64,000 bases of DNA from Anaerolineaceae bacterium. GTDB lineage: Bacteria > Chloroflexota > Anaerolineae > Aggregatilineales > Phototrophicaceae. The position numbers and the translations under genes are program-made. The stretch lies in NCBI GenBank assembly GCA_002699585.1, contig PABP01000013.1:62001-126000 (forward strand), in the 5' to 3' direction. Shown here one piece after another: positions 1-64,000 of the stretch (the stretch's first letter is position 1; every line of letters starts with the position of its first letter). The notes under the pieces were generated by a model that did no database searches, was not told the DNA's origin, and saw only the letters and a program-made list of their open reading frames with translations.

Positions 1-2
1 CA

Positions 3-755
3 CGCCAACTGTCTGGTGGTCAGCGCCAGCGTGTTGCAGTCGGCCGTGCTATCGTTCGTGAACCAGCCGTGTTCTTGATGGACGAACCGCTTTCAAACCT
101 GGATGCGAAGTTGCGCGTTGAAGCACGCTCCTTCATCAGCAAGCTGCACCAACGCCTGGAAACAACCTTCATCTACGTGACGCATGACCAAGTCGAAGCT
201 ATGACTATGGGTACGCGCATCGTGGTTTTGAACGCAGGCCGCTTGCAGCAGATCGACTCTCCATTTAATCTGTACCACAATCCATACAACGTCTTCGTCG
301 GTGGCTTTATCGGCAGCCCGTCGATGAACTTCTTCGACGCCAAATTGCTACCGGGCGAAGGCGACGCGATTATCGTCGATACAGGCGTCTTCCAGCTGAA
401 CGTACCGCCGAGCCGTGCAGAACCGTATCGTGGTTATGTCGGCAAAGAGGTTATTCTTGGTGTGCGTCCAGAAGATATTCATGACATCAACTACCAGCCG
501 CCCGGCATCACCCCGGCGAACATTGAAGCCAATGTCGAGGTCATCGAGCAGATGGGCCACGAGATGATTATGTACCTCGAAGAAGGTGGCAAGAACTTCA
601 TCGCGCGTACTGATCCGCGTACAACCGCCGTTGTAGGTGGCCGTTTGGGCGTCGTCCTGAACCTGGACAACATGCACGTCTTCGACCGTGACACCGAACT
701 GTCCCTGGCTTATGAGTACAAGAAAGAACAGGTCGGTAACGAAGTTCCTAGCTAA
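3..755 (+). CDS. Sugar ABC transporter ATP-binding protein, MalK/UgpC type (5' truncated)
   Basis: This is the C-terminal part of an ATPase that powers import of a sugar or glycerol-3-phosphate-like solute; the start lies before the window. The visible reading frame opens with the ABC signature LSGGQ (fragment residues 3-7), then Walker B FLMDE (24-28) and the H-loop in [10 protein letters not shown]. The second half has the [11 protein letters not shown] stretch and beta-rich TOBE/OB region that mark the MalK/UgpC/MsmK group rather than amino-acid or export ATPases. A strong intrinsic terminator follows directly, so it ends its operon; the permease and binding-protein genes must lie upstream, outside the window. 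Substrate cannot be told from this fragment. Confidence 0.93.
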
Positions 756-779
756 ACTAGGGGTTTTCAAGAAAACAAA

Positions 780-806
780 GAGCCGTCCAAGTTGGACGGC
801 TCTTTT
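780..806 (+). terminator. Intrinsic terminator after the sugar ABC ATPase
   Basis: A perfect 10-bp stem (AGCCGTCCAA at 781-790 with TTGGACGGCT at 792-801) is followed by a T run. It sits 25 bases after the ATPase stop codon and before the oppositely oriented mevalonate cluster. Confidence 0.9.
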
Positions 807-875
807 TGCGTTAGCAGGTATCGGATGCACAATAACCTGTTTAGCAGCAATATACTTTGAGGTTTGCTTAGCTGG

Positions 876-1175
876 CTAGCTGAGTACCTTACGGAACTTA
901 TAGCCATAAACGATCATGCCGTTCGGGCCTTCCGTAGCCAGACGGCGCGTCACCATCTCAACACGGTCCCCAATGGCGATATCGCCTTCAATATCGGTCA
1001 ATTGCGCGGTAACAAGCTGACCTTCATCTAGCTTGACCAGTGCAATAGCGTACGGTGCATAAGCTTCGAAGCCTGCGGGCGGATCCTGCACGACTGTAAA
1101 GCTATAGACTTGGCCATAGCCAGAAAAGGCTACAGCTTTCCCTTGCTCTACAACCTCGTTTAGTGACGTGACCAT
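876..1175 (-). CDS. DUF35-type OB-fold protein, C-terminal half only (split thiolase/HMG-CoA synthase partner)
   Basis: The 99 residues match the OB-fold half of the DUF35 family (family pattern recalled as GEVYSYTVV, APYIVALV, GMIVYGYKFR; here GQVYSFTVV, APYAIALV, GMIVYGYKFR). In archaea DUF35 proteins bridge acetoacetyl-CoA thiolase and HMG-CoA synthase and help channel the intermediate. Members normally carry an N-terminal helix and a four-Cys zinc ribbon in the same chain; here neither is present. The chain starts at an ATG with GAGG about 8 bases upstream, and the preceding frame (1188-1373) carries the missing N-terminal helix. It lies downstream of HMG-CoA synthase and the thiolase-like gene, supporting a role in that complex. 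Whether the two halves assemble is unknown. Confidence 0.85.
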   Translation of the reverse strand: MVTSLNEVVEQGKAVAFSGYGQVYSFTVVQDPPAGFEAYAPYAIALVKLDEGQLVTAQLTDIEGDIAIGDRVEMVTRRLATEGPNGMIVYGYKFRKVLS

Positions 1176-1187
1176 ACAGTGCCTCGG

Positions 1188-1373
1188 TTACGCGACGCGA
1201 ACAGCCGCGCGCTTCTCGTTTGATACCACTTCTTCGGTGACATCCGCTGTTACGTTGTCGTCGTTCAATTCTTGTTCAGGGCGATTCAGCATACCAAGGT
1301 TGCCATTGCTGAGGCGCACGCCGTGTAAGCGGTAAAGTTGATGTTTCATGCGCCAGTGACGTGGTACTTGCAT
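1188..1373 (-). CDS. N-terminal helix half of a split DUF35 protein, zinc ribbon lost
   Basis: The 61-residue product begins MQVPRHWRMKHQLYRLHG, which resembles the opening helix of full-length DUF35 proteins (PRHWR...YRL.G) that normally leads into a CxxC...CxxC zinc ribbon. Here the sequence contains no cysteine at all; an acidic, Thr/Val-rich stretch replaces the ribbon and the frame stops 12 bases before the OB-fold gene. The start is placed at 1373 because AAGGAG (1381-1386 on the complementary strand) is correctly spaced from it, rather than at the in-frame ATG at 1391. Either a gene fission with loss of the metal site or a decayed gene is possible; intact start signals for both halves favour fission. 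Confidence 0.65.
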   Translation of the reverse strand: MQVPRHWRMKHQLYRLHGVRLSNGNLGMLNRPEQELNDDNVTADVTEEVVSNEKRAAVRVA

Positions 1374-1499
1374 GAGTCTGCTCCTTATCATGCTTTCTTA
1401 TACAATCGACCCTAAATGTCATGGCCGATAATCTTACGCTAAATTACGTATTTACATGTGCATTATTGCACAAACTGTGACGATAGTACTCAATTGTTG

Positions 1500-1517
1500 C
1501 TGTCAAAAGCTCTCATG
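1500..1517. repeat. 18-bp repeated element, copy 1 (upstream of split DUF35 genes)
   Basis: CTGTCAAAAGCTCTCATG occurs here and, identically, at 5124-5141. Both copies lie upstream of minus-strand transcription starts of the mevalonate cluster. On the minus strand each copy ends in TTGACA, but neither has a -10 box at 16-18 bp, so a regulator site fits better than a promoter. Confidence 0.7.
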
Positions 1518-1558
1518 AGAGGCTATCAGACTGCCAAACGCTATCAAATGTGACCTTT

Positions 1559-2725
1559 TTAGCGGTTTTCAGACGATAGCGCATGGGTGATAGCTGTTGA
1601 ACCCAAGCCACCTAAATTCTGGATGAGAATCGTCTTAGCGTTGTCTACCTGGTTGTCACCAGCGCGGCCATTGATCTGCAAGCAAGCCTCTACGGCCTGA
1701 TAGACACCAGCAGCCCCGGCAGGATTACCCCGGCTCTTCATGCCACCAAAGGTGCTCATAGGGCGCTTGCCCTGCAAGCCGATGGCTGCCCCATCGTCGT
1801 TGGCCAATACCCAGCCCTTGCCACGTTCGGTCAAGCCCATCGCTTCCGCCGACAGAGCCGTCAGGATGGTAAAGGTATCGTTGAGTTCAAAGGCACTGAT
1901 GTCATCGACGCCGAGACCACTTTGATCGAGAACTTTTTCAGTCGATGAGGCCACAGCAGATAAGCGCAACATATCCTTGCGTTCTTGAAGCATGAAGGCA
2001 TCAGTCGTTGCCGCGCTACCCAAAATGTAGACTGGGTTCGGTGACAGATCAGGCGCTTTCTCAGCGGAGGTGATGACAACAGCGGCAGCCCCATCACCAT
2101 CTGGGGCACTATCAAATAGGCTAACTGGGTCAGCGACCATCGGCGCTTTGCTGAAAGCCCCTGTACGCAGTTTGTTGCGATACATGGCATAGGTGCTACG
2201 GCTGCCGTTGAGGTGCGCGTTCACGCTAAAGCCCTCAAATGCAGACAATTCCAGACCATATTCATACATGTAACGGCGCATCAAGAGCGCGGCCATAGCG
2301 GGCAGAGTCGCCCCATGACGGGCTTCGTAGTCGGCATCCAGGCTGATGTTACGCGCAGCAACACGAGCGCTGGCAACGATGTCCGTCGTTTTTTCCACGC
2401 CAATCACCAGCGCAGTCGTAACTTCCCCGGAGGCTACAGCCAGGTGAGCCGCCCGTAACGCTGCTGCCCCAGAGGCATCCCCAGCTTCTATGGTATAAGC
2501 TTCGACGCCTTCAAGCTGCATATAATCAGCGACAAGCGCACCCAACTGCGTCTGGTTATTGAAGGTGCTGCCGTAGGCATTGGCGACGAACAGCGCATCG
2601 GGCTTTTGGATACGGGCATCTTTGAGGGCAGCCATCCCTGCATCAGCGGCTAATTCACGCAGGCTGCTGCCCCAATGTTCAGCGACAGGCGTCATACCGA
2701 CGCCAATAATTGCAGTCTTTGCCAT
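1559..2725 (-). CDS. Thiolase-like protein (SCP2/archaeal type) lacking catalytic Cys and His
   Basis: The 388-residue chain has the full thiolase fold of the SCP2/archaeal acetoacetyl-CoA thiolase group, for example VIGVEKTTD at 108-115, DGDGAAAVV and a C-terminal NLGGLGST. In the family the nucleophile lies in a segment like EAACASGG; here it reads EAGDASGA, putting Asp at position 83. The GHP motif that supplies the catalytic His reads GNP (Asn334), and the usual HD(A/C)F motif reads NDTF (Asn282). It is 5 bases downstream of HMG-CoA synthase and clearly co-transcribed. Established knowledge: the archaeal enzyme forms a complex with HMG-CoA synthase and DUF35. Inference: this copy may be a structural, non-condensing partner, with acetoacetyl-CoA made elsewhere. 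Confidence 0.85.
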   Translation of the reverse strand: MAKTAIIGVGMTPVAEHWGSSLRELAADAGMAALKDARIQKPDALFVANAYGSTFNNQTQLGALVADYMQLEGVEAYTIEAGDASGAAALRAAHLAVASGEVTTALVIGVEKTTDIVASARVAARNISLDADYEARHGATLPAMAALLMRRYMYEYGLELSAFEGFSVNAHLNGSRSTYAMYRNKLRTGAFSKAPMVADPVSLFDSAPDGDGAAAVVITSAEKAPDLSPNPVYILGSAATTDAFMLQERKDMLRLSAVASSTEKVLDQSGLGVDDISAFELNDTFTILTALSAEAMGLTERGKGWVLANDDGAAIGLQGKRPMSTFGGMKSRGNPAGAAGVYQAVEACLQINGRAGDNQVDNAKTILIQNLGGLGSTAITHALSSENR

Positions 2726-2730
2726 GATAT

Positions 2731-3801
2731 TTATCCCTTCAATTTGCCACGGTAGCGCGAATAGGTTGCGTAGTCGATTTCTACACGGCGACTGATATAG
2801 TCACGGGTCGATGGCGCCAATTTTTGACGAGCAACCAACTTGTCCGTCACGATGAGGTCAAAGGCATCGGAGCCTGCCCCACTGCCGTAACTGACCATCA
2901 GAATGCGGTCGCCCTCTTTAGCGGTGTCGAGAATAGCCGTCAAGCCAATCATGCACGAGCCAGAATAGACGTTACCGATCTCGTTAGCCAGTAAACCCGT
3001 TTCGATTTGCTCTTGCGAGAAACCGAGCATCTTGGCAACACGCGACGGGAATTTGACATTGGGCTGGTGGAAAACGGCGTAGGTGTAGTCCTCAGCCGAG
3101 GTGCCCATAAGTTCCATCAACTTGCTCGCTGCGGAGTAGGAATGCTGGAAGTAAGCGGGTTCACCCGTAAAGCGATCACCGTGACTGGGGAACGTTTCGC
3201 CTTCACGCCGCCAGAAGTCGGGGGTATCGGTAACGTAGCTGTAGCTGCCCTGGTAGATAGCGACAGCTTCATCTGCGGGGCCGAGCAAGAAGGCAGCGCC
3301 ACCGGACGCGGCAGTGTATTCAAGGGCATCACCGGGACGCCCCTGGGCCGTATCCATGCCGATACTGAGCGTATAACGCCCCATGCCGCTACCGATGATA
3401 CCAATCGAGGCCTGAACGGCTTCTGTGCCCGCTTTACAGGCGAATTCCCAGTCCGCAGCCTGGATATTCGGTGACGTACCAATGGCTTCAGCGACGATGG
3501 TGCTACTGGGCTTCACGGCGTAGGGGTGACTTTCACTACCGACCCACACGGCACGGATTTCCGTTGGCGAAATTTGTGACCGGGCAACGGCGTTGCGTCC
3601 GGCTTCTATCGCCATGGTGATGACATCTTCATCTAACCCGGCAACAGCTTTTTCCTTTACGGGCGAGCCACTCAGGCCTTTGGTCCAGACGCGGGCAACT
3701 TCTGACCCAGGCAGGCGGTACTGCGGCACGTAGGAGCCGTAGCCGACGATACCGACTGCACGATCTGAGCGCATTAGCAGGCTGTTCAATTGTCCACTCA
3801 T
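2731..3801 (-). CDS. Hydroxymethylglutaryl-CoA synthase, archaeal type
   Basis: This enzyme condenses acetyl-CoA with acetoacetyl-CoA to HMG-CoA, the second step of the mevalonate route to isoprenoids. At 356 residues it has archaeal-type length, and the expected catalytic triad is present: Glu90 in GSES, Cys122 in EFACKAGT and His245 in FHQPNVKFP, with the GNVYSGSC motif further on. Its ATG overlaps the TGA of the HMG-CoA reductase gene (ATGA), so the two are translationally coupled; the thiolase-like gene follows after 5 bases. Unlike that neighbour, all catalytic residues are intact, so the active step of the cluster is probably carried by this protein and the reductase. Confidence 0.93.
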   Translation of the reverse strand: MSGQLNSLLMRSDRAVGIVGYGSYVPQYRLPGSEVARVWTKGLSGSPVKEKAVAGLDEDVITMAIEAGRNAVARSQISPTEIRAVWVGSESHPYAVKPSSTIVAEAIGTSPNIQAADWEFACKAGTEAVQASIGIIGSGMGRYTLSIGMDTAQGRPGDALEYTAASGGAAFLLGPADEAVAIYQGSYSYVTDTPDFWRREGETFPSHGDRFTGEPAYFQHSYSAASKLMELMGTSAEDYTYAVFHQPNVKFPSRVAKMLGFSQEQIETGLLANEIGNVYSGSCMIGLTAILDTAKEGDRILMVSYGSGAGSDAFDLIVTDKLVARQKLAPSTRDYISRRVEIDYATYSRYRGKLKG

Positions 3802-5099
3802 GCTTGTGTCCTATCACTACGATGTTCATTCACTAGGGTTTTTGCATATTCAAGACGGATATTTTTATCAGCAATCATCTGATTGACAATTGCAGGGACT
3901 TCTTCATTGGCTGCACCAGCGGCTACCGCCAATTGGCGGGCATGCATACGCATATGGCCCGATTGGATGCCATCGGTGGCCAAAGCACGAATCGCCGCGA
4001 AATTTTGCGCTAATCCAACGGCAGCCATCACCTGTGAGAGTTCCTGAGCTGTTTGGATGCCGAGGATTTTCAAGGCCAATTGGGCAGCGGGATGCACACG
4101 GGTCGCCCCTCCGACGATGCCGACTGACAAGGGTAATTCGATACTGCCATGCAGATCGTCTGATTCATCACGCCACCAACGTGTCAGGCTAGTATAACGG
4201 CCCTCACGAGCAGCATAGGCATGGGCACCGGCTTCGACAGCACGCCAGTCGTTGCCAGTCGCCATGATGACAGCATCAATACCATTCATGATGCCTTTGT
4301 TGTGGGTCGTCGCGCGGTAGGGATCGACCTCAGCAAAGGTGGCTGCTTCCAAGATCGAGTTAGCCACTTCGTCGCCGCTCATGTCGCCAGTCGCCAATGA
4401 CGCTGCGGGAATGACGCCCTTTGCGCGCGCCTTACGACGGTCGGTCAAGTTACTGAGAATACGAAGGTTCACCCTACCCCCGGTGATTTCTTCTAGGAGC
4501 GGCGCGATGTATTCTGCGGCGGTGTTGACGGCATTCGCGCCCATTGCATCGCGCGTATCGTAGAGTAGATGCACGATCAGCATGTCCCCTACGGCGGTAT
4601 TGGGATATTGAACCACCTCGATATCCCTGCTTCCGCCACCTCGTTTGACAATACTGCCACCAACTTCATTGGCTTTAGCAAGTAGCATCTGTTTGTTATC
4701 AAGGATGTTGTTTTTAGCTGTTTCGAGGTGTTCAATATCCAATAGCTGCAACTGACCAATCATGATGGGATCATCACTAGAGGTTGTGAACCCACCACCC
4801 TCTCGGAACAGTTTGGCTGCAAAGCTAACAGCAGCAACAACGGATGGTTCTTCGATAACCATCGGTATCAGGTAGTCTTTTTGGTTAATCAGGAAATTGG
4901 TTGCTATGCCAAATGGTAAGCTATAGATACCAATGACATTTTCAATCATATGCACTGCATCTTCAGTAGAGAGACCACCCTCTCCTGAAAATACGGTTGC
5001 ATCATCGGGCGAAAGACCTGACCACTGGGCAATAATGGCCAGTCTCTCCTGCCAAGTTTTCTTGTAGAATCCAGAGAGTCGAGAACTTTTTGTTTCCAT
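3798..5099 (-). CDS. Hydroxymethylglutaryl-CoA reductase, class II
   Basis: The product (433 residues) interconverts HMG-CoA and mevalonate. It matches class II (Pseudomonas mevalonii-type) reductases: EEPSVVAA with Glu83, SNLTDRRKARAKG, the DPYRATTHNKGIMNGID block, GGATRVHP, and the flap His382 in QSGHMRMHARQLA. Class II enzymes can serve in mevalonate catabolism or biosynthesis; linkage to an HMG-CoA synthase makes biosynthesis more likely here. It is the first gene of the minus-strand operon. A copy of the 18-bp repeat lies 25 bases upstream of the start codon, close enough to affect transcription initiation. Cofactor preference (NADH or NADPH) cannot be decided by eye. Confidence 0.93.
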   Translation of the reverse strand: METKSSRLSGFYKKTWQERLAIIAQWSGLSPDDATVFSGEGGLSTEDAVHMIENVIGIYSLPFGIATNFLINQKDYLIPMVIEEPSVVAAVSFAAKLFREGGGFTTSSDDPIMIGQLQLLDIEHLETAKNNILDNKQMLLAKANEVGGSIVKRGGGSRDIEVVQYPNTAVGDMLIVHLLYDTRDAMGANAVNTAAEYIAPLLEEITGGRVNLRILSNLTDRRKARAKGVIPAASLATGDMSGDEVANSILEAATFAEVDPYRATTHNKGIMNGIDAVIMATGNDWRAVEAGAHAYAAREGRYTSLTRWWRDESDDLHGSIELPLSVGIVGGATRVHPAAQLALKILGIQTAQELSQVMAAVGLAQNFAAIRALATDGIQSGHMRMHARQLAVAAGAANEEVPAIVNQMIADKNIRLEYAKTLVNEHRSDRTQA

Positions 5100-5123
5100 G
5101 CAGTGGGGTATAACATAGATACC

Positions 5124-5141
5124 CTGTCAAAAGCTCTCATG
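5124..5141. repeat. 18-bp repeated element, copy 2 (upstream of HMG-CoA reductase)
   Basis: Identical to 1500-1517. It lies in the 85-base divergent region between HMG-CoA reductase and the polysaccharide deacetylase, and could affect either gene. See copy 1 for why an operator is preferred to a promoter. Confidence 0.7.
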
Positions 5142-5168
5142 TTGTGAATTATCGAACAATATTCATAG

Positions 5169-5177
5169 TGGTATAAT
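5169..5177 (+). promoter_or_regulatory. Extended -10 promoter giving a leaderless deacetylase transcript
   Basis: TGGTATAAT is a perfect extended -10 box (TGnTATAAT). The start codon ATG at 5185 lies 7 bases after the box, exactly where transcription should begin, and no ribosome-binding site lies between them. No good -35 is seen, as is usual for extended -10 promoters. Confidence 0.7.
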
Positions 5178-5184
5178 CTTGTAT

Positions 5185-6003
5185 ATGACTATACGAAGAA
5201 TAAGAGCAATCATGATCTTGGTGCTAGTGGGTTTGCTAGCTATACCAACCATCACACAATCAGACCTATTACCCGATACGCCATACGTCAATGATGGGAC
5301 AATGAGACGGATTTATACTCCCATATTGATGTATCATTACATCAGTGAACTCCCGGCTGATGCCGACGATATTCGGGTGGGATTGACTGTCACGCCACAA
5401 CAATTTTATGAGCATATCAACTATCTGAACGTGACCAACCATCATACGATTACCATGAGTGATCTGGATGAGGCTTTGCGTTACGGGACATCGTTACCGG
5501 AAAACCCAATTATCCTAACGTTTGATGATGGGCACATCGATCACTATGTGACAGCAGTACCGATCCTCAACCAGTTTGGATTAACAGGGACATTTTTCGT
5601 GATTACGTCCTTTGCAGATAACAACCGGGCTGACTATATGTCCTGGGAGCAAATCGAGGATTTACACAATCAGGGGATGGAAATCGAACCTCATACCAAA
5701 AACCATGCGGATCTATCCAATCGGGATTTTGATTTCCTGGTATACGAAGTCATGGGCAGTGTAGAGAGCATCGAGCAACATATCGGGGCAAAGTCAACAA
5801 CCCTGGCCTACCCAATAGGACGCTATGATCAGACGACATTGTCCTTTATGGAGACAACCCCCCTCTTACGGTCGGTAACAACGATGCCAGGGGCCTACCA
5901 CACCAGCGATAATTATTATGAAATGACTCGCCTGAGAATTACCCCGGAGACGGGCGTGCCCGGGTTGGCGCAATTGCTCAACTTCACCAGGGCACAAAGA
6001 TAA
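5185..6003 (+). CDS. Polysaccharide deacetylase (NodB/CE4 domain), exported
   Basis: The 272-residue product has an N-terminal hydrophobic segment (about residues 8-25) for export or anchoring, followed by a carbohydrate esterase 4 domain. The NodB signature is clear: TFDDGH with catalytic Asp114 and metal Asp115, and metal-binding His170 and His174 in EPHTKNH. Such enzymes remove acetyl groups from peptidoglycan or other N-acetylhexosamine polymers outside the cell. ATG at 5185 is chosen over the TTG at 5179 because the promoter -10 box ends at 5177; the message is then leaderless. It stands alone and is followed by a bidirectional terminator. The exact substrate is not deducible. Confidence 0.9.
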   Translation: MTIRRIRAIMILVLVGLLAIPTITQSDLLPDTPYVNDGTMRRIYTPILMYHYISELPADADDIRVGLTVTPQQFYEHINYLNVTNHHTITMSDLDEALRYGTSLPENPIILTFDDGHIDHYVTAVPILNQFGLTGTFFVITSFADNNRADYMSWEQIEDLHNQGMEIEPHTKNHADLSNRDFDFLVYEVMGSVESIEQHIGAKSTTLAYPIGRYDQTTLSFMETTPLLRSVTTMPGAYHTSDNYYEMTRLRITPETGVPGLAQLLNFTRAQR

Positions 6004-6054
6004 TCTACATACACTGCTCCTTAATGACTATGCGAAATATCCTAGTAAAATAAA

Positions 6055-6072
6055 ACCCGACACCAGTCGGGT
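6055..6072. terminator. Bidirectional terminator between deacetylase and small membrane gene
   Basis: ACCCGAC (6055-6061) pairs with GTCGGGT (6066-6072) over a 4-base loop. On the minus strand it is followed by TTTTATTTTA, on the plus strand by CATATTTT, so it can end both convergent genes. Confidence 0.75.
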
Positions 6073-6100
6073 CATATTTTCTTCCATGCCAGAAATGCCT

Positions 6101-6349
6101 CTAGTCAGGCAGAATCTTCGTTTCCAGGAAACGATCCATCCAGATCATGATGATGATGCCAATCGGAATAGAGGTCACTGCAAAGTAGATGTAACCATAT
6201 TCCTGGATGGTCACGCTCTGCGGCGTCTGGATCGAGGTAAACAAATAGAGGCTATCAAAGCCTACTGTGATAATGAGGAACGTGATCAACGCACCAATAA
6301 GCTGTGATAAGACAACGACTACCAGCCGCTTAACATTCAACGATGACAT
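6101..6349 (-). CDS. Small two-helix membrane protein, unknown function
   Basis: I do not recognise this 82-residue protein. It has two clear membrane segments (roughly residues 8-30 and 54-72) joined by a short polar loop, and a charged C-terminus. The start at 6349 is chosen because AGGAG lies 6 bases upstream; in-frame ATGs further up have no such site. The upstream region is AT-rich and the gene is followed by a terminator, so it is probably a genuine monocistronic gene. No functional link to the flanking deacetylase or oxoamine synthase is evident. Confidence 0.65.
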   Translation of the reverse strand: MSSLNVKRLVVVVLSQLIGALITFLIITVGFDSLYLFTSIQTPQSVTIQEYGYIYFAVTSIPIGIIIMIWMDRFLETKILPD

Positions 6350-6467
6350 GAATATCTCCTGATTCATCATGATTGCGCACACCAATAGAGCTATTTTAAC
6401 TGATGGAGACGGATAATCGCAAGTAACGAATCAGATCTTTGAGGGTTTTTATGGAAGAACTAAGTCG

Positions 6468-6496
6468 TTGTTAAACCCTTTAAATACTGCTAAACT
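6468..6496 (+). promoter_or_regulatory. Candidate promoter for the alpha-oxoamine synthase gene
   Basis: TTGTTA (6468-6473) and TAAACT (6491-6496) are separated by exactly 17 bp. Each matches the sigma-70 consensus at 4 of 6 positions. The predicted leader to the GTG at 6650 is about 145 bases. The rest of the 300-base interval 6350-6649 holds only the 13-bp tandem repeat below. Confidence 0.4.
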
Positions 6497-6582
6497 ACCG
6501 TATCGACTATGCAAATTCTTGCCGCTGTCAATCTAAAGCAACCATCACCCTCGTTTTCTCCATATTGGGCGGATGATTCCAT

Positions 6583-6608
6583 CTGAGCAACTCAACTGAG
6601 CAACTCAA
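6583..6608. repeat. Two tandem copies of a 13-bp unit
   Basis: CTGAGCAACTCAA is repeated twice without interruption, 41 bases before the alpha-oxoamine synthase start. Possibly a chance duplication; too short to assign a role. Confidence 0.6.
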
Positions 6609-6649
6609 CCAGATTGGCATACTGGCTAGACACTTCTAGGAGCACGTTC

Positions 6650-7855
6650 GTGGCTGATTTATTCGACAAACTTGGTAACTTTACCCTTGCCCAGGAAGCG
6701 CGCGAAATGGGCATTTACCCCTACTTCCGCGCCTTAAGTGATTCAGAGGGGACAACGGCCACGTTCGAAGGCAAAGATGTGGTTATGTTAGGGTCCAACA
6801 ATTACCTAGGCTTAACCACCGACCCGCGTGTGCGCGAAGCGGCTGCGGAAGCACTGGCACGTTTTGGCACCAGTGTAACCGGGTCACGCTTCCTTAATGG
6901 CACACTGGAACTCCATCTTGAGCTTGAGCGCCGTTTGGCGAAATTCGTAGGTAAAGAAGCCGCGCTAGTCTTCTCGACCGGTTATCAGGCCAACCTCGGC
7001 GCGATTTCCGCGATTGTTGGCAAAGGCGAATATGCCATCCTCGACAAGGATGCCCATGCCTGCATCGTTGACGGTGCCATGCTATCGCGGGGGGAAATGA
7101 AACGCTTTAAGCACAATGATCTTGACGATCTTGACCGAGTGCTCAGCAACTTGCCGAAAGATGCCGCTAAGCTGGTCATTGTGGATGGTGTTTACAGCAT
7201 GGGCGGAGACATCGCCCCATTGCCAGAGATCGTGGAAATCTGCAAGAAACACAATACCCGCATCATGGTTGATGATGCACATGGTGTTGGCGTCACGGGA
7301 CAGGGACGCGGCACATTGTCGCACTTCAATATCACGGACGATATCGACCTGATGATGGGAACGTTCAGCAAGAGCTTTGCCTCCATCGGTGGCTTCATCG
7401 CAGGCGATGCGGACGTGATGGATTACATTCAGCACCATGCTCGGTCCCTGATCTTCTCAGCCGCCCTGCCTGCCCCCAATGCCGCCGCTGTGTTGGCCGC
7501 GCTCGATATCATCGAAACCGAACCCGAACATGTTGCCCGTGTTTGGGACAACGCAGACTACATGCGCAAACATCTACAAGAGCTGGGCTATGACACAGGC
7601 CACAGCAACACGCCCATTATCCCGATCATCATTGGCGATAAATTCAAAACGGGCCTGACCTGGCGCGCTCTGATCGAAGCAGGCGTCTATACCAACCCGG
7701 TTGTTCCGCCAGCTACCCCACCGAATGGATCGCTACTGCGGACCAGCTACACAGCAACGCACACGCAAGAACATCTTGATCGTGCTCTAACAGGGTTCAA
7801 GAAAGTTGGCGTTGATCTCGATTTGATCCCTGAGCAGAAGCCAGCTGAGATTTAA
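6650..7855 (+). CDS. Alpha-oxoamine synthase (PLP-dependent; KBL/AONS/SPT family)
   Basis: The 401-residue protein belongs to the PLP enzymes that condense an amino acid with an acyl-CoA and release CO2 (glycine C-acetyltransferase, 8-amino-7-oxononanoate synthase, serine palmitoyltransferase). Seen motifs: GSNNYLGLTTDPRV, GTSVTGSRFLNGT, DDAHGVGVTGQGRG and the PLP-binding Lys241 in GTFSKSF. The GTG at 6650 is taken as start because AGGAG lies about 8 bases upstream. No biotin, threonine or sphingolipid gene is adjacent, so substrate choice is open. The N-terminal YPYF segment resembles sphingolipid-type members, but this is a weak hint. A strong terminator follows. Confidence 0.88.
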   Translation: MADLFDKLGNFTLAQEAREMGIYPYFRALSDSEGTTATFEGKDVVMLGSNNYLGLTTDPRVREAAAEALARFGTSVTGSRFLNGTLELHLELERRLAKFVGKEAALVFSTGYQANLGAISAIVGKGEYAILDKDAHACIVDGAMLSRGEMKRFKHNDLDDLDRVLSNLPKDAAKLVIVDGVYSMGGDIAPLPEIVEICKKHNTRIMVDDAHGVGVTGQGRGTLSHFNITDDIDLMMGTFSKSFASIGGFIAGDADVMDYIQHHARSLIFSAALPAPNAAAVLAALDIIETEPEHVARVWDNADYMRKHLQELGYDTGHSNTPIIPIIIGDKFKTGLTWRALIEAGVYTNPVVPPATPPNGSLLRTSYTATHTQEHLDRALTGFKKVGVDLDLIPEQKPAEI

Positions 7856-7877
7856 GAGATACGCAACTAGAGAATTC

Positions 7878-7905
7878 AAAAGAGGGCCTCACGGCCCTCT
7901 TTTTT
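7878..7905. terminator. Intrinsic terminator, probably bidirectional
   Basis: AGAGGGCC (7881-7888) pairs with GGCCCTCT (7893-7900), 4-base loop, followed by TTTTT and preceded by AAA. It lies between the convergent oxoamine synthase and RND genes. Confidence 0.88.
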
Positions 7906-7927
7906 GTTGCATTGCACTGAGTGCTAA

Positions 7928-10900
7928 TTACTTGAACTTATCCGGCGTAGGCCGTTCATCGCGGGAGTTGCGCCCACGGACCATATCCATTAGCTTGGTC
8001 AGTTCATGGTAGACAACAGGTACCACAACCAGGGTCAGTAGCATACTACTGAGGACGCCCCCGATCACGACTGTACCCAGTTCTTTGGCGATGATCGCAC
8101 CTTCAGACAAGCCGAGCGACAACGGAATCAAGGCGATGATGGTAGCAATCGTCGTCATGAGGATGGGACGCAGACGACGTGCGCCCGCTTCTACAAGGGC
8201 ATCATAGAGGCCCATACCGCGTTCGCTGCGATTGGAGTTCACGCGGTCGATGAGAACGATAGCGTTGGTAATCACCAGACCGAGGAGCATCAGCATACCG
8301 ATCATGGCGGATATGCCAAGCACACGATCCGTCAGGGTCAGGGCAATTGCGGCACCCACTGGCGCCACGACCACACTGAAGATGATCGCAATCCAGTAAA
8401 CTGGTGAGCCAAAGACCACAATCAGGATGACGATGATAATCACCAGGGCGATACCAATGGCGATACCGATGCCTTCAAAGCCTTCGGTTTGGATCTGGCT
8501 ATCAAAGCCCTGGCTGACAACCACGCCTTCCGGTAGTTCGACCTCTGTAGCCAGGACATCTAATGCCGTTTGCGTCAAGCCGATGGTATCTTCTGTTTCC
8601 AGCTCGGCACTATAGCTAAGGGCTGGCTGCTGGTCGATGCGGATATAGGTGGGCATACTATCATCACCAGCACCTGCTACCGTGCCAGATGATAGGTTGC
8701 TTTCAACATTGGTGATGCCATCGATGCCGTTGAGTGTTTCGATAATGGTCGGATCGAGTTCTTCAAGCACCGATTGATCCGGGCCGGACACCACAATGGC
8801 GAAACCCGCGAAGCCTTCACTGGTGAGGCTACCGGCTGCTACCGTCGTGTTCCCCTCGCCAAAGATCTCGTTAGCACGTTCACGCAAGAGCGGCACATAG
8901 CTATCAGCAAGATCGACAGAACTAATGCCACGAATAGCGATATTGGCCACATTTTCCGACACGCTGGTCGCACCAAACAGAGCTTCAAAACTGAAGCCAC
9001 TGCCGCCGACTTCTTCACTGATGGCTCCACGTTCCTCAGCGGGGATGATTTCCTCAATCGCTGCCGCCATCTCGCTCACCAGACGGTTGGTCTCCAGCAT
9101 AGAGGTGCCCTCTGGCAGATTTACATCAACGGTAAGCTGTGGCTCACCAAAATCTGGCAAGAAGGTCGTTGGGCGATTGAGGAACAACAAACCGCTCACA
9201 GCGATGGAAGCGACCGCAACCAAGATCAGGCCCCAGCGCGTCGCCACTGACGACAAGGCCAGCTTAAGCGTTGGTACGTAAAGGCGCTCGAACCAGGTCT
9301 CTTCTTCCTCAAGGATTTCATCAGGTGAGATGAAGATCGACGCCAGGGCCGGAACAACCGTAATCGCTACGATAAACGACCCGGCCAGCGCATAGGTCAC
9401 GGCAAGGCCAAACGGCAGGAAGAACTCGCCGACCAAGCCACCGGTAAAGCCCAGCGGCAGGAACACCACGACGGCAACCATCGTCGCGGAGAAGATAGCA
9501 ACCGATACATCGCGTGTGCCTTCAATGATGGCTTCGGTCTTATCAACACCGCGTTCGATCTCTCGGAAGATGTTTTCCAACACAACGATGGAGTCATCGA
9601 CGACGCGGCCAATAGCAACTGTCAGGCCGGACAACGTCATGATATTCAGGGTGAGTTCAGCAAATGGGAGCCAGCGCATCAGGATAAGCGCCATCATGAT
9701 CGACAGCGGAATGCTGATACCGATGACAACGGTACTGCGCCATGCAGGGTACGGTAGTTTACCGGGCCATACGACGATCAAGATACCCACGATGATGCCC
9801 AGGATACCAATGAAGCGCAGCAATGGATCGGCCAGATCCCAGGCCAGGCCGAGATCACCATTGGCTATCTCGTTAAAGGCAAAGATATTGAATGCCAGGA
9901 AGCCAACGGAGATCACGACAATCAGCGCACCGACAATCGCACGGCCACTCCGGCCCCACATGCCACCACTCAAGAAGATGAGGATGTTGATGATGGCGAA
10001 GAACGCCCCCAGGCTACCCTCGCGAACAACCCCACTGATGGACTCTTCAATGAAGGTGCTCTGTTCAAAGGCGATAGTGACACCAATGTCAGGGTTATTT
10101 TCGTTAACGGTATCCACAATCTCAAGAACAGCATAGTAGGCTTCGACGGTATTGGAATCCAGGGGTTTGTAGACGGTCACGTTGAGGCTGGATGCACCAT
10201 TGGTGCGCGTCACCTGCGTAGTCGGAATAAATACCTCGCTGGCTGTCGCACGTTCCTGAATGGCATCCGGCAGCGCGGCCAACACATCCGGCTGGAGCAT
10301 CTGGAGCGCCTGGGGTTGCAGGCCTGTCAGGAAATTTTCGTCGCGCTCGGCGATGTAGTTGAGGTTTTCAGCTGTTAATTCGCCCAGCAAATCGGGTGCC
10401 AGCGTAGCGCCCTGGCCAGTCAGGAAGGAATTGATGAAATCTGCTGGTGGTCCAATGGCAGCTTCAAAGCGCAGGAGGTCAGATGCATTATCAAGCGCAT
10501 CGACGCCCGGAACGAAATCGACGATGAACTGCCATGTCGGGCCTAATGCGGGTGCATCGGGGTCCGTTGGGGCAATGTCGGTATCGACTGTGTAGAGATC
10601 GGCCAGTTCCTCGGCGGCAGATGGCTGATCACCAGCAGCAATCGCTTCTACCTGGGAAGCCGTATCAGCATCGAGGGAGGCAATCACATCTTCCGGCAGT
10701 TCCGACAGGACATCCGGCGAGAGCTTGAGCAGCACTTCTGGCTCTAGTTGGCTGTAAAAATCCGGCTCATTGGCCAGGAAGTAGTTGATGAGCGCGGGGG
10801 TCAGGCTATCGAATAGGCGAACTTCATAGCCTGCGAAACGCTCAGGGACGCTGTCGTTAATCAGGTTGAGGATACTGGCAGCACTACCATCACCCAATGC

Positions 10901-12868
10901 GAGCAAATCATCGGCAGTGGCTAGAGATTGATCGGCAAATTGGGGCTGCCCTGTCAGAGTCGTCCAGACATCCCCCAATGGCGGTGAGACACCATCGAGT
11001 GCCAATACATCCGGCGAGAAGTAACCGATTGCTTCCGCATTCAGCGACGAGATGAATTCAGGATCGTTCGCCACAATAAAGGAAACGGCATCGGACGAAA
11101 TACAGCCGATGACGGTATCGGCGATATTGAAGTCGCCACCTGTTACTTGCAACAACCCCACACCACATTCATTCAGTGCAGGCACAAACTCGGCGATGTT
11201 GATGTCAGCAAAGGCCGCATTATCCTCGCCACCCTGCCCTGTCATATCGAAGCTATCGCCAAACAGCACCAGCGTATTGAAGAAATCAGAGGCACTGAGC
11301 GCTGCTGAACCAAACTGCTCGGCAATTTCGCCGCTAGGTTGGATAAACAGCAGGTCGTCAGCAGTATCCAACTCTGTGCCGAAAAGCTGGCCCATGAGCG
11401 AATAGAGTGCGGGCAATTCCGGGCCTTCAGGATAATCGGGCGCTTCAATAGCAGGCTGGCTATCGTTAGATTCATCAACTGTTTCGGTTGACTCAGTAGC
11501 GTCTGCGGATTCATCGACAGCAGGTGTCGCGGCAGCCTCGTTGGTGCTGTAGATGCTGAAGGTCGCCAGCGGTAGATCAGCAAAGCTAAAAGTGATGATC
11601 TGAGGCGGTTGAATACGCCACGAACTCGGCATATCTTGTGGAGCCGTAACGGTATCACCTGTCAGGCTGGTCGCTAAAGCAGCAGCGGCCAGGGCATCAC
11701 GGGTGAACCCATCAAGACCATCAATGAAGTCATCCGGCAGAACGGCAAATGCTTCCGCTGGGAGAGATGCAATCTGGTCACTATTGAGCGCATTTATGAG
11801 CGTGGGGTCAATTTCAAGGAGTTGTGTCACATCTTCCGGTGTGAGGTCATCAGTCTGACCGAGTGCGCCTACGATATGGCCGTTTTCGTAAAGCTCATTA
11901 AAGACATCGCCCAAAGTACGCGTGAGGGTCGTCATTTCACTCAAGTCCTGGGCCGACTTAAAGCCAGGGAACTGCCAACTTTCCGGCAAGGCCGGGGCCA
12001 CCTGGAGGACTTCCGGCGCAGGCAAGTTAGCGCCAGCGACCGTTTCCGCGGTGAGTGATGACAAACCAAGGCGCTCTGCGATGACCGCACGCACTTCTGG
12101 TGTCAAGTCAAGCAGCAGTATCTTGTTATCCACAGCAGCCGTTTCGTCCAACTCCACCTGGGCGACACTTTCGCCGGGGAGGGTTTGGCCGCCACCAATC
12201 TGTACACTGGCCACGAGGGGTTCATTGGCCAACTGCGGGACCAATTCTTGTTCGATGAGGCGCTGTAGGGCTGTTTTATCAGCATCACCATCCTGCTCTG
12301 TCTGATTGGCAAGATAGCCTGCCAAACTCATAAAGGCATCGTCGCCCAAGTTCTGCCAGACTTCTGGCGAGAGCTGGAACGGCAGGTTGGCATTGCGAGC
12401 AGACAGATATACGAGCACATCACCGGGCAGGTCGGAAAGCAACGTGGTTGCAAATTCCTGGGCATCCTGACCATCGGCGGGTTCAATTGAACGGCGCGGG
12501 AACCAGACATTATCAAGCGCCTGACGGATGTCGCCTTGCAGGCGTTCCTGATCATCACCAAAGTCATTGCGGGCGATGATGATCGCACCAAATGACCCAG
12601 TTGTCGTGGATTCGATATTCACGATTTCAGGAATAGTGGCAAGTTCTGATTCTAAGCGGGTTGTGACCACGGAGCGGACTTGATCGCTGGACATGCCAGA
12701 TACCTGCGCCAGAATAATGGTCTGAGGAAACTCCACAGGGGGCAAAAGCTCCTGTTGCAATTCCGAAGCTGCTACCCCGCCCAGCACCATCAAAAGGATT
12801 ACCAGGGCAAACGTCACCAGCCGGAAGCGTACCGACAGGCGCGTGATTACATCAAATATCCAACGCAT
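7928..12868 (-). CDS. Giant RND-type transporter with ~750-residue repeat-bearing insertion
   Basis: The 1646-residue product is an RND permease of the HAE1/AcrB type: N-terminal helix, first extracytoplasmic domain, a helix bundle with the proton-relay motif GRVVDDSIVVLENI, a second extracytoplasmic domain, and a C-terminal bundle with GLVITNAIVLIDRVN. Typical members have about 1030-1100 residues. The excess is a long insertion in the first extracytoplasmic loop (roughly residues 140-880), rich in Ala, Leu, Asp and Pro, with repeats built around PDVLxxLP. No membrane-fusion or outer-membrane partner is adjacent, consistent with a single-membrane cell. The ATG at 12868 is preferred over GTG at 12886 because GAGGAGAG lies just upstream of it. 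Substrate unknown. Confidence 0.88.
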   Translation of the reverse strand: MRWIFDVITRLSVRFRLVTFALVILLMVLGGVAASELQQELLPPVEFPQTIILAQVSGMSSDQVRSVVTTRLESELATIPEIVNIESTTTGSFGAIIIARNDFGDDQERLQGDIRQALDNVWFPRRSIEPADGQDAQEFATTLLSDLPGDVLVYLSARNANLPFQLSPEVWQNLGDDAFMSLAGYLANQTEQDGDADKTALQRLIEQELVPQLANEPLVASVQIGGGQTLPGESVAQVELDETAAVDNKILLLDLTPEVRAVIAERLGLSSLTAETVAGANLPAPEVLQVAPALPESWQFPGFKSAQDLSEMTTLTRTLGDVFNELYENGHIVGALGQTDDLTPEDVTQLLEIDPTLINALNSDQIASLPAEAFAVLPDDFIDGLDGFTRDALAAAALATSLTGDTVTAPQDMPSSWRIQPPQIITFSFADLPLATFSIYSTNEAAATPAVDESADATESTETVDESNDSQPAIEAPDYPEGPELPALYSLMGQLFGTELDTADDLLFIQPSGEIAEQFGSAALSASDFFNTLVLFGDSFDMTGQGGEDNAAFADINIAEFVPALNECGVGLLQVTGGDFNIADTVIGCISSDAVSFIVANDPEFISSLNAEAIGYFSPDVLALDGVSPPLGDVWTTLTGQPQFADQSLATADDLLALGDGSAASILNLINDSVPERFAGYEVRLFDSLTPALINYFLANEPDFYSQLEPEVLLKLSPDVLSELPEDVIASLDADTASQVEAIAAGDQPSAAEELADLYTVDTDIAPTDPDAPALGPTWQFIVDFVPGVDALDNASDLLRFEAAIGPPADFINSFLTGQGATLAPDLLGELTAENLNYIAERDENFLTGLQPQALQMLQPDVLAALPDAIQERATASEVFIPTTQVTRTNGASSLNVTVYKPLDSNTVEAYYAVLEIVDTVNENNPDIGVTIAFEQSTFIEESISGVVREGSLGAFFAIINILIFLSGGMWGRSGRAIVGALIVVISVGFLAFNIFAFNEIANGDLGLAWDLADPLLRFIGILGIIVGILIVVWPGKLPYPAWRSTVVIGISIPLSIMMALILMRWLPFAELTLNIMTLSGLTVAIGRVVDDSIVVLENIFREIERGVDKTEAIIEGTRDVSVAIFSATMVAVVVFLPLGFTGGLVGEFFLPFGLAVTYALAGSFIVAITVVPALASIFISPDEILEEEETWFERLYVPTLKLALSSVATRWGLILVAVASIAVSGLLFLNRPTTFLPDFGEPQLTVDVNLPEGTSMLETNRLVSEMAAAIEEIIPAEERGAISEEVGGSGFSFEALFGATSVSENVANIAIRGISSVDLADSYVPLLRERANEIFGEGNTTVAAGSLTSEGFAGFAIVVSGPDQSVLEELDPTIIETLNGIDGITNVESNLSSGTVAGAGDDSMPTYIRIDQQPALSYSAELETEDTIGLTQTALDVLATEVELPEGVVVSQGFDSQIQTEGFEGIGIAIGIALVIIIVILIVVFGSPVYWIAIIFSVVVAPVGAAIALTLTDRVLGISAMIGMLMLLGLVITNAIVLIDRVNSNRSERGMGLYDALVEAGARRLRPILMTTIATIIALIPLSLGLSEGAIIAKELGTVVIGGVLSSMLLTLVVVPVVYHELTKLMDMVRGRNSRDERPTPDKFK

Positions 12869-13260
12869 TAATGCTTCTCTCCTCACCAGAGCGTGAATGA
12901 CAAGTGCAAGATTGACTCATAAACAGACAAGTGTGTCATCGACAAAAGAAAAAGGTACGGGAACCTCATACACGCAGATTTATGCGAAACAGATTAAGAC
13001 AGTCCATTGAGACGCTCCCATAAAGACGACCTTCAGGCTCCCCAACCGTGCGCATAATGCCATGACTAAAAATGAAGTTGTTCATGCTTTCACAATCCCA
13101 AGCGTATCTTACACCTGTGACCAAAGTAGAACAATGCAGATCATCAAACTCTCATGCCACGAGTAGACTGTGGACCTACATCAAAACCGTGAAATGGTTA
13201 GAATAAGGTGCAAGCCCAAGCACAAACCTATCGGAAGCCAAAGTCGTTGACATCACGCCT
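12869..13260. other. Divergent intergenic region between RND and ABC exporter genes
   Basis: This 392-base stretch separates two divergent export genes and must hold both promoters, but no convincing -35/-10 pair was found. GACAAGTG occurs twice, at about 12900 and 12926, a 26-bp direct spacing that might be a regulator site. No open frame in it looks like a gene. Confidence 0.4.
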
Positions 13261-15060
13261 ATGACCAAACAACCTAAAAAACACCCGTTCATCCGTCTGC
13301 TCGGTTATGCAAGACATCACCGCCGACGGGTCATTTTAGCCAGTTTATTTTCGATCCTGAATAAGTTCGTGGACCTTGCCCCACCCGCATTGATCGGTGT
13401 GGCGGTCGATATTGTGGTTGAGCAGGAAAATTCACTCCTGGCGAGATTTGGCGTCGAGGATGTCTTCACACAATTGCTTGTCCTGGGGGTCATCACGCTT
13501 ATCATCTGGATACTGGAATCGCTATTCGATTACCTGAATCGGCTGATCTGGCGTGGGCTGGCACAGACTATCGAGCATGAACTGCGCATCAGCACCTATT
13601 CTCATGTGCAGTCGCTAGACCTATCTTATTTCGAGGACCAGAGTACAGGTAGTTTGATGTCGATCATCAATGATGATGTCAACCAGCTTGAGCGCTTCCT
13701 CGACATCGGCGCAAACAGCCTGTTGCAGGTGGCGACAACGGTGATCGTCATTAGCACGGCATTTTTCATCCTGGCACCGAGTGTCGCCTGGATGGCCCTA
13801 CTGCCGGTCCCCATCATCATCTATGGGTCCATGTGGTTCCAGAAGCAGATCGGCCCACGCTACAGCGCTGTTCGTGAGCAAGTCAGCATCCTGAACAGTC
13901 AACTTTCTAATAACCTGAGCGGCATTACGACCATCAAGAGCTTTACGGCAGAAGATCACGAGGTCGAGCGCATTGGGAACGAAAGCCAAGCCTACGAACA
14001 CTATAATCGGCGTGCGATTGTGCTGAGTGCCGCCTTTACGCCTATCATTCGTATGGCGATTGTTTCCGGCTTCCTGGCCATTATGATCTTTGGTGGCGAT
14101 CTCGTAATCAAAGGCAGCCTAGCCGTAGCCGCCTACAGCACGATGGTCTTCATGACGCAACGTCTGCTGTGGCCGCTGACCACCCTCGGCGAAACATTTG
14201 ACCTGTACCAGCGCGCAATGGCATCAACGACACGCATCATGGACCTGCTGGATGTGGAAACTGACCTGCACGATGGTGACGTCGTGTTGCCAACTGACAC
14301 TGTTCAGGGTGAGGTCGTGTTCGACAATGTTCACTTTGAATACAGCAATGGTGCGAAGGTCATCAAGGGGCTGAACTTTACAATAGACGCAGGCGAGACA
14401 GCAGCCATCGTCGGCTCTACTGGAGCAGGCAAGAGCACGATCATCAAGCTGATTTTGCGCCTCTATGAAGTGAGCCAGGGCCAAATCAAGCTGGACGGAT
14501 ATGACTTACGCGATCTGAAGATGAAAGACCTGCGTGATGCCATTGGCCTAGTCAGCCAGGATGTGTTCCTGTTCCACGGCACGGTAAAGGAAAATATCGC
14601 GTACGGCACATTTGATGCAGACGATGCCTCGATCATTGCTGCGGCCAAAGTGGCAGAAGCACATGATTTCATTATGGGATTACCCCAGGGCTACGACACC
14701 ATCGTCGGTGAGCGCGGTCAGAAGCTATCCGGTGGGCAGCGTCAGCGTATTTCTATCGCACGGGCTATTTTGAAAGATCCGCCGGTGCTGGTGCTCGACG
14801 AAGCCACGTCTTCGGTCGATAACGAAACTGAGGCCGCTATCCAGCGATCACTGGAGCGCATTATCGTCGGGCGCACAACCATCGTCATCGCCCATCGCCT
14901 ATCCACGATTCGGCATGCTGATGTCATCTTCGTGGTGGAAAACGGCAATATCATTGAGCGTGGTCGCCATGAAGACTTGCTAGCGGAGAATGGGTTGTAT
15001 GCAGCGCTGTGGCGCGTCCAGACAGGTGAGACCATGCGTGCGCTACAAACATCTGACTAA
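13261..15060 (+). CDS. Type I ABC exporter, fused permease and ATPase (MsbA/multidrug type)
   Basis: The 599-residue half-transporter has about six membrane helices in residues 20-320 and a nucleotide-binding domain in 345-580. Seen in order: Walker [10 protein letters not shown] (about 381-389), Q-loop [11 protein letters not shown], signature LSGGQRQR, Walker [11 protein letters not shown] and the H-loop IAHRLST. This architecture exports lipids, drugs or peptides as a dimer; only one half is encoded here, so a homodimer is likely. It diverges from the RND transporter, suggesting a shared export theme. It is followed by a terminator and stands alone. The substrate cannot be inferred from sequence. 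Confidence 0.93.
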
Positions 15061-15081
15061 TATCAAAATATACCTCTAGAC

Positions 15082-15132
15082 AAAAAGGCGTATGGTCCTG
15101 CCCTGCTTTGGGCAAGCCCACACGCCTTTTTT
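15082..15132. terminator. Terminator between ABC exporter and pseudo-GluRS gene
   Basis: AAAAAGGCGT near 15082 pairs with ACGCCTTTTTT ending at 15132, enclosing an inner GCCC/GGGC hairpin. The A and T runs make it usable on both strands for the two convergent genes. Confidence 0.8.
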
Positions 15133-15166
15133 ATTTGCCTGTATGGCTACTTAGTGAGCGCCAGAT

Positions 15167-16156
15167 TTAATAGGTGCTGGTGATGTATAGCTGCTGAATC
15201 TGTTGCAGTTGAGCCTCTTCAAAGATTATTGGTTGCGCCGTGATCGGATGGTTTTCCACCTGTGCAGCAAAGTCTTTGAGTGTCGCTGCCGGATACAGGT
15301 CCACATCGGGCCACAGCAGATGAACCAAGTAATGGATAATGGCCTGCGGAAGATACCCCCACTCCATCAAGGTATCGACAGACAATTCTTCAAACGGATC
15401 ACGCGCATTTGAGAAAATAATTTCCGGGACGAATATTTCTTCTGGACGATTGGCCTTTAATGCAGCGAACAGCACCTCTTCGTAAGGGCTATCTAGCTTC
15501 GCGTCGGCAGGCCGCACATCGACAGTCACACCGAAGTCGATGGCATCGACGACATGGGCAAAATAGGGTGCCGCTACGCGATCCGCGTTAATGAGCACGA
15601 AATCGGTGAGGCCATTTATTGCCTCTGTAGCCTGCCCCATCCGTCGCTTGGCCCGCGCAACGTTAAAGCGCGTGACAAATTTACCACCTTCTTTGACATG
15701 TTCTTGCATCTGTTCGGGAGTAATGTCGTCACAATCGGCATGTCCATGCCCGGTACTATCACACGCCGCATGATCTAAACTGACTGAGCAGAAACAAAAA
15801 CGAGCATACTCATCACTGTATAGCTCAAAGAATTTGTCGCGATAGACAGCATAGCGGCGACTTTGCATAAAGGGATAGTTTTCCGCTGTGTCGTAGACAT
15901 GATCTGGATACAGCCCCAGCCAATCCAACAAGTTGAGCTGTTGAATGGGCGCAAAGGGTTCTACGGGGTTGGGATCATCATCAAATACAAACAAGCGTAC
16001 CCGACCTTGCCTGGGCATGACCGTCAGTTTGGCAAGCAGCACACGCAGTGTATCCGACACAGGTAGAAATGAGCGGGATTGTATCGTTATACGCGACAGC
16101 GACTCGTGTTTGAATGCCTTATTTTTCTGTCGTTTTTTACTTGTTTGATCGCACAT
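15167..16156 (-). CDS. Glutamyl-tRNA-synthetase-like pseudoenzyme, catalytic-domain remnant
   Basis: The 329 residues align along their length with the catalytic half of class I glutamyl-tRNA synthetases. Matches are LFVFDDD (55-61) for LRIEDTD, DWLGL (78-82) for the WLGL segment, PFMQSRRYAVYRDKF (95-109) for the GPYYQS.R...Y block, CFCS (121-124) for the Cys-x-Cys of the zinc loop, and LSVDTLMEWGYLPQAIIHYL (258-277) for the conserved SV...GYLPEALLNYL helix. Both defining motifs are gone: the HIGH position reads about LPVSDT (31-36), and the KMSKR position reads SNARDP (249-254). No anticodon-binding domain follows. It is therefore unlikely to aminoacylate tRNA. Cys/His residues at 121-142 may still bind zinc. 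GGGGAAG precedes the start, so it appears translated. Function unknown. Confidence 0.75.
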   Translation of the reverse strand: MCDQTSKKRQKNKAFKHESLSRITIQSRSFLPVSDTLRVLLAKLTVMPRQGRVRLFVFDDDPNPVEPFAPIQQLNLLDWLGLYPDHVYDTAENYPFMQSRRYAVYRDKFFELYSDEYARFCFCSVSLDHAACDSTGHGHADCDDITPEQMQEHVKEGGKFVTRFNVARAKRRMGQATEAINGLTDFVLINADRVAAPYFAHVVDAIDFGVTVDVRPADAKLDSPYEEVLFAALKANRPEEIFVPEIIFSNARDPFEELSVDTLMEWGYLPQAIIHYLVHLLWPDVDLYPAATLKDFAAQVENHPITAQPIIFEEAQLQQIQQLYITSTY

Positions 16157-16171
16157 CGTTAGTCTTCCCCA

Positions 16172-16203
16172 AGATATTCTCTAGTTGTAACTAGAGAATA
16201 TCT
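16172..16203. promoter_or_regulatory. 32-bp near-perfect palindrome upstream of the pseudo-GluRS gene
   Basis: Two perfectly complementary 15-base arms (16172-16186 and 16189-16203, starting AGATATTCTCTAG) flank a 2-base centre, 15 bases before the pseudo-GluRS start. No T run follows on either strand, so an operator is more likely than an intrinsic terminator. Confidence 0.6.
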
Positions 16204-16400
16204 GTGATGTTGCGGACGAGTTTCGTCGCAACGTCATAGAATTGTCGAAGTGGATAACTTGCATGCCTTACCCCTCTCATAATTCTTTCATCATCACACC
16301 ATTTCTTCTCATTCTTACACAGTGTGACGCTTGGTCTGAAACCGCTTTCAATATAGCCCTTTTCTAATCGCTCTAAGCGCGCGGCGCAACCGAACTTCAT
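16191..16400 (-). CDS. Possible small basic protein upstream of pseudo-GluRS gene
   Basis: A 69-residue frame beginning MKFGCAARLERLEKG has AGGA about 9 bases before its ATG and stops inside the 32-bp palindrome. It is rich in Lys/Arg and has three Cys. I recognise no family. It fills part of an otherwise gene-free 570-base interval (16157-16730) and may be a chance frame; the interval otherwise shows no clear promoter. Confidence 0.3.
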   Translation of the reverse strand: MKFGCAARLERLEKGYIESGFRPSVTLCKNEKKWCDDERIMRGVRHASYPLRQFYDVATKLVRNITDIL

Positions 16401-16730
16401 CGTATTTTCCTGGATCACAAGGGTAGCTAAATACTATTCCAGTTTCTGTCGCATTTCTGTCGTTAATGGTGTGGAACGACAGGAGGCATTTCAAATAAGG
16501 TGATTAAAGTAAGACCAAACAGGTCATGACATACACACGAGTGCTGTTTGAGTCTGGTGGTTCGTTGCCAAAAGCAACGCCGCCAATGCCCGCCATGCGT
16601 GGTTGCTGCTGGCCACAGTAATCACACAGGTATGGCAGGCAACCATGATTGGGCGAACAGGTAGGGATAAATCGCACCTGACTGCCCCATGTCTAACCAT
16701 CCACATACAACATTACTATGGAGTTTCATC

Positions 16731-16883
16731 ATGGAACGGCTCATTCAATGGCTGTCAATCGCTCTCGTGTCCGTTGTCCTGATCGCCAGCCCCATCGCTG
16801 CTAGCCTGGACGACATCGTTAACCTGGATACACCTGCACAGATCACAGATGGCGGTGGCGACCCTGGATTCTGCTGCAGCTAA
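16731..16883 (+). CDS. Small secreted-looking peptide ending GFCCS
   Basis: This 50-residue frame has GGAG about 8 bases before its ATG. It shows a signal-peptide layout: Arg3, a hydrophobic core at about residues 5-21, and an AAS cleavage-like site near 22-24. The remaining tail of about 26 residues is acidic and ends GGGDPGFCCS, with a terminal Cys pair. A terminator follows within 60 bases, so it has its own transcription unit. It is encoded next to, and convergent with, a 1037-residue regulator. A secreted peptide signal, a small toxin or a modified-peptide precursor are all possible; no modification gene is adjacent. Too short for family recognition. Confidence 0.55.
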   Translation: MERLIQWLSIALVSVVLIASPIAASLDDIVNLDTPAQITDGGGDPGFCCS

Positions 16884-16937
16884 TACAGCGTATCACGGTA
16901 AAGCGTATCAAAAGCCACATAACAATATAGAACAAAA

Positions 16938-16965
16938 GGATGGAGATTCTGCTCCATCCCTTTTT
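16938..16965. terminator. Bidirectional terminator between peptide and SARP-like regulator
   Basis: GGATGGAG (16938-16945) pairs with CTCCATCC (16952-16959), with AAAA before and TTTTT after. Confidence 0.85.
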
Positions 16966-17001
16966 GTGTACAGAAACTGTGTCAAGTGCCCTGGACTGAC
17001 C

Positions 17002-20000
17002 CTAAAGAAAGAACCGAATGATGGGATCAACGATTGAAATATGCTGCAAGTGGGGCACATTGTCCGGCCCAGCACGGAAGTACCTTTCAGCTTGCTGCAA
17101 ATGGTCCGGCACGATGGACACGTTATTCAGTTGGTTGAGTTCACTTTTAAGGTCATCAACCAGGGAAGCCAGCGTTTGCTCAACAGGGTCTATTTCAATG
17201 ATGCTATTGGCCATAATGCCGGTGATGCACAAGCCATAGAATGCCTCGGCAGCGAGTCTATCATGACTAATGAGATCAGCGTTACACAACGCCCTGCGAT
17301 AGTATCGGTAGGCATCTGACCAAGCAGAATACGTGAAGGCAAATCGGCCTAAATCAAGCAAAATCGCAGCTTTCATGCGTCTATCGTTGCGTGTCTGGCT
17401 TATCAGGAGGGCTAAACGTAGTTGCTGCTCTGCTTCAAGCCGGTTTTGCAACAAGAGATGGGTACGGCCGATGTTACGAATAACGCTCATTTCCAGGTAT
17501 TGATTCTGGATGTTTTTTGCACTCGTTAGCGCCTGATTGAGCACTGTCATGGCAAGTTCTGGTTGGCGACACAGATTGTACAAGGCCGCCTGGTTCAACT
17601 GCCCATAGGCAACGCGCTCCACGTTGCCCATCTCGATACTGATCTCGTGCGCTTTATCCAGATACTTTTGGCATGTATCATAGTCGTGCCTGTCGAGTGC
17701 AATGAGTGCGAGGGTTGTCGCCGCAAAGTTTTCCACGTTCAGTAGGTTCAGCCCTTTAGCAAAATCAAGGCTTTGTTGCAGGTATTTTTCCGCCAATTCG
17801 TTTTCTGTGCGGCTCCAGGCTTCGCGCCCAAGGCTGCCATAAACATAACTGAGCACATGCCCATCTTCGCTGGCAAGCGCATGATCTTTGGCCAGCTCCA
17901 GATGGGACAGATACTGTTCATCTGCTAGCCCATAGGTTGCATTGGCGAGTGAATGATACAGATGGGCGAGCAGAAGGTCATCGTCAAGCCTCTTTGCATC
18001 ATGAATTGCCATATCAAGCAGTTGAATTGCAGCGTCTTTGTCGCCTTGATCCCTGACAATATCGGCAGAAATCTGACGAATTTCTATAGCTTCGCGCGTT
18101 TTCCAATTGATCTGTAAGTGGCCAAATAGTGCTAGCAATTCCTTCGCCACTGTACGCACGCCACGTCGGTGTAGATAACGCACGAACTTGCCAAAAAGCT
18201 CAATGTCAAAAGGCATGTCTTGGGACAACGCCATACGATAGGCTTTGATGAGATTTCGGCGCTGGCTATCGAGCACGTTGGGCACATCGATATTTGCTGT
18301 AGTAAAGTCCAGCATGTGCGTCACAAAACGCGCCTGAAAGTCGTCCAGTTGTGGGATAGCGTCCGAGCCAGACAAGACACGCGCATTCACATATTGATGA
18401 AGCACACCCATCATCCTGAGGTATTCCTCATATAATTGGACGAGGTGACTGTCTTTGAGCACCTTCATTGCCATGTGAGCTTGCACCGGACTGGCCCCAA
18501 CAATGGAAATGATGTCATCCACAGTGGGCCGCTGAACCTGGTCGAATAAACTCATTACAATCAGCACATGCTGTTGATCTTCATCCAGATTGCGCCAGAG
18601 CCAAGTCAATACCGGGTCATCATCGGTGATCTTCTTCATGGCCGGGATAACCTGGCCTAATTTATGCCCACACATATCGAAGGTATTAGCGAGTAAAAAC
18701 AGCTTCTCGTGCATGCCGCCGACCAGTTCAACAATGTCGGACTCATGGTGGCGAATGTCAATAGCTTCTGAGTCATCACGCATATGTCTGAAAATAATGT
18801 TGACATTTGACAGCGTAACAGCATCAATGGTCACCGCATCGGTATCATCCCAATGATGTTCGCTACAGACAAGTACGGCGGCGTATTCCGCAGTGCGTTT
18901 GAGGAATATTTGTAGCTCGCCGGAGAAGATGTCGCCGGATTCTTCCTGATCGAAAACGAGCAGATGCGTATTGTGGGACAGGAGTTCAAAGACACTCTGA
19001 CGCTTGTTTTCATACATCAAATTGAGCAGAAACGGCTTATCCAGAGCCGTTGCTATCTCGTTCAACAAATCATCAGCGGATGTGTCACGGGTCACATCCA
19101 TCTGAATCACGGCGTAATCATCGCCTAAAGAGCGCCACGTCCGGCCAACGGCTTCCGCAATGGCTGATTTACCCGACCCACTCGCCCCCACAAGCAGGCA
19201 GAAATGATCGGTGGGGTTAACAATCAAGTGATCGAAGATATGTACCAGTTGATTGCCATACCCTGTCACATATCGACTGGCTATTTTACGTAAATCACTG
19301 GGGCTATATTTACGCTTGCCGTTCAATGCGAGGTCTTTAAGCGTTGGCTGCAGCCCCTGGGAGAACATCAGACGCCAGTCATCAGATGGCTTGCCCAATA
19401 AGACGGGCTGCGTTTTCTGCAATGAATCCATCTCGATTAAGTACATGTTTACGCGGTCCATGTGCATCCGCTTGGCATTCAGCCAGACGAGATATTGCAA
19501 CGGAATGAGGTTATCTGGAGCGCTCGCACGCCATTTTTCCGCCAGGAGACGCGCCTGCTCATATTGCTGCTGGACCATAAAATGGCGAATCAGCCGCTCT
19601 AGGACGTTGCGGTATTTACTGCGCAACCGCTTACGTAAGGAGATCAGCCAGTCACTAAAGTTGCGCTTGTCAGATCGATAACCTGCAACCAGGTCTGCTT
19701 TATACAGCTTTTCCGCTGCCAGAAGGTTGTCGAGTTGACCCGGCTCAATGACATCGCCGAATTCCGACTTCTCGACCTCTGCAAGCTCGTCAAAAGCAAG
19801 AACATCGACCCATACATCAGCACTGTCGTATGTTATAGATGGCTGATTTTTATATTTAAGGCAAATGTCAACAATCTCATCGGGGATATTGGACAGCGCG
19901 GTCCGGCTCAAATGGGACTTGGCATCGGCATAATAGATTGCATCTTCAGGATGATAAAGCGCCTCTACCAGATTATCACGATCATGGCGCGGCATGTTGG

Positions 20001-20115
20001 TGATGACGATATACATGAACAATTCGAGCCATGTGTCCGTTGGCTGGACCGGTTGGCCATCGACTTTAATCTGGGGGTAGGTTCCAAGTAGTTCAACAAT
20101 GATGCGCTTGGTCAT
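17002..20115 (-). CDS. SARP-like transcriptional regulator with AAA ATPase and TPR domains
   Basis: The 1037-residue product has a three-part layout. Residues 1-250 resemble the winged-helix plus bacterial transcriptional activator domain of SARP/AfsR proteins, with the typical RNFSDWLISLRKRL and following helices. A P-loop ATPase domain begins near residue 308 with GASGSGKS. The C-terminal 400 or so residues are tetratricopeptide-like helical repeats. Such proteins activate transcription after sensing a ligand, peptide or protein through the TPRs and ATPase. It is monocistronic and diverges from deoC across a region with nested inverted repeats, so it may control deoC and the aldehyde dehydrogenase. 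The small GFCCS peptide next door is a candidate ligand, as inference only. Confidence 0.8.
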   Translation of the reverse strand: MTKRIIVELLGTYPQIKVDGQPVQPTDTWLELFMYIVITNMPRHDRDNLVEALYHPEDAIYYADAKSHLSRTALSNIPDEIVDICLKYKNQPSITYDSADVWVDVLAFDELAEVEKSEFGDVIEPGQLDNLLAAEKLYKADLVAGYRSDKRNFSDWLISLRKRLRSKYRNVLERLIRHFMVQQQYEQARLLAEKWRASAPDNLIPLQYLVWLNAKRMHMDRVNMYLIEMDSLQKTQPVLLGKPSDDWRLMFSQGLQPTLKDLALNGKRKYSPSDLRKIASRYVTGYGNQLVHIFDHLIVNPTDHFCLLVGASGSGKSAIAEAVGRTWRSLGDDYAVIQMDVTRDTSADDLLNEIATALDKPFLLNLMYENKRQSVFELLSHNTHLLVFDQEESGDIFSGELQIFLKRTAEYAAVLVCSEHHWDDTDAVTIDAVTLSNVNIIFRHMRDDSEAIDIRHHESDIVELVGGMHEKLFLLANTFDMCGHKLGQVIPAMKKITDDDPVLTWLWRNLDEDQQHVLIVMSLFDQVQRPTVDDIISIVGASPVQAHMAMKVLKDSHLVQLYEEYLRMMGVLHQYVNARVLSGSDAIPQLDDFQARFVTHMLDFTTANIDVPNVLDSQRRNLIKAYRMALSQDMPFDIELFGKFVRYLHRRGVRTVAKELLALFGHLQINWKTREAIEIRQISADIVRDQGDKDAAIQLLDMAIHDAKRLDDDLLLAHLYHSLANATYGLADEQYLSHLELAKDHALASEDGHVLSYVYGSLGREAWSRTENELAEKYLQQSLDFAKGLNLLNVENFAATTLALIALDRHDYDTCQKYLDKAHEISIEMGNVERVAYGQLNQAALYNLCRQPELAMTVLNQALTSAKNIQNQYLEMSVIRNIGRTHLLLQNRLEAEQQLRLALLISQTRNDRRMKAAILLDLGRFAFTYSAWSDAYRYYRRALCNADLISHDRLAAEAFYGLCITGIMANSIIEIDPVEQTLASLVDDLKSELNQLNNVSIVPDHLQQAERYFRAGPDNVPHLQHISIVDPIIRFFL

Positions 20116-20237
20116 GATAGTTACTCACTCGCTGATGGTTGGCGGACGATCAGGGATGTTAGGGCAAACTTCGAGAGCATAATTCTAATAAGTAATAATA
20201 ACCATAGTACAATATTAATTGCTATGTTACTCATCAT

Positions 20238-20304
20238 TTGTCGCAACAACCTTGATGACAAGCATCACTTGTCCCCCCTTGTCATCATTCCGTTCCTGCG
20301 ACAA
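20238..20304. promoter_or_regulatory. Nested inverted repeats in the divergent regulator/deoC region
   Basis: Outer arms TTGTCGCA (20238-20245) and TGCGACAA (20297-20304) enclose inner arms GATGACAAG (20254-20262) and CTTGTCATC (20278-20286). The 67-bp dyad is centred between the two divergent genes and upstream of the deoC -10 box, which fits an operator for the adjacent SARP-like regulator. Confidence 0.6.
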
Positions 20305-20334
20305 CTCGCCATCGCCGATCTTATGTTGCAGCGT

Positions 20335-20362
20335 CGTCAATTGCACAGGCAACTAGTATAAT
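20335..20362 (+). promoter_or_regulatory. Probable deoC promoter
   Basis: A perfect TATAAT at 20357-20362 lies 35 bases before the deoC start codon. The -35 region (CGTCAA at 20335-20340, 16-bp spacer) is poor, as expected for an activator-dependent promoter next to an operator. Confidence 0.6.
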
Positions 20363-20396
20363 CGGCATAAATACAATTTCATCACAGGATGAAGTT

Positions 20397-21371
20397 ATGA
20401 CTGTTACTGAGATTTCTCATGCGATTAAACGCAATCCGATCATGCCGCTGGACATGGACATCGTACTGAATACGCATGTCAACCCGAGTGCGACCAAGCG
20501 ACGGGCAGCGACGTTGGCAACGCGGCGGTCGGTCAAGAAGAACTGGCAAGCCGCATGGCTGCTAAAAGCCATCACCTGCATTGATCTGACGACACTGGCC
20601 GGGGATGATACGCCGGGTAATGTGCGGCGGTTGGCAGCTAAAGGTCGGCAACCCGTCCGGCAGGATATTCTGGAAGCATTGGGCGTAGCAGATTTAGGCA
20701 TTACGGTGGGCGCAGTCTGCGTTTACCACACGCGCATTAAGGATGCCCTGGAAGCGCTTGAAGGCACATCGATCCCGGTGGCGGCTGTGTCGACCGGGTT
20801 CCCGGCAGGCCTCAGCCCATTTAAGCAGCGCATTGAAGAAATCTATGCTTCGGTCGATGCCGGAGCCAAAGAGATCGACATTGTCATCAGCCGCGAGCAT
20901 GTACTGCAAGGGAACTGGCAAGCACTCTATGATGAAGTCTGCCAGATGCGCGAAGCCTGCGGGGAGTCCCATATGAAGACGATCCTGGCGACAGGCGAGC
21001 TAGGCCCATTGTGGAATGTAGCGATGGCCAGCAAAGTGTGCATGATGGCCGGCGCGGACTTCATCAAGACATCGACTGGCAAAGAGTCGGTCAATGCGAC
21101 GCTGGAAGTCAGTTTGATTATGACGCGGGCGATCCGTGAGCACTTTGAGCGGACCGGCTACAAAGTCGGCTTTAAGCCCGCAGGCGGCATTCGGAAGGCC
21201 AAAGAGGCGCTGGCGTGGTTGATCCTTATAAAGGAAGAACTGGGCGACGCGTGGCTAACGCCGCAGTTGTTCCGGTTTGGGGCCAGCAGCCTTCTGGGTG
21301 ACATCGAACGCCAGCTTTCGCATCATGTCACTGGCCGCTATGCCGCCAAGCATCATATGCCAATGGGCTAA
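20397..21371 (+). CDS. deoC: Deoxyribose-phosphate aldolase
   Basis: The enzyme splits 2-deoxyribose-5-phosphate into acetaldehyde and glyceraldehyde-3-phosphate in deoxynucleoside catabolism. At 324 residues it belongs to the longer DeoC subgroup. Seen: CIDLTTLAGDDT near the start of the barrel, KEIDIVISREHVLQG, the Schiff-base Lys224 in FIKTSTGK, and KPAGGIRKAKEA. AGGA precedes the ATG. The gene is 14 bases upstream of a double aldehyde dehydrogenase that would remove the acetaldehyde product, so the two form a catabolic operon. Regulation by the divergent SARP-like protein is suggested by position. Confidence 0.93.
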   Translation: MTVTEISHAIKRNPIMPLDMDIVLNTHVNPSATKRRAATLATRRSVKKNWQAAWLLKAITCIDLTTLAGDDTPGNVRRLAAKGRQPVRQDILEALGVADLGITVGAVCVYHTRIKDALEALEGTSIPVAAVSTGFPAGLSPFKQRIEEIYASVDAGAKEIDIVISREHVLQGNWQALYDEVCQMREACGESHMKTILATGELGPLWNVAMASKVCMMAGADFIKTSTGKESVNATLEVSLIMTRAIREHFERTGYKVGFKPAGGIRKAKEALAWLILIKEELGDAWLTPQLFRFGASSLLGDIERQLSHHVTGRYAAKHHMPMG

Positions 21372-21385
21372 GAAGGGACCCGATC

Positions 21386-23830
21386 ATGAGTACCCCTAGC
21401 GAAAAAACAGTGAAAGAGCTGTTCGAGACAATGGAATACGGACCTGCCCCAGAATCCGATGCAAATGCGAATGCCTGGCTGGATAGCCATGAACGGCAGT
21501 TCGGCGCGTTCATCGACAATGTATGGAAAGCACCTGCCGGATTGGATACGATCACAGTCGTGAACCCGGCACGGGGGCAAGCGCTGGCGCAGATTGTGGA
21601 TGCCGATGAGGCTCTGGTCAATGAAGCCGTGAAGGCGGCGCGCAATGCCTTCGAGAGTTGGAGCCAGAGCAGCGGCCATACACGCGCACGCTATCTGTAT
21701 GCGATTGCACGCTGCATTCAAAAGCATGGGCGGCTGTTTTCCGTGCTGGAATCTATGGACAATGGCAAACCCATCCGTGAATCACGCGATATTGATATTA
21801 CGCTGGTGGCGCGCCATTTCTACCATCACGCGGGATGGGCGCAATTGATGGCAACCGAGATGGCGGGTTATCAACCTGTAGGCGTGGTCGGGCAGGTGAT
21901 TCCCTGGAACTTCCCGCTGTTGATGCTGGCGTGGAAAATCGCGCCTGCGCTGGCGATGGGCAATACGGTTGTGCTCAAGCCTGCACCTTATACCCCGCTG
22001 ACGGCGCTACTGTTCGCAGAAATTGTCGCTGAAGCGGGACTGCCGCCCGGTGTGGTCAACATTGTGCCCGGTGGGGATGAGGCCGGAGCAGCGATTGTGG
22101 CACATCCTGACATCGACAAGATTGCGTTCACGGGCAGCACCAACGTCGGACGTATTCTACGCAAAGTAACCGCTGGCACAGGCAAGAAGCTGTCGCTGGA
22201 ACTGGGTGGCAAGTCGCCGTATATCGTATTTGAGGATGCGGACGACGACGCAGCCATTGAAGGTCTGGTAGATGCTATCTGGTTCAACCAGGGGCAAGTC
22301 TGCTGTGCCGGATCACGGCTGCTGGTGCAGGAGAATATCGCCGAGCGCTTTTTAGAAAAGCTGCGGGTACGCATGGGAAAACTGCGCACGGGCGATTCGC
22401 TTGATAAGAGCATCGACCTGGGCGCTGTGGTTGACCCGGTACAGTACGAAACCATTGACCGCTGGGTGAAGATCGGCGTGAACGAAGGTGCAAGTATCTT
22501 CCAGCCGGACATCCCGATGCCGGAAAACGGTTGTTACTATCCGCCTACCCTGCTGACGAATGTGTCGCCTGCCTCGACGGTGGTACAGGAAGAAATTTTC
22601 GGCCCGGTGCTGGTAGCGATGACGTTCCGTACGCCTGCGGAAGCGGTACAGCTAGCGAACAACACACGCTATGGGCTAGCAGCCAGCATCTGGAGTGAGA
22701 ATATCAACCTGGCGCTGGAAGTGGCGCATAAGGTCAAAGCGGGCAGCGTGTGGGTGAACTGTACTAACCTGTTTGATGGAGCGGCAGGCTTTGGCGGCTA
22801 CCGTGAGAGCGGCTATGGGCGCGAAGGTGGCAAAGAAGGCCTGATGGAATACGTTCGGCCCGATTGGCAAGCTCGCCCCCGACCGGACCTCGACCGAGAT
22901 GCACTTGACGTCAAAGCATGGTCAGCAGCGACACCTGCCCTACCCAGCCCTATCGAGAATTCCGCCAGCAAGAATGGTTCGCCGACAATAGATCGCACGG
23001 CTAAGCTGTTCATCGGCGGCAAGCAGAAACGGCCTGACGGCAATTACAACTTGCCCGTGCATAATCCCAAGGGCGAGGTCGTCGGTGAAGTTGGTGATGG
23101 CAACCGTAAAGATATCCGTGATGCGGTTGAAGCGGCGCACGCCGCCAAAGGCTGGGCTGATCGTACGCCACACAATCGGGCACAGATTTTGTATTACATC
23201 GCGGAAAATCTGGCGATCCGTGAGGAAGAATTCGCCAAGCGGTTGCGCTCTATGACCGGATGCAGTGCGAAAGCCGCCCAAAATGAAGTGAGCCTGTCTA
23301 TCGAGCGGCTGTTTACCTATGCAGCCTGGGCCGATAAGTACGGCGGTAGTGTTCAGGAGACGACGCTGGCCGGGTTGGTCGTGGCGACGCATGATTACCT
23401 GGGCGTGATCGGCATCGCGTGCCCGGATGAAGCGCCGCTGCTGGCCTTTGTTTCGCTGGTGGGACCGGCCATTGCCCGTGGTAATACCGTGATTGCCATT
23501 CCTTCCGAAGTTGCCCCGCTGGCAGCGACGGACTTCTATCAAATTCTGGAAACATCCGATTTGCCGGGTGGCGTGGTGAATATCGTCACGGGCAAACGCG
23601 ACCATCTGACGAAAACGCTAGCCGAACATGAAGATGTCGACGCCATGTGGTACTTCGGCAGCGCAGAAGGCAGCTACTTCGTCGAGCAACTATCGGTATC
23701 GAACCTCAAGCGAACTTGGGTCAATTATGGCATCGCCCGTGATTGGGAAGATGACCAGCAGGGTGCTGGACATGAATTCCTGCATCATGCGATACAGGTG
23801 AAGAATACTTGGGTGCCAACAGGCTATTGA
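21386..23830 (+). CDS. Double-domain aldehyde dehydrogenase, ALDH16-like
   Basis: This 814-residue protein contains a complete aldehyde dehydrogenase (about residues 30-500) followed by a second, shorter ALDH-like domain (about 530-814). The first has VIPWNFPLLM, GSTNVGR, LELGGKSPYIVFEDAD and catalytic Cys306 in GQVCCAGS. The second has the cofactor-domain pattern but no equivalent catalytic Cys. This arrangement is that of ALDH16-type proteins, in which the second domain is structural. Coupling to deoC suggests oxidation of the acetaldehyde released from deoxyribose-5-phosphate. AAGGGA lies upstream of the ATG. The intergenic region after it (23831-24020) has only a weak hairpin. Confidence 0.88.
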   Translation: MSTPSEKTVKELFETMEYGPAPESDANANAWLDSHERQFGAFIDNVWKAPAGLDTITVVNPARGQALAQIVDADEALVNEAVKAARNAFESWSQSSGHTRARYLYAIARCIQKHGRLFSVLESMDNGKPIRESRDIDITLVARHFYHHAGWAQLMATEMAGYQPVGVVGQVIPWNFPLLMLAWKIAPALAMGNTVVLKPAPYTPLTALLFAEIVAEAGLPPGVVNIVPGGDEAGAAIVAHPDIDKIAFTGSTNVGRILRKVTAGTGKKLSLELGGKSPYIVFEDADDDAAIEGLVDAIWFNQGQVCCAGSRLLVQENIAERFLEKLRVRMGKLRTGDSLDKSIDLGAVVDPVQYETIDRWVKIGVNEGASIFQPDIPMPENGCYYPPTLLTNVSPASTVVQEEIFGPVLVAMTFRTPAEAVQLANNTRYGLAASIWSENINLALEVAHKVKAGSVWVNCTNLFDGAAGFGGYRESGYGREGGKEGLMEYVRPDWQARPRPDLDRDALDVKAWSAATPALPSPIENSASKNGSPTIDRTAKLFIGGKQKRPDGNYNLPVHNPKGEVVGEVGDGNRKDIRDAVEAAHAAKGWADRTPHNRAQILYYIAENLAIREEEFAKRLRSMTGCSAKAAQNEVSLSIERLFTYAAWADKYGGSVQETTLAGLVVATHDYLGVIGIACPDEAPLLAFVSLVGPAIARGNTVIAIPSEVAPLAATDFYQILETSDLPGGVVNIVTGKRDHLTKTLAEHEDVDAMWYFGSAEGSYFVEQLSVSNLKRTWVNYGIARDWEDDQQGAGHEFLHHAIQVKNTWVPTGY

Positions 23831-24020
23831 TTGGCCGATAAATAGATTACTTTACGGGCCGTTAGCTGTGTGCTGACGGCTCACCCTTGCTAATTCTTAT
23901 TGCAGCCATTAGCTAAACCTTGTGACAACTGTCCGCAAAACAGACTTCTTTTGTCAATAGGCGCAGTTGCAGGCTTCTGTTAAAAATAGCTACTGAATCA
24001 CCCGTTGAGTCACAAATTTT

Positions 24021-25790
24021 ATGATGCGATTTTGGCACAGACGTAGTTTGCGATCAAAACTGCTTATTCTTTACCTAGGGTTGCTGTTGCTGCCGATAAT
24101 TGGCGTTGGCTTGTATGGTCACTTGCACCTTTCTCGCACGTTGCAAGCAGAAGCCATCAAGTTAGAAACGCAGCAAGTCCTGGCACAGGCGGTCCATATT
24201 CAGGAAACGCTGGAATATGCGCGCAGCGATCTGTTTTACCTGGCTAACATTGGCAGCCTGAACAGCCTGAGCAGCTTACCGCGTGATAACGCTGCCTATG
24301 AGACTGCTTTACAGACCGCTCGTCGTGATCTCGTCGGTTTTTCCACGACCAATCCCATGTATCGGCGTATCATCACGTTTGACGATATGGGACGTGTCAC
24401 TGTGTTTGTGCAGTCCGATGCGGAAGGCATACAAGCCTGGGAAGCCACAGAAGAGGTAGCTATCCCGGCAACGGTACAGAGCATCGTCACATCGCCAGTC
24501 GGTAGTTTGCATATGACACTGAGCCTGGATAACGGGCGACACAATATTGTCTATGCGCTACGGTCAAGCGATGGCGTGGTGATGATCGAAATACACGGCG
24601 GCTGGCTATTCCGGCAGCTCCCTCCGGCACAGTCGCAAGTCACCTGGTCGGTGCGCCTACCGAGTGGCGAACTGATTCATTATTCTGATAACAATGATGA
24701 CACGACCCTGCCCTCCTATAATGGACAAACAATATGGCAGGAAAGCTCGTCAGGGACGTACCTGGATGGCAATGATATTGTTTTCTTCCAGCATTTGCAG
24801 CTTCTGCCAGAAGAAGACAGCCCGACGCTGGTCGTGTTCCGCAAGGAGCCGCAAGCGCTACTGTATGCCGATTTGAGCACGTATTACCAGACGTTCACGC
24901 TGCTGGCGATTGGGGCTACGTTGTGCGTGGTTTCAATCGCAACGACTGTTGTTAACCGTTTCGTGGACCCGATCCGGCAATTGAAGGACTCGGTCAATAC
25001 CATGCGGACGACCAACCGAACCCCGGCTATGCCCTCGCAACTGCCACCGGATGAAATCGGTGATTTGACGATGGCCTTCTATTTGATGGCGCTTGAGCTG
25101 GAAGATAAGCGTGAGGCCGAGCGTGAACTGGTCGAGAAGTTGATTACAGCGCAGGAAGAAGAGCGCAAGCGAATCGCATATGATTTGCATGATGGGTTGA
25201 TCCAGCAGTTGGTTGGCGCGCGCTTTTATCTAAATCAATGCCAGCAATCGCTGTCGCCGGAGGACACGACAGGTAAAACCAGTTTTGCCCAGGGGTATGA
25301 TGTGTTGTCAGAAGCGATTGTTGAGGGGCGGCGCATCATCCAGGGGTTGCACCCGACGGTGCTCGATGACCTGGGGTTGGTAGAGGCTATCGCTGAGTTG
25401 GCGCAGAATGTAGCTAACCTGGCGGGCTGTCAGGTTGAACTCGACCTGGATACCCTGCGTGTCGAGCCGGATAAGGTTACGAGTGTGACACTGTATCGCA
25501 TCACACAGGAGGCATTGAATAATATACTCAAACATGCGAAAGCCACCCATATCCGTATCACGCTCAAGAACCACAACGGTATTCGGCTGAAAATTGAGGA
25601 TAACGGCACAGGATTTGATCTGGAGACCCCACCCCAAAGTACCAGTGGCTGGGGAATCCGTACGATGAACGAGCGTGTTAACCTATTAAAAGGCAAAATA
25701 GAGATCGATAGTGCGCCCGGTGAGGGCACGACAATCCGCATCTCAATACATGATAACCAGCAGTTCCATGATAGAGAGGCCGTTTTATGA
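24021..25790 (+). CDS. Sensor histidine kinase, NarL/DesK (HisKA_3) type with HAMP
   Basis: The 589-residue sensor has an N-terminal helix (about 14-31), an extracytoplasmic sensory region of about 250 residues, a second helix (about 293-312), a HAMP linker, a HisKA_3 dimerisation domain with phospho-acceptor His390 in RIAYDLHDGLIQQ, and an HATPase domain with NNILKHAKA and EDNGTGFD. It overlaps the response regulator gene by 4 bases (ATGA). The extracytoplasmic domain is not one I recognise, so the signal is unknown. The next genes downstream encode multiheme cytochromes, and the pair may sense redox or electron-acceptor conditions; that is inference from position. Confidence 0.92.
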   Translation: MMRFWHRRSLRSKLLILYLGLLLLPIIGVGLYGHLHLSRTLQAEAIKLETQQVLAQAVHIQETLEYARSDLFYLANIGSLNSLSSLPRDNAAYETALQTARRDLVGFSTTNPMYRRIITFDDMGRVTVFVQSDAEGIQAWEATEEVAIPATVQSIVTSPVGSLHMTLSLDNGRHNIVYALRSSDGVVMIEIHGGWLFRQLPPAQSQVTWSVRLPSGELIHYSDNNDDTTLPSYNGQTIWQESSSGTYLDGNDIVFFQHLQLLPEEDSPTLVVFRKEPQALLYADLSTYYQTFTLLAIGATLCVVSIATTVVNRFVDPIRQLKDSVNTMRTTNRTPAMPSQLPPDEIGDLTMAFYLMALELEDKREAERELVEKLITAQEEERKRIAYDLHDGLIQQLVGARFYLNQCQQSLSPEDTTGKTSFAQGYDVLSEAIVEGRRIIQGLHPTVLDDLGLVEAIAELAQNVANLAGCQVELDLDTLRVEPDKVTSVTLYRITQEALNNILKHAKATHIRITLKNHNGIRLKIEDNGTGFDLETPPQSTSGWGIRTMNERVNLLKGKIEIDSAPGEGTTIRISIHDNQQFHDREAVL

Positions 25791-26455
25791 CCAGCGTTGA
25801 AGAACGTGTGATCCGTATCGCCATCACTGACGACCACGGGATTGTGCGGCAAGGACTACGCATGCTCCTGACACGTCCGGGATTGGAAGTCGTTGCTGAA
25901 GCAACGTGCGGACCCGAAGCGGTTGAGGTCGCTGATAAGTATCAGCCAGATGTGATGCTATTGGACATCCGCATGGGCAATGGCGACGGCTTAAAGTATC
26001 TATCGGCCATTCGGTCAGCTAGCCCAAAGACCAAGGTCATTATGCTCACAACGTATGCCAATCCGGGCTATCTGGCACGGGCGATCAATGATGGTGCTGT
26101 TGGCTATTTGTCGAAAGAGACAGAGCCAGACAAGATTGTCGAGGCAGTTGTTGCTGCCGCGCATGAGAGCAGCTTGTTTGATCCGTCGCTACTATCGAAA
26201 GCGCTAGAACCTTCGATTGACGATTCTGAGCCGACACCAGAACCGACGTCGATGCCGGTTGAGCAACTATCCGAGCGTGAGATTGAGGTGCTCAAGTTGA
26301 TTGTGGCAGGCATGAGCAACGCGACCATCGCTGAAACACTGCATGTAGGCAAAGCAACGGTCAAGACGCATGTGCAGCACATTTTCCAGAAGTTGAATGT
26401 GACGGATCGTACACAAGCGGCACTGTGGGCCATGCGCGAAGGTATTGTGCAGTAG
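25787..26455 (+). CDS. Response regulator, NarL/LuxR family
   Basis: The 222-residue product has a receiver domain with acidic pocket ITDDHG near residue 10, phospho-acceptor Asp60 in VMLLDIRMG, Thr in MLTTYA and the conserved Lys in YLSKE. A C-terminal LuxR-type helix-turn-helix follows (LSEREIEVLKLIVAGMSN and KATVKTHVQHIFQKL). It is the cognate partner of the kinase with which it overlaps. NarL-family regulators bind paired short sites; the repeated operator-like array at 28827-28972 in front of the cytochrome genes is a candidate target, untested. Confidence 0.94.
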   Translation: MTSVEERVIRIAITDDHGIVRQGLRMLLTRPGLEVVAEATCGPEAVEVADKYQPDVMLLDIRMGNGDGLKYLSAIRSASPKTKVIMLTTYANPGYLARAINDGAVGYLSKETEPDKIVEAVVAAAHESSLFDPSLLSKALEPSIDDSEPTPEPTSMPVEQLSEREIEVLKLIVAGMSNATIAETLHVGKATVKTHVQHIFQKLNVTDRTQAALWAMREGIVQ

Positions 26456-26517
26456 TCAGTTCTTAGTCTTTAGTTCTTGGACTTTAGTTGTAGAAGTGAA
26501 ACATTGTGGGGAAAAGC

Positions 26518-26551
26518 AAAAGGCCGAGCGCAGTTGCACTCGGCCTTTTTT
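26518..26551. terminator. Bidirectional terminator between response regulator and 10-heme cytochrome
   Basis: AGGCCGAG (26521-26528) pairs with CTCGGCCT (26539-26546) over a 10-base loop, with AAA before and TTTTTT after. Confidence 0.88.
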
Positions 26552-26580
26552 GATGCTGGTTGCTTTGCTACTTGCCAGCT

Positions 26581-28677
26581 TTATTCGTCCATTGCTGACG
26601 GACGGGTAAAGCCTGCGACTGCGTCTTCGCCGCCGATGTCCATCGTGCTATCGTATAGCAACTGCAGGACATAATCAGCGTTGTGTGCGTAGACCCCTGG
26701 ATCTTTGTGCGAGTAGGTGTAGTTATAGGCTGCACGGAGCAAACGTGGCGTCCATGCGCTAAAGCGTTCACCTTCGCCATCAAACCAGTATGGGTAGCGG
26801 CCGGGATTGTATTCAATCTCGGTGCCAGCCGTATCGGCTGCATAGGACTGAATCGCTCCGTAGAGTGCTTCTTCGAAGGATTCAATTTCTGCACGGATCG
26901 GTTCCGTAGCGTCGCCATCGCCATCGTAGTCGACTGGCTCGACATCTTCGTCTTCCTGACGGATGTTGGGGATGTCTTCCAGCGTTTCGACGCCATCATG
27001 GCATTCAGCACAGTCATCGACTTCGAAAGTCAATGCATGCGGGCTGTGGCAGCCAACGCAGGTGTCAACACGACGTGCATGTGTGAACTGGCCCACGTAT
27101 TCTGCGTCCGCATACTGGTAACCACCCTGGGCTTCGCCACCGAAGAGGGTTGCGCCAGCCGCGAAGTAGTGCGGATTACGGAAGCTGAGGTCTTCTGACA
27201 CGTCATCATCACCAACGGATGCGCGAGTAATCGCGGCGTTGACGCTGACGGTGGACTCACGACCCTGGTGGCAGTTGATGCAGAGGTTGGCGGGTTCTTC
27301 TTCGCCAAAACTGATAACGGCACCACTTGGGAAGACGACTTCGTCAGATTGATACAGTGAGAATTCGCCCTCTTCCACGTTGTCGTGGCAGGTGGAGCAG
27401 GCTAGACCATTGGTCGGTTCCATAGCAACGGTCACGCCATTCTCTAGGAAGAACGGCAGGCCTGTTGCCGTATGGCACTTGACGCAGGAGGCCGATACTT
27501 CACCGTCTTCGTCCCAGTGACGGAACGGTTCGCCGGTTGCATCGAAGTGGCCCGGGTCATTGCGATTGGCCATACTCATGTCGACCTGGCTTTCGATTTG
27601 CTCGTTCAGGACCGAAATGGTATCGAAGAGAATTTCGATATGGTACTTCGGATTGTGAGCGTACGCGCCGGGGTCTTTCTTGGAGACCTGATAATTGTAG
27701 GTTGCGATTTGCATGTACGGGCTGAAGGTGCCATAGCGTTCGCCATCTTCAGTGAACCAGTACGGGTAGGCAGAACTATCGTAGGCAACGGTTGTATCGA
27801 GAACTTCGACCGCATAGGTCTGGATAGCTTGATACAGCATTTCCTGGAGGGTTTCGATTTCACCAGCGATACCTTCGCGGGTGTCGCCGTCACCATCGTA
27901 GTCGATGAGTGAGCCTTGCATACGGATACCCGTCAGGTCTTCTACGCTCTCCACGTCTTCGTGGCATGTCGCGCATTCTTCAACCTTGAGTTCCAGCGTA
28001 TGCGGATTATGGCAATTGATGCAGGTATCGTAACCTTCGACATGATCGTTACGCAGTTGGTAACGCTCACCTTCGAATTCATAACCTGCGTGTACTTCAC
28101 CACCGTAGAGCGATGAGGCAGCGGCATAGTAATGAATATTGATGAAGCGCAGGTCTTCGCTGACTTCATTCATATCCGTTAGGCCGGTGTCTGCAATCGC
28201 GCTAGCGACTGATAGGCCTGAGGCGCGACCCTGATGGCAAACCATACAACGGGCAGAGCCGTCTAGATCTGTGAGTTCTACGCCTGAGGGGAATGTAACA
28301 CTGGTCAGGTGGCTGGCGGATGAATTATGGCAAGCATCGCAGGTAATGGTCGAGCCAACCGCATGAGCGGCATCGACTACGCCTGCGTCGGTGCCATCAG
28401 CACCCACATAATCCTGATAACCTGAGGTAGAGTGACACTGCGCACAAGAGGCAGGTATTTCTACCGGATCATCTTCATTCCAGTGATTAAAGGCTTCTGC
28501 TTCTACGTCAGCATGGGGTGAATTCACCCAGGCATCGTAAAAGCCCGTAAGAATTTCGGGAGGTGCGGGATTCGTGACGATGGGGTCTTCCTGCGCAAGC
28601 ACAGGGGTCCAGAGCACAAGCATCCCAGCAACGATGAACACCATCCCTAGTACTGCGATTAAGTGGTGTCTTTTCAT
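26581..28677 (-). CDS. Decaheme c-type cytochrome made of two five-heme repeats
   Basis: The 698-residue protein starts with a signal peptide (MKRHHLIAVLGMVFIVAGML...) and has ten CXXCH heme-binding motifs. They fall into two homologous halves, each with the same order: a SCxxCH site, a CxxCHxN/D site, CxxCHQGR, CxxCHxPH and CAxCHE/D. After each half comes a similar segment (YPYWF, AYNY, KDPGVYAHN). This indicates internal duplication of a pentaheme unit. No C-terminal membrane anchor is seen, so it should be soluble outside the membrane. It is divergent from a second cytochrome operon, sharing one control region. A role as an electron carrier or terminal reductase at the surface is inferred. 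Confidence 0.92.
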   Translation of the reverse strand: MKRHHLIAVLGMVFIVAGMLVLWTPVLAQEDPIVTNPAPPEILTGFYDAWVNSPHADVEAEAFNHWNEDDPVEIPASCAQCHSTSGYQDYVGADGTDAGVVDAAHAVGSTITCDACHNSSASHLTSVTFPSGVELTDLDGSARCMVCHQGRASGLSVASAIADTGLTDMNEVSEDLRFINIHYYAAASSLYGGEVHAGYEFEGERYQLRNDHVEGYDTCINCHNPHTLELKVEECATCHEDVESVEDLTGIRMQGSLIDYDGDGDTREGIAGEIETLQEMLYQAIQTYAVEVLDTTVAYDSSAYPYWFTEDGERYGTFSPYMQIATYNYQVSKKDPGAYAHNPKYHIEILFDTISVLNEQIESQVDMSMANRNDPGHFDATGEPFRHWDEDGEVSASCVKCHTATGLPFFLENGVTVAMEPTNGLACSTCHDNVEEGEFSLYQSDEVVFPSGAVISFGEEEPANLCINCHQGRESTVSVNAAITRASVGDDDVSEDLSFRNPHYFAAGATLFGGEAQGGYQYADAEYVGQFTHARRVDTCVGCHSPHALTFEVDDCAECHDGVETLEDIPNIRQEDEDVEPVDYDGDGDATEPIRAEIESFEEALYGAIQSYAADTAGTEIEYNPGRYPYWFDGEGERFSAWTPRLLRAAYNYTYSHKDPGVYAHNADYVLQLLYDSTMDIGGEDAVAGFTRPSAMDE

Positions 28678-28826
28678 TAAGTGAGCCTCCTTGAGTTAGC
28701 TCGGTGATGCGGTGTCTTTGAAAAAAGACGGTGTCGCAAGTGAGAATTAAGCAAAAGCATCCAACACAAAGTGATAAACAAATAGATTTATCCCACACTT
28801 ATCTTACAATGCCTGCCCTTTTTGGT

Positions 28827-28972
28827 AATCCACCTACAGGTTGATTCGTTATCCCCCGGTAGGTTGATTGGGCCGCCATTAAGGCCAATTTAGGGGTGAA
28901 TATGACCAATTATTGCCAGTTTGAGGGCATTTCATCCCCTAGGTGGATACTTAATCAACCCCGCGGTGGATA
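28827..28972. promoter_or_regulatory. Symmetric four-copy operator-like array between divergent cytochrome genes
   Basis: A 20-bp unit, approximately TATCCACC-N4-GGTTGATT, occurs four times in the 378-base gene-free interval 28678-29055. Copies A (28827-28846) and B (28850-28869) are on the plus strand; copies C (28953-28972) and D (28930-28949) are on the minus strand, D being the most diverged in its second half. A to B and D to C are each spaced exactly 23 bp, about two helical turns. The two pairs face each other across 60 bp. This fits cooperative binding of a dimeric regulator controlling both genes. Confidence 0.7.
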
Positions 28973-29055
28973 AGAACTGTGGTCCGTTTGTTGCATAATA
29001 GGAAGGGAATCATCATAATTGTTAAAAGCGTCTCAAATAAGAACTGGCGAACTAT

Positions 29056-30912
29056 ATGATGCGAAGATTTTTTACCTGGCCCCTATTGGTAGTCGGCTTA
29101 TGCTGCCTGCTGATGGGCATGAGCGTGATGCTTTCCGTCGCCCAGGATGACGAGGGCGATGAAGAAGGCGACCCCACGCCAGCCGCTGAGGTCGAAGAGA
29201 TGGAACCAGCAGAGTACGAAGGCACGCGCGAATGTCGCGATTGCCATCGCAGTGCTGCTGGCGACCACGAAACGACCTACCACGCGCTGACGTTGGTATC
29301 TTCGGAAGATCTCGAAGATGATGAAGACATAGCAGACCTGGTCTTGCTGGCTGATTTCGACGCTAGCGAGGGCATGGTGCAATTCCCTGGCGAGGACGAA
29401 GCGCGCGGCATCAGCCTGCGCGATGTGGCCTATACGTTGGGCGCTGGCCGTCACTATCAGGCATTCGTCACCCAGTTAGAGGATGACAGCCTGATGGTGC
29501 TCCCCATTCAATGGGATGTCAGCAACAGTGAATGGACTGAACTGCCATTAGCGGACGAATGGCCGGACCCAGCTTACGAATTCACAACGAACTGCGTGGG
29601 CTGCCACGTCACCGGGTTTGATACCAGTGAGTTGACCTGGGAAGAAACGGGCGTCCAGTGTGAAGCGTGCCACGGCCCGGGTAGCAATCACATCGAAATT
29701 GCCGATGACTCCGGCAGTTCTATTTCCGACAGCGAATACGTCGACTTATCGGGTGCGATCAACTTTGCACTGGATGGCCAAGTTTGCGGCCAATGCCATG
29801 TGCGCGGCACATCACCGGATGGCGAACAGCCCTATCCGTTGGCGTATCATCCCGGCGATGATCTGCTAGCAGAAGATACATTCCATCCCTTCCCTGTTGA
29901 CGATGAAGCGCATTGGTTCCCGACCGGCCATGCGCGACTGCCAAATATGCAATTCAGCGAGTGGATGCAATCATCACACTCGTCGGCACTGGCAGATGCC
30001 CAGGAAAGTGACTACTTTGACGCAGGCTGTATTAGCTGCCACAGCGTCGCGCAGCAGCGTATCGATTACTTGATCGACGAAGAGTGGGTCTTTGAAGATG
30101 AGTACAATCCGCTCGATGCGCTGGAACGCTTTGACTTCGGGGTGACGTGCGCTAGCTGCCACAACCCGCATGAGGTGGAATCACCAGCCTACTTACGCGA
30201 TGAACCGTATGCGTTGTGTGTCTCCTGCCACTATGACAGCGAAGTTACCGAAGGCATACATCACCCGGTGATGGAGACCTTTGAAGGCCAGCCGTTGGTC
30301 GAAGGCATCGACCCGGTTGAGGGCGTTCACTTCACTGCTGAAGACGGCCCGGATTGTCTGACCTGCCATATGCAATTGGTCGATACCAAGAATGGCCCAC
30401 GAAGCTCGCACGCCTTCTATCCGATTTTGCCCGGTGCGGCGGCAGATGTCGAAGGGTTGCAGGATGCGTGTACTACCTGCCATACGGATGTCGAAACACC
30501 AGAGCAAATGCAATCCCTGATTGATAATGTCCAGGGGAATGTGGCCGACCGACTGGCTGCAGTGCAAGACAACCTGGGCGATGACGCACCCGAATGGGTC
30601 GCGCAGGCTGTGGCCGCTATCGAAGGTGATGGCAGCCAGGGCATCCACAATTATGCATATACCAATGCGCTGCTGACATCTGCTGAGGTTGAACTTGGCC
30701 TGGTGAGCGGCGGTACGCTGAGCGACGATGATGTCAGCGCTCTGGTCGATGAGGTGCTGCCAGATGTTGAGGTCACACCTGTTCCGACGCCGACACGCCA
30801 AGCGCGTGTGGGTGCACTGACCACCCCGTCGCTGGTGATCCTGGGCGTTATCGGGTTCATCTTCTTGTTTGCGGCGTACTCGTTCTTTGTGAGGGGTAAT
30901 CGCAATGACTAG
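29056..30912 (+). CDS. Nonaheme c-type cytochrome with C-terminal membrane anchor
   Basis: The 618-residue protein has a signal sequence (about residues 1-29), an acidic Glu/Asp-rich linker, nine CXXCH motifs (CRDCH, CVGCH, CEACH, CGQCH, CISCH, CASCH, CVSCH, CLTCH, CTTCH), a threonine/proline linker and a C-terminal helix (about 592-611) followed by RGNRND. The heme part is thus held outside the membrane by a tail anchor. The motif spacing resembles cytochrome c554-like and doubled-CXXCH families. It is the first gene of a three-gene operon; its end overlaps the next start by 8 bases. Inferred role: carrying electrons from the cytochrome b partner outward. Confidence 0.9.
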   Translation: MMRRFFTWPLLVVGLCCLLMGMSVMLSVAQDDEGDEEGDPTPAAEVEEMEPAEYEGTRECRDCHRSAAGDHETTYHALTLVSSEDLEDDEDIADLVLLADFDASEGMVQFPGEDEARGISLRDVAYTLGAGRHYQAFVTQLEDDSLMVLPIQWDVSNSEWTELPLADEWPDPAYEFTTNCVGCHVTGFDTSELTWEETGVQCEACHGPGSNHIEIADDSGSSISDSEYVDLSGAINFALDGQVCGQCHVRGTSPDGEQPYPLAYHPGDDLLAEDTFHPFPVDDEAHWFPTGHARLPNMQFSEWMQSSHSSALADAQESDYFDAGCISCHSVAQQRIDYLIDEEWVFEDEYNPLDALERFDFGVTCASCHNPHEVESPAYLRDEPYALCVSCHYDSEVTEGIHHPVMETFEGQPLVEGIDPVEGVHFTAEDGPDCLTCHMQLVDTKNGPRSSHAFYPILPGAAADVEGLQDACTTCHTDVETPEQMQSLIDNVQGNVADRLAAVQDNLGDDAPEWVAQAVAAIEGDGSQGIHNYAYTNALLTSAEVELGLVSGGTLSDDDVSALVDEVLPDVEVTPVPTPTRQARVGALTTPSLVILGVIGFIFLFAAYSFFVRGNRND

Positions 30913-32065
30913 ACTTCACGTCAAAGCCTGGTTGCTAGCTGGGATCGGCATCATCCTGCTGGCAACCGGATACTTGTTTGTATCGCTGCCGGTGCGTATC
31001 CACGCGCAGGAAGCGCAAGAATCACAAGCTGTGCAGAATGCGATGCCCTCTGAGCCGACCGGGGACAACAGTTTTTGCCTGGTCTGCCATGCTGACAGCG
31101 ATGCCACAGCGACATTGGACGATGGCACAACGCTGCATGTCGGTGTCGACCCCAGTGTGTTAGAAGGCTCGGTACATGGTGCTGGCAATGAACAAGGTGC
31201 GCTGGGCTGCGTCGACTGCCACGGAACCGATGCTTTCCCACATGATGACCCGCTGCCTCAATCGGCGCGAGCCTATACGGTGCAAGCATCGCTGATGTGT
31301 ACGAACTGCCACGTTGAGCAGACAGAAAACCTGGCAGATGGCGTTCACTACACCGCGATAACAGATGGCAACCTGAATTCGGCATCGTGTGTAGACTGCC
31401 ACGGTTCGCACGATATTCAGCCGCCGGATGAACCGCGCGAGAAAATCTCAGAAACGTGTGGCGACTGCCATACATCGGTGTTCACAGAATATCGGGACAG
31501 CGTGCACGGTGAAGCCCTGTTTGAAGGCGACCCCAACGTCCCGACCTGCGTAGACTGCCACGGCGTACACGGCATTCAGCATCCGACGACTGCCCTGTTC
31601 CGCAATCGCTCGCCAGAGCTGTGCGCAGAGTGCCATGCCGATACGGAACTAATGGAAGAGTATGGCATCAGCACCTATGTATTTGAAAGCTACCTGACCG
31701 ACTTCCACGGAACGACTGTGCAGTTGTTCAACCAGACAGATCCGAACGTACCGACCAATAAGGCCGTTTGCTATGACTGCCATGGCGTACACAATATCGC
31801 CGAGGCCAGCGCCGACAAAAGCCGCGTTGTACGCGAAAATCTACTGGAAACCTGCCGAGAGTGCCACCCGGATGCCAGTGCGGACTTCCCCGATAGCTGG
31901 GTGGGCCACTTCCCGCCATCGTTGGATAACCATCCGCTGATGTTCCTGGTTGACCTTTTCTATGACATCTTGATTCCGGTCGTCGTAGGTGGCTTCCTGT
32001 TCCTGATTGCGACCGACATTATCCGGCGCATTCGTAAGATGTTCAGCGGAAGGAGTGCCGAATAA
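30905..32065 (+). CDS. Second nonaheme c-type cytochrome with C-terminal membrane anchor
   Basis: The 386-residue protein has an N-terminal hydrophobic segment (about 9-30), nine CXXCH motifs, five of them in the form CxDCHGxH or CxDCHGT as in cytochrome c3-like chains, and a C-terminal helix (about 350-370) with a basic cytoplasmic tail. It is encoded between the other nonaheme protein and cytochrome b, with overlaps on both sides (8 bases and 1 base), indicating a complex of fixed composition. Additional histidines (VHGA, VHYT, DFHG) could supply distal heme ligands. It likely receives electrons directly from the cytochrome b. Close in layout to the periplasmic subunits of bacterial quinol-to-multiheme conduits. 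Confidence 0.9.
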   Translation: MTRLHVKAWLLAGIGIILLATGYLFVSLPVRIHAQEAQESQAVQNAMPSEPTGDNSFCLVCHADSDATATLDDGTTLHVGVDPSVLEGSVHGAGNEQGALGCVDCHGTDAFPHDDPLPQSARAYTVQASLMCTNCHVEQTENLADGVHYTAITDGNLNSASCVDCHGSHDIQPPDEPREKISETCGDCHTSVFTEYRDSVHGEALFEGDPNVPTCVDCHGVHGIQHPTTALFRNRSPELCAECHADTELMEEYGISTYVFESYLTDFHGTTVQLFNQTDPNVPTNKAVCYDCHGVHNIAEASADKSRVVRENLLETCRECHPDASADFPDSWVGHFPPSLDNHPLMFLVDLFYDILIPVVVGGFLFLIATDIIRRIRKMFSGRSAE

Positions 32066-33195
32066 TGGCTGAGAACATCCAAACTAACGCCACCGCGCAA
32101 TCCGCCGAACCGCAACAGTCCTACCGTCGGTTCGGGCCGGGACAACGTTTTGAGCATGTCGTCCTGCTGGTGACCTTCACCGGCCTGGCGGTGACAGGAC
32201 TCCCGCAAACCTATGCCGAATATGGCTGGGCAAAGGCCCTCATCGACCTGATGGGTGGCATTGAATCCATCCGTGTGATCCATCGCATCCTGGCGACGAT
32301 CCTCATGGCTGAGGCGATTTATCACGGTGGCATCCTGACTTATAAGCTGTTCGTGTTGGGCCGCAAAGCCACAATGATCCCGGGTTTCCGCGACCTAAAG
32401 GATGTCTTGCAGTGGATCGCCTTCAACCTGGGCCTGCGTCAGGAACACCCGCACTTGCCCCGCTATAACTTCGGCGAGAAGGCTGAGTATCTAGCAGTGA
32501 TCTGGGGTACGGTGATCATGGTTATTACGGGCTTCATGATGTGGAACCCGATTGCAACGACCAACTTCCTACCGGGTAGTGCCGTGCCCGTCGCCCGCGT
32601 GGCGCATGGGGCTGAAGCGCTGCTAGCGGTGTTGTCGATCATCACATGGCATATGTGGAACGTGCATATCCGGCGCTTTAACCGGGCTATGTTCACGGGT
32701 AATTTGCCGCTTGATGCCATGGAAGAAGAACACGGTGAGGAACTCGAACAAATCCTGGCAGGTCACGTTGACGAAGACCCGCCACGCGAGGTCATCGCCA
32801 AGCGAAATATGTACTTCTTCCCGTATGCGTTTATCGTAGGCACTTTACTGGTACTTGGCCTGATATTTTTCGTCACCTTTGAAGATACAGCGATTACAAC
32901 AGTTGACCCGGCAGTCGTCGTTGAGGCACCTGACGTGGTGGAAGTCAGCGCCGAGGATGGTGTTGCGGAAACGGGCGCTGAAGTATGGGCATCGCTCAAC
33001 TGCAATGAGTGTCACGGTGAGAATGCTGAGGGCGGCGAAGGTCGCTTGAACGTGGCCCTCGCCAATACGTCCCTGACGTTTGACGAATTCGTGGCGGCTG
33101 TGCGACGTGGTCCGGCTGATATGAAAGCCTACAGCGTGCGAGATGTCAGCGACCTGGACTTAGCGCATCTGTATGCGTGGTTGCAGTCACAGTAA
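32065..33195 (+). CDS. Membrane cytochrome b (FdnI/CbcL-like) fused to a monoheme cytochrome c domain
   Basis: The 376-residue protein has a four-helix cytochrome b core with candidate heme-ligand histidines in RFEHVV, IHRILAT, RVAHGAEAL and ITWHMWNVH, a fifth helix (about 250-270), and a C-terminal extracytoplasmic cytochrome c domain with CNECHGENAEGGEG. It would oxidise membrane quinol and pass electrons to the two nonaheme proteins encoded just upstream. AAGGAG precedes its ATG, which overlaps the previous stop by one base. A cytochrome b with its own heme c domain next to tail-anchored multiheme proteins resembles, but does not match, Geobacter CbcL-type systems. A terminator follows. 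Confidence 0.88.
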   Translation: MAENIQTNATAQSAEPQQSYRRFGPGQRFEHVVLLVTFTGLAVTGLPQTYAEYGWAKALIDLMGGIESIRVIHRILATILMAEAIYHGGILTYKLFVLGRKATMIPGFRDLKDVLQWIAFNLGLRQEHPHLPRYNFGEKAEYLAVIWGTVIMVITGFMMWNPIATTNFLPGSAVPVARVAHGAEALLAVLSIITWHMWNVHIRRFNRAMFTGNLPLDAMEEEHGEELEQILAGHVDEDPPREVIAKRNMYFFPYAFIVGTLLVLGLIFFVTFEDTAITTVDPAVVVEAPDVVEVSAEDGVAETGAEVWASLNCNECHGENAEGGEGRLNVALANTSLTFDEFVAAVRRGPADMKAYSVRDVSDLDLAHLYAWLQSQ

Positions 33196-33226
33196 CGCCC
33201 CTGACTATCGTAAATTGAGCATAAGA

Positions 33227-33253
33227 AGCGTCTGCTGTGGCAGGCGCTTTTTG
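33227..33253 (+). terminator. Terminator of the cytochrome operon
   Basis: AGCGTCTGC pairs with GCAGGCGCT (one G-T pair) over a 4-base loop and runs into TTTTT, 31 bases after the cytochrome b stop. Confidence 0.85.
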
Positions 33254-33324
33254 ATTGCGACAGAGAAATCAGCACATACCATTATGTATTATGTCACATA
33301 TCATATTATGCAACTGTCCATTAT

Positions 33325-33353
33325 TTTACATATGTATAGTATTCTGTTATATT
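33325..33353 (+). promoter_or_regulatory. Promoter of the azoreductase-like gene
   Basis: TTTACA (33325-33330) and TATATT (33348-33353) are exactly 17 bp apart in a very AT-rich region. Predicted leader is about 50 bases. Confidence 0.6.
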
Positions 33354-33409
33354 TAGCGCGACCGCATATTGGTACACTCCCGTACCCATATGAAGAGATG
33401 GGGGCAGTA

Positions 33410-34045
33410 ATGAAGCTTCTGCACGTCGTGGCGACACCCAGAAACAAGAGTTCGCGAACCCTCGCAATCAGTCAGGAAGTACTCAAACACTTGCATCGTA
33501 AATTCAGTGACTTACAGGTGGAAACACTGGATCTATTTGCCAGTGATTTACCAGCTATCGCCGGGGATAACATCGACACCAAATATACGCTGATGAAGGG
33601 GCTAAAGATCGATAAAAGTCATCAAGCTTCTTGGCGTGAAATTGAGAAACTCATCACGCATTTTCTTGCAGCAGATATCTGTCTAGTAAGCGTACCTATG
33701 TGGAATTTCTCGATACCTTATGCGCTCAAGTACTATATTGACTGTATTGTCCAGCCGGGATATCTGTTTCGTTTTGATGAGCGCGGCGTACCAACAGGCC
33801 TGGCGACTGGCAAAAAGATGATCTTTGTTACGACACGCGGCAGCGATTACTCGGAAAACAGTCCGTATCATGCATCTGATTTCCAAGAGCCTTATTTACG
33901 GGCCATATTTGGATTCTGTGGGATTACCGACATGCACTTCATTCATGCCCAGCCGCTAGATATCACGCCAGAAATCACGAAGAGTGCGCTGCGCACTGCG
34001 ATGATCGCCGCAAAGGATCTCGTAAACAGCTTTGAGTTGGCCTAG
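33410..34045 (+). CDS. FMN-dependent NADH-azoreductase-like flavoprotein
   Basis: The 211-residue protein has the flavodoxin-like fold of AzoR/AcpD quinone reductases: KLLHVVATPRNKSSR phosphate loop at the N-terminus, PMWNFSIPYALKYYIDCI (about residues 103-120) and TTRGSDYS. Such enzymes reduce quinones or azo compounds by two electrons with NAD(P)H. The frame is open far upstream, but the start at 33410 is chosen because the fold begins there and a promoter lies at 33325-33353. Beside quinol-linked cytochromes, quinone protection is a reasonable but unproven role. It is monocistronic. Confidence 0.87.
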   Translation: MKLLHVVATPRNKSSRTLAISQEVLKHLHRKFSDLQVETLDLFASDLPAIAGDNIDTKYTLMKGLKIDKSHQASWREIEKLITHFLAADICLVSVPMWNFSIPYALKYYIDCIVQPGYLFRFDERGVPTGLATGKKMIFVTTRGSDYSENSPYHASDFQEPYLRAIFGFCGITDMHFIHAQPLDITPEITKSALRTAMIAAKDLVNSFELA

Positions 34046-34073
34046 TTTCCAGAAAAAATACGACACAACGGAC

Positions 34074-34109
34074 AAAAAAAGGCTACCTAATGATGAGGCA
34101 GCCTTTTTT
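34074..34109. terminator. Bidirectional terminator between azoreductase and diheme lipoprotein
   Basis: GGCTaCCT and AGGcAGCC form a stem with one mismatch, with seven A before and six T after, between the two convergent genes. Confidence 0.85.
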
Positions 34110-34132
34110 GTATCAACCAGCTTGTTCTTTAG

Positions 34133-36109
34133 CTATTCTGTAGAGGTTTGCATCAACTTAATGAGCTTGGCCTTGAGCGTCTTGCGCTGCTTGGTATAGA
34201 CCGATTCCGCAATGGAGCCTTCTTCGTAGAGGGCATCGAGCATGGCAATCTCCTGCATGATCGACTGCGGCGTCTCCTCAGCAGGCGTTGACTCGGGTGT
34301 CGCACGGCGACCACGCCAGATGATGAATCCGGCTGCGCCGATAAAGACCAGCCCCGCGATGACCAGCACGACGGCCAGGACTTCACGCGGGACGCCCTCT
34401 TCGGCTGTCGCTGTCGTTGTGCTAGTCCCAGATGCTGACGGGAGACCCGTCACGGTAATGTCATATTGGATCAACTGCCCCACTGTGGGCTGGCCATTGA
34501 TCTCGTAAACTTCATAGACGTTGCCGTTGAATTCCTGCTCGCCCACAAGGGACAGATCACTGCTAGTAACATTGAGGTTATCGCGCTCGATGAAAAAGCG
34601 CGTGGGGCCACTGACAGGATACTTCACCGTTTGGGCGATATTGGTATCATCCACAGTTGCCAGTGTGTAGGAATACTGTACGTAATGCTCCACGCCAGGA
34701 ATCACCGGCTGCGTATCCAAAATACGGGTGCCATCGTCAGACGTTATGTAGCGATTGGGATCAGTATGCGCGAGCTGGAGTTCCGCGCCTTCTGGCAGGT
34801 CAAAGGAAACAGAGACAGGACCCTGTTCTGCATCCTGAACGAGATACATCTGGTTGGTATTGTTCTCGATAGTGAGAACTTCAATGATATATAGGCCCTG
34901 GGTTGTTAAATTGACCTGGGTGGCATGCGATGTCACATCAAGGACGTTGACATCGTCGGTGGCCTCGTAAATGGTGACATCCAGGCGCATTTCGTCGGTT
35001 GAGGGGTCCCCAACGACGATATCGCTATTGAAGCGGACACCATCCACGCTAACTGTCACCAAGTAGGCAAAATCAGGCCGAATGACGACTTCGGACCATT
35101 CATAAGCGCCATCCGTACCGACGGTATATTCGGCGACTTGTTCCGCGAATTGGGCATCGTATATATGCAGAATCGCTTCCAAACCATCAACCGGAGCGCC
35201 GCCTTCGGTCCCCTGGATGATATTGCCACGCAGGAAGCCTATGGTCTGTTGGGACGGATCGGGCGTACTGGCGACACTCGTAGGTGCCACAGAGACGGAT
35301 GTCGCGCCTGCATGAGCTGTAGCGGCGATGTCGGCGTCAGTTAGAGCACCATCATTAGAAGTCGACTGTACGGCAGTCGCGCCAGCGTGGGCGGTAGCGG
35401 CAACTTCGGCACTGGTCAGGGCGCCCTCATCGGCTGATGCTGACTGCACGGGTGTATCGGCAGCAGATGACAGGGTGCGCATGTATTGAACGATAGCTGT
35501 GCTATCCGGCACATCAGTCGGCGCATCGAGTTCCAACTCAGTGGCATGTGACGACACGAAACTTACCAACTCAGACTCGGTGTAGCCTGTCAAGCCGATG
35601 ACTGACGGCGCTTCTTCGGTGCTATCTTCCGAATGGCACTCGGCACAGTTCTGGGTGAACAGGGTTTCGCCCTGGCCGACATTTTCAGCGTTGTAGGACA
35701 TGGTATAGGTATAGTAAGCAACTGCCCAACGCTGTTCTTCAGACAGAGAATCCCGCCAGGGGGGCATCAGCTTGTCGAGACGACCATTGGTAATGACCTC
35801 AAACCAGGCATCTAACGACATATCCTGAATGCTAGCCGGATCGGTGAAGTCAGGGATGTCGGTGATCTGGCCACTCTGGACGAGTTCACCGTCACCGGCG
35901 CCCGTATCACCATGACAACGGGTGCAATTTTCTGCAAAGATGACTGCCGGGTCGGATGAGCCGGATACAGGCACATCCAAGCTAGCAGACGGTTGTGTCG
36001 GCGCAAGCGTGCGCACGATTTCTGGCTCCCCTGCCAAGCCAGAACAGGCGGCCAACGCGAGCGTTAGCAACCCAATCGTCAAGATGGTCAGGAAATTCCT
36101 CAGTGTCAT
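34133..36109 (-). CDS. Diheme cytochrome c lipoprotein with Ala/Thr repeats and C-terminal helix
   Basis: The 658-residue protein begins with a lipoprotein signal ending LALAAC (lipidated Cys22). Two cytochrome c domains follow, with hemes at CTRCH (62-66) and CAECH (155-159). Next come two imperfect copies of a roughly 25-residue unit containing AATAHAGAT, then beta-rich Ig/carboxypeptidase-regulatory-like modules, a membrane helix (about 590-612), and a short C-terminal helical hairpin resembling SHOCT-type tails (LDALYEEGSIAESVYTKQR). It is therefore tethered at both ends of its extracellular part. It probably acts as a membrane-bound electron shuttle near the multiheme conduit. It is monocistronic. 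The functions of the beta modules and tail are unknown. Confidence 0.85.
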   Translation of the reverse strand: MTLRNFLTILTIGLLTLALAACSGLAGEPEIVRTLAPTQPSASLDVPVSGSSDPAVIFAENCTRCHGDTGAGDGELVQSGQITDIPDFTDPASIQDMSLDAWFEVITNGRLDKLMPPWRDSLSEEQRWAVAYYTYTMSYNAENVGQGETLFTQNCAECHSEDSTEEAPSVIGLTGYTESELVSFVSSHATELELDAPTDVPDSTAIVQYMRTLSSAADTPVQSASADEGALTSAEVAATAHAGATAVQSTSNDGALTDADIAATAHAGATSVSVAPTSVASTPDPSQQTIGFLRGNIIQGTEGGAPVDGLEAILHIYDAQFAEQVAEYTVGTDGAYEWSEVVIRPDFAYLVTVSVDGVRFNSDIVVGDPSTDEMRLDVTIYEATDDVNVLDVTSHATQVNLTTQGLYIIEVLTIENNTNQMYLVQDAEQGPVSVSFDLPEGAELQLAHTDPNRYITSDDGTRILDTQPVIPGVEHYVQYSYTLATVDDTNIAQTVKYPVSGPTRFFIERDNLNVTSSDLSLVGEQEFNGNVYEVYEINGQPTVGQLIQYDITVTGLPSASGTSTTTATAEEGVPREVLAVVLVIAGLVFIGAAGFIIWRGRRATPESTPAEETPQSIMQEIAMLDALYEEGSIAESVYTKQRKTLKAKLIKLMQTSTE

Positions 36110-36318
36110 GATGTGCCTCGTCAGCTGTCAAGCTACAGTTGAAATGCTCTTGTGAATCGTATGAAAAGACTATTTTGGGTATTAGCTCTTATTTGAGTCC
36201 TATGAGGTTTACGCGACAGCGGCCATTTGTCAAGCTGTTTATGGTATTGGGCAGCTAACTGGTGCCTCACGTCGTATTTTGGTATGTGTTTTTACCTGTT
36301 CATTTACAGGTAAGGGCC

Positions 36319-36359
36319 AAAAAACATCACCCTACCGGATGATCCAGGTAGGGTGATGT
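36319..36359 (-). terminator. Terminator of the phosphoribosyltransferase-like gene
   Basis: A perfect 13-bp stem (36324-36336 with 36347-36359) runs into a T run on the minus strand. The remainder of the 304-base interval 36110-36413 shows no gene. Confidence 0.88.
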
Positions 36360-36413
36360 TGTACATTCTTGAGATTATCTCGTATCAATGAGCAAGTCGT
36401 TGGCTATGTGACT

Positions 36414-37265
36414 CTAGTCATCTTCCTTGCTTGGCTTATTCGCTTTATCGCTGAGGTTGGTGATGACTTTGATTCGATCCAGAGGGACTTCAGAGCCGTA
36501 TTTGGAGTTCCAAAAGTTCGTTACTTTTTTGGAGGTCGTGCCGGTATTGATGGTGTCATCAATAAAGTAGCTGCGCTGGCAGAGTCGTTCGTCAAGGTTA
36601 CACGCATGCCCCATACAATCCCAATTGCCATGCAAACACCGGGATTTCTCCTGAATCAGGACGTGGACGCCATCATGCAAATCAATACTGTAGCCCATGA
36701 GATTATTGTCTTTGTCAATCATCCATTCCGGCACGATAATAGACAGTTGGCCATTGCCCTTGTTCTTATAGAGGTCGATGAAATGATGATAAGCAATGAA
36801 GGGCGTGTGGGCCACGATACGGGGCACAGCTAAAGAATCTTCCTTAATGGCATTCTCAATCAAGATACGGAATTTGTCTTGCCAGTAGGCTGCACCATAG
36901 CGGCTGAGCTGGGCTAATTTCGTGCCCTGTACTCGTGAGCCTGACGGGAGCAAGTCAATTTCCTTATGAAGGAAGGCTTTCAAGTCTTCCATATAGTCGT
37001 CTTGCATGTAGATGCGCGTCAGGTCTTCAATGTATTGACGCTGCTTCTGAGGGGTGTAGGCTACTGCCTTGACCATCAGATAAACCACTTCGTAGGGGAA
37101 ATTATGCACCAGGGCATGGAACTCAGCGGGTCCGAGATAGGCTTCGTTGTGGCTTAAGGCGTAGCGAACACTTTCAGGATAGATCGTGGCATAAAAAGCG
37201 GAAGCGTCGTTGGTGTCCGTGTCTTTTATACCAAAAAAGTTCTTGAACCAACTTGAAATGGCCAT
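36414..37265 (-). CDS. Phosphoribosyltransferase-like protein with unknown N-terminal domain
   Basis: The 283-residue product ends in a region with the PRPP-binding motif of type I phosphoribosyltransferases: four hydrophobic residues, two acidic ones and TGTT, here YFIDDTINTGTT (about residues 235-246). Residues 1-140 form an alpha-helical domain I do not recognise, and a Cys/His-rich stretch (CLHGNWDCMGHACNLDERLC, about 211-230) precedes the PRPP loop, possibly a metal site. No nucleotide-metabolism genes flank it and it has its own terminator. PRT folds also occur in regulators and in DNA-uptake proteins such as ComF, so catalysis is not assured. Confidence 0.6.
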   Translation of the reverse strand: MAISSWFKNFFGIKDTDTNDASAFYATIYPESVRYALSHNEAYLGPAEFHALVHNFPYEVVYLMVKAVAYTPQKQRQYIEDLTRIYMQDDYMEDLKAFLHKEIDLLPSGSRVQGTKLAQLSRYGAAYWQDKFRILIENAIKEDSLAVPRIVAHTPFIAYHHFIDLYKNKGNGQLSIIVPEWMIDKDNNLMGYSIDLHDGVHVLIQEKSRCLHGNWDCMGHACNLDERLCQRSYFIDDTINTGTTSKKVTNFWNSKYGSEVPLDRIKVITNLSDKANKPSKEDD

Positions 37266-37520
37266 GAATATTTCCTCAAATACTAACTTTAAATGACCTC
37301 TCTTATCTCATTATCATATGATTTGTGTACGTCAGTTCGTAGTTTTATATGCCACACGATGTACGTGACATATGGCAAAAAAGCCCACATTGCGATCCAA
37401 AATTGATAGTTCCCCCGACTTTGTGACATTCCTCATGAAAACCACGATGTTTGTCGTACAGACATTTGAGCGAGGTCGTTTATTCTTTAGGGGTAATCTA
37501 TTCAAGGGAGTAATGTAGAA

Positions 37521-40298
37521 ATGGCAACGACATCAAAAGCCAACTCTAGGAAGTCAAAATCAAGCGCAGCTAAGACATGGGTCTATCGCTTCGCTGATGT
37601 TGATAAAGCAGAAGCATACTGCGACGGTTCCTGGGACGGCGTACGTGGTTTATTGGGCGGTAAGGGTGCTAACCTGGCGGAAATGACACGCATCGGCGTG
37701 AGTGTACCTCCTGGCTTTACCGTAACTACAGAAGCATGCAATGCCTACAGCAAGAACGGTGGCTTCCCGGAAGGTATGTGGGAACAAGTTCTGACGGCAT
37801 TGAAATCGGTAGAAGAAGCAACGGGCAAGAAGTTCGGCGATGTAGCCAATCCACTGCTGGTTTCGGTTCGCTCCGGTGCCAAGTTCTCTATGCCGGGTAT
37901 GATGGACACGGTCCTCAACCTAGGTCTGAATGACAAGTCCGCTGAGGGCATGGTCAAACTTACAAAAGACGAACGTTTCGTTTTTGATGCTTATCGCCGC
38001 CTGGTGCAGATGTTCGGCACGGTTGTGATGGGTATCGATGATGAAGCTTTTGAAGATTACTTGACAGAAGCTAAGAAAGAATATCGCGTTAAGACCGACG
38101 CTGAACTCAGTGCTGATGCATGGAAGAAAGTCACTGAAGAGTTCAAGAGCATCTTCAAGAAGGAAGTCGGTGAAGATTTCCCGCAGGATCCTTTCAAGCA
38201 GCTTGAACTGGCTATCGAAGCCGTCTTCAAGTCATGGGATGGCAAGCGCGCTGTTGATTATCGTAACGCTGCTGGCATCTCACATGATCTGGGTACTGCT
38301 GTAAACGTCCAGACGATGGTCTTCGGCAACATGGGCCAGAACTCCGGTACCGGTGTGGCCTTCACACGTGAACCGGCTACAGGTGAAAGCATGCTCTTCG
38401 GCGATTACCTGATCAACGCCCAGGGTGAAGATGTGGTTGCAGGTATCCGTACCCCCAGCCCCATCGCCCAATTGAAGAAAGAAATGCCAGAGGTTTATGA
38501 CGAGTTCCTGAAGATCGTCACCCGTCTGGAAAAGCACTATCGTGAAATGCAGGATGTCGAGTTCACCATTGAACAAGGCAAGCTGTACATGCTGCAAACC
38601 CGCGATGGTAAACGTACTGCCCGCTCGGCCATCCGCATCGCGGTTGAAATGGCTGACGAAGGCCTGATCAGCAAGCAAGAAGCTGTCCTGCGCGTGACCC
38701 CGGAACAAGTTTCCCAGTTGCTGCACCCGCAGTTCGACATCGCAGCCAAGCAAGAAGCCGATATGTCTGGCCGTCTGATTGGTCATGGCGTAAACGCCAG
38801 CCCAGGCGCCGCCGTTGGCGTGGCTGCATTCGATGCTGACCTGGCTGAAAAGTGGGGCAAGGCTGGTAAAGACGTCATCATGGTCCGCCCGGAAACGAAG
38901 CCAGACGACGTTCATGGTATGCTGTCATCCAAGGGTATCCTGACCAGCCGTGGTGGCGCAACGAGCCATGCCGCTGTGGTCGCCCGCCAATTTGGTGTGC
39001 CATGTGTTGCAGGCGCTGAAGGCATCGACATTGATGTTCGTTCCCGCATCCTGACCGCTGGCGATGTCCAGATCCGCGAAGGTGAAGTTCTGTCGATTGA
39101 CGGTGGCGCTGGCGAAGTCTTCCTCGGCGAAATCCCGACTGTTGAACCAGACTTCGAGCGTGAACAATTCCTGCAAAAACTGCTGGGTTGGGCTGATGAA
39201 TTCCGCCGTCTGAGCGTTTACGCTAATGCTGACTACCCCACCGACGCCCGTCGTGCCCGTGAATATGGCGCTCGTGGTATCGGCCTGTGCCGTACTGAGC
39301 ACATGTTCTTCCAAGAAGAACGCCTGCCAGTTGTCCAGCGCATGATCCTTTCAGAGCCCAACAGCGAACAAGAAGCTGTTGAACTCGAAAAACTGCTGCC
39401 CTTCCAGCAAGATGACTTCTACGGTATCTTCCGCGCGATGGAAGGCCTGCCGGTCATCATCCGCCTGATCGACCCGCCGCTGCATGAGTTCATGCCCGAC
39501 CACGAATCACTGGCGCTGCGCGCTGCTGGTCTGCGGCTGATGGGCGACCGCCCGAATGAGCTGGCCCAGATCGAAGATCTGATGGTTGCCGTTAAGGGCC
39601 TGGAAGAGTTCAACCCGATGCTGGGTCTGCGCGGCGTGCGCCTCGGCATTATGCGCCCGGCCATCAACGCCATGCAAATCCGCGCGATCTTCCTGGCAGC
39701 TTGCCAGTTGTCCCGCGAACGCGTTATCGTCAAGCCGGAAATTATGATCCCGGTCACCAGCACCTACATGGAAGTCAAGACGATCCGCGAGATGGTCGAT
39801 AAGATCGCCGTAGAAGTCTTTGAAGAGCTAGGTGTTGAGGTCGAATACAAAGTCGGTACGATGATCGAACTGCCGCGTGCAGCCATCACCTCCGACCAGA
39901 TGGCCCAATACTCTGACTTCTTCTCATTCGGCACGAACGACCTGACACAGACCACGTTCGGCATCAGCCGTGACGATGCTGAAGGCAAGTTCCTGCTTGA
40001 GTACGTCGAAACGGGTATCCTGAAAGAGAATCCGTTCCAGGTATTGGATCGTGAAGGCGTCGGCTACCTGGTTGACCTGGGCGTTCGCCAAGGCCGTGAA
40101 GCCAACCCGGATATCGAAATCGGTATCTGCGGTGAACATGGTGGCGAGCCGAAGAGCATCGAATTCTGCCACAATGTTGGCCTGGATTACGTGAGCTGCT
40201 CACCGTTCCGTGTTCCGATCGCTCGTTTGGCAGCCGCTCGCTCGGCCCTGATCGACGACGGTTTTTCACCAAAAGCAGACAAGATAGCTAAAAGCTAA
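37521..40298 (+). CDS. ppdK: Pyruvate, phosphate dikinase
   Basis: The enzyme interconverts pyruvate, ATP and phosphate with phosphoenolpyruvate, AMP and pyrophosphate. The 925 residues contain the N-terminal ATP-grasp domain (GGKGANLAEM, SVRSGAKFSMPGMMDTVLNLG), the phosphohistidine domain with His483 in TSRGGATSHAAVVARQ, and the C-terminal PEP barrel with catalytic Cys870 in GICGEHGG. A Lys/Ser-rich N-terminal extension of about 20 residues is unusual. GGGAG lies before the ATG. It is monocistronic with a strong terminator. The membrane pyrophosphatase 7.5 kb downstream could couple its pyrophosphate to proton pumping. Confidence 0.96.
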   Translation: MATTSKANSRKSKSSAAKTWVYRFADVDKAEAYCDGSWDGVRGLLGGKGANLAEMTRIGVSVPPGFTVTTEACNAYSKNGGFPEGMWEQVLTALKSVEEATGKKFGDVANPLLVSVRSGAKFSMPGMMDTVLNLGLNDKSAEGMVKLTKDERFVFDAYRRLVQMFGTVVMGIDDEAFEDYLTEAKKEYRVKTDAELSADAWKKVTEEFKSIFKKEVGEDFPQDPFKQLELAIEAVFKSWDGKRAVDYRNAAGISHDLGTAVNVQTMVFGNMGQNSGTGVAFTREPATGESMLFGDYLINAQGEDVVAGIRTPSPIAQLKKEMPEVYDEFLKIVTRLEKHYREMQDVEFTIEQGKLYMLQTRDGKRTARSAIRIAVEMADEGLISKQEAVLRVTPEQVSQLLHPQFDIAAKQEADMSGRLIGHGVNASPGAAVGVAAFDADLAEKWGKAGKDVIMVRPETKPDDVHGMLSSKGILTSRGGATSHAAVVARQFGVPCVAGAEGIDIDVRSRILTAGDVQIREGEVLSIDGGAGEVFLGEIPTVEPDFEREQFLQKLLGWADEFRRLSVYANADYPTDARRAREYGARGIGLCRTEHMFFQEERLPVVQRMILSEPNSEQEAVELEKLLPFQQDDFYGIFRAMEGLPVIIRLIDPPLHEFMPDHESLALRAAGLRLMGDRPNELAQIEDLMVAVKGLEEFNPMLGLRGVRLGIMRPAINAMQIRAIFLAACQLSRERVIVKPEIMIPVTSTYMEVKTIREMVDKIAVEVFEELGVEVEYKVGTMIELPRAAITSDQMAQYSDFFSFGTNDLTQTTFGISRDDAEGKFLLEYVETGILKENPFQVLDREGVGYLVDLGVRQGREANPDIEIGICGEHGGEPKSIEFCHNVGLDYVSCSPFRVPIARLAAARSALIDDGFSPKADKIAKS

Positions 40299-40322
40299 GG
40301 CTTAAGCTAAAAGTTAGTCCGA

Positions 40323-40353
40323 AGCGGGCTACCTATGGGTAGCTCGCTTTTTT
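40323..40353 (+). terminator. ppdK terminator
   Basis: AGCGGGCTACC pairs with GGTAGCTCGCT (one G-T pair) over a 4-base loop, followed by TTTTTT. Confidence 0.88.
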
Positions 40354-40473
40354 GTTGCCTGGAATCGGGAGGATGAACATATCGGAGGAAGATTCGTTGG
40401 CGCAATGAATTGAGTCAACGAGTACATCATGATGCTTGAAACTACTTAGTCTATATGAGAATGGATGCCAAAC

Positions 40474-40493
40474 GGATGCAGCAGGCTGCATCC
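40474..40493. repeat. Palindrome resembling a dispersed REP-type element
   Basis: GGATGCAG (40474-40481) pairs with CTGCATCC (40486-40493) and is followed by CTAC. The terminator palindrome 85 bases on also ends in CCCCTAC, so both may be relics of dispersed repeats in the 335-base interval 40299-40633. Confidence 0.45.
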
Positions 40494-40577
40494 CTACATT
40501 CTAGACAACTGCGGTTGTGGAATAGACTGGTAAGAAATAATGTCGACTATTGGTGGTAAGTAACGCTTATCTGATTT

Positions 40578-40605
40578 CAAAAAAAGGGCACGACATATCG
40601 TGCCC
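40578..40605 (-). terminator. Terminator of the ABC-2 exporter operon
   Basis: GGGCACGA (40586-40593) and TCGTGCCC (40598-40605) form an 8-bp stem; on the minus strand it runs into eight T. It lies 29 bases after the last permease gene. Confidence 0.88.
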
Positions 40606-40633
40606 CTACGGTTGCATAAGCATATATACTTGT

Positions 40634-41701
40634 TTATGCGGCGACCCGCACCTGAAGGCGTTTGGCATTGGTCGCCAGATAGGCCATCAGGGCCAGGGTC
40701 AGGATGATGAGGATGGCCACATGGGGCAGAACATCAACAAGGCCAGCACCAAACTGACTAATATCGATGACAGGCTGCATGATGTAGTACGTCGGGAAGA
40801 TGTAGGCGATCCACTGCGGGATGGTATCTGGGAAGAGCGCGATGAAACCCGGCGCATACAGCAAGATACCTATACCCTTGATGACCGCGAACAAGGTTTG
40901 AACGTCTTTGGTACGCGCACCTAGCAAGACACCAAAGGCCGACGCAAACGCCCCGCCCAGGATGAGTACCAGAATCAGCAGCAAGGGATTTGGCCCCCAA
41001 CCGCCATTCAGTGACAAAATCATCACGCCGGAGAAAATCGAGAGCAGGACGCCCATCATGCCTTTGGTGAAGAAGACCTCGCCCATTGTCATGGGTGTGG
41101 TCGTGAGAGCAGTCAGGGTACGCGCTTCTTTTTCCTCGACGAGCGAAGTGGAGGGAACCATCACGGCACCAATGATGACGGACATCAGTACGACGAGCGG
41201 CAGCAGACGCTGCTGCCAGGAGAGTGCCTCTCGATCTCCAACCAACTCCGTGTTAACCGCAATGGGCGTATCGCGTTCACTGGCGTCAAGCACATCTTCC
41301 GCGATAGCAGAGCCGATAATGGTGCGGTCGCTAATCAAGCTCTGGCCCCACATGTAGATGGTCAGGTCAGTGACGTTGCCAGCCACCAGATCATCGTCAA
41401 AACCATCGGGGATGGTGACACCAGCGGCAACGGCACCTGTTTCTATGGCAGATAGCAGTTCATCCTGAGACTCAAAATCTGTGACTTCCATGAAATCCGA
41501 AGCCAGCAACTGAGCAGCGAACTCGGAAGATCCGACATCAGCGACACCCAGCTTGGGTTTTGCAGAGAAAACGGTACCAAACAGGACAGTCATCACCAAC
41601 GAAAACGCAACCGGCATCACAATCGCCAAGATAAAGATGACGTTGCGCGTCCCATGCGCCACGTCTTTTGTAAACAGGACCCAAATGTGACGGAGGTTCA
41701 T
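40634..41701 (-). CDS. ABC-2 type transporter permease, second subunit
   Basis: The 355-residue membrane protein has one helix at about 16-40, a long extracytoplasmic domain (about 45-165), and five helices in the C-terminal half, the usual ABC-2 permease layout. The extracytoplasmic part contains VGVTIPDGFDDDL, typical of drug and sodium (NatB/YhaP) exporter subunits. Its start overlaps the stop of the upstream permease (ATGA), and the ATPase is the first gene of the operon. The two permeases are paralogues and likely form a heterodimer. Substrate unknown. Confidence 0.88.
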   Translation of the reverse strand: MNLRHIWVLFTKDVAHGTRNVIFILAIVMPVAFSLVMTVLFGTVFSAKPKLGVADVGSSEFAAQLLASDFMEVTDFESQDELLSAIETGAVAAGVTIPDGFDDDLVAGNVTDLTIYMWGQSLISDRTIIGSAIAEDVLDASERDTPIAVNTELVGDREALSWQQRLLPLVVLMSVIIGAVMVPSTSLVEEKEARTLTALTTTPMTMGEVFFTKGMMGVLLSIFSGVMILSLNGGWGPNPLLLILVLILGGAFASAFGVLLGARTKDVQTLFAVIKGIGILLYAPGFIALFPDTIPQWIAYIFPTYYIMQPVIDISQFGAGLVDVLPHVAILIILTLALMAYLATNAKRLQVRVAA

Positions 41702-42768
41702 CTTAGTTTCCTTTCCATTACAACGATACCTGCCAACATGAAGCCAATGCCCATGATGAGCAGGATAACGAGATTGGACGAGACGACGCTGAAGGTCGCA
41801 TCAAAATTGACAACCTGATGAATGGTATCAAACAGGTAGAACGACGGGATCAGGCGGGCGAAGCTGTTGAGCGTGCCAGGGAATATGACCCCGTAAGACG
41901 GAACCACCAGGATGATAATGACCAGGATGCTCCAGGCCATGACCGACATCATGTCCGTGCTGAATGAGGCAATGAAGAAAGCCAACCCCGTCACTAGCAG
42001 GCTACCGAGCAACAAGGTCATTAAGATGAGGATCGGCTGCCATGCCAAGCCGCCTGTAAAGAGCATCAAGATGGTGGCCTGAGTAAAGGCCAGCAGAATG
42101 CCAACGACGGCCTTGCTGATGAACAGACCGGGTACGCCGATAGGCGTGATGAGCAATGCGGGTAGGGTTCCGGCTGAGACTTCTTCCGCGATGAGGCTAC
42201 CCAGGCCCATCATTTCAATCACGAGGATCATGACAGCCAGCATCGGCAGCAGACGATCACGGGCAGCCAACTGCTGCCCTGCCATATCGGGACCAATGAT
42301 TTCTTCGTTGATCTGCAGGTTAAGCGGGTTGCCACTGAGCGTGTAACTCATTTCGTTGAAAGCTAAGCGCAACACAGTCTGAATCGCATCAAGGTACTCG
42401 ACGGGGACATCAGACGCCAGGTACAGGGTGATTTCGGTATCGTCACCGCGCGCAATAGCCATGATGGTATCGCCTGTCAGCACCAGGCCAGCTGGGTATT
42501 CCTGGTCAATGACAGCTTGACGCAGTTCTTCCTGGCTATCCAGCTTCGCCACGTTGAGGTCGTTGCCCGTCAGGAATTCGATAAAGACGTCCGGGATGGT
42601 CGGTGCGTAGACTGCAAAGGTCAAGTCCTCTTCGACATCAGCGGGAAGCAACAAATAAATGGCAATATAAGCAACAAGGCCCAGAATGGACACAAAGGCA
42701 AAAAAGCGATTGCGAAAATAAAGGGTCAGGTCTTTTTGAACGAGAGCAAGAATGGCTTTGGCGTTCAT
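41698..42768 (-). CDS. ABC-2 type transporter permease, first subunit
   Basis: The 356-residue product has the same layout as its downstream neighbour: an N-terminal helix (about 20-40), an extracytoplasmic domain, and five or six helices from about residue 170. GLVLTGDTIMAIARGDDTEITLYLA is the counterpart of the neighbour's ligand-exposed segment. It overlaps the ATPase gene upstream by 4 bases and the second permease downstream by 4 bases, so the three proteins are made together in equal translation units. Confidence 0.88.
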   Translation of the reverse strand: MNAKAILALVQKDLTLYFRNRFFAFVSILGLVAYIAIYLLLPADVEEDLTFAVYAPTIPDVFIEFLTGNDLNVAKLDSQEELRQAVIDQEYPAGLVLTGDTIMAIARGDDTEITLYLASDVPVEYLDAIQTVLRLAFNEMSYTLSGNPLNLQINEEIIGPDMAGQQLAARDRLLPMLAVMILVIEMMGLGSLIAEEVSAGTLPALLITPIGVPGLFISKAVVGILLAFTQATILMLFTGGLAWQPILILMTLLLGSLLVTGLAFFIASFSTDMMSVMAWSILVIIILVVPSYGVIFPGTLNSFARLIPSFYLFDTIHQVVNFDATFSVVSSNLVILLIMGIGFMLAGIVVMERKLR

Positions 42769-43628
42769 CCAACCAACCCCCTACCCGTAATTTCAATGAA
42801 GATGTCTTCCAGGGTGGCTTCTTCGGTATGCATGGTGACAATGTTTTCGGTTTCCATAATCTGTTTGATGGTGTCCGCCGCGCCGTTTTCATCCAGCGGA
42901 ACTTCGCGGATGTCGATCTCGCCATCTTCTTTTTCGATTTCCATTTTGATCACGCGCTGGCCGTATTGGCGCTTGAGGCGCGCAGGTGTATCGAGAGCGA
43001 CGATCTTGCCCTGATTGACGAAGGCTACGCGGTCGCTGATTTTATCGGCCTCGTACATGTCATGCGTTGTCAGGAATACGGTCGTACCCCTACTACTCGT
43101 TTCCAGAATAAGGTCACGGATCGATTCCGACGAAACGGGATCAAGGCCCTCAGTCGGTTCATCCAGGAAGAGAATACGCGGGTTATTGACCATCGCACGG
43201 GCGATCATTAGGCGCTGCTTCATACCTTTGGAGAAGTTGCTGACGCGCTCTTTGCCGCGTGTTTCCAGGTTAACCTTTTCTAGCAGCTCCATCGGGTCTG
43301 CTTTGACGCCAAACAGACGCGCGAAAAGGTTTAGATTTTCGATAGCGGTCATCTGCTCGTAGAGATTGGTCGTTTCAAAAGCGACGCCAATATGCTCTTG
43401 TACTTTGTTCGTCTCTTTAGCGACATCCATACCGAGGAGCGTAGCTCGACCTTCCTTAGGTCGAATCTGCCCGGTCAACATCTTGACCGTGGTTGATTTG
43501 CCAGCACCGTTCGGACCCAGGTAGCCTAAAACTTCCCCTTCGCCGACTTCGAAGCTGATGTGGTCTACGGCCTTCAGATCGCCATACGAATAGACCAGGT
43601 CTTGCGCGACGATACTATGATTAGCCAT
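42765..43628 (-). CDS. ABC-2 exporter ATP-binding protein
   Basis: The 287-residue ATPase has Walker A GPNGAGKST, Q-loop near VAFETTNLYEQMTAIENL, signature FSKGMKQR, Walker B ILFLDEPTEGLD and the H-loop FLTTHDMYEAD. The LSGGQ position reads FSKGM, normal for ABC-2 drug/sodium exporters. The C-terminal extension of about 70 residues is typical of this group. The start at 43628 is chosen because AAGGGG lies upstream and the conserved fold begins there; an upstream in-frame ATG at 43667 has no such site. It is the first gene of a three-gene operon. Confidence 0.93.
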   Translation of the reverse strand: MANHSIVAQDLVYSYGDLKAVDHISFEVGEGEVLGYLGPNGAGKSTTVKMLTGQIRPKEGRATLLGMDVAKETNKVQEHIGVAFETTNLYEQMTAIENLNLFARLFGVKADPMELLEKVNLETRGKERVSNFSKGMKQRLMIARAMVNNPRILFLDEPTEGLDPVSSESIRDLILETSSRGTTVFLTTHDMYEADKISDRVAFVNQGKIVALDTPARLKRQYGQRVIKMEIEKEDGEIDIREVPLDENGAADTIKQIMETENIVTMHTEEATLEDIFIEITGRGLVG

Positions 43629-43945
43629 GTGAATACGCCCCTTATTGGATAGTCTGCCAGTATGCATTTAGTCGCAATGGCATAGATCGATACCCCATTT
43701 TAGCCTATTTGTTCCCCTGGGGAATGACACTCAGACTACCGGGGACAGTATTTTGTCATAATCGGTCATCCAAAAAGGCATTCCAATTACCAAAATGAGC
43801 TAAGTCATCACTAAGTGAGATACGTTGCAAATTCATATAAAAATCGGTACAACCACAGATATATCTGAATTATCAACGTCCGCACGAATGTTAAAATGAG
43901 TCTGCAATTGGTCAAAAATTGGCATCCCAAAAATAAAGTGCGACT
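43629..43945. other. Divergent intergenic region before the propeller-peroxidase gene
   Basis: This 317-base AT-rich interval holds no gene. TTATCA (43870-43875) and TAAAAT (43892-43897), 16 bp apart, are a fair promoter for the peroxidase fusion gene at 43946. No repeat or hairpin of note was found. Confidence 0.4.
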
Positions 43946-46564
43946 ATGAAAAACCACCCTTCTCGTATCTCGATAATAATACTTGTTGTGGCCCTATTAG
44001 TGGCCTTCGCTCTGGTCCCAGCTATACACGGGCAAAGCACTGCTAACCCATCACCGCAGCATGAAGCCGCATCTACGGCATTTGATTACCAACATCCTCA
44101 GGTGGAGGTCATCGTTGAGGGTTTGCGCAACCCTGGGGCATTGGCACTGCTGCCAGATGGATCGCTGTTGGTGGCTGAAAACGGCACATTTAATGATGAT
44201 TTCAGCGCAGGCATCAGCCTGATTACAGCAGACGGGCAAATTGGGCGCGTGGTGAGTGGGATGCCGAGCATCGACCGCGATTTTGAGCAGGTTGGCAGCG
44301 CCGCTATTAACGTAGAAGATGGCATGCTCAATGGGCAGTTTGATGAGATTGGGCAGTGGCAAGTTGCTATACCCATGAGTGGATTCAACCTGGATGAAGC
44401 GCCGCTAAGCTTGGACGAGGTCATAGTCGCTAACACAGCGGAATCATTGGATGGTGAGTTCGATATTGTGAAAGATGGGTTCCGCCTCGTGGTTGGGCCC
44501 ACCTGCCCTACGCTGGATAAGGTCGGGGCTGTTTATGCTGTTGGCGAAGGCGGTGAGGAAACGCTGCTGTTTGACGATGTATTCGTCCCGGTGGATGTGG
44601 CACAGGGACCGGACGGTACGATCTGGCTGCTGGAGTTCGCACAATATGATAGCGAGGGAGACTGCTACGAGGACGATATTTATTATGCGCATTCGGGCCG
44701 ATTGAGCATCATCACAGCCGATGGTCAGCGGCGGCCCGTGCTGCGCGATTTGAACTTCCCACGGGGGATTTTGCCATTGGCGGATGGCAGCCTGTACGTC
44801 AGCGAAATGCGCGACGGTGAAATTCTGCATGTGACATTTGGCGACGAAATCGAAGAGACTGAGTATGTGATGCCGGAAATGGTACTCCATGAGCCAGTTT
44901 ATACAGACATCGACGATGTGGATGCGGCACTGGCGGCAGTCATCGCTGAGCAGGGTCTGACGCCCTATCCAGGTCAAGATATGCGTCAAACAGACCCCGA
45001 CCTTGCTGAATTGGGGCGACAGCTATTCTTCGACCCCATTTTGTCGGGTGATCGCAATATTAGCTGTGCGACGTGTCATCATCCGGCGCTGGCGATGGCC
45101 GACGCGCGTCCGCTGCCGATTGGTACAGGTGCCGCAGGTCTGGGACCAGATCGTGAGTATATTTCGCATATCATCGTTGGCGAAGAATACGAAGATGAAG
45201 CCTTCCGAGGGATAGAAATCCCGAACCCGGCCATTGGTGAACTGGTGCCACGCAACAGCCCGACGATCCTCAACAGCGCGCTACTGGCGGTACAGTTCTG
45301 GGATGGGCGTGTGGACAGTTACCTGCTGGGCGACCCCGTCACGACATTGGAGACAGAAATCACGGAATTGGGCCTAACGGACCCGCTATTGGTGCAAGCC
45401 CTGTTCCCCGTGACATCCCAAGCAGAAATGGCTGGCGAAACGTTCGGTGATGAGGAACCGGCTGATGCTCGCCGGATGATTGTGGCCCGGTTAATGAACA
45501 TCCCAGGTTATGAAGCTGAGTTCCAGCGGGTGTTTGGTGATGAAGAAATTACCCCGGTACAAGTGGCGGCAGCAATCGCGGCTTTTGAGCGCCAACTGAT
45601 CTTCACCGAGTCGCCCTGGGATGATTACATGGCAGGCGACACCGAAGCCCTGACTGACCAACAAAAACGCGGCGCGCTGCTGTTCTATGGGCAATTAAAC
45701 GAAGACGTCAATTGTTCAGCGTGCCACAGCGGCGATGCCTTCACTGACCTCAGTTTCCATAGTTTGATGGTGCCACAGTTCGGACCCGGAAAAGGCAACG
45801 GCGCAACCCATCTAGAAGACTATGGGCGAGCCAATGTCACCTTCGACTGGCGCGACCGTTACCAGTTCCGCACGGCCCCACTGCGCAATGTGGCTCTAAC
45901 CGGGCCTTACTTCCACAGCGGCGCTTATGACACGCTGGAAGAAGTCATCTGGCACCATAGCAATATATGGGCGGGGATCGAAGATTACGAGCCATCACAG
46001 CATCTATCGGATTTCCTGGTACGGCGCGTTCAAGAGCTGGATTACGAGCAGTTGGCGAATTATGTACCGGAAGAACTGGCGAGTGGCCTACCCCTGAGCG
46101 AGCAGGATGTGGCTGATCTGGTGGCATTCTTACAGGCACTAACGGATGAGGCAGCCACCGACCTGAGCTACCTGCTGCCGGAGACAGTAATCAGTGGGCT
46201 GCCGTTGGACGCCCTACCAAATGACCTTCTAATAGCAAGCGGCAGTGAAGGCGGCTTTTTGATGACATCGAACTTGCTGGCCAACCCGTACGCAACAGAC
46301 AGGGGTCCGGCGCATTGGCTAATGATCGATACATCGAACTTGCAGCCAGGGACGCGGGTGCAGGTCGTGCTGCCGGATGGACAGGCATTCGCCCAGGAAA
46401 TCACTACCCAAAGCCGCTATTTATCGACTGCGGACCAGATGATCGCCTGTGAACTGGGCACGGCGACCTATGCTTCGTCGGTGGTGGTTACGCTACCAGA
46501 TGGCGAGGAAATTCGGCTGGGTGATATTGCCAGCAACCAGACGATTACTATCGCCATACAATAA
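43946..46564 (+). CDS. Beta-propeller fused to diheme cytochrome c peroxidase-like domain
   Basis: The 872-residue exported protein (signal peptide to about residue 30) joins an NHL/ScyD-like propeller (about 45-310, motifs ALALLPDGSLLVAENG and GPDGTIWLLE) to a bacterial diheme peroxidase/MauG-type domain. Heme sites are CATCH (374-378) and CSACH (590-594); the peroxidase landmarks MADARPLPIG, PRNSPTILNS, FWDGRV and RTAPLRNVALTGPYFHSG are present. About 130 further residues form a beta-rich C-terminal module. It would reduce peroxide or oxidise a partner outside the membrane, taking electrons from the c-type chain. Fusion with an NHL-like propeller is unusual in this enzyme group. Confidence 0.88.
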   Translation: MKNHPSRISIIILVVALLVAFALVPAIHGQSTANPSPQHEAASTAFDYQHPQVEVIVEGLRNPGALALLPDGSLLVAENGTFNDDFSAGISLITADGQIGRVVSGMPSIDRDFEQVGSAAINVEDGMLNGQFDEIGQWQVAIPMSGFNLDEAPLSLDEVIVANTAESLDGEFDIVKDGFRLVVGPTCPTLDKVGAVYAVGEGGEETLLFDDVFVPVDVAQGPDGTIWLLEFAQYDSEGDCYEDDIYYAHSGRLSIITADGQRRPVLRDLNFPRGILPLADGSLYVSEMRDGEILHVTFGDEIEETEYVMPEMVLHEPVYTDIDDVDAALAAVIAEQGLTPYPGQDMRQTDPDLAELGRQLFFDPILSGDRNISCATCHHPALAMADARPLPIGTGAAGLGPDREYISHIIVGEEYEDEAFRGIEIPNPAIGELVPRNSPTILNSALLAVQFWDGRVDSYLLGDPVTTLETEITELGLTDPLLVQALFPVTSQAEMAGETFGDEEPADARRMIVARLMNIPGYEAEFQRVFGDEEITPVQVAAAIAAFERQLIFTESPWDDYMAGDTEALTDQQKRGALLFYGQLNEDVNCSACHSGDAFTDLSFHSLMVPQFGPGKGNGATHLEDYGRANVTFDWRDRYQFRTAPLRNVALTGPYFHSGAYDTLEEVIWHHSNIWAGIEDYEPSQHLSDFLVRRVQELDYEQLANYVPEELASGLPLSEQDVADLVAFLQALTDEAATDLSYLLPETVISGLPLDALPNDLLIASGSEGGFLMTSNLLANPYATDRGPAHWLMIDTSNLQPGTRVQVVLPDGQAFAQEITTQSRYLSTADQMIACELGTATYASSVVVTLPDGEEIRLGDIASNQTITIAIQ

Positions 46565-46580
46565 CACGCTACACAGAAGG

Positions 46581-46616
46581 AAAACGGGCCTGCTACATGA
46601 TGTCAGGCCCGTTTTT
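46581..46616. terminator. Bidirectional terminator after the peroxidase fusion
   Basis: AAAACGGGCCTG (46581-46592) pairs with CAGGCCCGTTTT (46604-46615), a 12-bp stem including the A/T ends, between convergent genes. Confidence 0.9.
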
Positions 46617-46623
46617 GGTTTAG

Positions 46624-47457
46624 CTAGGTCGCGGCCATCTGGTTAGCGGATTGGTTGCGTGTCATGAATGCGTAGAGACCGATGGCCAATACAATGACAA
46701 GCGCGATGACAACAGCCCCGATATTGACCAGATTCACGTTCTGGGTGGCGGCGATGTCGGCAAAGAGTGGCGTATCGAAGGGGCGGACATAGATACCCAC
46801 CAGCGCCCAAACGATCACCAACGCATAGGCGATGTCACCGCGCAGACGGAGCATCAGCAGGCCGAGGACAGCCGCAATGACCATCATAATCACAGTCCAG
46901 ATATCTGCCGAGATACCGAACAAGGCTGTTTCATTGCCACCGACATAAAGCGCGGCGGCGATGTTGGCAACAGTCGCCACGCTGACCCAACCCATATAGA
47001 TACTGAATGGAATGTGAACAGCCCACCTTCGGGCCATGCTGACGGCTGTGCGACCAATGCCAAGGCGCTGGTAGATCACAATGAGTGAGACGAGTATCAG
47101 CAGGATGGCGATGGTACTGATGGCAGTCTGGTCATTGAGGAACAGATAGAGCCAGGAAATATTGCCGATGCAGCTCAGGACGAACCACCAACCGATTTTA
47201 CCGACGACCTCGTCACCATGTTGGCCGCGATACTGGTAAATGAGGAACGCCGCTAATCCCAGGTAGATGACGCCCCAGATAGAGAACACATAACCCGCAG
47301 GCAAGAAGAAGACCGGGCGGCTCTCCCCCAATTCAGCGACGGTATATTGAAATATGTCGATGCCAAATTGCGAAGCCGTTTGGGACAAAAAATTCATGGC
47401 CAGGGTCAGGATGTAAGCAATGATGTTGGCCGTCTTTAAGACGTTTAGCGAACGCAT
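46624..47457 (-). CDS. TspO/MBR-related polytopic membrane protein
   Basis: The 277-residue protein has about eight membrane helices. The segment GYVFSIWGVIYLGLAAF (about 55-71) resembles the tryptophan-rich TspO/MBR family, but the chain is longer than the usual 160 residues and has fewer tryptophans; larger relatives are annotated simply as tryptophan-rich sensory protein. TspO members bind porphyrins and modulate tetrapyrrole or stress responses, which would fit a heme-rich locus, though this is speculative. GGGAGG precedes the ATG. It is monocistronic. Confidence 0.6.
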   Translation of the reverse strand: MRSLNVLKTANIIAYILTLAMNFLSQTASQFGIDIFQYTVAELGESRPVFFLPAGYVFSIWGVIYLGLAAFLIYQYRGQHGDEVVGKIGWWFVLSCIGNISWLYLFLNDQTAISTIAILLILVSLIVIYQRLGIGRTAVSMARRWAVHIPFSIYMGWVSVATVANIAAALYVGGNETALFGISADIWTVIMMVIAAVLGLLMLRLRGDIAYALVIVWALVGIYVRPFDTPLFADIAATQNVNLVNIGAVVIALVIVLAIGLYAFMTRNQSANQMAAT

Positions 47458-47880
47458 GTAAAAACCTCCCTTTAATCTCGTTTATCGGGCCTCATGCAGG
47501 CCAAGCATAGAGCCATAACAAATACATTATAGGAGGTAGCATCCATAAAATCGCCGTTTTTACAGCTTGCTATCATAGATTGCTAGGTATCTACTCAGAT
47601 TTTGCATCAAACAGCTTCCACAAAAATGTGATGCTGATGCACAAAAAGTGGGTAGTCGTGATACTTTTCACAAGACAACCGTGACATATGTGCATGGGAT
47701 AAGTTTGGGTGTACGGGATAATGGTACTAGGGCCTGACTCGGCTATTTGTTGGAGAAAGCCTAAGATCACTATGGACGACCCCCCACGAAGATCCCCCTT
47801 CACCGACACCTCGGGTGCCGTCTGCCCGTCTGTATATTCTCCGCTATTACCTCTTAAACTAATATTTTAAGGAGACCACC
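47458..47880. other. Divergent intergenic region and hppA leader
   Basis: This 423-base interval separates the TspO-like gene and hppA. On the minus strand TATAAT lies at 47531-47526 without a good -35. On the plus strand, GGAGAA near 47753 can pair with TTCTCC near 47838, closing a C-rich region just ahead of hppA, so a structured leader is possible. I could not match it to a known riboswitch. No gene-like frame is present. Confidence 0.35.
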
Positions 47881-50523
47881 ATGCAGGCAATGCACGGTAT
47901 TCAACCATTCGAGCAAGTCATGATCCTCATCGTGCTTGCAACCGCCTTTATAGCCCTTGGATACGCTTACTGGCTCGCACGCCAGACCTTCGCTGCGGAA
48001 AAAGGCAGCGCAGAAATGCAGCGCATCTGGGGATATATCCGCACCGGCGCCAATACGTACCTGCGCACGCAGATGCGTACTATCGCCATTCTGATTGTTG
48101 TTTTAACAATTGCTATGTTTTTGAGTGTGGCACTCGTCAAACCCACTGGCGAGGCCAATGAATTGTTCTGCCCTGCTGCGGTGGAGGCGGCATACGCTGA
48201 TACCATTGCGGCAAACAGCAGTGCATCAGTCGCTGCGATCACTGAAGCATTGGAAACAAACACCCCGACCCAGGTCGCACTGGCCAATGGCTATACAGCT
48301 TTTGTCCCAGAGCGCATCGCGGGTGCTGTGGAATGCTCCGCAGCCATCACGGGAGTGGCATTTGGCCGTGCTATCGCATTCGCACTGGGTGCCACCTTCT
48401 CCGCGACGGTCGGTTTTATTGGCATGAATATGGCCGTACAGGGCAATGTGCGCGTGGCTGCGGCGGCACGTCACAGCTTTAAGCGTGCCCTGACGATTGC
48501 ATATCGCTCCGGCACCATCACCGGTATGTTGACTGATGGACTGGGTTTGTTAGGAGGCACCCTGATCTTTATCGTTTTCGGCAAAGCGGCCCCAGATGTC
48601 CTGCTGGGCTTCGGCTTTGGCGGTACGCTGCTGGCGCTGTTCATGCGCGTTGGTGGTGGTATCTATACCAAAGCGGCTGATGTCGGCGCGGACCTGGTCG
48701 GCAAAGTAGAAGCCGGTATGGAAGAAGATGACCCGCGCAATGCGGCGGTCATCGCGGACCTGGTTGGCGACAACGTCGGTGACTGCGCCGGTATGGCGGC
48801 AGACATCTTCGAATCCTATGAAGTGACGATTGTTTCCAGCCTGATCCTGGGTCTGGCACTAACGGCTGTGACAGGCCAGTTGTTCTGGATCGTGCTGCCG
48901 TTGTTGGTACGCGGCATCGGCGTGGTGAGTTCCATCGTCGGTACGTATGCTGTTTCTCTATGGCGCGTGGATGACGCTGAAGAAGCCATGTACAAGAGCT
49001 ATGAAATCTCCAGCGCAATCACCATCATTTCGACCTTCTTGCTGGCCGTTTTCTATGCAGGCGCGCAGGAAAGCGACTTCTTGATGCATCTATCGCTGGG
49101 ATCGCTAGTGGCGGTCGGTGTGGCGCTGGCAGTGGCCTTCAATCCATTGACGGCTATCGCGACCAGTGCAAACAGCCCGCGCGTACAAAAAATCGCCAAA
49201 GCGACCACATTCGGTCCGGCGCTGGTGATCCTAGAAGGGCTTTCGCTGGGTTATCTATCAAGCGTGGTCTCTATCTTCGTGATTGTCGCTGCTATCGGTG
49301 CATCGATCCTGGTTTACAGCGTGACGTTCCCGGCTAATCTGTATGCACCTGTCATCATCTTAGGCATCGTGCTATCGGCGCTGGCTATTGGCAACAGCGT
49401 TCGTAAGAATGACCTGGTGACCGGTATCTTCCAAGCGCTCTGGATCATGGTGATTGCCCTGTTCCTCATCAGTATGCGCGATGTCGGCGCGGAAAACCGC
49501 TTCGTCTATACGCTGTTCGGCGTTTCGCTGATCGGCGTGGGTATGCTTTCGCATACAGGCAACAACGTCAGTATGGATACGTTCGGGCCAATTTCCGACA
49601 ACGCCAATGGTATCGGCGAACTGGCGGGTGAAGACTTTACGCCAGAAGCGCGGCAGATCATGGCCGACCTGGATGCAGCGGGTAATACAACCAAGGCCAT
49701 CACCAAAGGCATCGCCATTGGTTCGGCTGTAATCGCGGCTGTTTCGCTGTTTGGTGCATTCTTCATTGACATTGAGCGCGTCCTGCCAGCAGAGCGTATC
49801 GCCGACTTTGAGCGGTCGATCAACCTGGCTGATCCGACGGTGTTCATCGGCCTACTGATTGGTGGCGCACTGCCACTGCTATTTGTCAGTTTGCTGATTA
49901 AGGCCGTTAACAGGGCCGCCAGTGACATCATGGCAGAAGTTCGTCGCCAGCTACGCATCCCGGCGATCATGAAGGGTGAACAGACCCCGGACTATGCCCA
50001 AGCCGTTTCGATCTCCACCAAGGCGGCACAGTCTGAACTAATCCCGTTGGGTTTGATCGCTATTATTTCCCCGATTGTTGTAGGCCTGTTGCTAAAGGAA
50101 CAGGCGCTTGGTGGCTTTTTGGCAGGCGTGATCCTATCCGGCCAGTTGTTGGCAGTGTTCATGGCCAATACGGGCGGTGCCTGGGATAATGCCAAGAAGT
50201 ACGTCGAAGATGGTCACTATGGCGGCAAAGGCAGTGAGAACCATAAAGCTGCTGTCGTCGGTGATACGGTTGGTGATCCGTTCAAAGATACAGCCGGTCC
50301 AGCATTGAACCCGATGATTAAAGTGATGAATCTGGTTGCGCTGATTATGGCCCCGATTGTGGTCCAGACGCAGACGCCAGAAGCCACTGTACCGACCATG
50401 ATTGTATGCATCATCGGAATTGTCGTGATTATCTGGGCTGTCCGCCGCAGCGACCGCGATGATGAAGAATCCATCGACGCTGTCATCCCAGAGCGCTTGC
50501 ATGCAGGCGCCCCTGGCGACTAG
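47881..50523 (+). CDS. hppA: Membrane-bound H+-translocating pyrophosphatase, K+-independent type
   Basis: The protein hydrolyses pyrophosphate and pumps protons through about 16 helices. Catalytic motifs are DVGADLVGKVE, DNVGDCAGMAADIFESY, GGAWDNAKKYVE and VVGDTVGDPFKDTAGP. The determinant of potassium dependence reads GNTTKAIT (Lys605, Thr608), the K+-independent signature; K+-dependent enzymes have Ala and Gly there. The 880 residues exceed the usual 670-770, mainly because of an insertion in the first loop (about residues 90-160). AAGGAG precedes the ATG. Together with PPDK it can conserve energy from pyrophosphate. Confidence 0.96.
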   Translation: MQAMHGIQPFEQVMILIVLATAFIALGYAYWLARQTFAAEKGSAEMQRIWGYIRTGANTYLRTQMRTIAILIVVLTIAMFLSVALVKPTGEANELFCPAAVEAAYADTIAANSSASVAAITEALETNTPTQVALANGYTAFVPERIAGAVECSAAITGVAFGRAIAFALGATFSATVGFIGMNMAVQGNVRVAAAARHSFKRALTIAYRSGTITGMLTDGLGLLGGTLIFIVFGKAAPDVLLGFGFGGTLLALFMRVGGGIYTKAADVGADLVGKVEAGMEEDDPRNAAVIADLVGDNVGDCAGMAADIFESYEVTIVSSLILGLALTAVTGQLFWIVLPLLVRGIGVVSSIVGTYAVSLWRVDDAEEAMYKSYEISSAITIISTFLLAVFYAGAQESDFLMHLSLGSLVAVGVALAVAFNPLTAIATSANSPRVQKIAKATTFGPALVILEGLSLGYLSSVVSIFVIVAAIGASILVYSVTFPANLYAPVIILGIVLSALAIGNSVRKNDLVTGIFQALWIMVIALFLISMRDVGAENRFVYTLFGVSLIGVGMLSHTGNNVSMDTFGPISDNANGIGELAGEDFTPEARQIMADLDAAGNTTKAITKGIAIGSAVIAAVSLFGAFFIDIERVLPAERIADFERSINLADPTVFIGLLIGGALPLLFVSLLIKAVNRAASDIMAEVRRQLRIPAIMKGEQTPDYAQAVSISTKAAQSELIPLGLIAIISPIVVGLLLKEQALGGFLAGVILSGQLLAVFMANTGGAWDNAKKYVEDGHYGGKGSENHKAAVVGDTVGDPFKDTAGPALNPMIKVMNLVALIMAPIVVQTQTPEATVPTMIVCIIGIVVIIWAVRRSDRDDEESIDAVIPERLHAGAPGD

Positions 50524-50590
50524 ATTCGATAACGTAACATCATCATGAGATAAATGTCATGTTCTAATAGACTAAATCTCTAAAACAGGG

Positions 50591-50633
50591 ATGCGCCCAT
50601 TGAGAAATTGGTCAATGTGGCGCATTCTCTTTA
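50591..50633 (+). terminator. Possible hppA terminator
   Basis: ATGCGCCcATTGA and TCAATgtGGCGCAT form an imperfect stem followed by TCTCTTT. The tail is weak. Confidence 0.45.
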
Positions 50634-50666
50634 TGAATCAGGCAGTAATTCTAAAAGGCAAAAATA

Positions 50667-51899
50667 ATGGGCCGTAAGCAGACCTCGCAACTCAGTCGGC
50701 GACAATTCCTCAAATACAGTGTAGCCGGGTCCATGCTGGCGATGAGCGGTATGGCAGGTCCCGCAGTGCAAGCTGATGGAAGCAACCCAGCAACCAGCGC
50801 CGCCAGCCGGGTGATCCTGCATAGCTATGATCGGGAGGCGACGCTGCCATCGGCGGCTGTGCGCGAGGCCATGCTTAATGCGACCGATATGAGCTGGCTC
50901 AAACCCGGTGATTCGGTGTTCGTCAAGGTGGCGAGTAACTCCAATCTGCCTGCCCCATCGGTGACATCGCCGGATGTGCTGGAAGGCGTCATCACGGTGC
51001 TAAAAGAAGCCGGAGCTGGTACGGTGACTGTCGGCGATATGAGCGGGGCGCAATTTGTGCAGCATCTTGCCGACGAAACAATTGGCTCCACGCGCGAGAA
51101 TATGCGTCAAAACGGGCTGCTGGCAGCAGCCGAAGCGGCAGGCGCGGAGGTCCACTGTTTTGAGGAAGTGCCATTTGCAGAGGCCTATGTACCGGGTGTG
51201 CCTCAGATCGAGCATCACTGGGGCGAGGATTTGCAGGTCGCGGAAATCCTAGACCGGGTCGATCACATCATCAATTTGCCCAGGTTGGGTAAGCATGTGC
51301 TGGCCGGGGCGACCCTCGGCATGAAGAATGCTGTCGGTTGGATCAGCGACCATAGCCGCATGGTGCTGCACCGTGACGGGGCCACGTTCCAGGAGAAGAT
51401 CGTCGAACTGAATACGATTCCGCAGTTGGCGGATAAGATGCGGCTGACGCTGACCCTGGTCGATAAGGCTTTAACGACCTACGGGCCGGACAGTGGCTAC
51501 CATCTGCCGCTCACACAGCCGATGATCCTAGCTTCTGAAGATATTGTCAGTCATGATCAGGTGGCACTGCTGTCACTGCTATGGGCACGCAAAAAAACAC
51601 CTTCCAGCGCATTGGAGGAAGACCCCTATCCGGGTGAATCCAATGGGCTGAATTGGTGGTTCGTGCGGGTGTACTGGGGCGACGAGGCGGCAGCACAGTA
51701 TCAGACGCTGCAAGCGTACGACAGCTTGCTGACGCCAGAAGTGCCGATTCATGTGAATCTGGCATGGGATAGCCTGCGCGGTGGCCGACCCGAAGCCATT
51801 GAGGTGCTCACCAGTGGTTTGGCCGCTGATGAATCGCTGGCGGCAAGCCTCATCGAAAATACCAATTTTGGCATTCAACTGCGCGAAGTAACGAGCTAA
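50667..51899 (+). CDS. Tat-exported DUF362-family protein
   Basis: The 410-residue product starts with a twin-arginine signal (SRRQFLKYSVAGSMLAMS), so it is exported folded, usually with a bound cofactor. The body matches the DUF362 family: DSVFVKVASNSN, GAGTVTVGDMSG, HIINLPRLGKHVLAGATLGMKNAVGW. Many DUF362 proteins carry a ferredoxin domain with Fe-S clusters; none is evident here. Function in the family is poorly defined. It sits between hppA and a three-gene heme-protein operon, 105 bases upstream of the latter, and the Tat signal suggests a redox partner. No enzyme activity is assigned. Confidence 0.85.
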   Translation: MGRKQTSQLSRRQFLKYSVAGSMLAMSGMAGPAVQADGSNPATSAASRVILHSYDREATLPSAAVREAMLNATDMSWLKPGDSVFVKVASNSNLPAPSVTSPDVLEGVITVLKEAGAGTVTVGDMSGAQFVQHLADETIGSTRENMRQNGLLAAAEAAGAEVHCFEEVPFAEAYVPGVPQIEHHWGEDLQVAEILDRVDHIINLPRLGKHVLAGATLGMKNAVGWISDHSRMVLHRDGATFQEKIVELNTIPQLADKMRLTLTLVDKALTTYGPDSGYHLPLTQPMILASEDIVSHDQVALLSLLWARKKTPSSALEEDPYPGESNGLNWWFVRVYWGDEAAAQYQTLQAYDSLLTPEVPIHVNLAWDSLRGGRPEAIEVLTSGLAADESLAASLIENTNFGIQLREVTS

Positions 51900-52007
51900 T
51901 GCCTATCTGGCATATGACAATTGCCCTCGTTTGGACGACAGTCGGTAGTTAGACTTTGCTGTGGCGCTTTTGCCCGCTGATATGATCGCAGCTCGCTAGT
52001 AGGTGTG

Positions 52008-53702
52008 ATGAAACACAAGCCATTCATTTTCTTGATCATTATCATTTTCTCGGCCTTGCTCGTCAGTGCGAGGGGCATTCTATTAATTCAGGCGCAAAGT
52101 TCAGGCACTATAGAAGGCATCGTGCTGACAAATGGCGACCCGGTTGCGGGTGCTGTCGTGCGCGTGCGTGGCAACGATACTTATGTGCTAACGGATGAAG
52201 ATGGCAGGTTCAGCCTGACAGCTACAGCTGACAACGATCAAGTGATGATTACGGCGTGGTCACCCGGTTTCTATATCGGCGGCACGGAAATCGGCGCGCT
52301 GCTCGATGGCAACGAGACAAGCATCAACTTGCACCCCCACCCCACCATAGACAACACTGACTATGAATTCATCAGCCCGGTGCTGGATATGGCAAATGAA
52401 TCGGCGTGTAGCCATTGCCACCTCGACCATTCGGGCGAAGCTGACGGAGCACTGCCCGTCGATGAATGGCTGCTGGATGCGCACTCCGGGGCCGCGACGA
52501 ATCCGCGCTTTTTGTCGCTTTACAACGGCACGACGGTCGAAGGCGTTGAAGGCATTGTGACGCGCTATACGTTCAATGAGGATGCCGGGTTGAATGTACC
52601 TGAGAGTCCCTCATTAGGCATGTCGGAAAGTGGGCCGGGATTTCGGTTGGATTACCCGGAGCAAACAGGGTCGTGTGCGACATGCCATGTGCCCGTGCTA
52701 GCATTAGAAGCGCCCTATCAAGCCGATCCGAATCATGCTGAAGGCCTGGCAACGGAAGGCATCACCTGTGATTTTTGTCATAAGATCGCGGATGTCACGC
52801 TGCGGGAAAATGGCAAGCCCGATCCTGGCTTACCAGGGGTGCTATCGTTGGCATTTTTGCGGCCTAGCGATGAGCAGGTGTTCATTGGGCCGTTTGATGA
52901 TACACCGGGCGACGATATTTTTTCCGAATTGCAGACTGAAAGTCAGGTGTGTGCCGCCTGCCACAGCGGGCAATTCTGGGATGTGCCGACTTACAACAGC
53001 TTCGGTGAGTGGTTAGACAGCCCCTACAGCGGTCCAGATACCGGGCAAACCTGCCAGGATTGCCATATGCCACATTCGGGTGCGACAGCATTCGTTCAAC
53101 TGCCAGAAGATGAGATGACCACTATCCCTGAGCGGAACCCGGAGACAATCTTCAGCCACCGGATGCCAGGGGCATCGGATGCAGATTTGCTAGCGGAAAC
53201 GGCCACACTGACCATCGAGGCCTTAAGCGAGGATGGCAACCTACAGGTGACGGTGGACGTCACCAACAGCGGTGCGGGGCACCATATCCCGACGGACAAC
53301 CCATTGCGCAATATGATTTTGCTGATTGAGGCGACCGACGAAGCAGACAATCGGCTGACCTTGCTGGAGGGTCCGACGATCCCTGATTGGGGTGGCGTGG
53401 GCGACCCAGAAGCGGGTTATTATGCTGGGATGCCGGGAGTTCTATATGCTAAGGTGCTGGCAGATGCTTTCACTGGCGAGACCCCTACTTATGCCTACTG
53501 GCGTCCCACTAAACTGGTCAGCGACAATCGCATCGCGGCGATGGCGGCAGATAGCAGCACGTATGTATTCGACCTGCCTGAGGGCGAAGTCACTGTTGAA
53601 GCGCGTCTGATCTTGCGGCGAGCGTTCATAGACCTTATGGACGTGAAAGGCTGGGATACGCCAGATATGCTGATGGAAAGCGCGACGGTGAGCGTGCCAT
53701 GA
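52008..53702 (+). CDS. Pentaheme c-type cytochrome with carboxypeptidase-regulatory-like domain
   Basis: The 564-residue exported protein has a signal segment (about 5-27), a carboxypeptidase-regulatory/Ig-like beta domain (GTIEGIVLTNGDPVAGAVV...TDEDGRFSLTA, about 33-105), then five CXXCH motifs (CSHCH, CATCH, CDFCH, CAACH, CQDCH), and a C-terminal beta domain containing a GAGHHIPTDNPLRNM segment. The last part resembles regions of multiheme cytochromes that carry a His-rich site after the final heme. The next gene begins within its stop codon (ATGA), so the two are co-translated. Likely an extracellular electron carrier; substrate unknown. Confidence 0.88.
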   Translation: MKHKPFIFLIIIIFSALLVSARGILLIQAQSSGTIEGIVLTNGDPVAGAVVRVRGNDTYVLTDEDGRFSLTATADNDQVMITAWSPGFYIGGTEIGALLDGNETSINLHPHPTIDNTDYEFISPVLDMANESACSHCHLDHSGEADGALPVDEWLLDAHSGAATNPRFLSLYNGTTVEGVEGIVTRYTFNEDAGLNVPESPSLGMSESGPGFRLDYPEQTGSCATCHVPVLALEAPYQADPNHAEGLATEGITCDFCHKIADVTLRENGKPDPGLPGVLSLAFLRPSDEQVFIGPFDDTPGDDIFSELQTESQVCAACHSGQFWDVPTYNSFGEWLDSPYSGPDTGQTCQDCHMPHSGATAFVQLPEDEMTTIPERNPETIFSHRMPGASDADLLAETATLTIEALSEDGNLQVTVDVTNSGAGHHIPTDNPLRNMILLIEATDEADNRLTLLEGPTIPDWGGVGDPEAGYYAGMPGVLYAKVLADAFTGETPTYAYWRPTKLVSDNRIAAMAADSSTYVFDLPEGEVTVEARLILRRAFIDLMDVKGWDTPDMLMESATVSVP

Positions 53703-55588
53703 TTGTCCATACGATGACGTTAATTTTTCGCTCTCGACCTGCCCTTTTGGCTGCATTGACCCTATGGTTGATAGCCGCATGTGCGCCGCAGGTTGCGCCG
53801 GACACGCCAGAGATACACCAGGGTCTACCTTATTTTGCACCAACATCGACGCCATTCATTACGCCGGTTCCGCTGGCGCTGACGCCGATCAGCACCGATA
53901 TGCCCCTACCCGCGATCCCGGCACTCACAAACAGCCAATCGAGCAAGCTGCTAGCCCTGGCTGGCGATACGCTGGTGACGGTCAACCCGGACAGCGATTC
54001 CGTTACTCTGGTGGACATCAGCACGGAGCAAGTACTCTCGGAAATTGCAGTCGGCGACGATCCGAGGTCGGTAGCGATTACGCCGGATGGCAAGCTAGCA
54101 ATGGTCGCCTTGCGCGGCGACAACGGGCTGGCGGTGGTCGATCTGGCGGAACAAGCGTTGCAGCAGGTCGTGCCAATCTGCCATATGCCGTATGGGGTTG
54201 TGACGGATGAGCAGCGAGTGTATGTAAGCTGCTTGGGGGATGATGCAATCGCCATGTGGGATATAGAAACGGCGCAGGTCGTTTATGAGATTGCTGTGGG
54301 AGACGCGCCCAGCGCGTTAGCGCTCAGTGGGGATTGGCTGCTAAGTACGCATTTGTATGATGGCACGGTGACGGTCATCAACATCGAACGAACGCCAGTG
54401 GTGGTTGGCACAGTCAATGTGGAGCCAGATGGCAACTTGGCATCAAGCATCGTCATCGCGCCGGATGGGCAGCGTGCTTATATTCCGCAGACAAGGACCG
54501 GTTTAGCACTGGTTTCGCTGCAATATATGCAGGACTGGTTCCCGGTGGTGGGCGTTTTTGACATTACCAATATGTCAGGAGATCGCAGCGGGCGGCTGAC
54601 GGTATCCACGTTGGAATATGCGGCCAACATGCCCTATGACCTCGCATTTGATGCGACAGGCGAGACAATGTACCTTGCTCTGGCCGGGAATGACACGGTT
54701 GTGGTGGTGGATGTATCCAGCGGCGAGGTTCAGGCGCGGATGGCCGTAGGCGCTAATCCGAGGGGTATTGTGTACAGCGATGACCGCGCTTACGTTCTGA
54801 ATGTATTGGATGGCAGCGTATCGGTTATTGATGCCGAAACACAGGCAGTCGTTAATACGATTGCCGTTACCGAGCTGCCGCTCGACCCGGTTTTGCTACG
54901 AGGCAAGGTCTTGTTCAACCAGGCATCCGCTGCGCTGAGTGATGGAGCCATTAGCTGCGCGACCTGTCACCTGGATGGCGGTGCGGACAGCCGGACGTGG
55001 ATCAACTTCCGCAGTGGGCCGCGCAATACCCCGGCCCTGGGCGATATGGATGTGTTAGCGCCCTATAATTGGGCCGGAGACATGGTCGAGCTGCATGACA
55101 CCATCGAGGACCAAATTCGGCATGTGATGCTAGGCGATGGGTTGATTGCGTCTGAGGACTTTGACGCTACAACCGACACAATTGATGCGGGACGTTCGGA
55201 TGATCTGGATGCGCTGGCGGCCTATGTGGCGTCGCTGGAACCGTGGCCAAGTCCCTATCGTGAGGAAGATGGCAGCCTGAGTGCATCAGCAGAACGCGGC
55301 ATGATGATCTTTTTGAGTGGATCGCCAAGCTGTAGCTGCCATACGCCACCGTTGTATAGTGATCTACAGCAGCATAACCTGACAGGGGCATCCTTTTCAT
55401 TGGAGACATTTACGGCCTTTGATACGCCTACCCTGCGCGGCATCTGGGCGACAGCGCCTTATATGCACGATGGCATCGCACCGACGCTGATGGATGTCTT
55501 CACCAGAACAGACCCGGTGCATAGTGTGGCCGATGACTTGACCGAACAGCAGCTCGCGGATTTGATCGCGTTTTTGCTGTCGCTATAA
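53699..55588 (+). CDS. YVTN beta-propeller lipoprotein with diheme cytochrome domain (one CX1CH site)
   Basis: The 629-residue protein has a lipoprotein signal ending LIAAC. Residues about 80-400 form a YVTN-type seven-bladed propeller (VAITPDGKLAMVALRGDNG, VIAPDGQRAYIP, VLNVLDGSVSVIDAET). The C-terminal part is a MauG/diheme-peroxidase-like cytochrome domain with one normal heme site CATCH (420-424) and a second site that reads CSCH (545-548), one residue shorter than CXXCH. Landmarks around it (RNTPALGDM, YMHDGIAPTLMDVF) fit that family. It overlaps the genes' neighbours in a tight operon. The odd second site may still bind heme or may have lost it. Confidence 0.88.
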   Translation: MIVHTMTLIFRSRPALLAALTLWLIAACAPQVAPDTPEIHQGLPYFAPTSTPFITPVPLALTPISTDMPLPAIPALTNSQSSKLLALAGDTLVTVNPDSDSVTLVDISTEQVLSEIAVGDDPRSVAITPDGKLAMVALRGDNGLAVVDLAEQALQQVVPICHMPYGVVTDEQRVYVSCLGDDAIAMWDIETAQVVYEIAVGDAPSALALSGDWLLSTHLYDGTVTVINIERTPVVVGTVNVEPDGNLASSIVIAPDGQRAYIPQTRTGLALVSLQYMQDWFPVVGVFDITNMSGDRSGRLTVSTLEYAANMPYDLAFDATGETMYLALAGNDTVVVVDVSSGEVQARMAVGANPRGIVYSDDRAYVLNVLDGSVSVIDAETQAVVNTIAVTELPLDPVLLRGKVLFNQASAALSDGAISCATCHLDGGADSRTWINFRSGPRNTPALGDMDVLAPYNWAGDMVELHDTIEDQIRHVMLGDGLIASEDFDATTDTIDAGRSDDLDALAAYVASLEPWPSPYREEDGSLSASAERGMMIFLSGSPSCSCHTPPLYSDLQQHNLTGASFSLETFTAFDTPTLRGIWATAPYMHDGIAPTLMDVFTRTDPVHSVADDLTEQQLADLIAFLLSL

Positions 55589-55624
55589 CAACATGAACTA
55601 TTTTGCGAAATGGAATGATTCGCT

Positions 55625-57775
55625 ATGATGAAGCACCTTAAGTATGCCCTCTCCACACTCATCATTGGCAGCGTGCTAGGCATCCCTGGCATACTGGCAC
55701 AGGACCTGGAGCCAACAGGTAGCCAACCGTGGGACCTGGCTTACACACAGCAGGTTGGCCAATTCGAATTCTATGATGCCCCCAGCGGGGCCTCGGCAAC
55801 AGGCAAGCCAGTGGACACAGGCGACTTCGATGGCGATGGCTGCGGCGACATCGCCATTACGGGCCAGAACGCGGCCCATCCACTGCTGGGCGAGTGGCGC
55901 GGCAGCGCAGGCCATGTGCGCATCGTGATGAATGTGTGTGACATTGTCGGAGAAATCAACATCGACAATGTGCAGCCAGAGCAGACCGTTTTCACAATCT
56001 TTGGCGCGTATTCCGGGGATATGGCCGGTACAGAAACGTATGTCGCAGACTTCAACAACGATGGCTACGACGATTTGCTGTTCAGTGCGCAGAACAGCGA
56101 CGGCCATGTGCAGGCGCGAACCAACGCCGGAGCCGCCTATATTCTGTTCGGTGGGGAGTTTTTTGCCGAGCACGAAGACATCGACCTACGGCAGATTCCC
56201 GATGACATGATAGTCATTTACGGGGCCTCACCAGAAGATCGGCTGGGGCTGTGGGTGGAAGGCGGCGACTTCGACGGTGATGGCTACCATGATGCGCTGA
56301 TTGGCGCGAATCAGGCTGATGGCAACAACAACGAGCGCATCAACGCGGGTGAAGTGTGGATCATTTACGGTGCCGATGACATGATCGGCACTTATGGTCG
56401 AGTCACGGATCTGGCGCTAGCGCCTGACAACGCAACGCGCATCATCGGCGCTGATTATGACGACCTGATGGGGTCATGCGTTTGGGGCATGGACCTCAAT
56501 GCAGACGGTTACGACGATGCCATTGTCAGTGCAGGCCTGTGGCGCGCATCAAGTGGTGTGGGTGGCTTGTCCTTTGGTGGCGCAGATGGCCCTGGCAATC
56601 GACGCTATAACAGCGGCGAAACGTTCATCGTGTTTGGCGGGCCGGACCTGCGCGGCGGGACTATCGACCTGGCCATGATGATCGACGAGGAAGGCAGGCC
56701 GAGAAATGACCGCATCACGGTGATTTACGGTCCCGATGCCAATGACCTGCTGGGCGAAGAAATCGCCACCGGGGATATGGACGGTGACGGTCGCAATGAT
56801 CTGATCCTGGGCACGTTGATTGGCGATGGTGTGGACAATACGTTAGATGAAGCAGGTGAAGCCTGGGTCATTTATACGCATGAACCCTTTGCCGGGGAAA
56901 TGTTCGATCTAGCAGAAGCCGACCCGGAACGGGCGATTGTCATCTATGCGGACCAATCTGACAGCAAAGCCGGGGATACTTTACGCGCTGCTGACCTGGA
57001 TAATGACGGTTACGCCGATCTGTTCTATGGCGCGCCAGATTATGACGCAGTCGGCTATGATGGTCGTGTGCGCGTCAACACGGGTATGATGGCGGTCATC
57101 TTTGGGCAGGATGGCATTCTACCCAATGACGATGGCCATATCCTCATAAGTGACCCACCGGATGACCTGCGTATGCGCTGGATTGTCGGGGCAGATGACA
57201 ACGACATGATGCCGTATGCGATGGCTGTGTACGACATGGACGGCGATGGCGTGATTGACATCATTCCAAATGCGATGGGCGGCGATGGCTTTGCCAATGC
57301 GCAGATCAACGCAGGCGAGATTTACGTCATCAGCGGAGCGGTGTTCCTTGATAATGAGCATGTATTCGTGGTCGAGGGACAGGACATCACGGTTGCGCCT
57401 ACTACAGAACCACCTACCCAGTCAGCCGATGGTGCTACCCCCCTGCCGGATGCGACTATAGCGCCGGATTATCAAGCTGACATGGTACTCGGCCAGCAGA
57501 ATTTTGAGGAAACGTGCGCAGGTTGTCATGGGTATCAAGGTGAAGGTGTGACAGGGCTGGGCTTGCCGCTGACGACATCGCCGCTGGTGTTGTATGCCAG
57601 CGATGCTGATCTGCTGGCGTTTTTACGCGAGGGCCGCGCCGCCGACCATCCCGATAATACGGTCGGCGTATCGATGCCACCGAGCGGTGGACGCCCGGAC
57701 TGGACCGATGCCGATTTGTTAAGCATCATCGCCTATCTGCGGCAACTGCGGGATCAGCAGCAGGCGGAGCAATAG
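55625..57775 (+). CDS. FG-GAP (integrin-like) seven-repeat propeller with C-terminal cytochrome c
   Basis: The 716-residue exported protein (signal to about residue 26) carries seven calcium-binding FG-GAP repeats, each with D-x-(D/N)-x-D-G-x-x-D: DFDGDGCGD, DFNNDGYDD, DFDGDGYHD, DLNADGYDD, DMDGDGRND, DLDNDGYAD and DMDGDGVID. Seven repeats make a complete integrin-alpha-like propeller. A Thr/Pro linker leads to a monoheme cytochrome c domain (CAGCH at 631-635, distal Met likely in VSMPPSGG). It is the third gene of the heme-propeller operon. The design suggests a surface adhesin or scaffold able to pass electrons; partner unknown. It meets the GH2 gene tail to tail with no terminator between. 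Confidence 0.88.
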   Translation: MMKHLKYALSTLIIGSVLGIPGILAQDLEPTGSQPWDLAYTQQVGQFEFYDAPSGASATGKPVDTGDFDGDGCGDIAITGQNAAHPLLGEWRGSAGHVRIVMNVCDIVGEINIDNVQPEQTVFTIFGAYSGDMAGTETYVADFNNDGYDDLLFSAQNSDGHVQARTNAGAAYILFGGEFFAEHEDIDLRQIPDDMIVIYGASPEDRLGLWVEGGDFDGDGYHDALIGANQADGNNNERINAGEVWIIYGADDMIGTYGRVTDLALAPDNATRIIGADYDDLMGSCVWGMDLNADGYDDAIVSAGLWRASSGVGGLSFGGADGPGNRRYNSGETFIVFGGPDLRGGTIDLAMMIDEEGRPRNDRITVIYGPDANDLLGEEIATGDMDGDGRNDLILGTLIGDGVDNTLDEAGEAWVIYTHEPFAGEMFDLAEADPERAIVIYADQSDSKAGDTLRAADLDNDGYADLFYGAPDYDAVGYDGRVRVNTGMMAVIFGQDGILPNDDGHILISDPPDDLRMRWIVGADDNDMMPYAMAVYDMDGDGVIDIIPNAMGGDGFANAQINAGEIYVISGAVFLDNEHVFVVEGQDITVAPTTEPPTQSADGATPLPDATIAPDYQADMVLGQQNFEETCAGCHGYQGEGVTGLGLPLTTSPLVLYASDADLLAFLREGRAADHPDNTVGVSMPPSGGRPDWTDADLLSIIAYLRQLRDQQQAEQ

Positions 57776-57778
57776 ACA

Positions 57779-60100
57779 CTAAACGACCAGATCAAAGACC
57801 TTGGCCAACAGCGAGGCAACGCGCGACGTCAAATGACGGCGCAGGACCCACTCTGCTAAGCGCTCCTGGATCGGTAGAGGGACAAACTTAAGGATCTTAT
57901 TGTTGCCCTCGGAAGCCAGACTGAGTGCGCCTGGTTTGTCGTAGACTTTGGTCCCCAGGTCGAAATCGAACTTCCAGGGATAGCCTTTGGGGCGTGTGTG
58001 GCCCTGGAATGGGGTATCGTAGTGGTTTTTGGCCAGGATCGTGCCCTGGCTATCGACGAGTACCAGTTCAACACGGGCACATTGGCTAGGGTGCACAGAC
58101 CATTTGATCGGCAGCACTTCCTGTGACGCATTGGCGGCGACGTTCCACAGAACGCTTTGCTCCAAGAGCATATTGCCTGTCGAATCATAAACACGCCAGA
58201 TGACTGCGCATTGGTCATAGTCTTCAAACGTATCGTTGAAGATCCACAGCGCACGCGGCTTACGACCATCATGCTCCAGGGCAATATGCAAGGGCGCTGA
58301 TGCCTGTTGCAGCGCATGGTAACCGCCTTTGGGCAGTCGATGGGCATCAAGTGCACCACAACCGACCTGCGGCACCAGATCGACCAGCCAGAAGTGCACA
58401 TAGCCCGCACAGCCCGACGCCCGCAAGCGACGGAAATGCTCAATATGATACTGGGTTAAGTCCGCTTCGTAGGTCCAGATGTCTTCGATGGCATCGGCAA
58501 GGTGCTGTTGACGTTCCCAGAGGTAGGGATAGGCTTGCAAGGTTTCCAGAGCAGGCGGCGTTTCTATACCAAATTCCGTGCTAAACAGGGTGTGATGGCT
58601 GTAGAGATCGGTGTATTTACGCGACCACAGCGACCCAAAGTACGAATGGCTATCGCCGGAGCGCTGCCAATCGTCATCCATCTGACCGGAGCACATAAAC
58701 ACGGGCCGGGTTGGGTCCAGCGCGAGCGCATCGGCGTACAGGGCCGGAACCGGGTGACGCTCCAGATTTTGGCGGCGGGTGAAGACCATCGTCGGTTCGT
58801 TGTAGGTGCTCCAGGTGCTGATCGACGGATGGTTGATGAGGTTGCGCATCATATCGCGCTGAAGATTGACGGCGCGCTGCTCAAACTGCGGCGTTGGGTC
58901 ATGAATCCAGTTGAGCTCAAAGTCCTGCCAGACAAGCATGCCGAGGCGGTCACAAAGCGGGTAAAGCTCTTTGGGCGAGACATGGACATGAACGCGCAGC
59001 AAATTCAGGTTGGCATCCAGGGCTAATTGCAGGTCGCGCTCGAAAGTTGCCTCGTCTACCTCTGAGAAGTAAATACCCGGCATGTAGGATGTGCCGCGAA
59101 TGAACATCGGCTGGCCGTTGACAATGTACTCGAATTTTTGCGGTGAGCGCAGGAGTTCGACGGTACGGAAGCCAAAGGTTTCCTCAGTAGCAGATAAGAT
59201 AGCATCGGTACCATCAATGAGGTGGCTGGTTAACGTGTAGAGGTTGGGATCGCCGAGTTCATAAGGCCACCAGAGCTGGACATCGGGCACATGGACAGTT
59301 TGATCGACGCTATTTTGGCCCGGTTGGAGAACAATTTCGACGCTTGTTGACGTGCTCTGTCCTGTGTGATTATCGGGCTGCACACCGATGTGCAATTGTC
59401 CGTGCCAGAGTTGGGACGTGGCATTGGTAATTTCATAGTGACAGTGGGCTGTCCCATCAAGGTCGGTACGAATGCGCAAGTAGTCAATGGAAATTCCCTG
59501 GTCGAAAACCAGATAGGTCGGTCGCCAGATGCCAATGGGATTGATGTTGGGCGGGATGAGTCCTTCGCCGTGTTCATACAGCCCCTTCACCAGGCCACGT
59601 ATGACGTGATCGGTGGGGTATGTGCCATGAGGATTGGGGTCATCCCAAGGAGAGGTTACACGGACGATGAGAATGTTGGACTGCCCTACCGGATTCAGGG
59701 CATGGGTGATGTCGAACTCGAAAGGCGCAAAATGGCCTTCGTGCTCACCGATCCGCTGGCCATTAAGCCAGACCTCGGCAAAATAATCCACGGCCTCAAA
59801 GCGCAAACGAGCGCGCACATAAGCATCGTCAGGCGTCGTGAACGTGCGTTGATAGTACCAGGCACGCTCGTTAATCGCGCGAAGACGGTCGCCCCAATAA
59901 GGGTTATCGGGATGCAGAAATGGCTGTAGATGGGTCGCTTCCGGGACACTGAGCGGTTTATCAAAGGGTACGCTCGACGGGTGTCCATCGTCATGCGCCA
60001 AAGGGATAGGCACCACAGACCAAGGCCCTGTTAGGCGCTGGACTATGGAGCCCTTTCCCATGAAGGTCGCTTTCGACCCATTCTTTATTCGTGATTGCAT
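57779..60100 (-). CDS. Glycoside hydrolase family 2 protein (beta-mannosidase/galactosidase-like)
   Basis: The 773-residue enzyme has the GH2 plan: a sugar-binding jelly-roll domain (RAWYYQRTFTTP, VDYFAEVWLNGQRIGEHEGHFAPFEFDI), an Ig-like domain, and a catalytic barrel with acid/base Glu in TYNEPTM and the likely nucleophile Glu in STEFGIETPP, plus C-terminal beta modules. No signal peptide is visible, so it is probably cytoplasmic. Beta-mannosidase is the closest guess from the domain style but beta-galactosidase or glucuronidase cannot be excluded. It follows the radical SAM gene by 34 bases on the same strand. The start is uncertain; ATG at 60061 is an alternative. Confidence 0.88.
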   Translation of the reverse strand: MQSRIKNGSKATFMGKGSIVQRLTGPWSVVPIPLAHDDGHPSSVPFDKPLSVPEATHLQPFLHPDNPYWGDRLRAINERAWYYQRTFTTPDDAYVRARLRFEAVDYFAEVWLNGQRIGEHEGHFAPFEFDITHALNPVGQSNILIVRVTSPWDDPNPHGTYPTDHVIRGLVKGLYEHGEGLIPPNINPIGIWRPTYLVFDQGISIDYLRIRTDLDGTAHCHYEITNATSQLWHGQLHIGVQPDNHTGQSTSTSVEIVLQPGQNSVDQTVHVPDVQLWWPYELGDPNLYTLTSHLIDGTDAILSATEETFGFRTVELLRSPQKFEYIVNGQPMFIRGTSYMPGIYFSEVDEATFERDLQLALDANLNLLRVHVHVSPKELYPLCDRLGMLVWQDFELNWIHDPTPQFEQRAVNLQRDMMRNLINHPSISTWSTYNEPTMVFTRRQNLERHPVPALYADALALDPTRPVFMCSGQMDDDWQRSGDSHSYFGSLWSRKYTDLYSHHTLFSTEFGIETPPALETLQAYPYLWERQQHLADAIEDIWTYEADLTQYHIEHFRRLRASGCAGYVHFWLVDLVPQVGCGALDAHRLPKGGYHALQQASAPLHIALEHDGRKPRALWIFNDTFEDYDQCAVIWRVYDSTGNMLLEQSVLWNVAANASQEVLPIKWSVHPSQCARVELVLVDSQGTILAKNHYDTPFQGHTRPKGYPWKFDFDLGTKVYDKPGALSLASEGNNKILKFVPLPIQERLAEWVLRRHLTSRVASLLAKVFDLVV

Positions 60101-60134
60101 ATATCACTGGCCGGTCTAATTGTTTGGGGCCAGC

Positions 60135-61400
60135 TTAGTGTGCCACAGGAATGTTCTCTGTCGCAATGACGGGTTCTGATTTGGGAACAAACTCAGGATT
60201 GCGGTGGGCATCGACGTAGCCACCGTACAGACGCCACTCATCCATACGGCAGGAGTGAACGAGTTTTCCATCCCAGACCGTCATATCCGGGCAGCTTTCG
60301 CACATATCCATGCGGCCATCTTCCAGCATATCCGGCCCCTGGACGATGCCAATGCTCTGATAATAGAGCTGATTGAAAAGCATACTTGGGTCCGTGATGA
60401 GATGCTTCCAGAACTTGCCATGTACACCGCGCATGCCCTTGTCGATGAGCGTGCCAGCAAACGCCAGCTTGGTCAGCTTGTTGGATTTTTGGTAGATGAG
60501 GTACGTGCCGTTGGTCATGTGGTGGAAGTTCTGGACGAATTCCATCAGCTTTTTACCAAGCGAGCCATACATCTTCTTCTTGGAGCCAATCTGGACTGCC
60601 GATACCCAGGTAGCACGGGTATGGGTCTGGGTACCACCCAGGTAAGCCGCCGGTTCATAATGCGGGTGAACTTCTTTAATCTTTTCGTAGACGTCCTGCG
60701 AGGTGATGGTGATCTCGGCGTCGTCTTCGGTGGTGTAGGTTACTTCAGCATTATCAATGGGCTGGCCATTTACGAAGTAATTGTAGCGGCCATCCATCGG
60801 GGCGCCACGGAAGGTAATAAAGACCAGACCATGCACCACGTCGATGTTCTCATTGGCCCATTTGACGACATAGGGAACCTTGTGAATGTTGGTCGGGTAG
60901 ATCGTCATGCCGAAGACAGCCGTCAGCCCACCGACTTCCGCTACCATTTTTGCGAATTTAAGGCGCAGATCACAAAGTTCTTCTTCAGTCTGCCCTTTGA
61001 AATGCGGACGCTGCTGTTCGCTATCGACATGGAAGGTAAAACCGATGAGACCCGCAGCTTTAAGGTCTTCAATCAATTTGCGATTGTCGATCAACTCGAC
61101 GCCATTGGTCAGCAACATGGGCTTCATGCCCTTGGATCTGATGTAGCGAACAATTTCGACAATTTCAGGATGCAGGAGGGGTTCACCACCGGCAATGGAG
61201 ATGTTGTCGGGGTTACGCATCTTGTGCAGCAGGTCAATTTCTTCTTTAATTTGCTTTAGGGTTTTGTGGCCCGCTTTGCCGTTCATGCGGTAGCAACCAC
61301 GGCAGTATATATTGCACTTGTCCGTGACTTCCAGCCAGCCTATCGGATTGTCATTTGCAGACCACGGGAACCGATACATATTTGATTTCGAGAATGCCAT
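60135..61400 (-). CDS. Radical SAM protein with C-terminal cysteine cluster
   Basis: The 421-residue protein has the radical SAM iron-sulfur motif CNIYCRGC (C-x3-C-x2-C, Cys29, 33, 36), the GGEP motif in SIAGGEPLLHPE and an LLTNGVEL strand. The C-terminal region has MCESCPD and HSCRMDEWRLYGG, so a second cluster of the SPASM/twitch kind is possible. Substrate is unknown; proteins of this style modify lipids, peptides or cofactors. It precedes the GH2 gene in the same orientation but has no other clear functional link. The ATG at 61400 has GGAGAG upstream. Confidence 0.85.
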   Translation of the reverse strand: MAFSKSNMYRFPWSANDNPIGWLEVTDKCNIYCRGCYRMNGKAGHKTLKQIKEEIDLLHKMRNPDNISIAGGEPLLHPEIVEIVRYIRSKGMKPMLLTNGVELIDNRKLIEDLKAAGLIGFTFHVDSEQQRPHFKGQTEEELCDLRLKFAKMVAEVGGLTAVFGMTIYPTNIHKVPYVVKWANENIDVVHGLVFITFRGAPMDGRYNYFVNGQPIDNAEVTYTTEDDAEITITSQDVYEKIKEVHPHYEPAAYLGGTQTHTRATWVSAVQIGSKKKMYGSLGKKLMEFVQNFHHMTNGTYLIYQKSNKLTKLAFAGTLIDKGMRGVHGKFWKHLITDPSMLFNQLYYQSIGIVQGPDMLEDGRMDMCESCPDMTVWDGKLVHSCRMDEWRLYGGYVDAHRNPEFVPKSEPVIATENIPVAH

Positions 61401-61656
61401 CGGAATTCTCTCCTATCTAGTGGTGATGGTAATGCGCGAGGTAAATAATACGAAGTTAAAGTTGATAAAAAGGCATGTGTGCGGACCGAGCAGACATCCG
61501 CAACATGGAGGATACGAAACTCAAAAACTGCCCAGTATCAGAGCTAATGCTGGCAATTTACGAGGATTGATGCCAGTGAAAAACGTCACTAGAAATTAAT
61601 GACACACCCGTAATGATGCGTCATATTTGTGGTGAGAATGGCCCAAAGGCATACAA

Positions 61657-61676
61657 AGGGCGTAGAAACACGCCCT
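61657..61676 (-). terminator. Weak hairpin overlapping the ABC ATPase stop codon
   Basis: AGGGCGT (61657-61663) pairs with ACGCCCT (61670-61676); on the minus strand it is followed by TTTGTAT. The remaining interval to 61401 shows no gene. Confidence 0.4.
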
Positions 61677-62352
61677 AATGCTTGGTCAGGAAGATGGTGT
61701 CATCAACATATTCATCAACGAGCGGATCGTGGCTGGATAGCAAGAACGTAACGCCCTGATCTTCCACAATTTGACGGAAGGCCTCAAGGATGTCGTGGGT
61801 GGTTTCGCTATCAAGTTCGCTGGTGGGTTCATCGGCCAGGATGAGTTTGGGCGCGGCCACCAGGGCACGGGCGATGGCAACACGCTGCTGCTGGCCACCG
61901 GACATTTCAAATGGGCGATGGTCGGCGTATTCGCGCAGACCGACCAGGGCCAGACTATACAAAATGCGATCTTTGCGTTCCCGGCGGGGCACGTTACCCA
62001 GGCGAGCCATCACATCGAGGTTTTCGTAAGCAGAGAAGCGATGCAGTAAGCCCATCTGCTGGAAGATAAAACCGACGTGCTGACGCCGCCAGCGGGTGCG
62101 ATATTCATCGGACATAGATGACATATCGGTGTCAAAAATGCTGAGTTGGCCGCTTGTGGGCGCATCCAGCCCACCGAGGCAGTTGAGCAAGGTCGTTTTG
62201 CCACTGCCGGAGCGCCCCTTGAAGGCGATGAAGCTGCCGGGCGCGATGTCGAAGGAGATGGGTTGCAAGCCAACGACTTCACCGTGCTCGGACTGGTACG
62301 TACGGCTTACATCCCTGGCGGTAATGACAACTGATGGATTCATAGCATTCAT
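61675..62352 (-). CDS. ABC ATPase, MacB/LolD type
   Basis: The 225-residue protein is a stand-alone ATPase of the MacB/LolD/FtsE group: Walker [10 protein letters not shown], the Q-loop FIFQQMGLL, signature MSGGQQQR, Walker [13 protein letters not shown] (the group's typical ADEPT) and H-loop [10 protein letters not shown]. It is the last gene of a minus-strand operon with another ATPase and an FtsX-type permease, overlapping its neighbour by 4 bases. Two different ATPases serving one permease set suggests a heterodimeric ATPase, or two permeases of which one lies beyond the window. Confidence 0.92.
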
Positions 62353-63269
62353 TGTGATGGGTTCTCGGCTGGGCGAATGATTAGACCGTCTTCTGTGACT
62401 TCCATGCGAACATGGCCCTGGATTTCAAGCTGTTCACGATAGGCTTTAGGGATTTGCAGGCGGCCAGCGGAATCAAGGACAATGAGCTCTTCAAATTCGT
62501 CCTCGTGGGATAGTTCGGCGTGATGCTCAACAGCGGCCTTATCCCTACGGCGACGCACAGTTTCGGCGGCTGTCTTGCCATCGCGGATAGCCACGACACG
62601 CCCCACATGACGGCTAATCATGGGGTCGTGGCTGACAGCGATGATTGTCAGGCCAAATTCCTGATTGAGCGTCTGGAACAATTCATAGACCTGGTCGGAT
62701 GTGCTGGCATCAAGTTCGCCAGTGGGTTCATCGGCCAGCAATAAAGCCGGTTCGTTGGCAAGGGCCACAGCAATCGCGACGCGCTGCTGCTCACCGCCGG
62801 ATAGCTGCGCGGGTTTACGATCCATACGCTCAGCTAAGCCGACTGTTTCCAAGAGCATGGCAGCACGTTTGTTGACACCAGGGCCAACTCGGCCAGCCAG
62901 GGTCATGGGCAGCTTAACGTTTTCCTGTGCTGAGAGATAGGGCACGAGGTTACGACTGCCCTGCTGCCAGACAAAGCCGACTTGACTCTGGCGGTAGGTA
63001 TCCAGCGCGCGCGATGAAATCTTTAGCAGGTTTTTGCCATCAACAACGGCTTTACCAGCAGAGGGCCGGACTAACCCACCGAGGACATTCATCAGTGTGG
63101 TTTTGCCGCTGCCACTGGCACCCACAACACCGACGAACTCACCGCGTTTGACTTTAAGATCGAGGCCCTGGAGCGCCTGCACTTCAATTTCCGCGACCTG
63201 GAAAATCTTGACCAGGCGTTCACAGGTGATGAAGGCATCATCCGGGGAAATCTCTGTCGTGTTGATCAT
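62349..63269 (-). CDS. ABC ATPase, MacB/LolD type, with C-terminal AbrB/MazE-like domain
   Basis: The first 230 residues are a MacB/LolD-type ATPase: Walker A GASGSGKTT, signature LSGGEQQR, Walker B LLLADEPTGELD and H-loop AVSHDPM. After a charged linker (RRRRDKAAVEHH) the last 45 or so residues (LIVLDSAGRLQIPKAYREQL...LIIRP) have the SpoVT/AbrB swapped-hairpin pattern seen in DNA-binding transition regulators and antitoxins. Such domains dimerise and usually bind DNA. Attachment to a transporter ATPase is unusual and may serve dimerisation with the partner ATPase or autoregulation. It overlaps both neighbouring genes by 4 bases. Confidence 0.9.
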   Translation of the reverse strand: MINTTEISPDDAFITCERLVKIFQVAEIEVQALQGLDLKVKRGEFVGVVGASGSGKTTLMNVLGGLVRPSAGKAVVDGKNLLKISSRALDTYRQSQVGFVWQQGSRNLVPYLSAQENVKLPMTLAGRVGPGVNKRAAMLLETVGLAERMDRKPAQLSGGEQQRVAIAVALANEPALLLADEPTGELDASTSDQVYELFQTLNQEFGLTIIAVSHDPMISRHVGRVVAIRDGKTAAETVRRRRDKAAVEHHAELSHEDEFEELIVLDSAGRLQIPKAYREQLEIQGHVRMEVTEDGLIIRPAENPSQ

Positions 63270-64000
63270 ATGGTTTCTCCAAGTTTAACGGCCTGGAAGA
63301 TGCGCATGCGGCGCAAGGTGACGAGCAGTATCAGCATCACGATGAGGAAAGTGACGACAAAGATAGCCGTGATCTGGGCAATTTCCGTCCAGGCGAAGGT
63401 GACCATATAGGGCGGCACGATACCTTCCAGATTGCTGACGAACTGCATATAGGGAATGTATAAGGCACTGACGAGTAGACCAATCCCGACGCCAAAAGAC
63501 ACACCCAGAATAATCAGAATGCCTAATTCCCAGGTAACGGCGGCGGTCATACCACTACGCGGCAGGCCAAGCGCCCGTAGAATGCCGAATTCCACATAAC
63601 GACGTTGATACGAGAAGATGGTATAGAGCAAGAAGCCAATGGTCGTCGCCAGAGACGATGCAATGAAGCCAATCGACAGCAGGCCAAAAAGCCCCTGACG
63701 TTCGGGACGGTCCTGCTCACGTTGGATTCGCGTGAGCGGTTCATCAATGAAGACGCCCGTTGCGCCCCGTCGACGGACTTCGCGCTCAAAATCGCGCTGG
63801 TTGAAGACGTCTGTGACGCGCGCAATGATGCGATACGGCAGTTCGGTCTGGGCCTGTTCAAAGACGAAATCCAGATTACCGACGAAAAGCGTGCCTTCGT
63901 CCTGCGGATACCAGCGCGGGAAGTAATCCAGCGCACCGACGATCTGCAGGTTCATGGGGATCGTTTCGCCATAAGATGTTATATCAACCTGGATGAAATC
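63266..64000 (-). CDS. FtsX/MacB-type ABC permease (5' truncated by window end)
   Basis: The visible 244 codons are the C-terminal part of a permease whose start lies beyond the window. An extracytoplasmic segment is followed by three membrane helices (FGLLSIGFIASSLATTIGFL, then WELGILIILGVSFGVGIGLL, then a final one before the C-terminus) and the typical FtsX cytoplasmic motif EFGILRALGLPRSGM. Permeases of this fold act mechanically on lipids, lipoproteins, peptides or cell-wall enzymes rather than forming a channel. The frame is open to position 64000. It is co-transcribed with the two downstream ATPases. Confidence 0.9.
   Translation of the reverse strand, partial: DFIQVDITSYGETIPMNLQIVGALDYFPRWYPQDEGTLFVGNLDFVFEQAQTELPYRIIARVTDVFNQRDFEREVRRRGATGVFIDEPLTRIQREQDRPERQGLFGLLSIGFIASSLATTIGFLLYTIFSYQRRYVEFGILRALGLPRSGMTAAVTWELGILIILGVSFGVGIGLLVSALYIPYMQFVSNLEGIVPPYMVTFAWTEIAQITAIFVVTFLIVMLILLVTLRRMRIFQAVKLGETI

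Follow-up and report, generated by a model that had tools for sequence, protein, structure and literature searches.

The fold of an aminoacyl-tRNA synthetase can serve a regulatory purpose in place of tRNA charging, as is the case in GCN2. HisZ and SLIMP are further examples according to PMC9437257, and in the table of synthetase paralogues given there YadB (GluQ-RS) is the sole GluRS entry. Large SARPs are transcription activators which possess an NB-ARC switch and a TPR region, and the small gene afsS is switched on by one of them, AfsR, whose gene lies next to it (PMC10972967, in excerpt). RRNPP systems, described from Firmicutes, consist of a gene for a secreted propeptide of 10-100 aa situated beside the gene of a TPR receptor of 250-500 aa (PMC10075063, in excerpt). 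The locus described here lies in a stretch of 64,000 nucleotides from an Anaerolineaceae bacterium, referred to as the window. It contains a gene for a degenerate glutamyl-tRNA synthetase (pseudo-GluRS), a STAND/TPR regulator gene and a gene for an exported-looking peptide with a cysteine tail.

The locus shares features with each of these systems. The regulator resembles large SARPs of the AfsR type in its size of about 1000 aa, in an N-terminus with weak winged-helix matches (best E 0.0015), in an NB-ARC/STAND module and in C-terminal TPRs, and a very small gene adjoins it, as afsS does in the AfsR system. It differs in the adjacent degenerate synthetase, in the exported-looking Cys peptide in place of the sigma-factor-like AfsS, and in BTAD, which is weak or undetected in most members (compared with the excerpt of PMC10972967). 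As in RRNPP systems, a small propeptide-like gene with a hydrophobic N-terminus adjoins the gene of a TPR protein, the product being 46-50 aa long in 3/3 loci of the GluRS type. With about 1040 aa (1037 aa in the window) and its STAND module, the receptor here exceeds the 250-500 aa given in the excerpt of PMC10075063; there is also an extra synthetase-like gene, and the host belongs to Chloroflexota and not to Firmicutes. HisZ, SLIMP and GCN2 come from other synthetase families, whereas here a STAND protein is the neighbour and two unrelated synthetase folds are found in the same place. A pairing of a STAND regulator with a synthetase paralogue was absent from the excerpts of PMC7159879, PMC9437257, PMC10972967 and PMC10075063, and no description of it was found in the open-access PMC literature, the scope of the search, with subscription journals and preprints lying outside it.

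A GluRS-like protein and its orthologues

The pseudo-GluRS gene is situated on the minus strand from 16156 to 15167 (15167..16156), starts with ATG and encodes 329 aa, a GluRS-like catalytic body without the HIGH motif, the KMSKR loop and the anticodon-binding domain. The sequence-only reading, which gave no strand, had proposed its similarity to the GluRS catalytic domain, and profile searches agreed with this. It matched Pfam PF00749 above the Pfam cut-off (E=4.5e-9), the bacterial GluRS model TIGR00464 with E=4.5e-23, yet with a score of 81.9 bits where the cut-off is 289.95, and GluRS 4gri in the PDB (E=7.6e-11). At these scores a chance resemblance can be dismissed, and the 329-aa ORF is homologous to the catalytic domain of GluRS.

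To locate the motifs, the protein was aligned with 20 gltX genes including that of its own genome, which were chosen by length and by the presence of K[ILM]SKR (three of the 23 loci tried failed). At the HIGH site (16055..16081, minus strand) SPTGPMHIG of gltX is replaced by QSRSFLPVS, and at the site of the KMSKR loop (15386..15397, minus strand) KLSKR is replaced by PFEE followed by a deletion, FEE being common to 3/3 pseudo-GluRS. HIGH and KMSKR are both gone in all three pseudo-GluRS known, and the earlier claim that both class I motifs are erased stands on this alignment. Among gltX columns of at least 95% conservation (n=122), the window copy retained 43; the three copies retained 43/122, 41/121 and 60/117. 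Other altered stretches in the window copy are RIEDTD, which became FVFDDD, and PTYHLA, which became AAPYFA; the Arg of TTRGQEW is retained. In GluRS these stretches belong to the glutamate/ATP site. The middle of the GluRS body is likewise retained in part. An intact gltX of 498 aa is present elsewhere in the same genome (G000:C23). A scan of genome contigs with the single pseudo-GluRS protein returned two ordinary GluRS. GluQ-RS, also a short GluRS paralogue, was rejected as the identity of the protein, since its best model scored 45.7 bits where the cut-off is 276.7, and since HIGH and KMSKR are absent. Judged by sequence, the window protein is a GluRS homologue but neither a GluRS nor a GluQ-RS.

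An AlphaFold2 model of pseudo-GluRS was obtained with pLDDT 79.9 and pTM 0.80; since it was built from a GluRS alignment (15 rows), the fold result is not independent of the homology. GluRS was the top match of this model in Foldseek (E 2.8e-21) and in VIA-align (Z 28.9 over 296 residues), and GluQ-RS 4a91 gave Z 23.6 in VIA-align. The structural search which the sequence-only reading had named as a check therefore placed GluRS first, and the non-Rossmann fold that it had named as contrary evidence was not obtained. The model predicts that the Rossmann catalytic body of GluRS is present. In its alignment with T. thermophilus GluRS 1j09, a chain of 468 residues, the protein covers positions 1-323 and therefore stops where the anticodon-binding part starts, just as had been read from the sequence. 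Chain lengths and alignment place the two orthologues likewise without an anticodon-binding domain.

Orthologues were searched with a profile built from the three short pseudo-GluRS in 98 genomes of the family at E<=1e-8 and in 154 genomes of the order at E<=1e-47, a limit at which more divergent pseudo-GluRS outside the family could be missed. Full-length short copies were found only in this genome (G000), in a congener (G001) and in another member of the family (G009). The family yielded six further short frames (G096, G065:C204, G089, G070 and G020 twice), which were rejected because they retain HIGH or KMSKR and are fragments of normal gltX genes; a broken frame accounts for the truncation in G096, contig ends for the others. 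With a single-protein query (E<=0.001), the match frames in 16 order genomes outside the family were of at least 497 aa, except a 383-aa frame (G028:C191), which was rejected as an ordinary gltX with a HIGH region, cut by a contig end. In a 400-genome sample of the phylum (E<=1e-47), the remaining 23 matches lay in open frames of 476-593 aa. A phage origin was also set aside. Viral contigs contained no relative. Among 50,697 phage records, 13 matched pseudo-GluRS at 20-30% identity, all unannotated, and these GluRS-like genes are probably host DNA.

The three pseudo-GluRS show 28-41% mutual identity and intact frames. They share the residues PYFAxVVD and FEExxVD, which are absent from gltX, and form one clade in the tree with a support of 0.998. 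The placement of this clade inside the gltX tree is not reliable (support 0.744, long branches), the branch of the window copy alone measuring 2.47 substitutions per site. The survey for conserved copies suggested by the sequence-only reading thus returned orthologues in two other genomes, with open frames in place of the premature stops which it had taken as the sign of plain decay. Open diverged frames, shared pseudo-specific residues and the shared loss of both motifs therefore disfavor the decay of a duplicated gltX. Together with the first rank of the GluRS fold, they favor the earlier proposal of a repurposed, non-catalytic GluRS paralogue.

The adjoining regulator and the small genes of the locus

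Upstream of pseudo-GluRS on the same strand, a gene for a protein of 1037-1137 aa with NTPase (STAND-like) and TPR regions was found in 3/3 genomes. In the window it is situated at 17002..20115 (minus strand) and encodes 1037 aa. The gap between the two genes is about 850-980 bp in the GluRS-type loci. Among the best five candidates per genome in 154 genomes, orthologues of the regulator at E=0 were present only in G000, G001 and G009; regulator searches scored the best five or the best two candidates per genome, so some relatives, including unpaired ones, may be missed. The sequence-only reading had suggested that pseudo-GluRS perhaps binds tRNA, glutamate or a regulator, and of these the regulator fits best, the STAND/TPR protein being its constant neighbor.

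Domain composition was analyzed in these three regulators together with five more distant complete ones described below. The Walker A motif GASGSGKS is at 19165..19188 (minus strand) in the window, and its residues G310, G313, G315 and K316 are invariant in the eight. At E<=0.01, TPR_12 was found in 8/8 and NB-ARC in 7/8, the window regulator giving 20.7 bits for NB-ARC against a cut-off of 23.5. BTAD matched two of the eight at E<=0.01. Scored in bits, it was above the cut-off of 22.1 in the G001 regulator (28.2), below it in that of G009 (20.3) and undetected in the window regulator. A profile of the eight matched many TPR proteins in the PDB, the best being an engineered one. AfsR (8k60) was matched with E=8.7e-19 in the TPR part only, where unrelated TPR proteins score better; Rap and NprR were matched in the TPR part too, and the plant NLR MLA13 in the NTPase part (E 1.2e-10). 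For the N-terminal 300 residues, nine of the ten PDB matches at E<=1 were winged-helix regulators, weak ones with a best E of 0.0015, and AfsR was not among the matches listed. By its profile matches the regulator is a STAND/TPR protein, and a possible winged-helix N-terminus followed by NB-ARC/STAND and TPR regions corresponds to the large-SARP (AfsR-type) layout, in which BTAD is the part that lacks firm support here.

Between the regulator and pseudo-GluRS, a 50-aa peptide ending in GGGDPGFCCS is encoded on the plus strand at 16731..16883 and is conserved in the two orthologous loci. An ORF of 46-50 aa in this orientation is present beside the regulator in 3/3 GluRS-type loci, with a tail ending in PGxCC (plus one residue in the window) and a hydrophobic N-terminal stretch that gives it the look of an exported peptide. 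The three peptides are similar beyond shuffles (z 7-20, 0/2000). A peptide profile gave strong matches (E<=1.5e-24) among 98 family genomes only at the three GluRS-type loci, and weak ones (E 0.002 to 0.5) in many.

A palindromic operator-like site had also been read for pseudo-GluRS. The repeat is real, a perfect inverted repeat with 14-base arms in the leader at 16173..16202, occurring once in the window and in none of 100 shuffles; of the operator claim, a strong inverted repeat is all that stands, and it is poorly conserved. The leader hairpin, with z -7.4 in the window, was weaker at the orthologous leaders (-2.2 and -0.5) and is not supported as a conserved element. The repeat overlaps the end of a 70-codon ORF just upstream of pseudo-GluRS (16191..16400, minus strand), which was rejected as a conserved partner because the small ORFs at this place in the orthologous loci do not resemble it (z 1.3-1.6). 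In the other two loci, proteins of 78 and 77 aa are encoded directly upstream of pseudo-GluRS (L034:7831-8067 and L035:10061-10294) and are mutually related (z 30). Rfam gave a single match on the three loci (E=0.18, under the gathering score), and no tRNA gene was found in the window.

On the side of pseudo-GluRS, the nearest genes in the window and in G001 encode ABC and RND transporters. An RND-type transporter of 1652 aa at 7928-12886 of the window contains, by eye, a long insert of repeated short motifs. In G009, a 1028-aa TIR-NACHT-FGE-sulfatase protein is encoded 23 bp after pseudo-GluRS on the same strand (L035:5822-8908). Its TIR part matches PADLOC defence models, and it is possible that this is an immune gene in the pseudo-GluRS operon.

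LysRS-like genes beside more distant regulators

Five more distant relatives of the regulator were found in G145, G053, G071, G063 and G065 with E values of 1.8e-136 to 6.0e-90, the next match being at 4.0e-34. Each of them adjoins a LysRS-like gene. G065 possesses a second such pair, in which the regulator is cut by the contig end, and the assemblies are fragmentary at several LysRS-type loci. In total there are nine modules in eight genomes, three of the GluRS type and six of the LysRS type. All eight regulators at E<=6e-90 (154 genomes, best five candidates each) and the cut ninth adjoin a GluRS- or LysRS-like gene. This synthetase is degenerate in eight of the nine modules, while in the remaining module it is cut off. 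At outgroup regulator loci, 0/36 had a GluRS- or LysRS-like ORF in the flanks, other synthetase families being checked by eye. In four loci the regulator and synthetase genes point the same way, and in five they diverge.

Among the five complete LysRS-like copies, the motif 3 glycines are lost in all, the motif 2 FRNE in four, and the final DR is kept in four. The sixth copy (L103) is cut off before the catalytic domain. Both motifs are kept in 27/27 canonical LysRS examined, and an ordinary lysS with FRNE and motif 3 is also present in all five LysRS-type genomes. Four LysRS-like copies scanned with NF001756 gave 364.7, 181.3, 241.6 and 155.3 bits against a cut-off of 468. The copy of G145 (L108) is the least degenerate, retaining FRNEE, the motif 3 Arg and 123/232 conserved columns against 59 to 100 in the others, and by these residues it might have residual activity. 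With the DR kept in 4/5, residual activity of some LysRS-type partners is possible. In an order-wide search with the LysRS profile (E<=1e-93), the other seven matches were canonical. In a class sample of 392 genomes (E<=1e-104), 35 genomes were matched with frames of 491-661 aa, and the 20 loci fetched were canonical. In G009, the LysRS profile detected no class II LysRS at E<=1e-10, its single match, of 1.9e-16 in a 673-aa frame, being probably AspRS; this genome may use a class I LysRS, or lysS may be missing from the assembly.

LysRS belongs to class II and its fold is unrelated to that of class I GluRS. In a tree, the eight complete regulators formed one clade (support 1.000), in which the three GluRS-paired members grouped together (0.995), as did four LysRS-paired ones (1.000); the position of that of G145 had weak support (0.508). 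On the basis of this tree and the pattern of pairing, the simplest history is one ancestral association of regulator and synthetase with at least one change of the synthetase partner.

Cys-tailed peptides flank six of the eight complete regulators. In LysRS-type loci these are ORFs with a GxC-containing tail, found in G145 (two), G053 and G065. None was found at L110, a LysRS-type locus with complete flanks, and at L111 one flank has only 52 bases. Within 1 kb of the eight regulators, seven peptide-like ORFs were counted in 14.3 kb against seven in 754,780 background bases (0.13 expected), a ratio flattered by a pattern chosen after the peptides had been seen. Similar ORFs were also observed beside distant outgroup STAND/TPR regulators without a GluRS- or LysRS-like neighbor, at L104:1152-1247 (G004) and L125:323-472 (G829). 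By such occurrences, peptide and regulator may be an older pair, wider than the module.

Possible function of the degenerate synthetases

Taken together, pseudo-GluRS would be a non-catalytic, GluRS-derived partner of the STAND/TPR regulator in a small regulatory locus that also encodes the exported Cys-tailed peptide, a reading to which we give a probability of about 0.55. The evidence is from sequence throughout; it shows the homology, the lost catalytic motifs, the recurrent pairing and the common descent of the regulators, and from these we infer physical contact between the two proteins, ligand binding, sensing and a transcriptional output. In favor of the reading, pseudo-GluRS and the regulator also diverge fast and to a similar degree, with codon position 2 the slowest to change. 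The STAND protein would act as a nucleotide-controlled transcription switch, its TPR region recognizing an internal ligand, the peptide or the two together. As a dedicated binding partner of the regulator (a clamp, co-receptor or inhibitory subunit), the dead synthetase would work through its synthetase surface and not through chemistry. As a degenerate LysRS is found in the same place, the needed property would be one that both scaffolds offer, such as a tRNA, aminoacyl-ligand or protein-docking surface, and not aminoacylation; the exchange argues against retained chemistry and for a role as scaffold or in ligand binding. Against this partner model, gene order is variable, the GluRS-type genes are separated by a gap of about 850-980 bp, some LysRS-type copies may have residual activity, the peptide is missing at L110 and the module is rare (8/154 genomes). 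A more specific version is put forward tentatively, in which an NLR-like (STAND) switch needs the dead synthetase as an exchangeable sensor subunit, GluRS and LysRS were recruited independently, and the exported P-G-x-C peptide is signal or output.

The replacement of one degenerate synthetase by an unrelated fold beside the same regulator represents a natural control, suggesting that the scaffold itself is needed. If the partner model is true, STAND/large-SARP regulators join the short list of machines using synthetase pseudoenzymes, the little-studied large SARPs gain a testable partner and ligand class, and peptide-linked regulation in Chloroflexota is pointed to. One module locus, that of G001, appears to be in the cultured strain P. 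methaneseepsis ZRK33 and would be directly testable there.

The dead synthetase could alternatively sense amino acids or tRNA charging, binding uncharged or charged tRNA-Glu or tRNA-Lys and reporting starvation to the regulator. The HisRS-like domain of GCN2 in eukaryotes reports starvation in this manner. Both partner types derive from tRNA-binding enzymes, the GluRS body still has some of its middle region, and by alignment the pseudo-LysRS keep the N-terminal part, which in LysRS contains the anticodon-binding OB fold. As pseudo-GluRS lacks its own anticodon part, however, tRNA would not be read by one part common to both types. The conserved GluRS columns are poorly retained, and a starvation sensor is expected to be commoner than the module is. 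This sensor is considered unlikely.

Another possibility is a guard-and-decoy system, in which factors of phages or competitors that attack synthetases are lured by the dead synthetase and the STAND protein acts as the NLR-like guard. NB-ARC in most of the regulators, the patchy distribution and the TIR gene of G009 are in line with this. So is the divergence of both proteins. Between the window and G001, pseudo-GluRS shows 27.6% and the regulator 27.9% identity against 82.9% for lysS and 83.5% for the flanking syntenic ABC gene (70% in the RND transporter gene comparison); the module therefore diverges fast. But no PADLOC model matched pseudo-GluRS, the regulator of the window or either protein of the L110 pair at E<=0.001; the G001 regulator was matched by one generic TPR model (E=1.8e-5). 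The architecture of the regulator is that of a transcription regulator, the neighbors on the pseudo-GluRS side in the window and G001 are transporters, and the TIR gene is found at one locus only, making a guard quite unlikely.

New or residual chemistry, in which the Cys-tailed peptide or some other substrate would be modified by the synthetase-derived protein, is very unlikely. Peptide, regulator and pseudo-GluRS do occur together in the same 3/98 family genomes, FRNEE and the motif 3 Arg are still present in L108, and PoxA, a relative of LysRS, has a protein as its substrate (PMC9437257, in excerpt). Yet both class I motifs are gone in every pseudo-GluRS and the motif 3 glycines in every complete LysRS-type copy, and one new chemistry shared by two unrelated folds is improbable.

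In both pseudo-GluRS and the regulator, changes are fewest at codon position 2 and most frequent at position 3, a pattern which by its form is that expected of selected coding sequence. A functionless relic of gltX in decay, as the long branch and the lost motifs could suggest, is highly improbable beside this pattern, the shared pseudo-specific residues, the constant neighbor, the frames kept open in three genomes despite an identity of 28-41%, and a random-substitution trial counting stops only, in which 0.3% of frames remained open at 0.2 changes per site and 0/1000 at 0.5.
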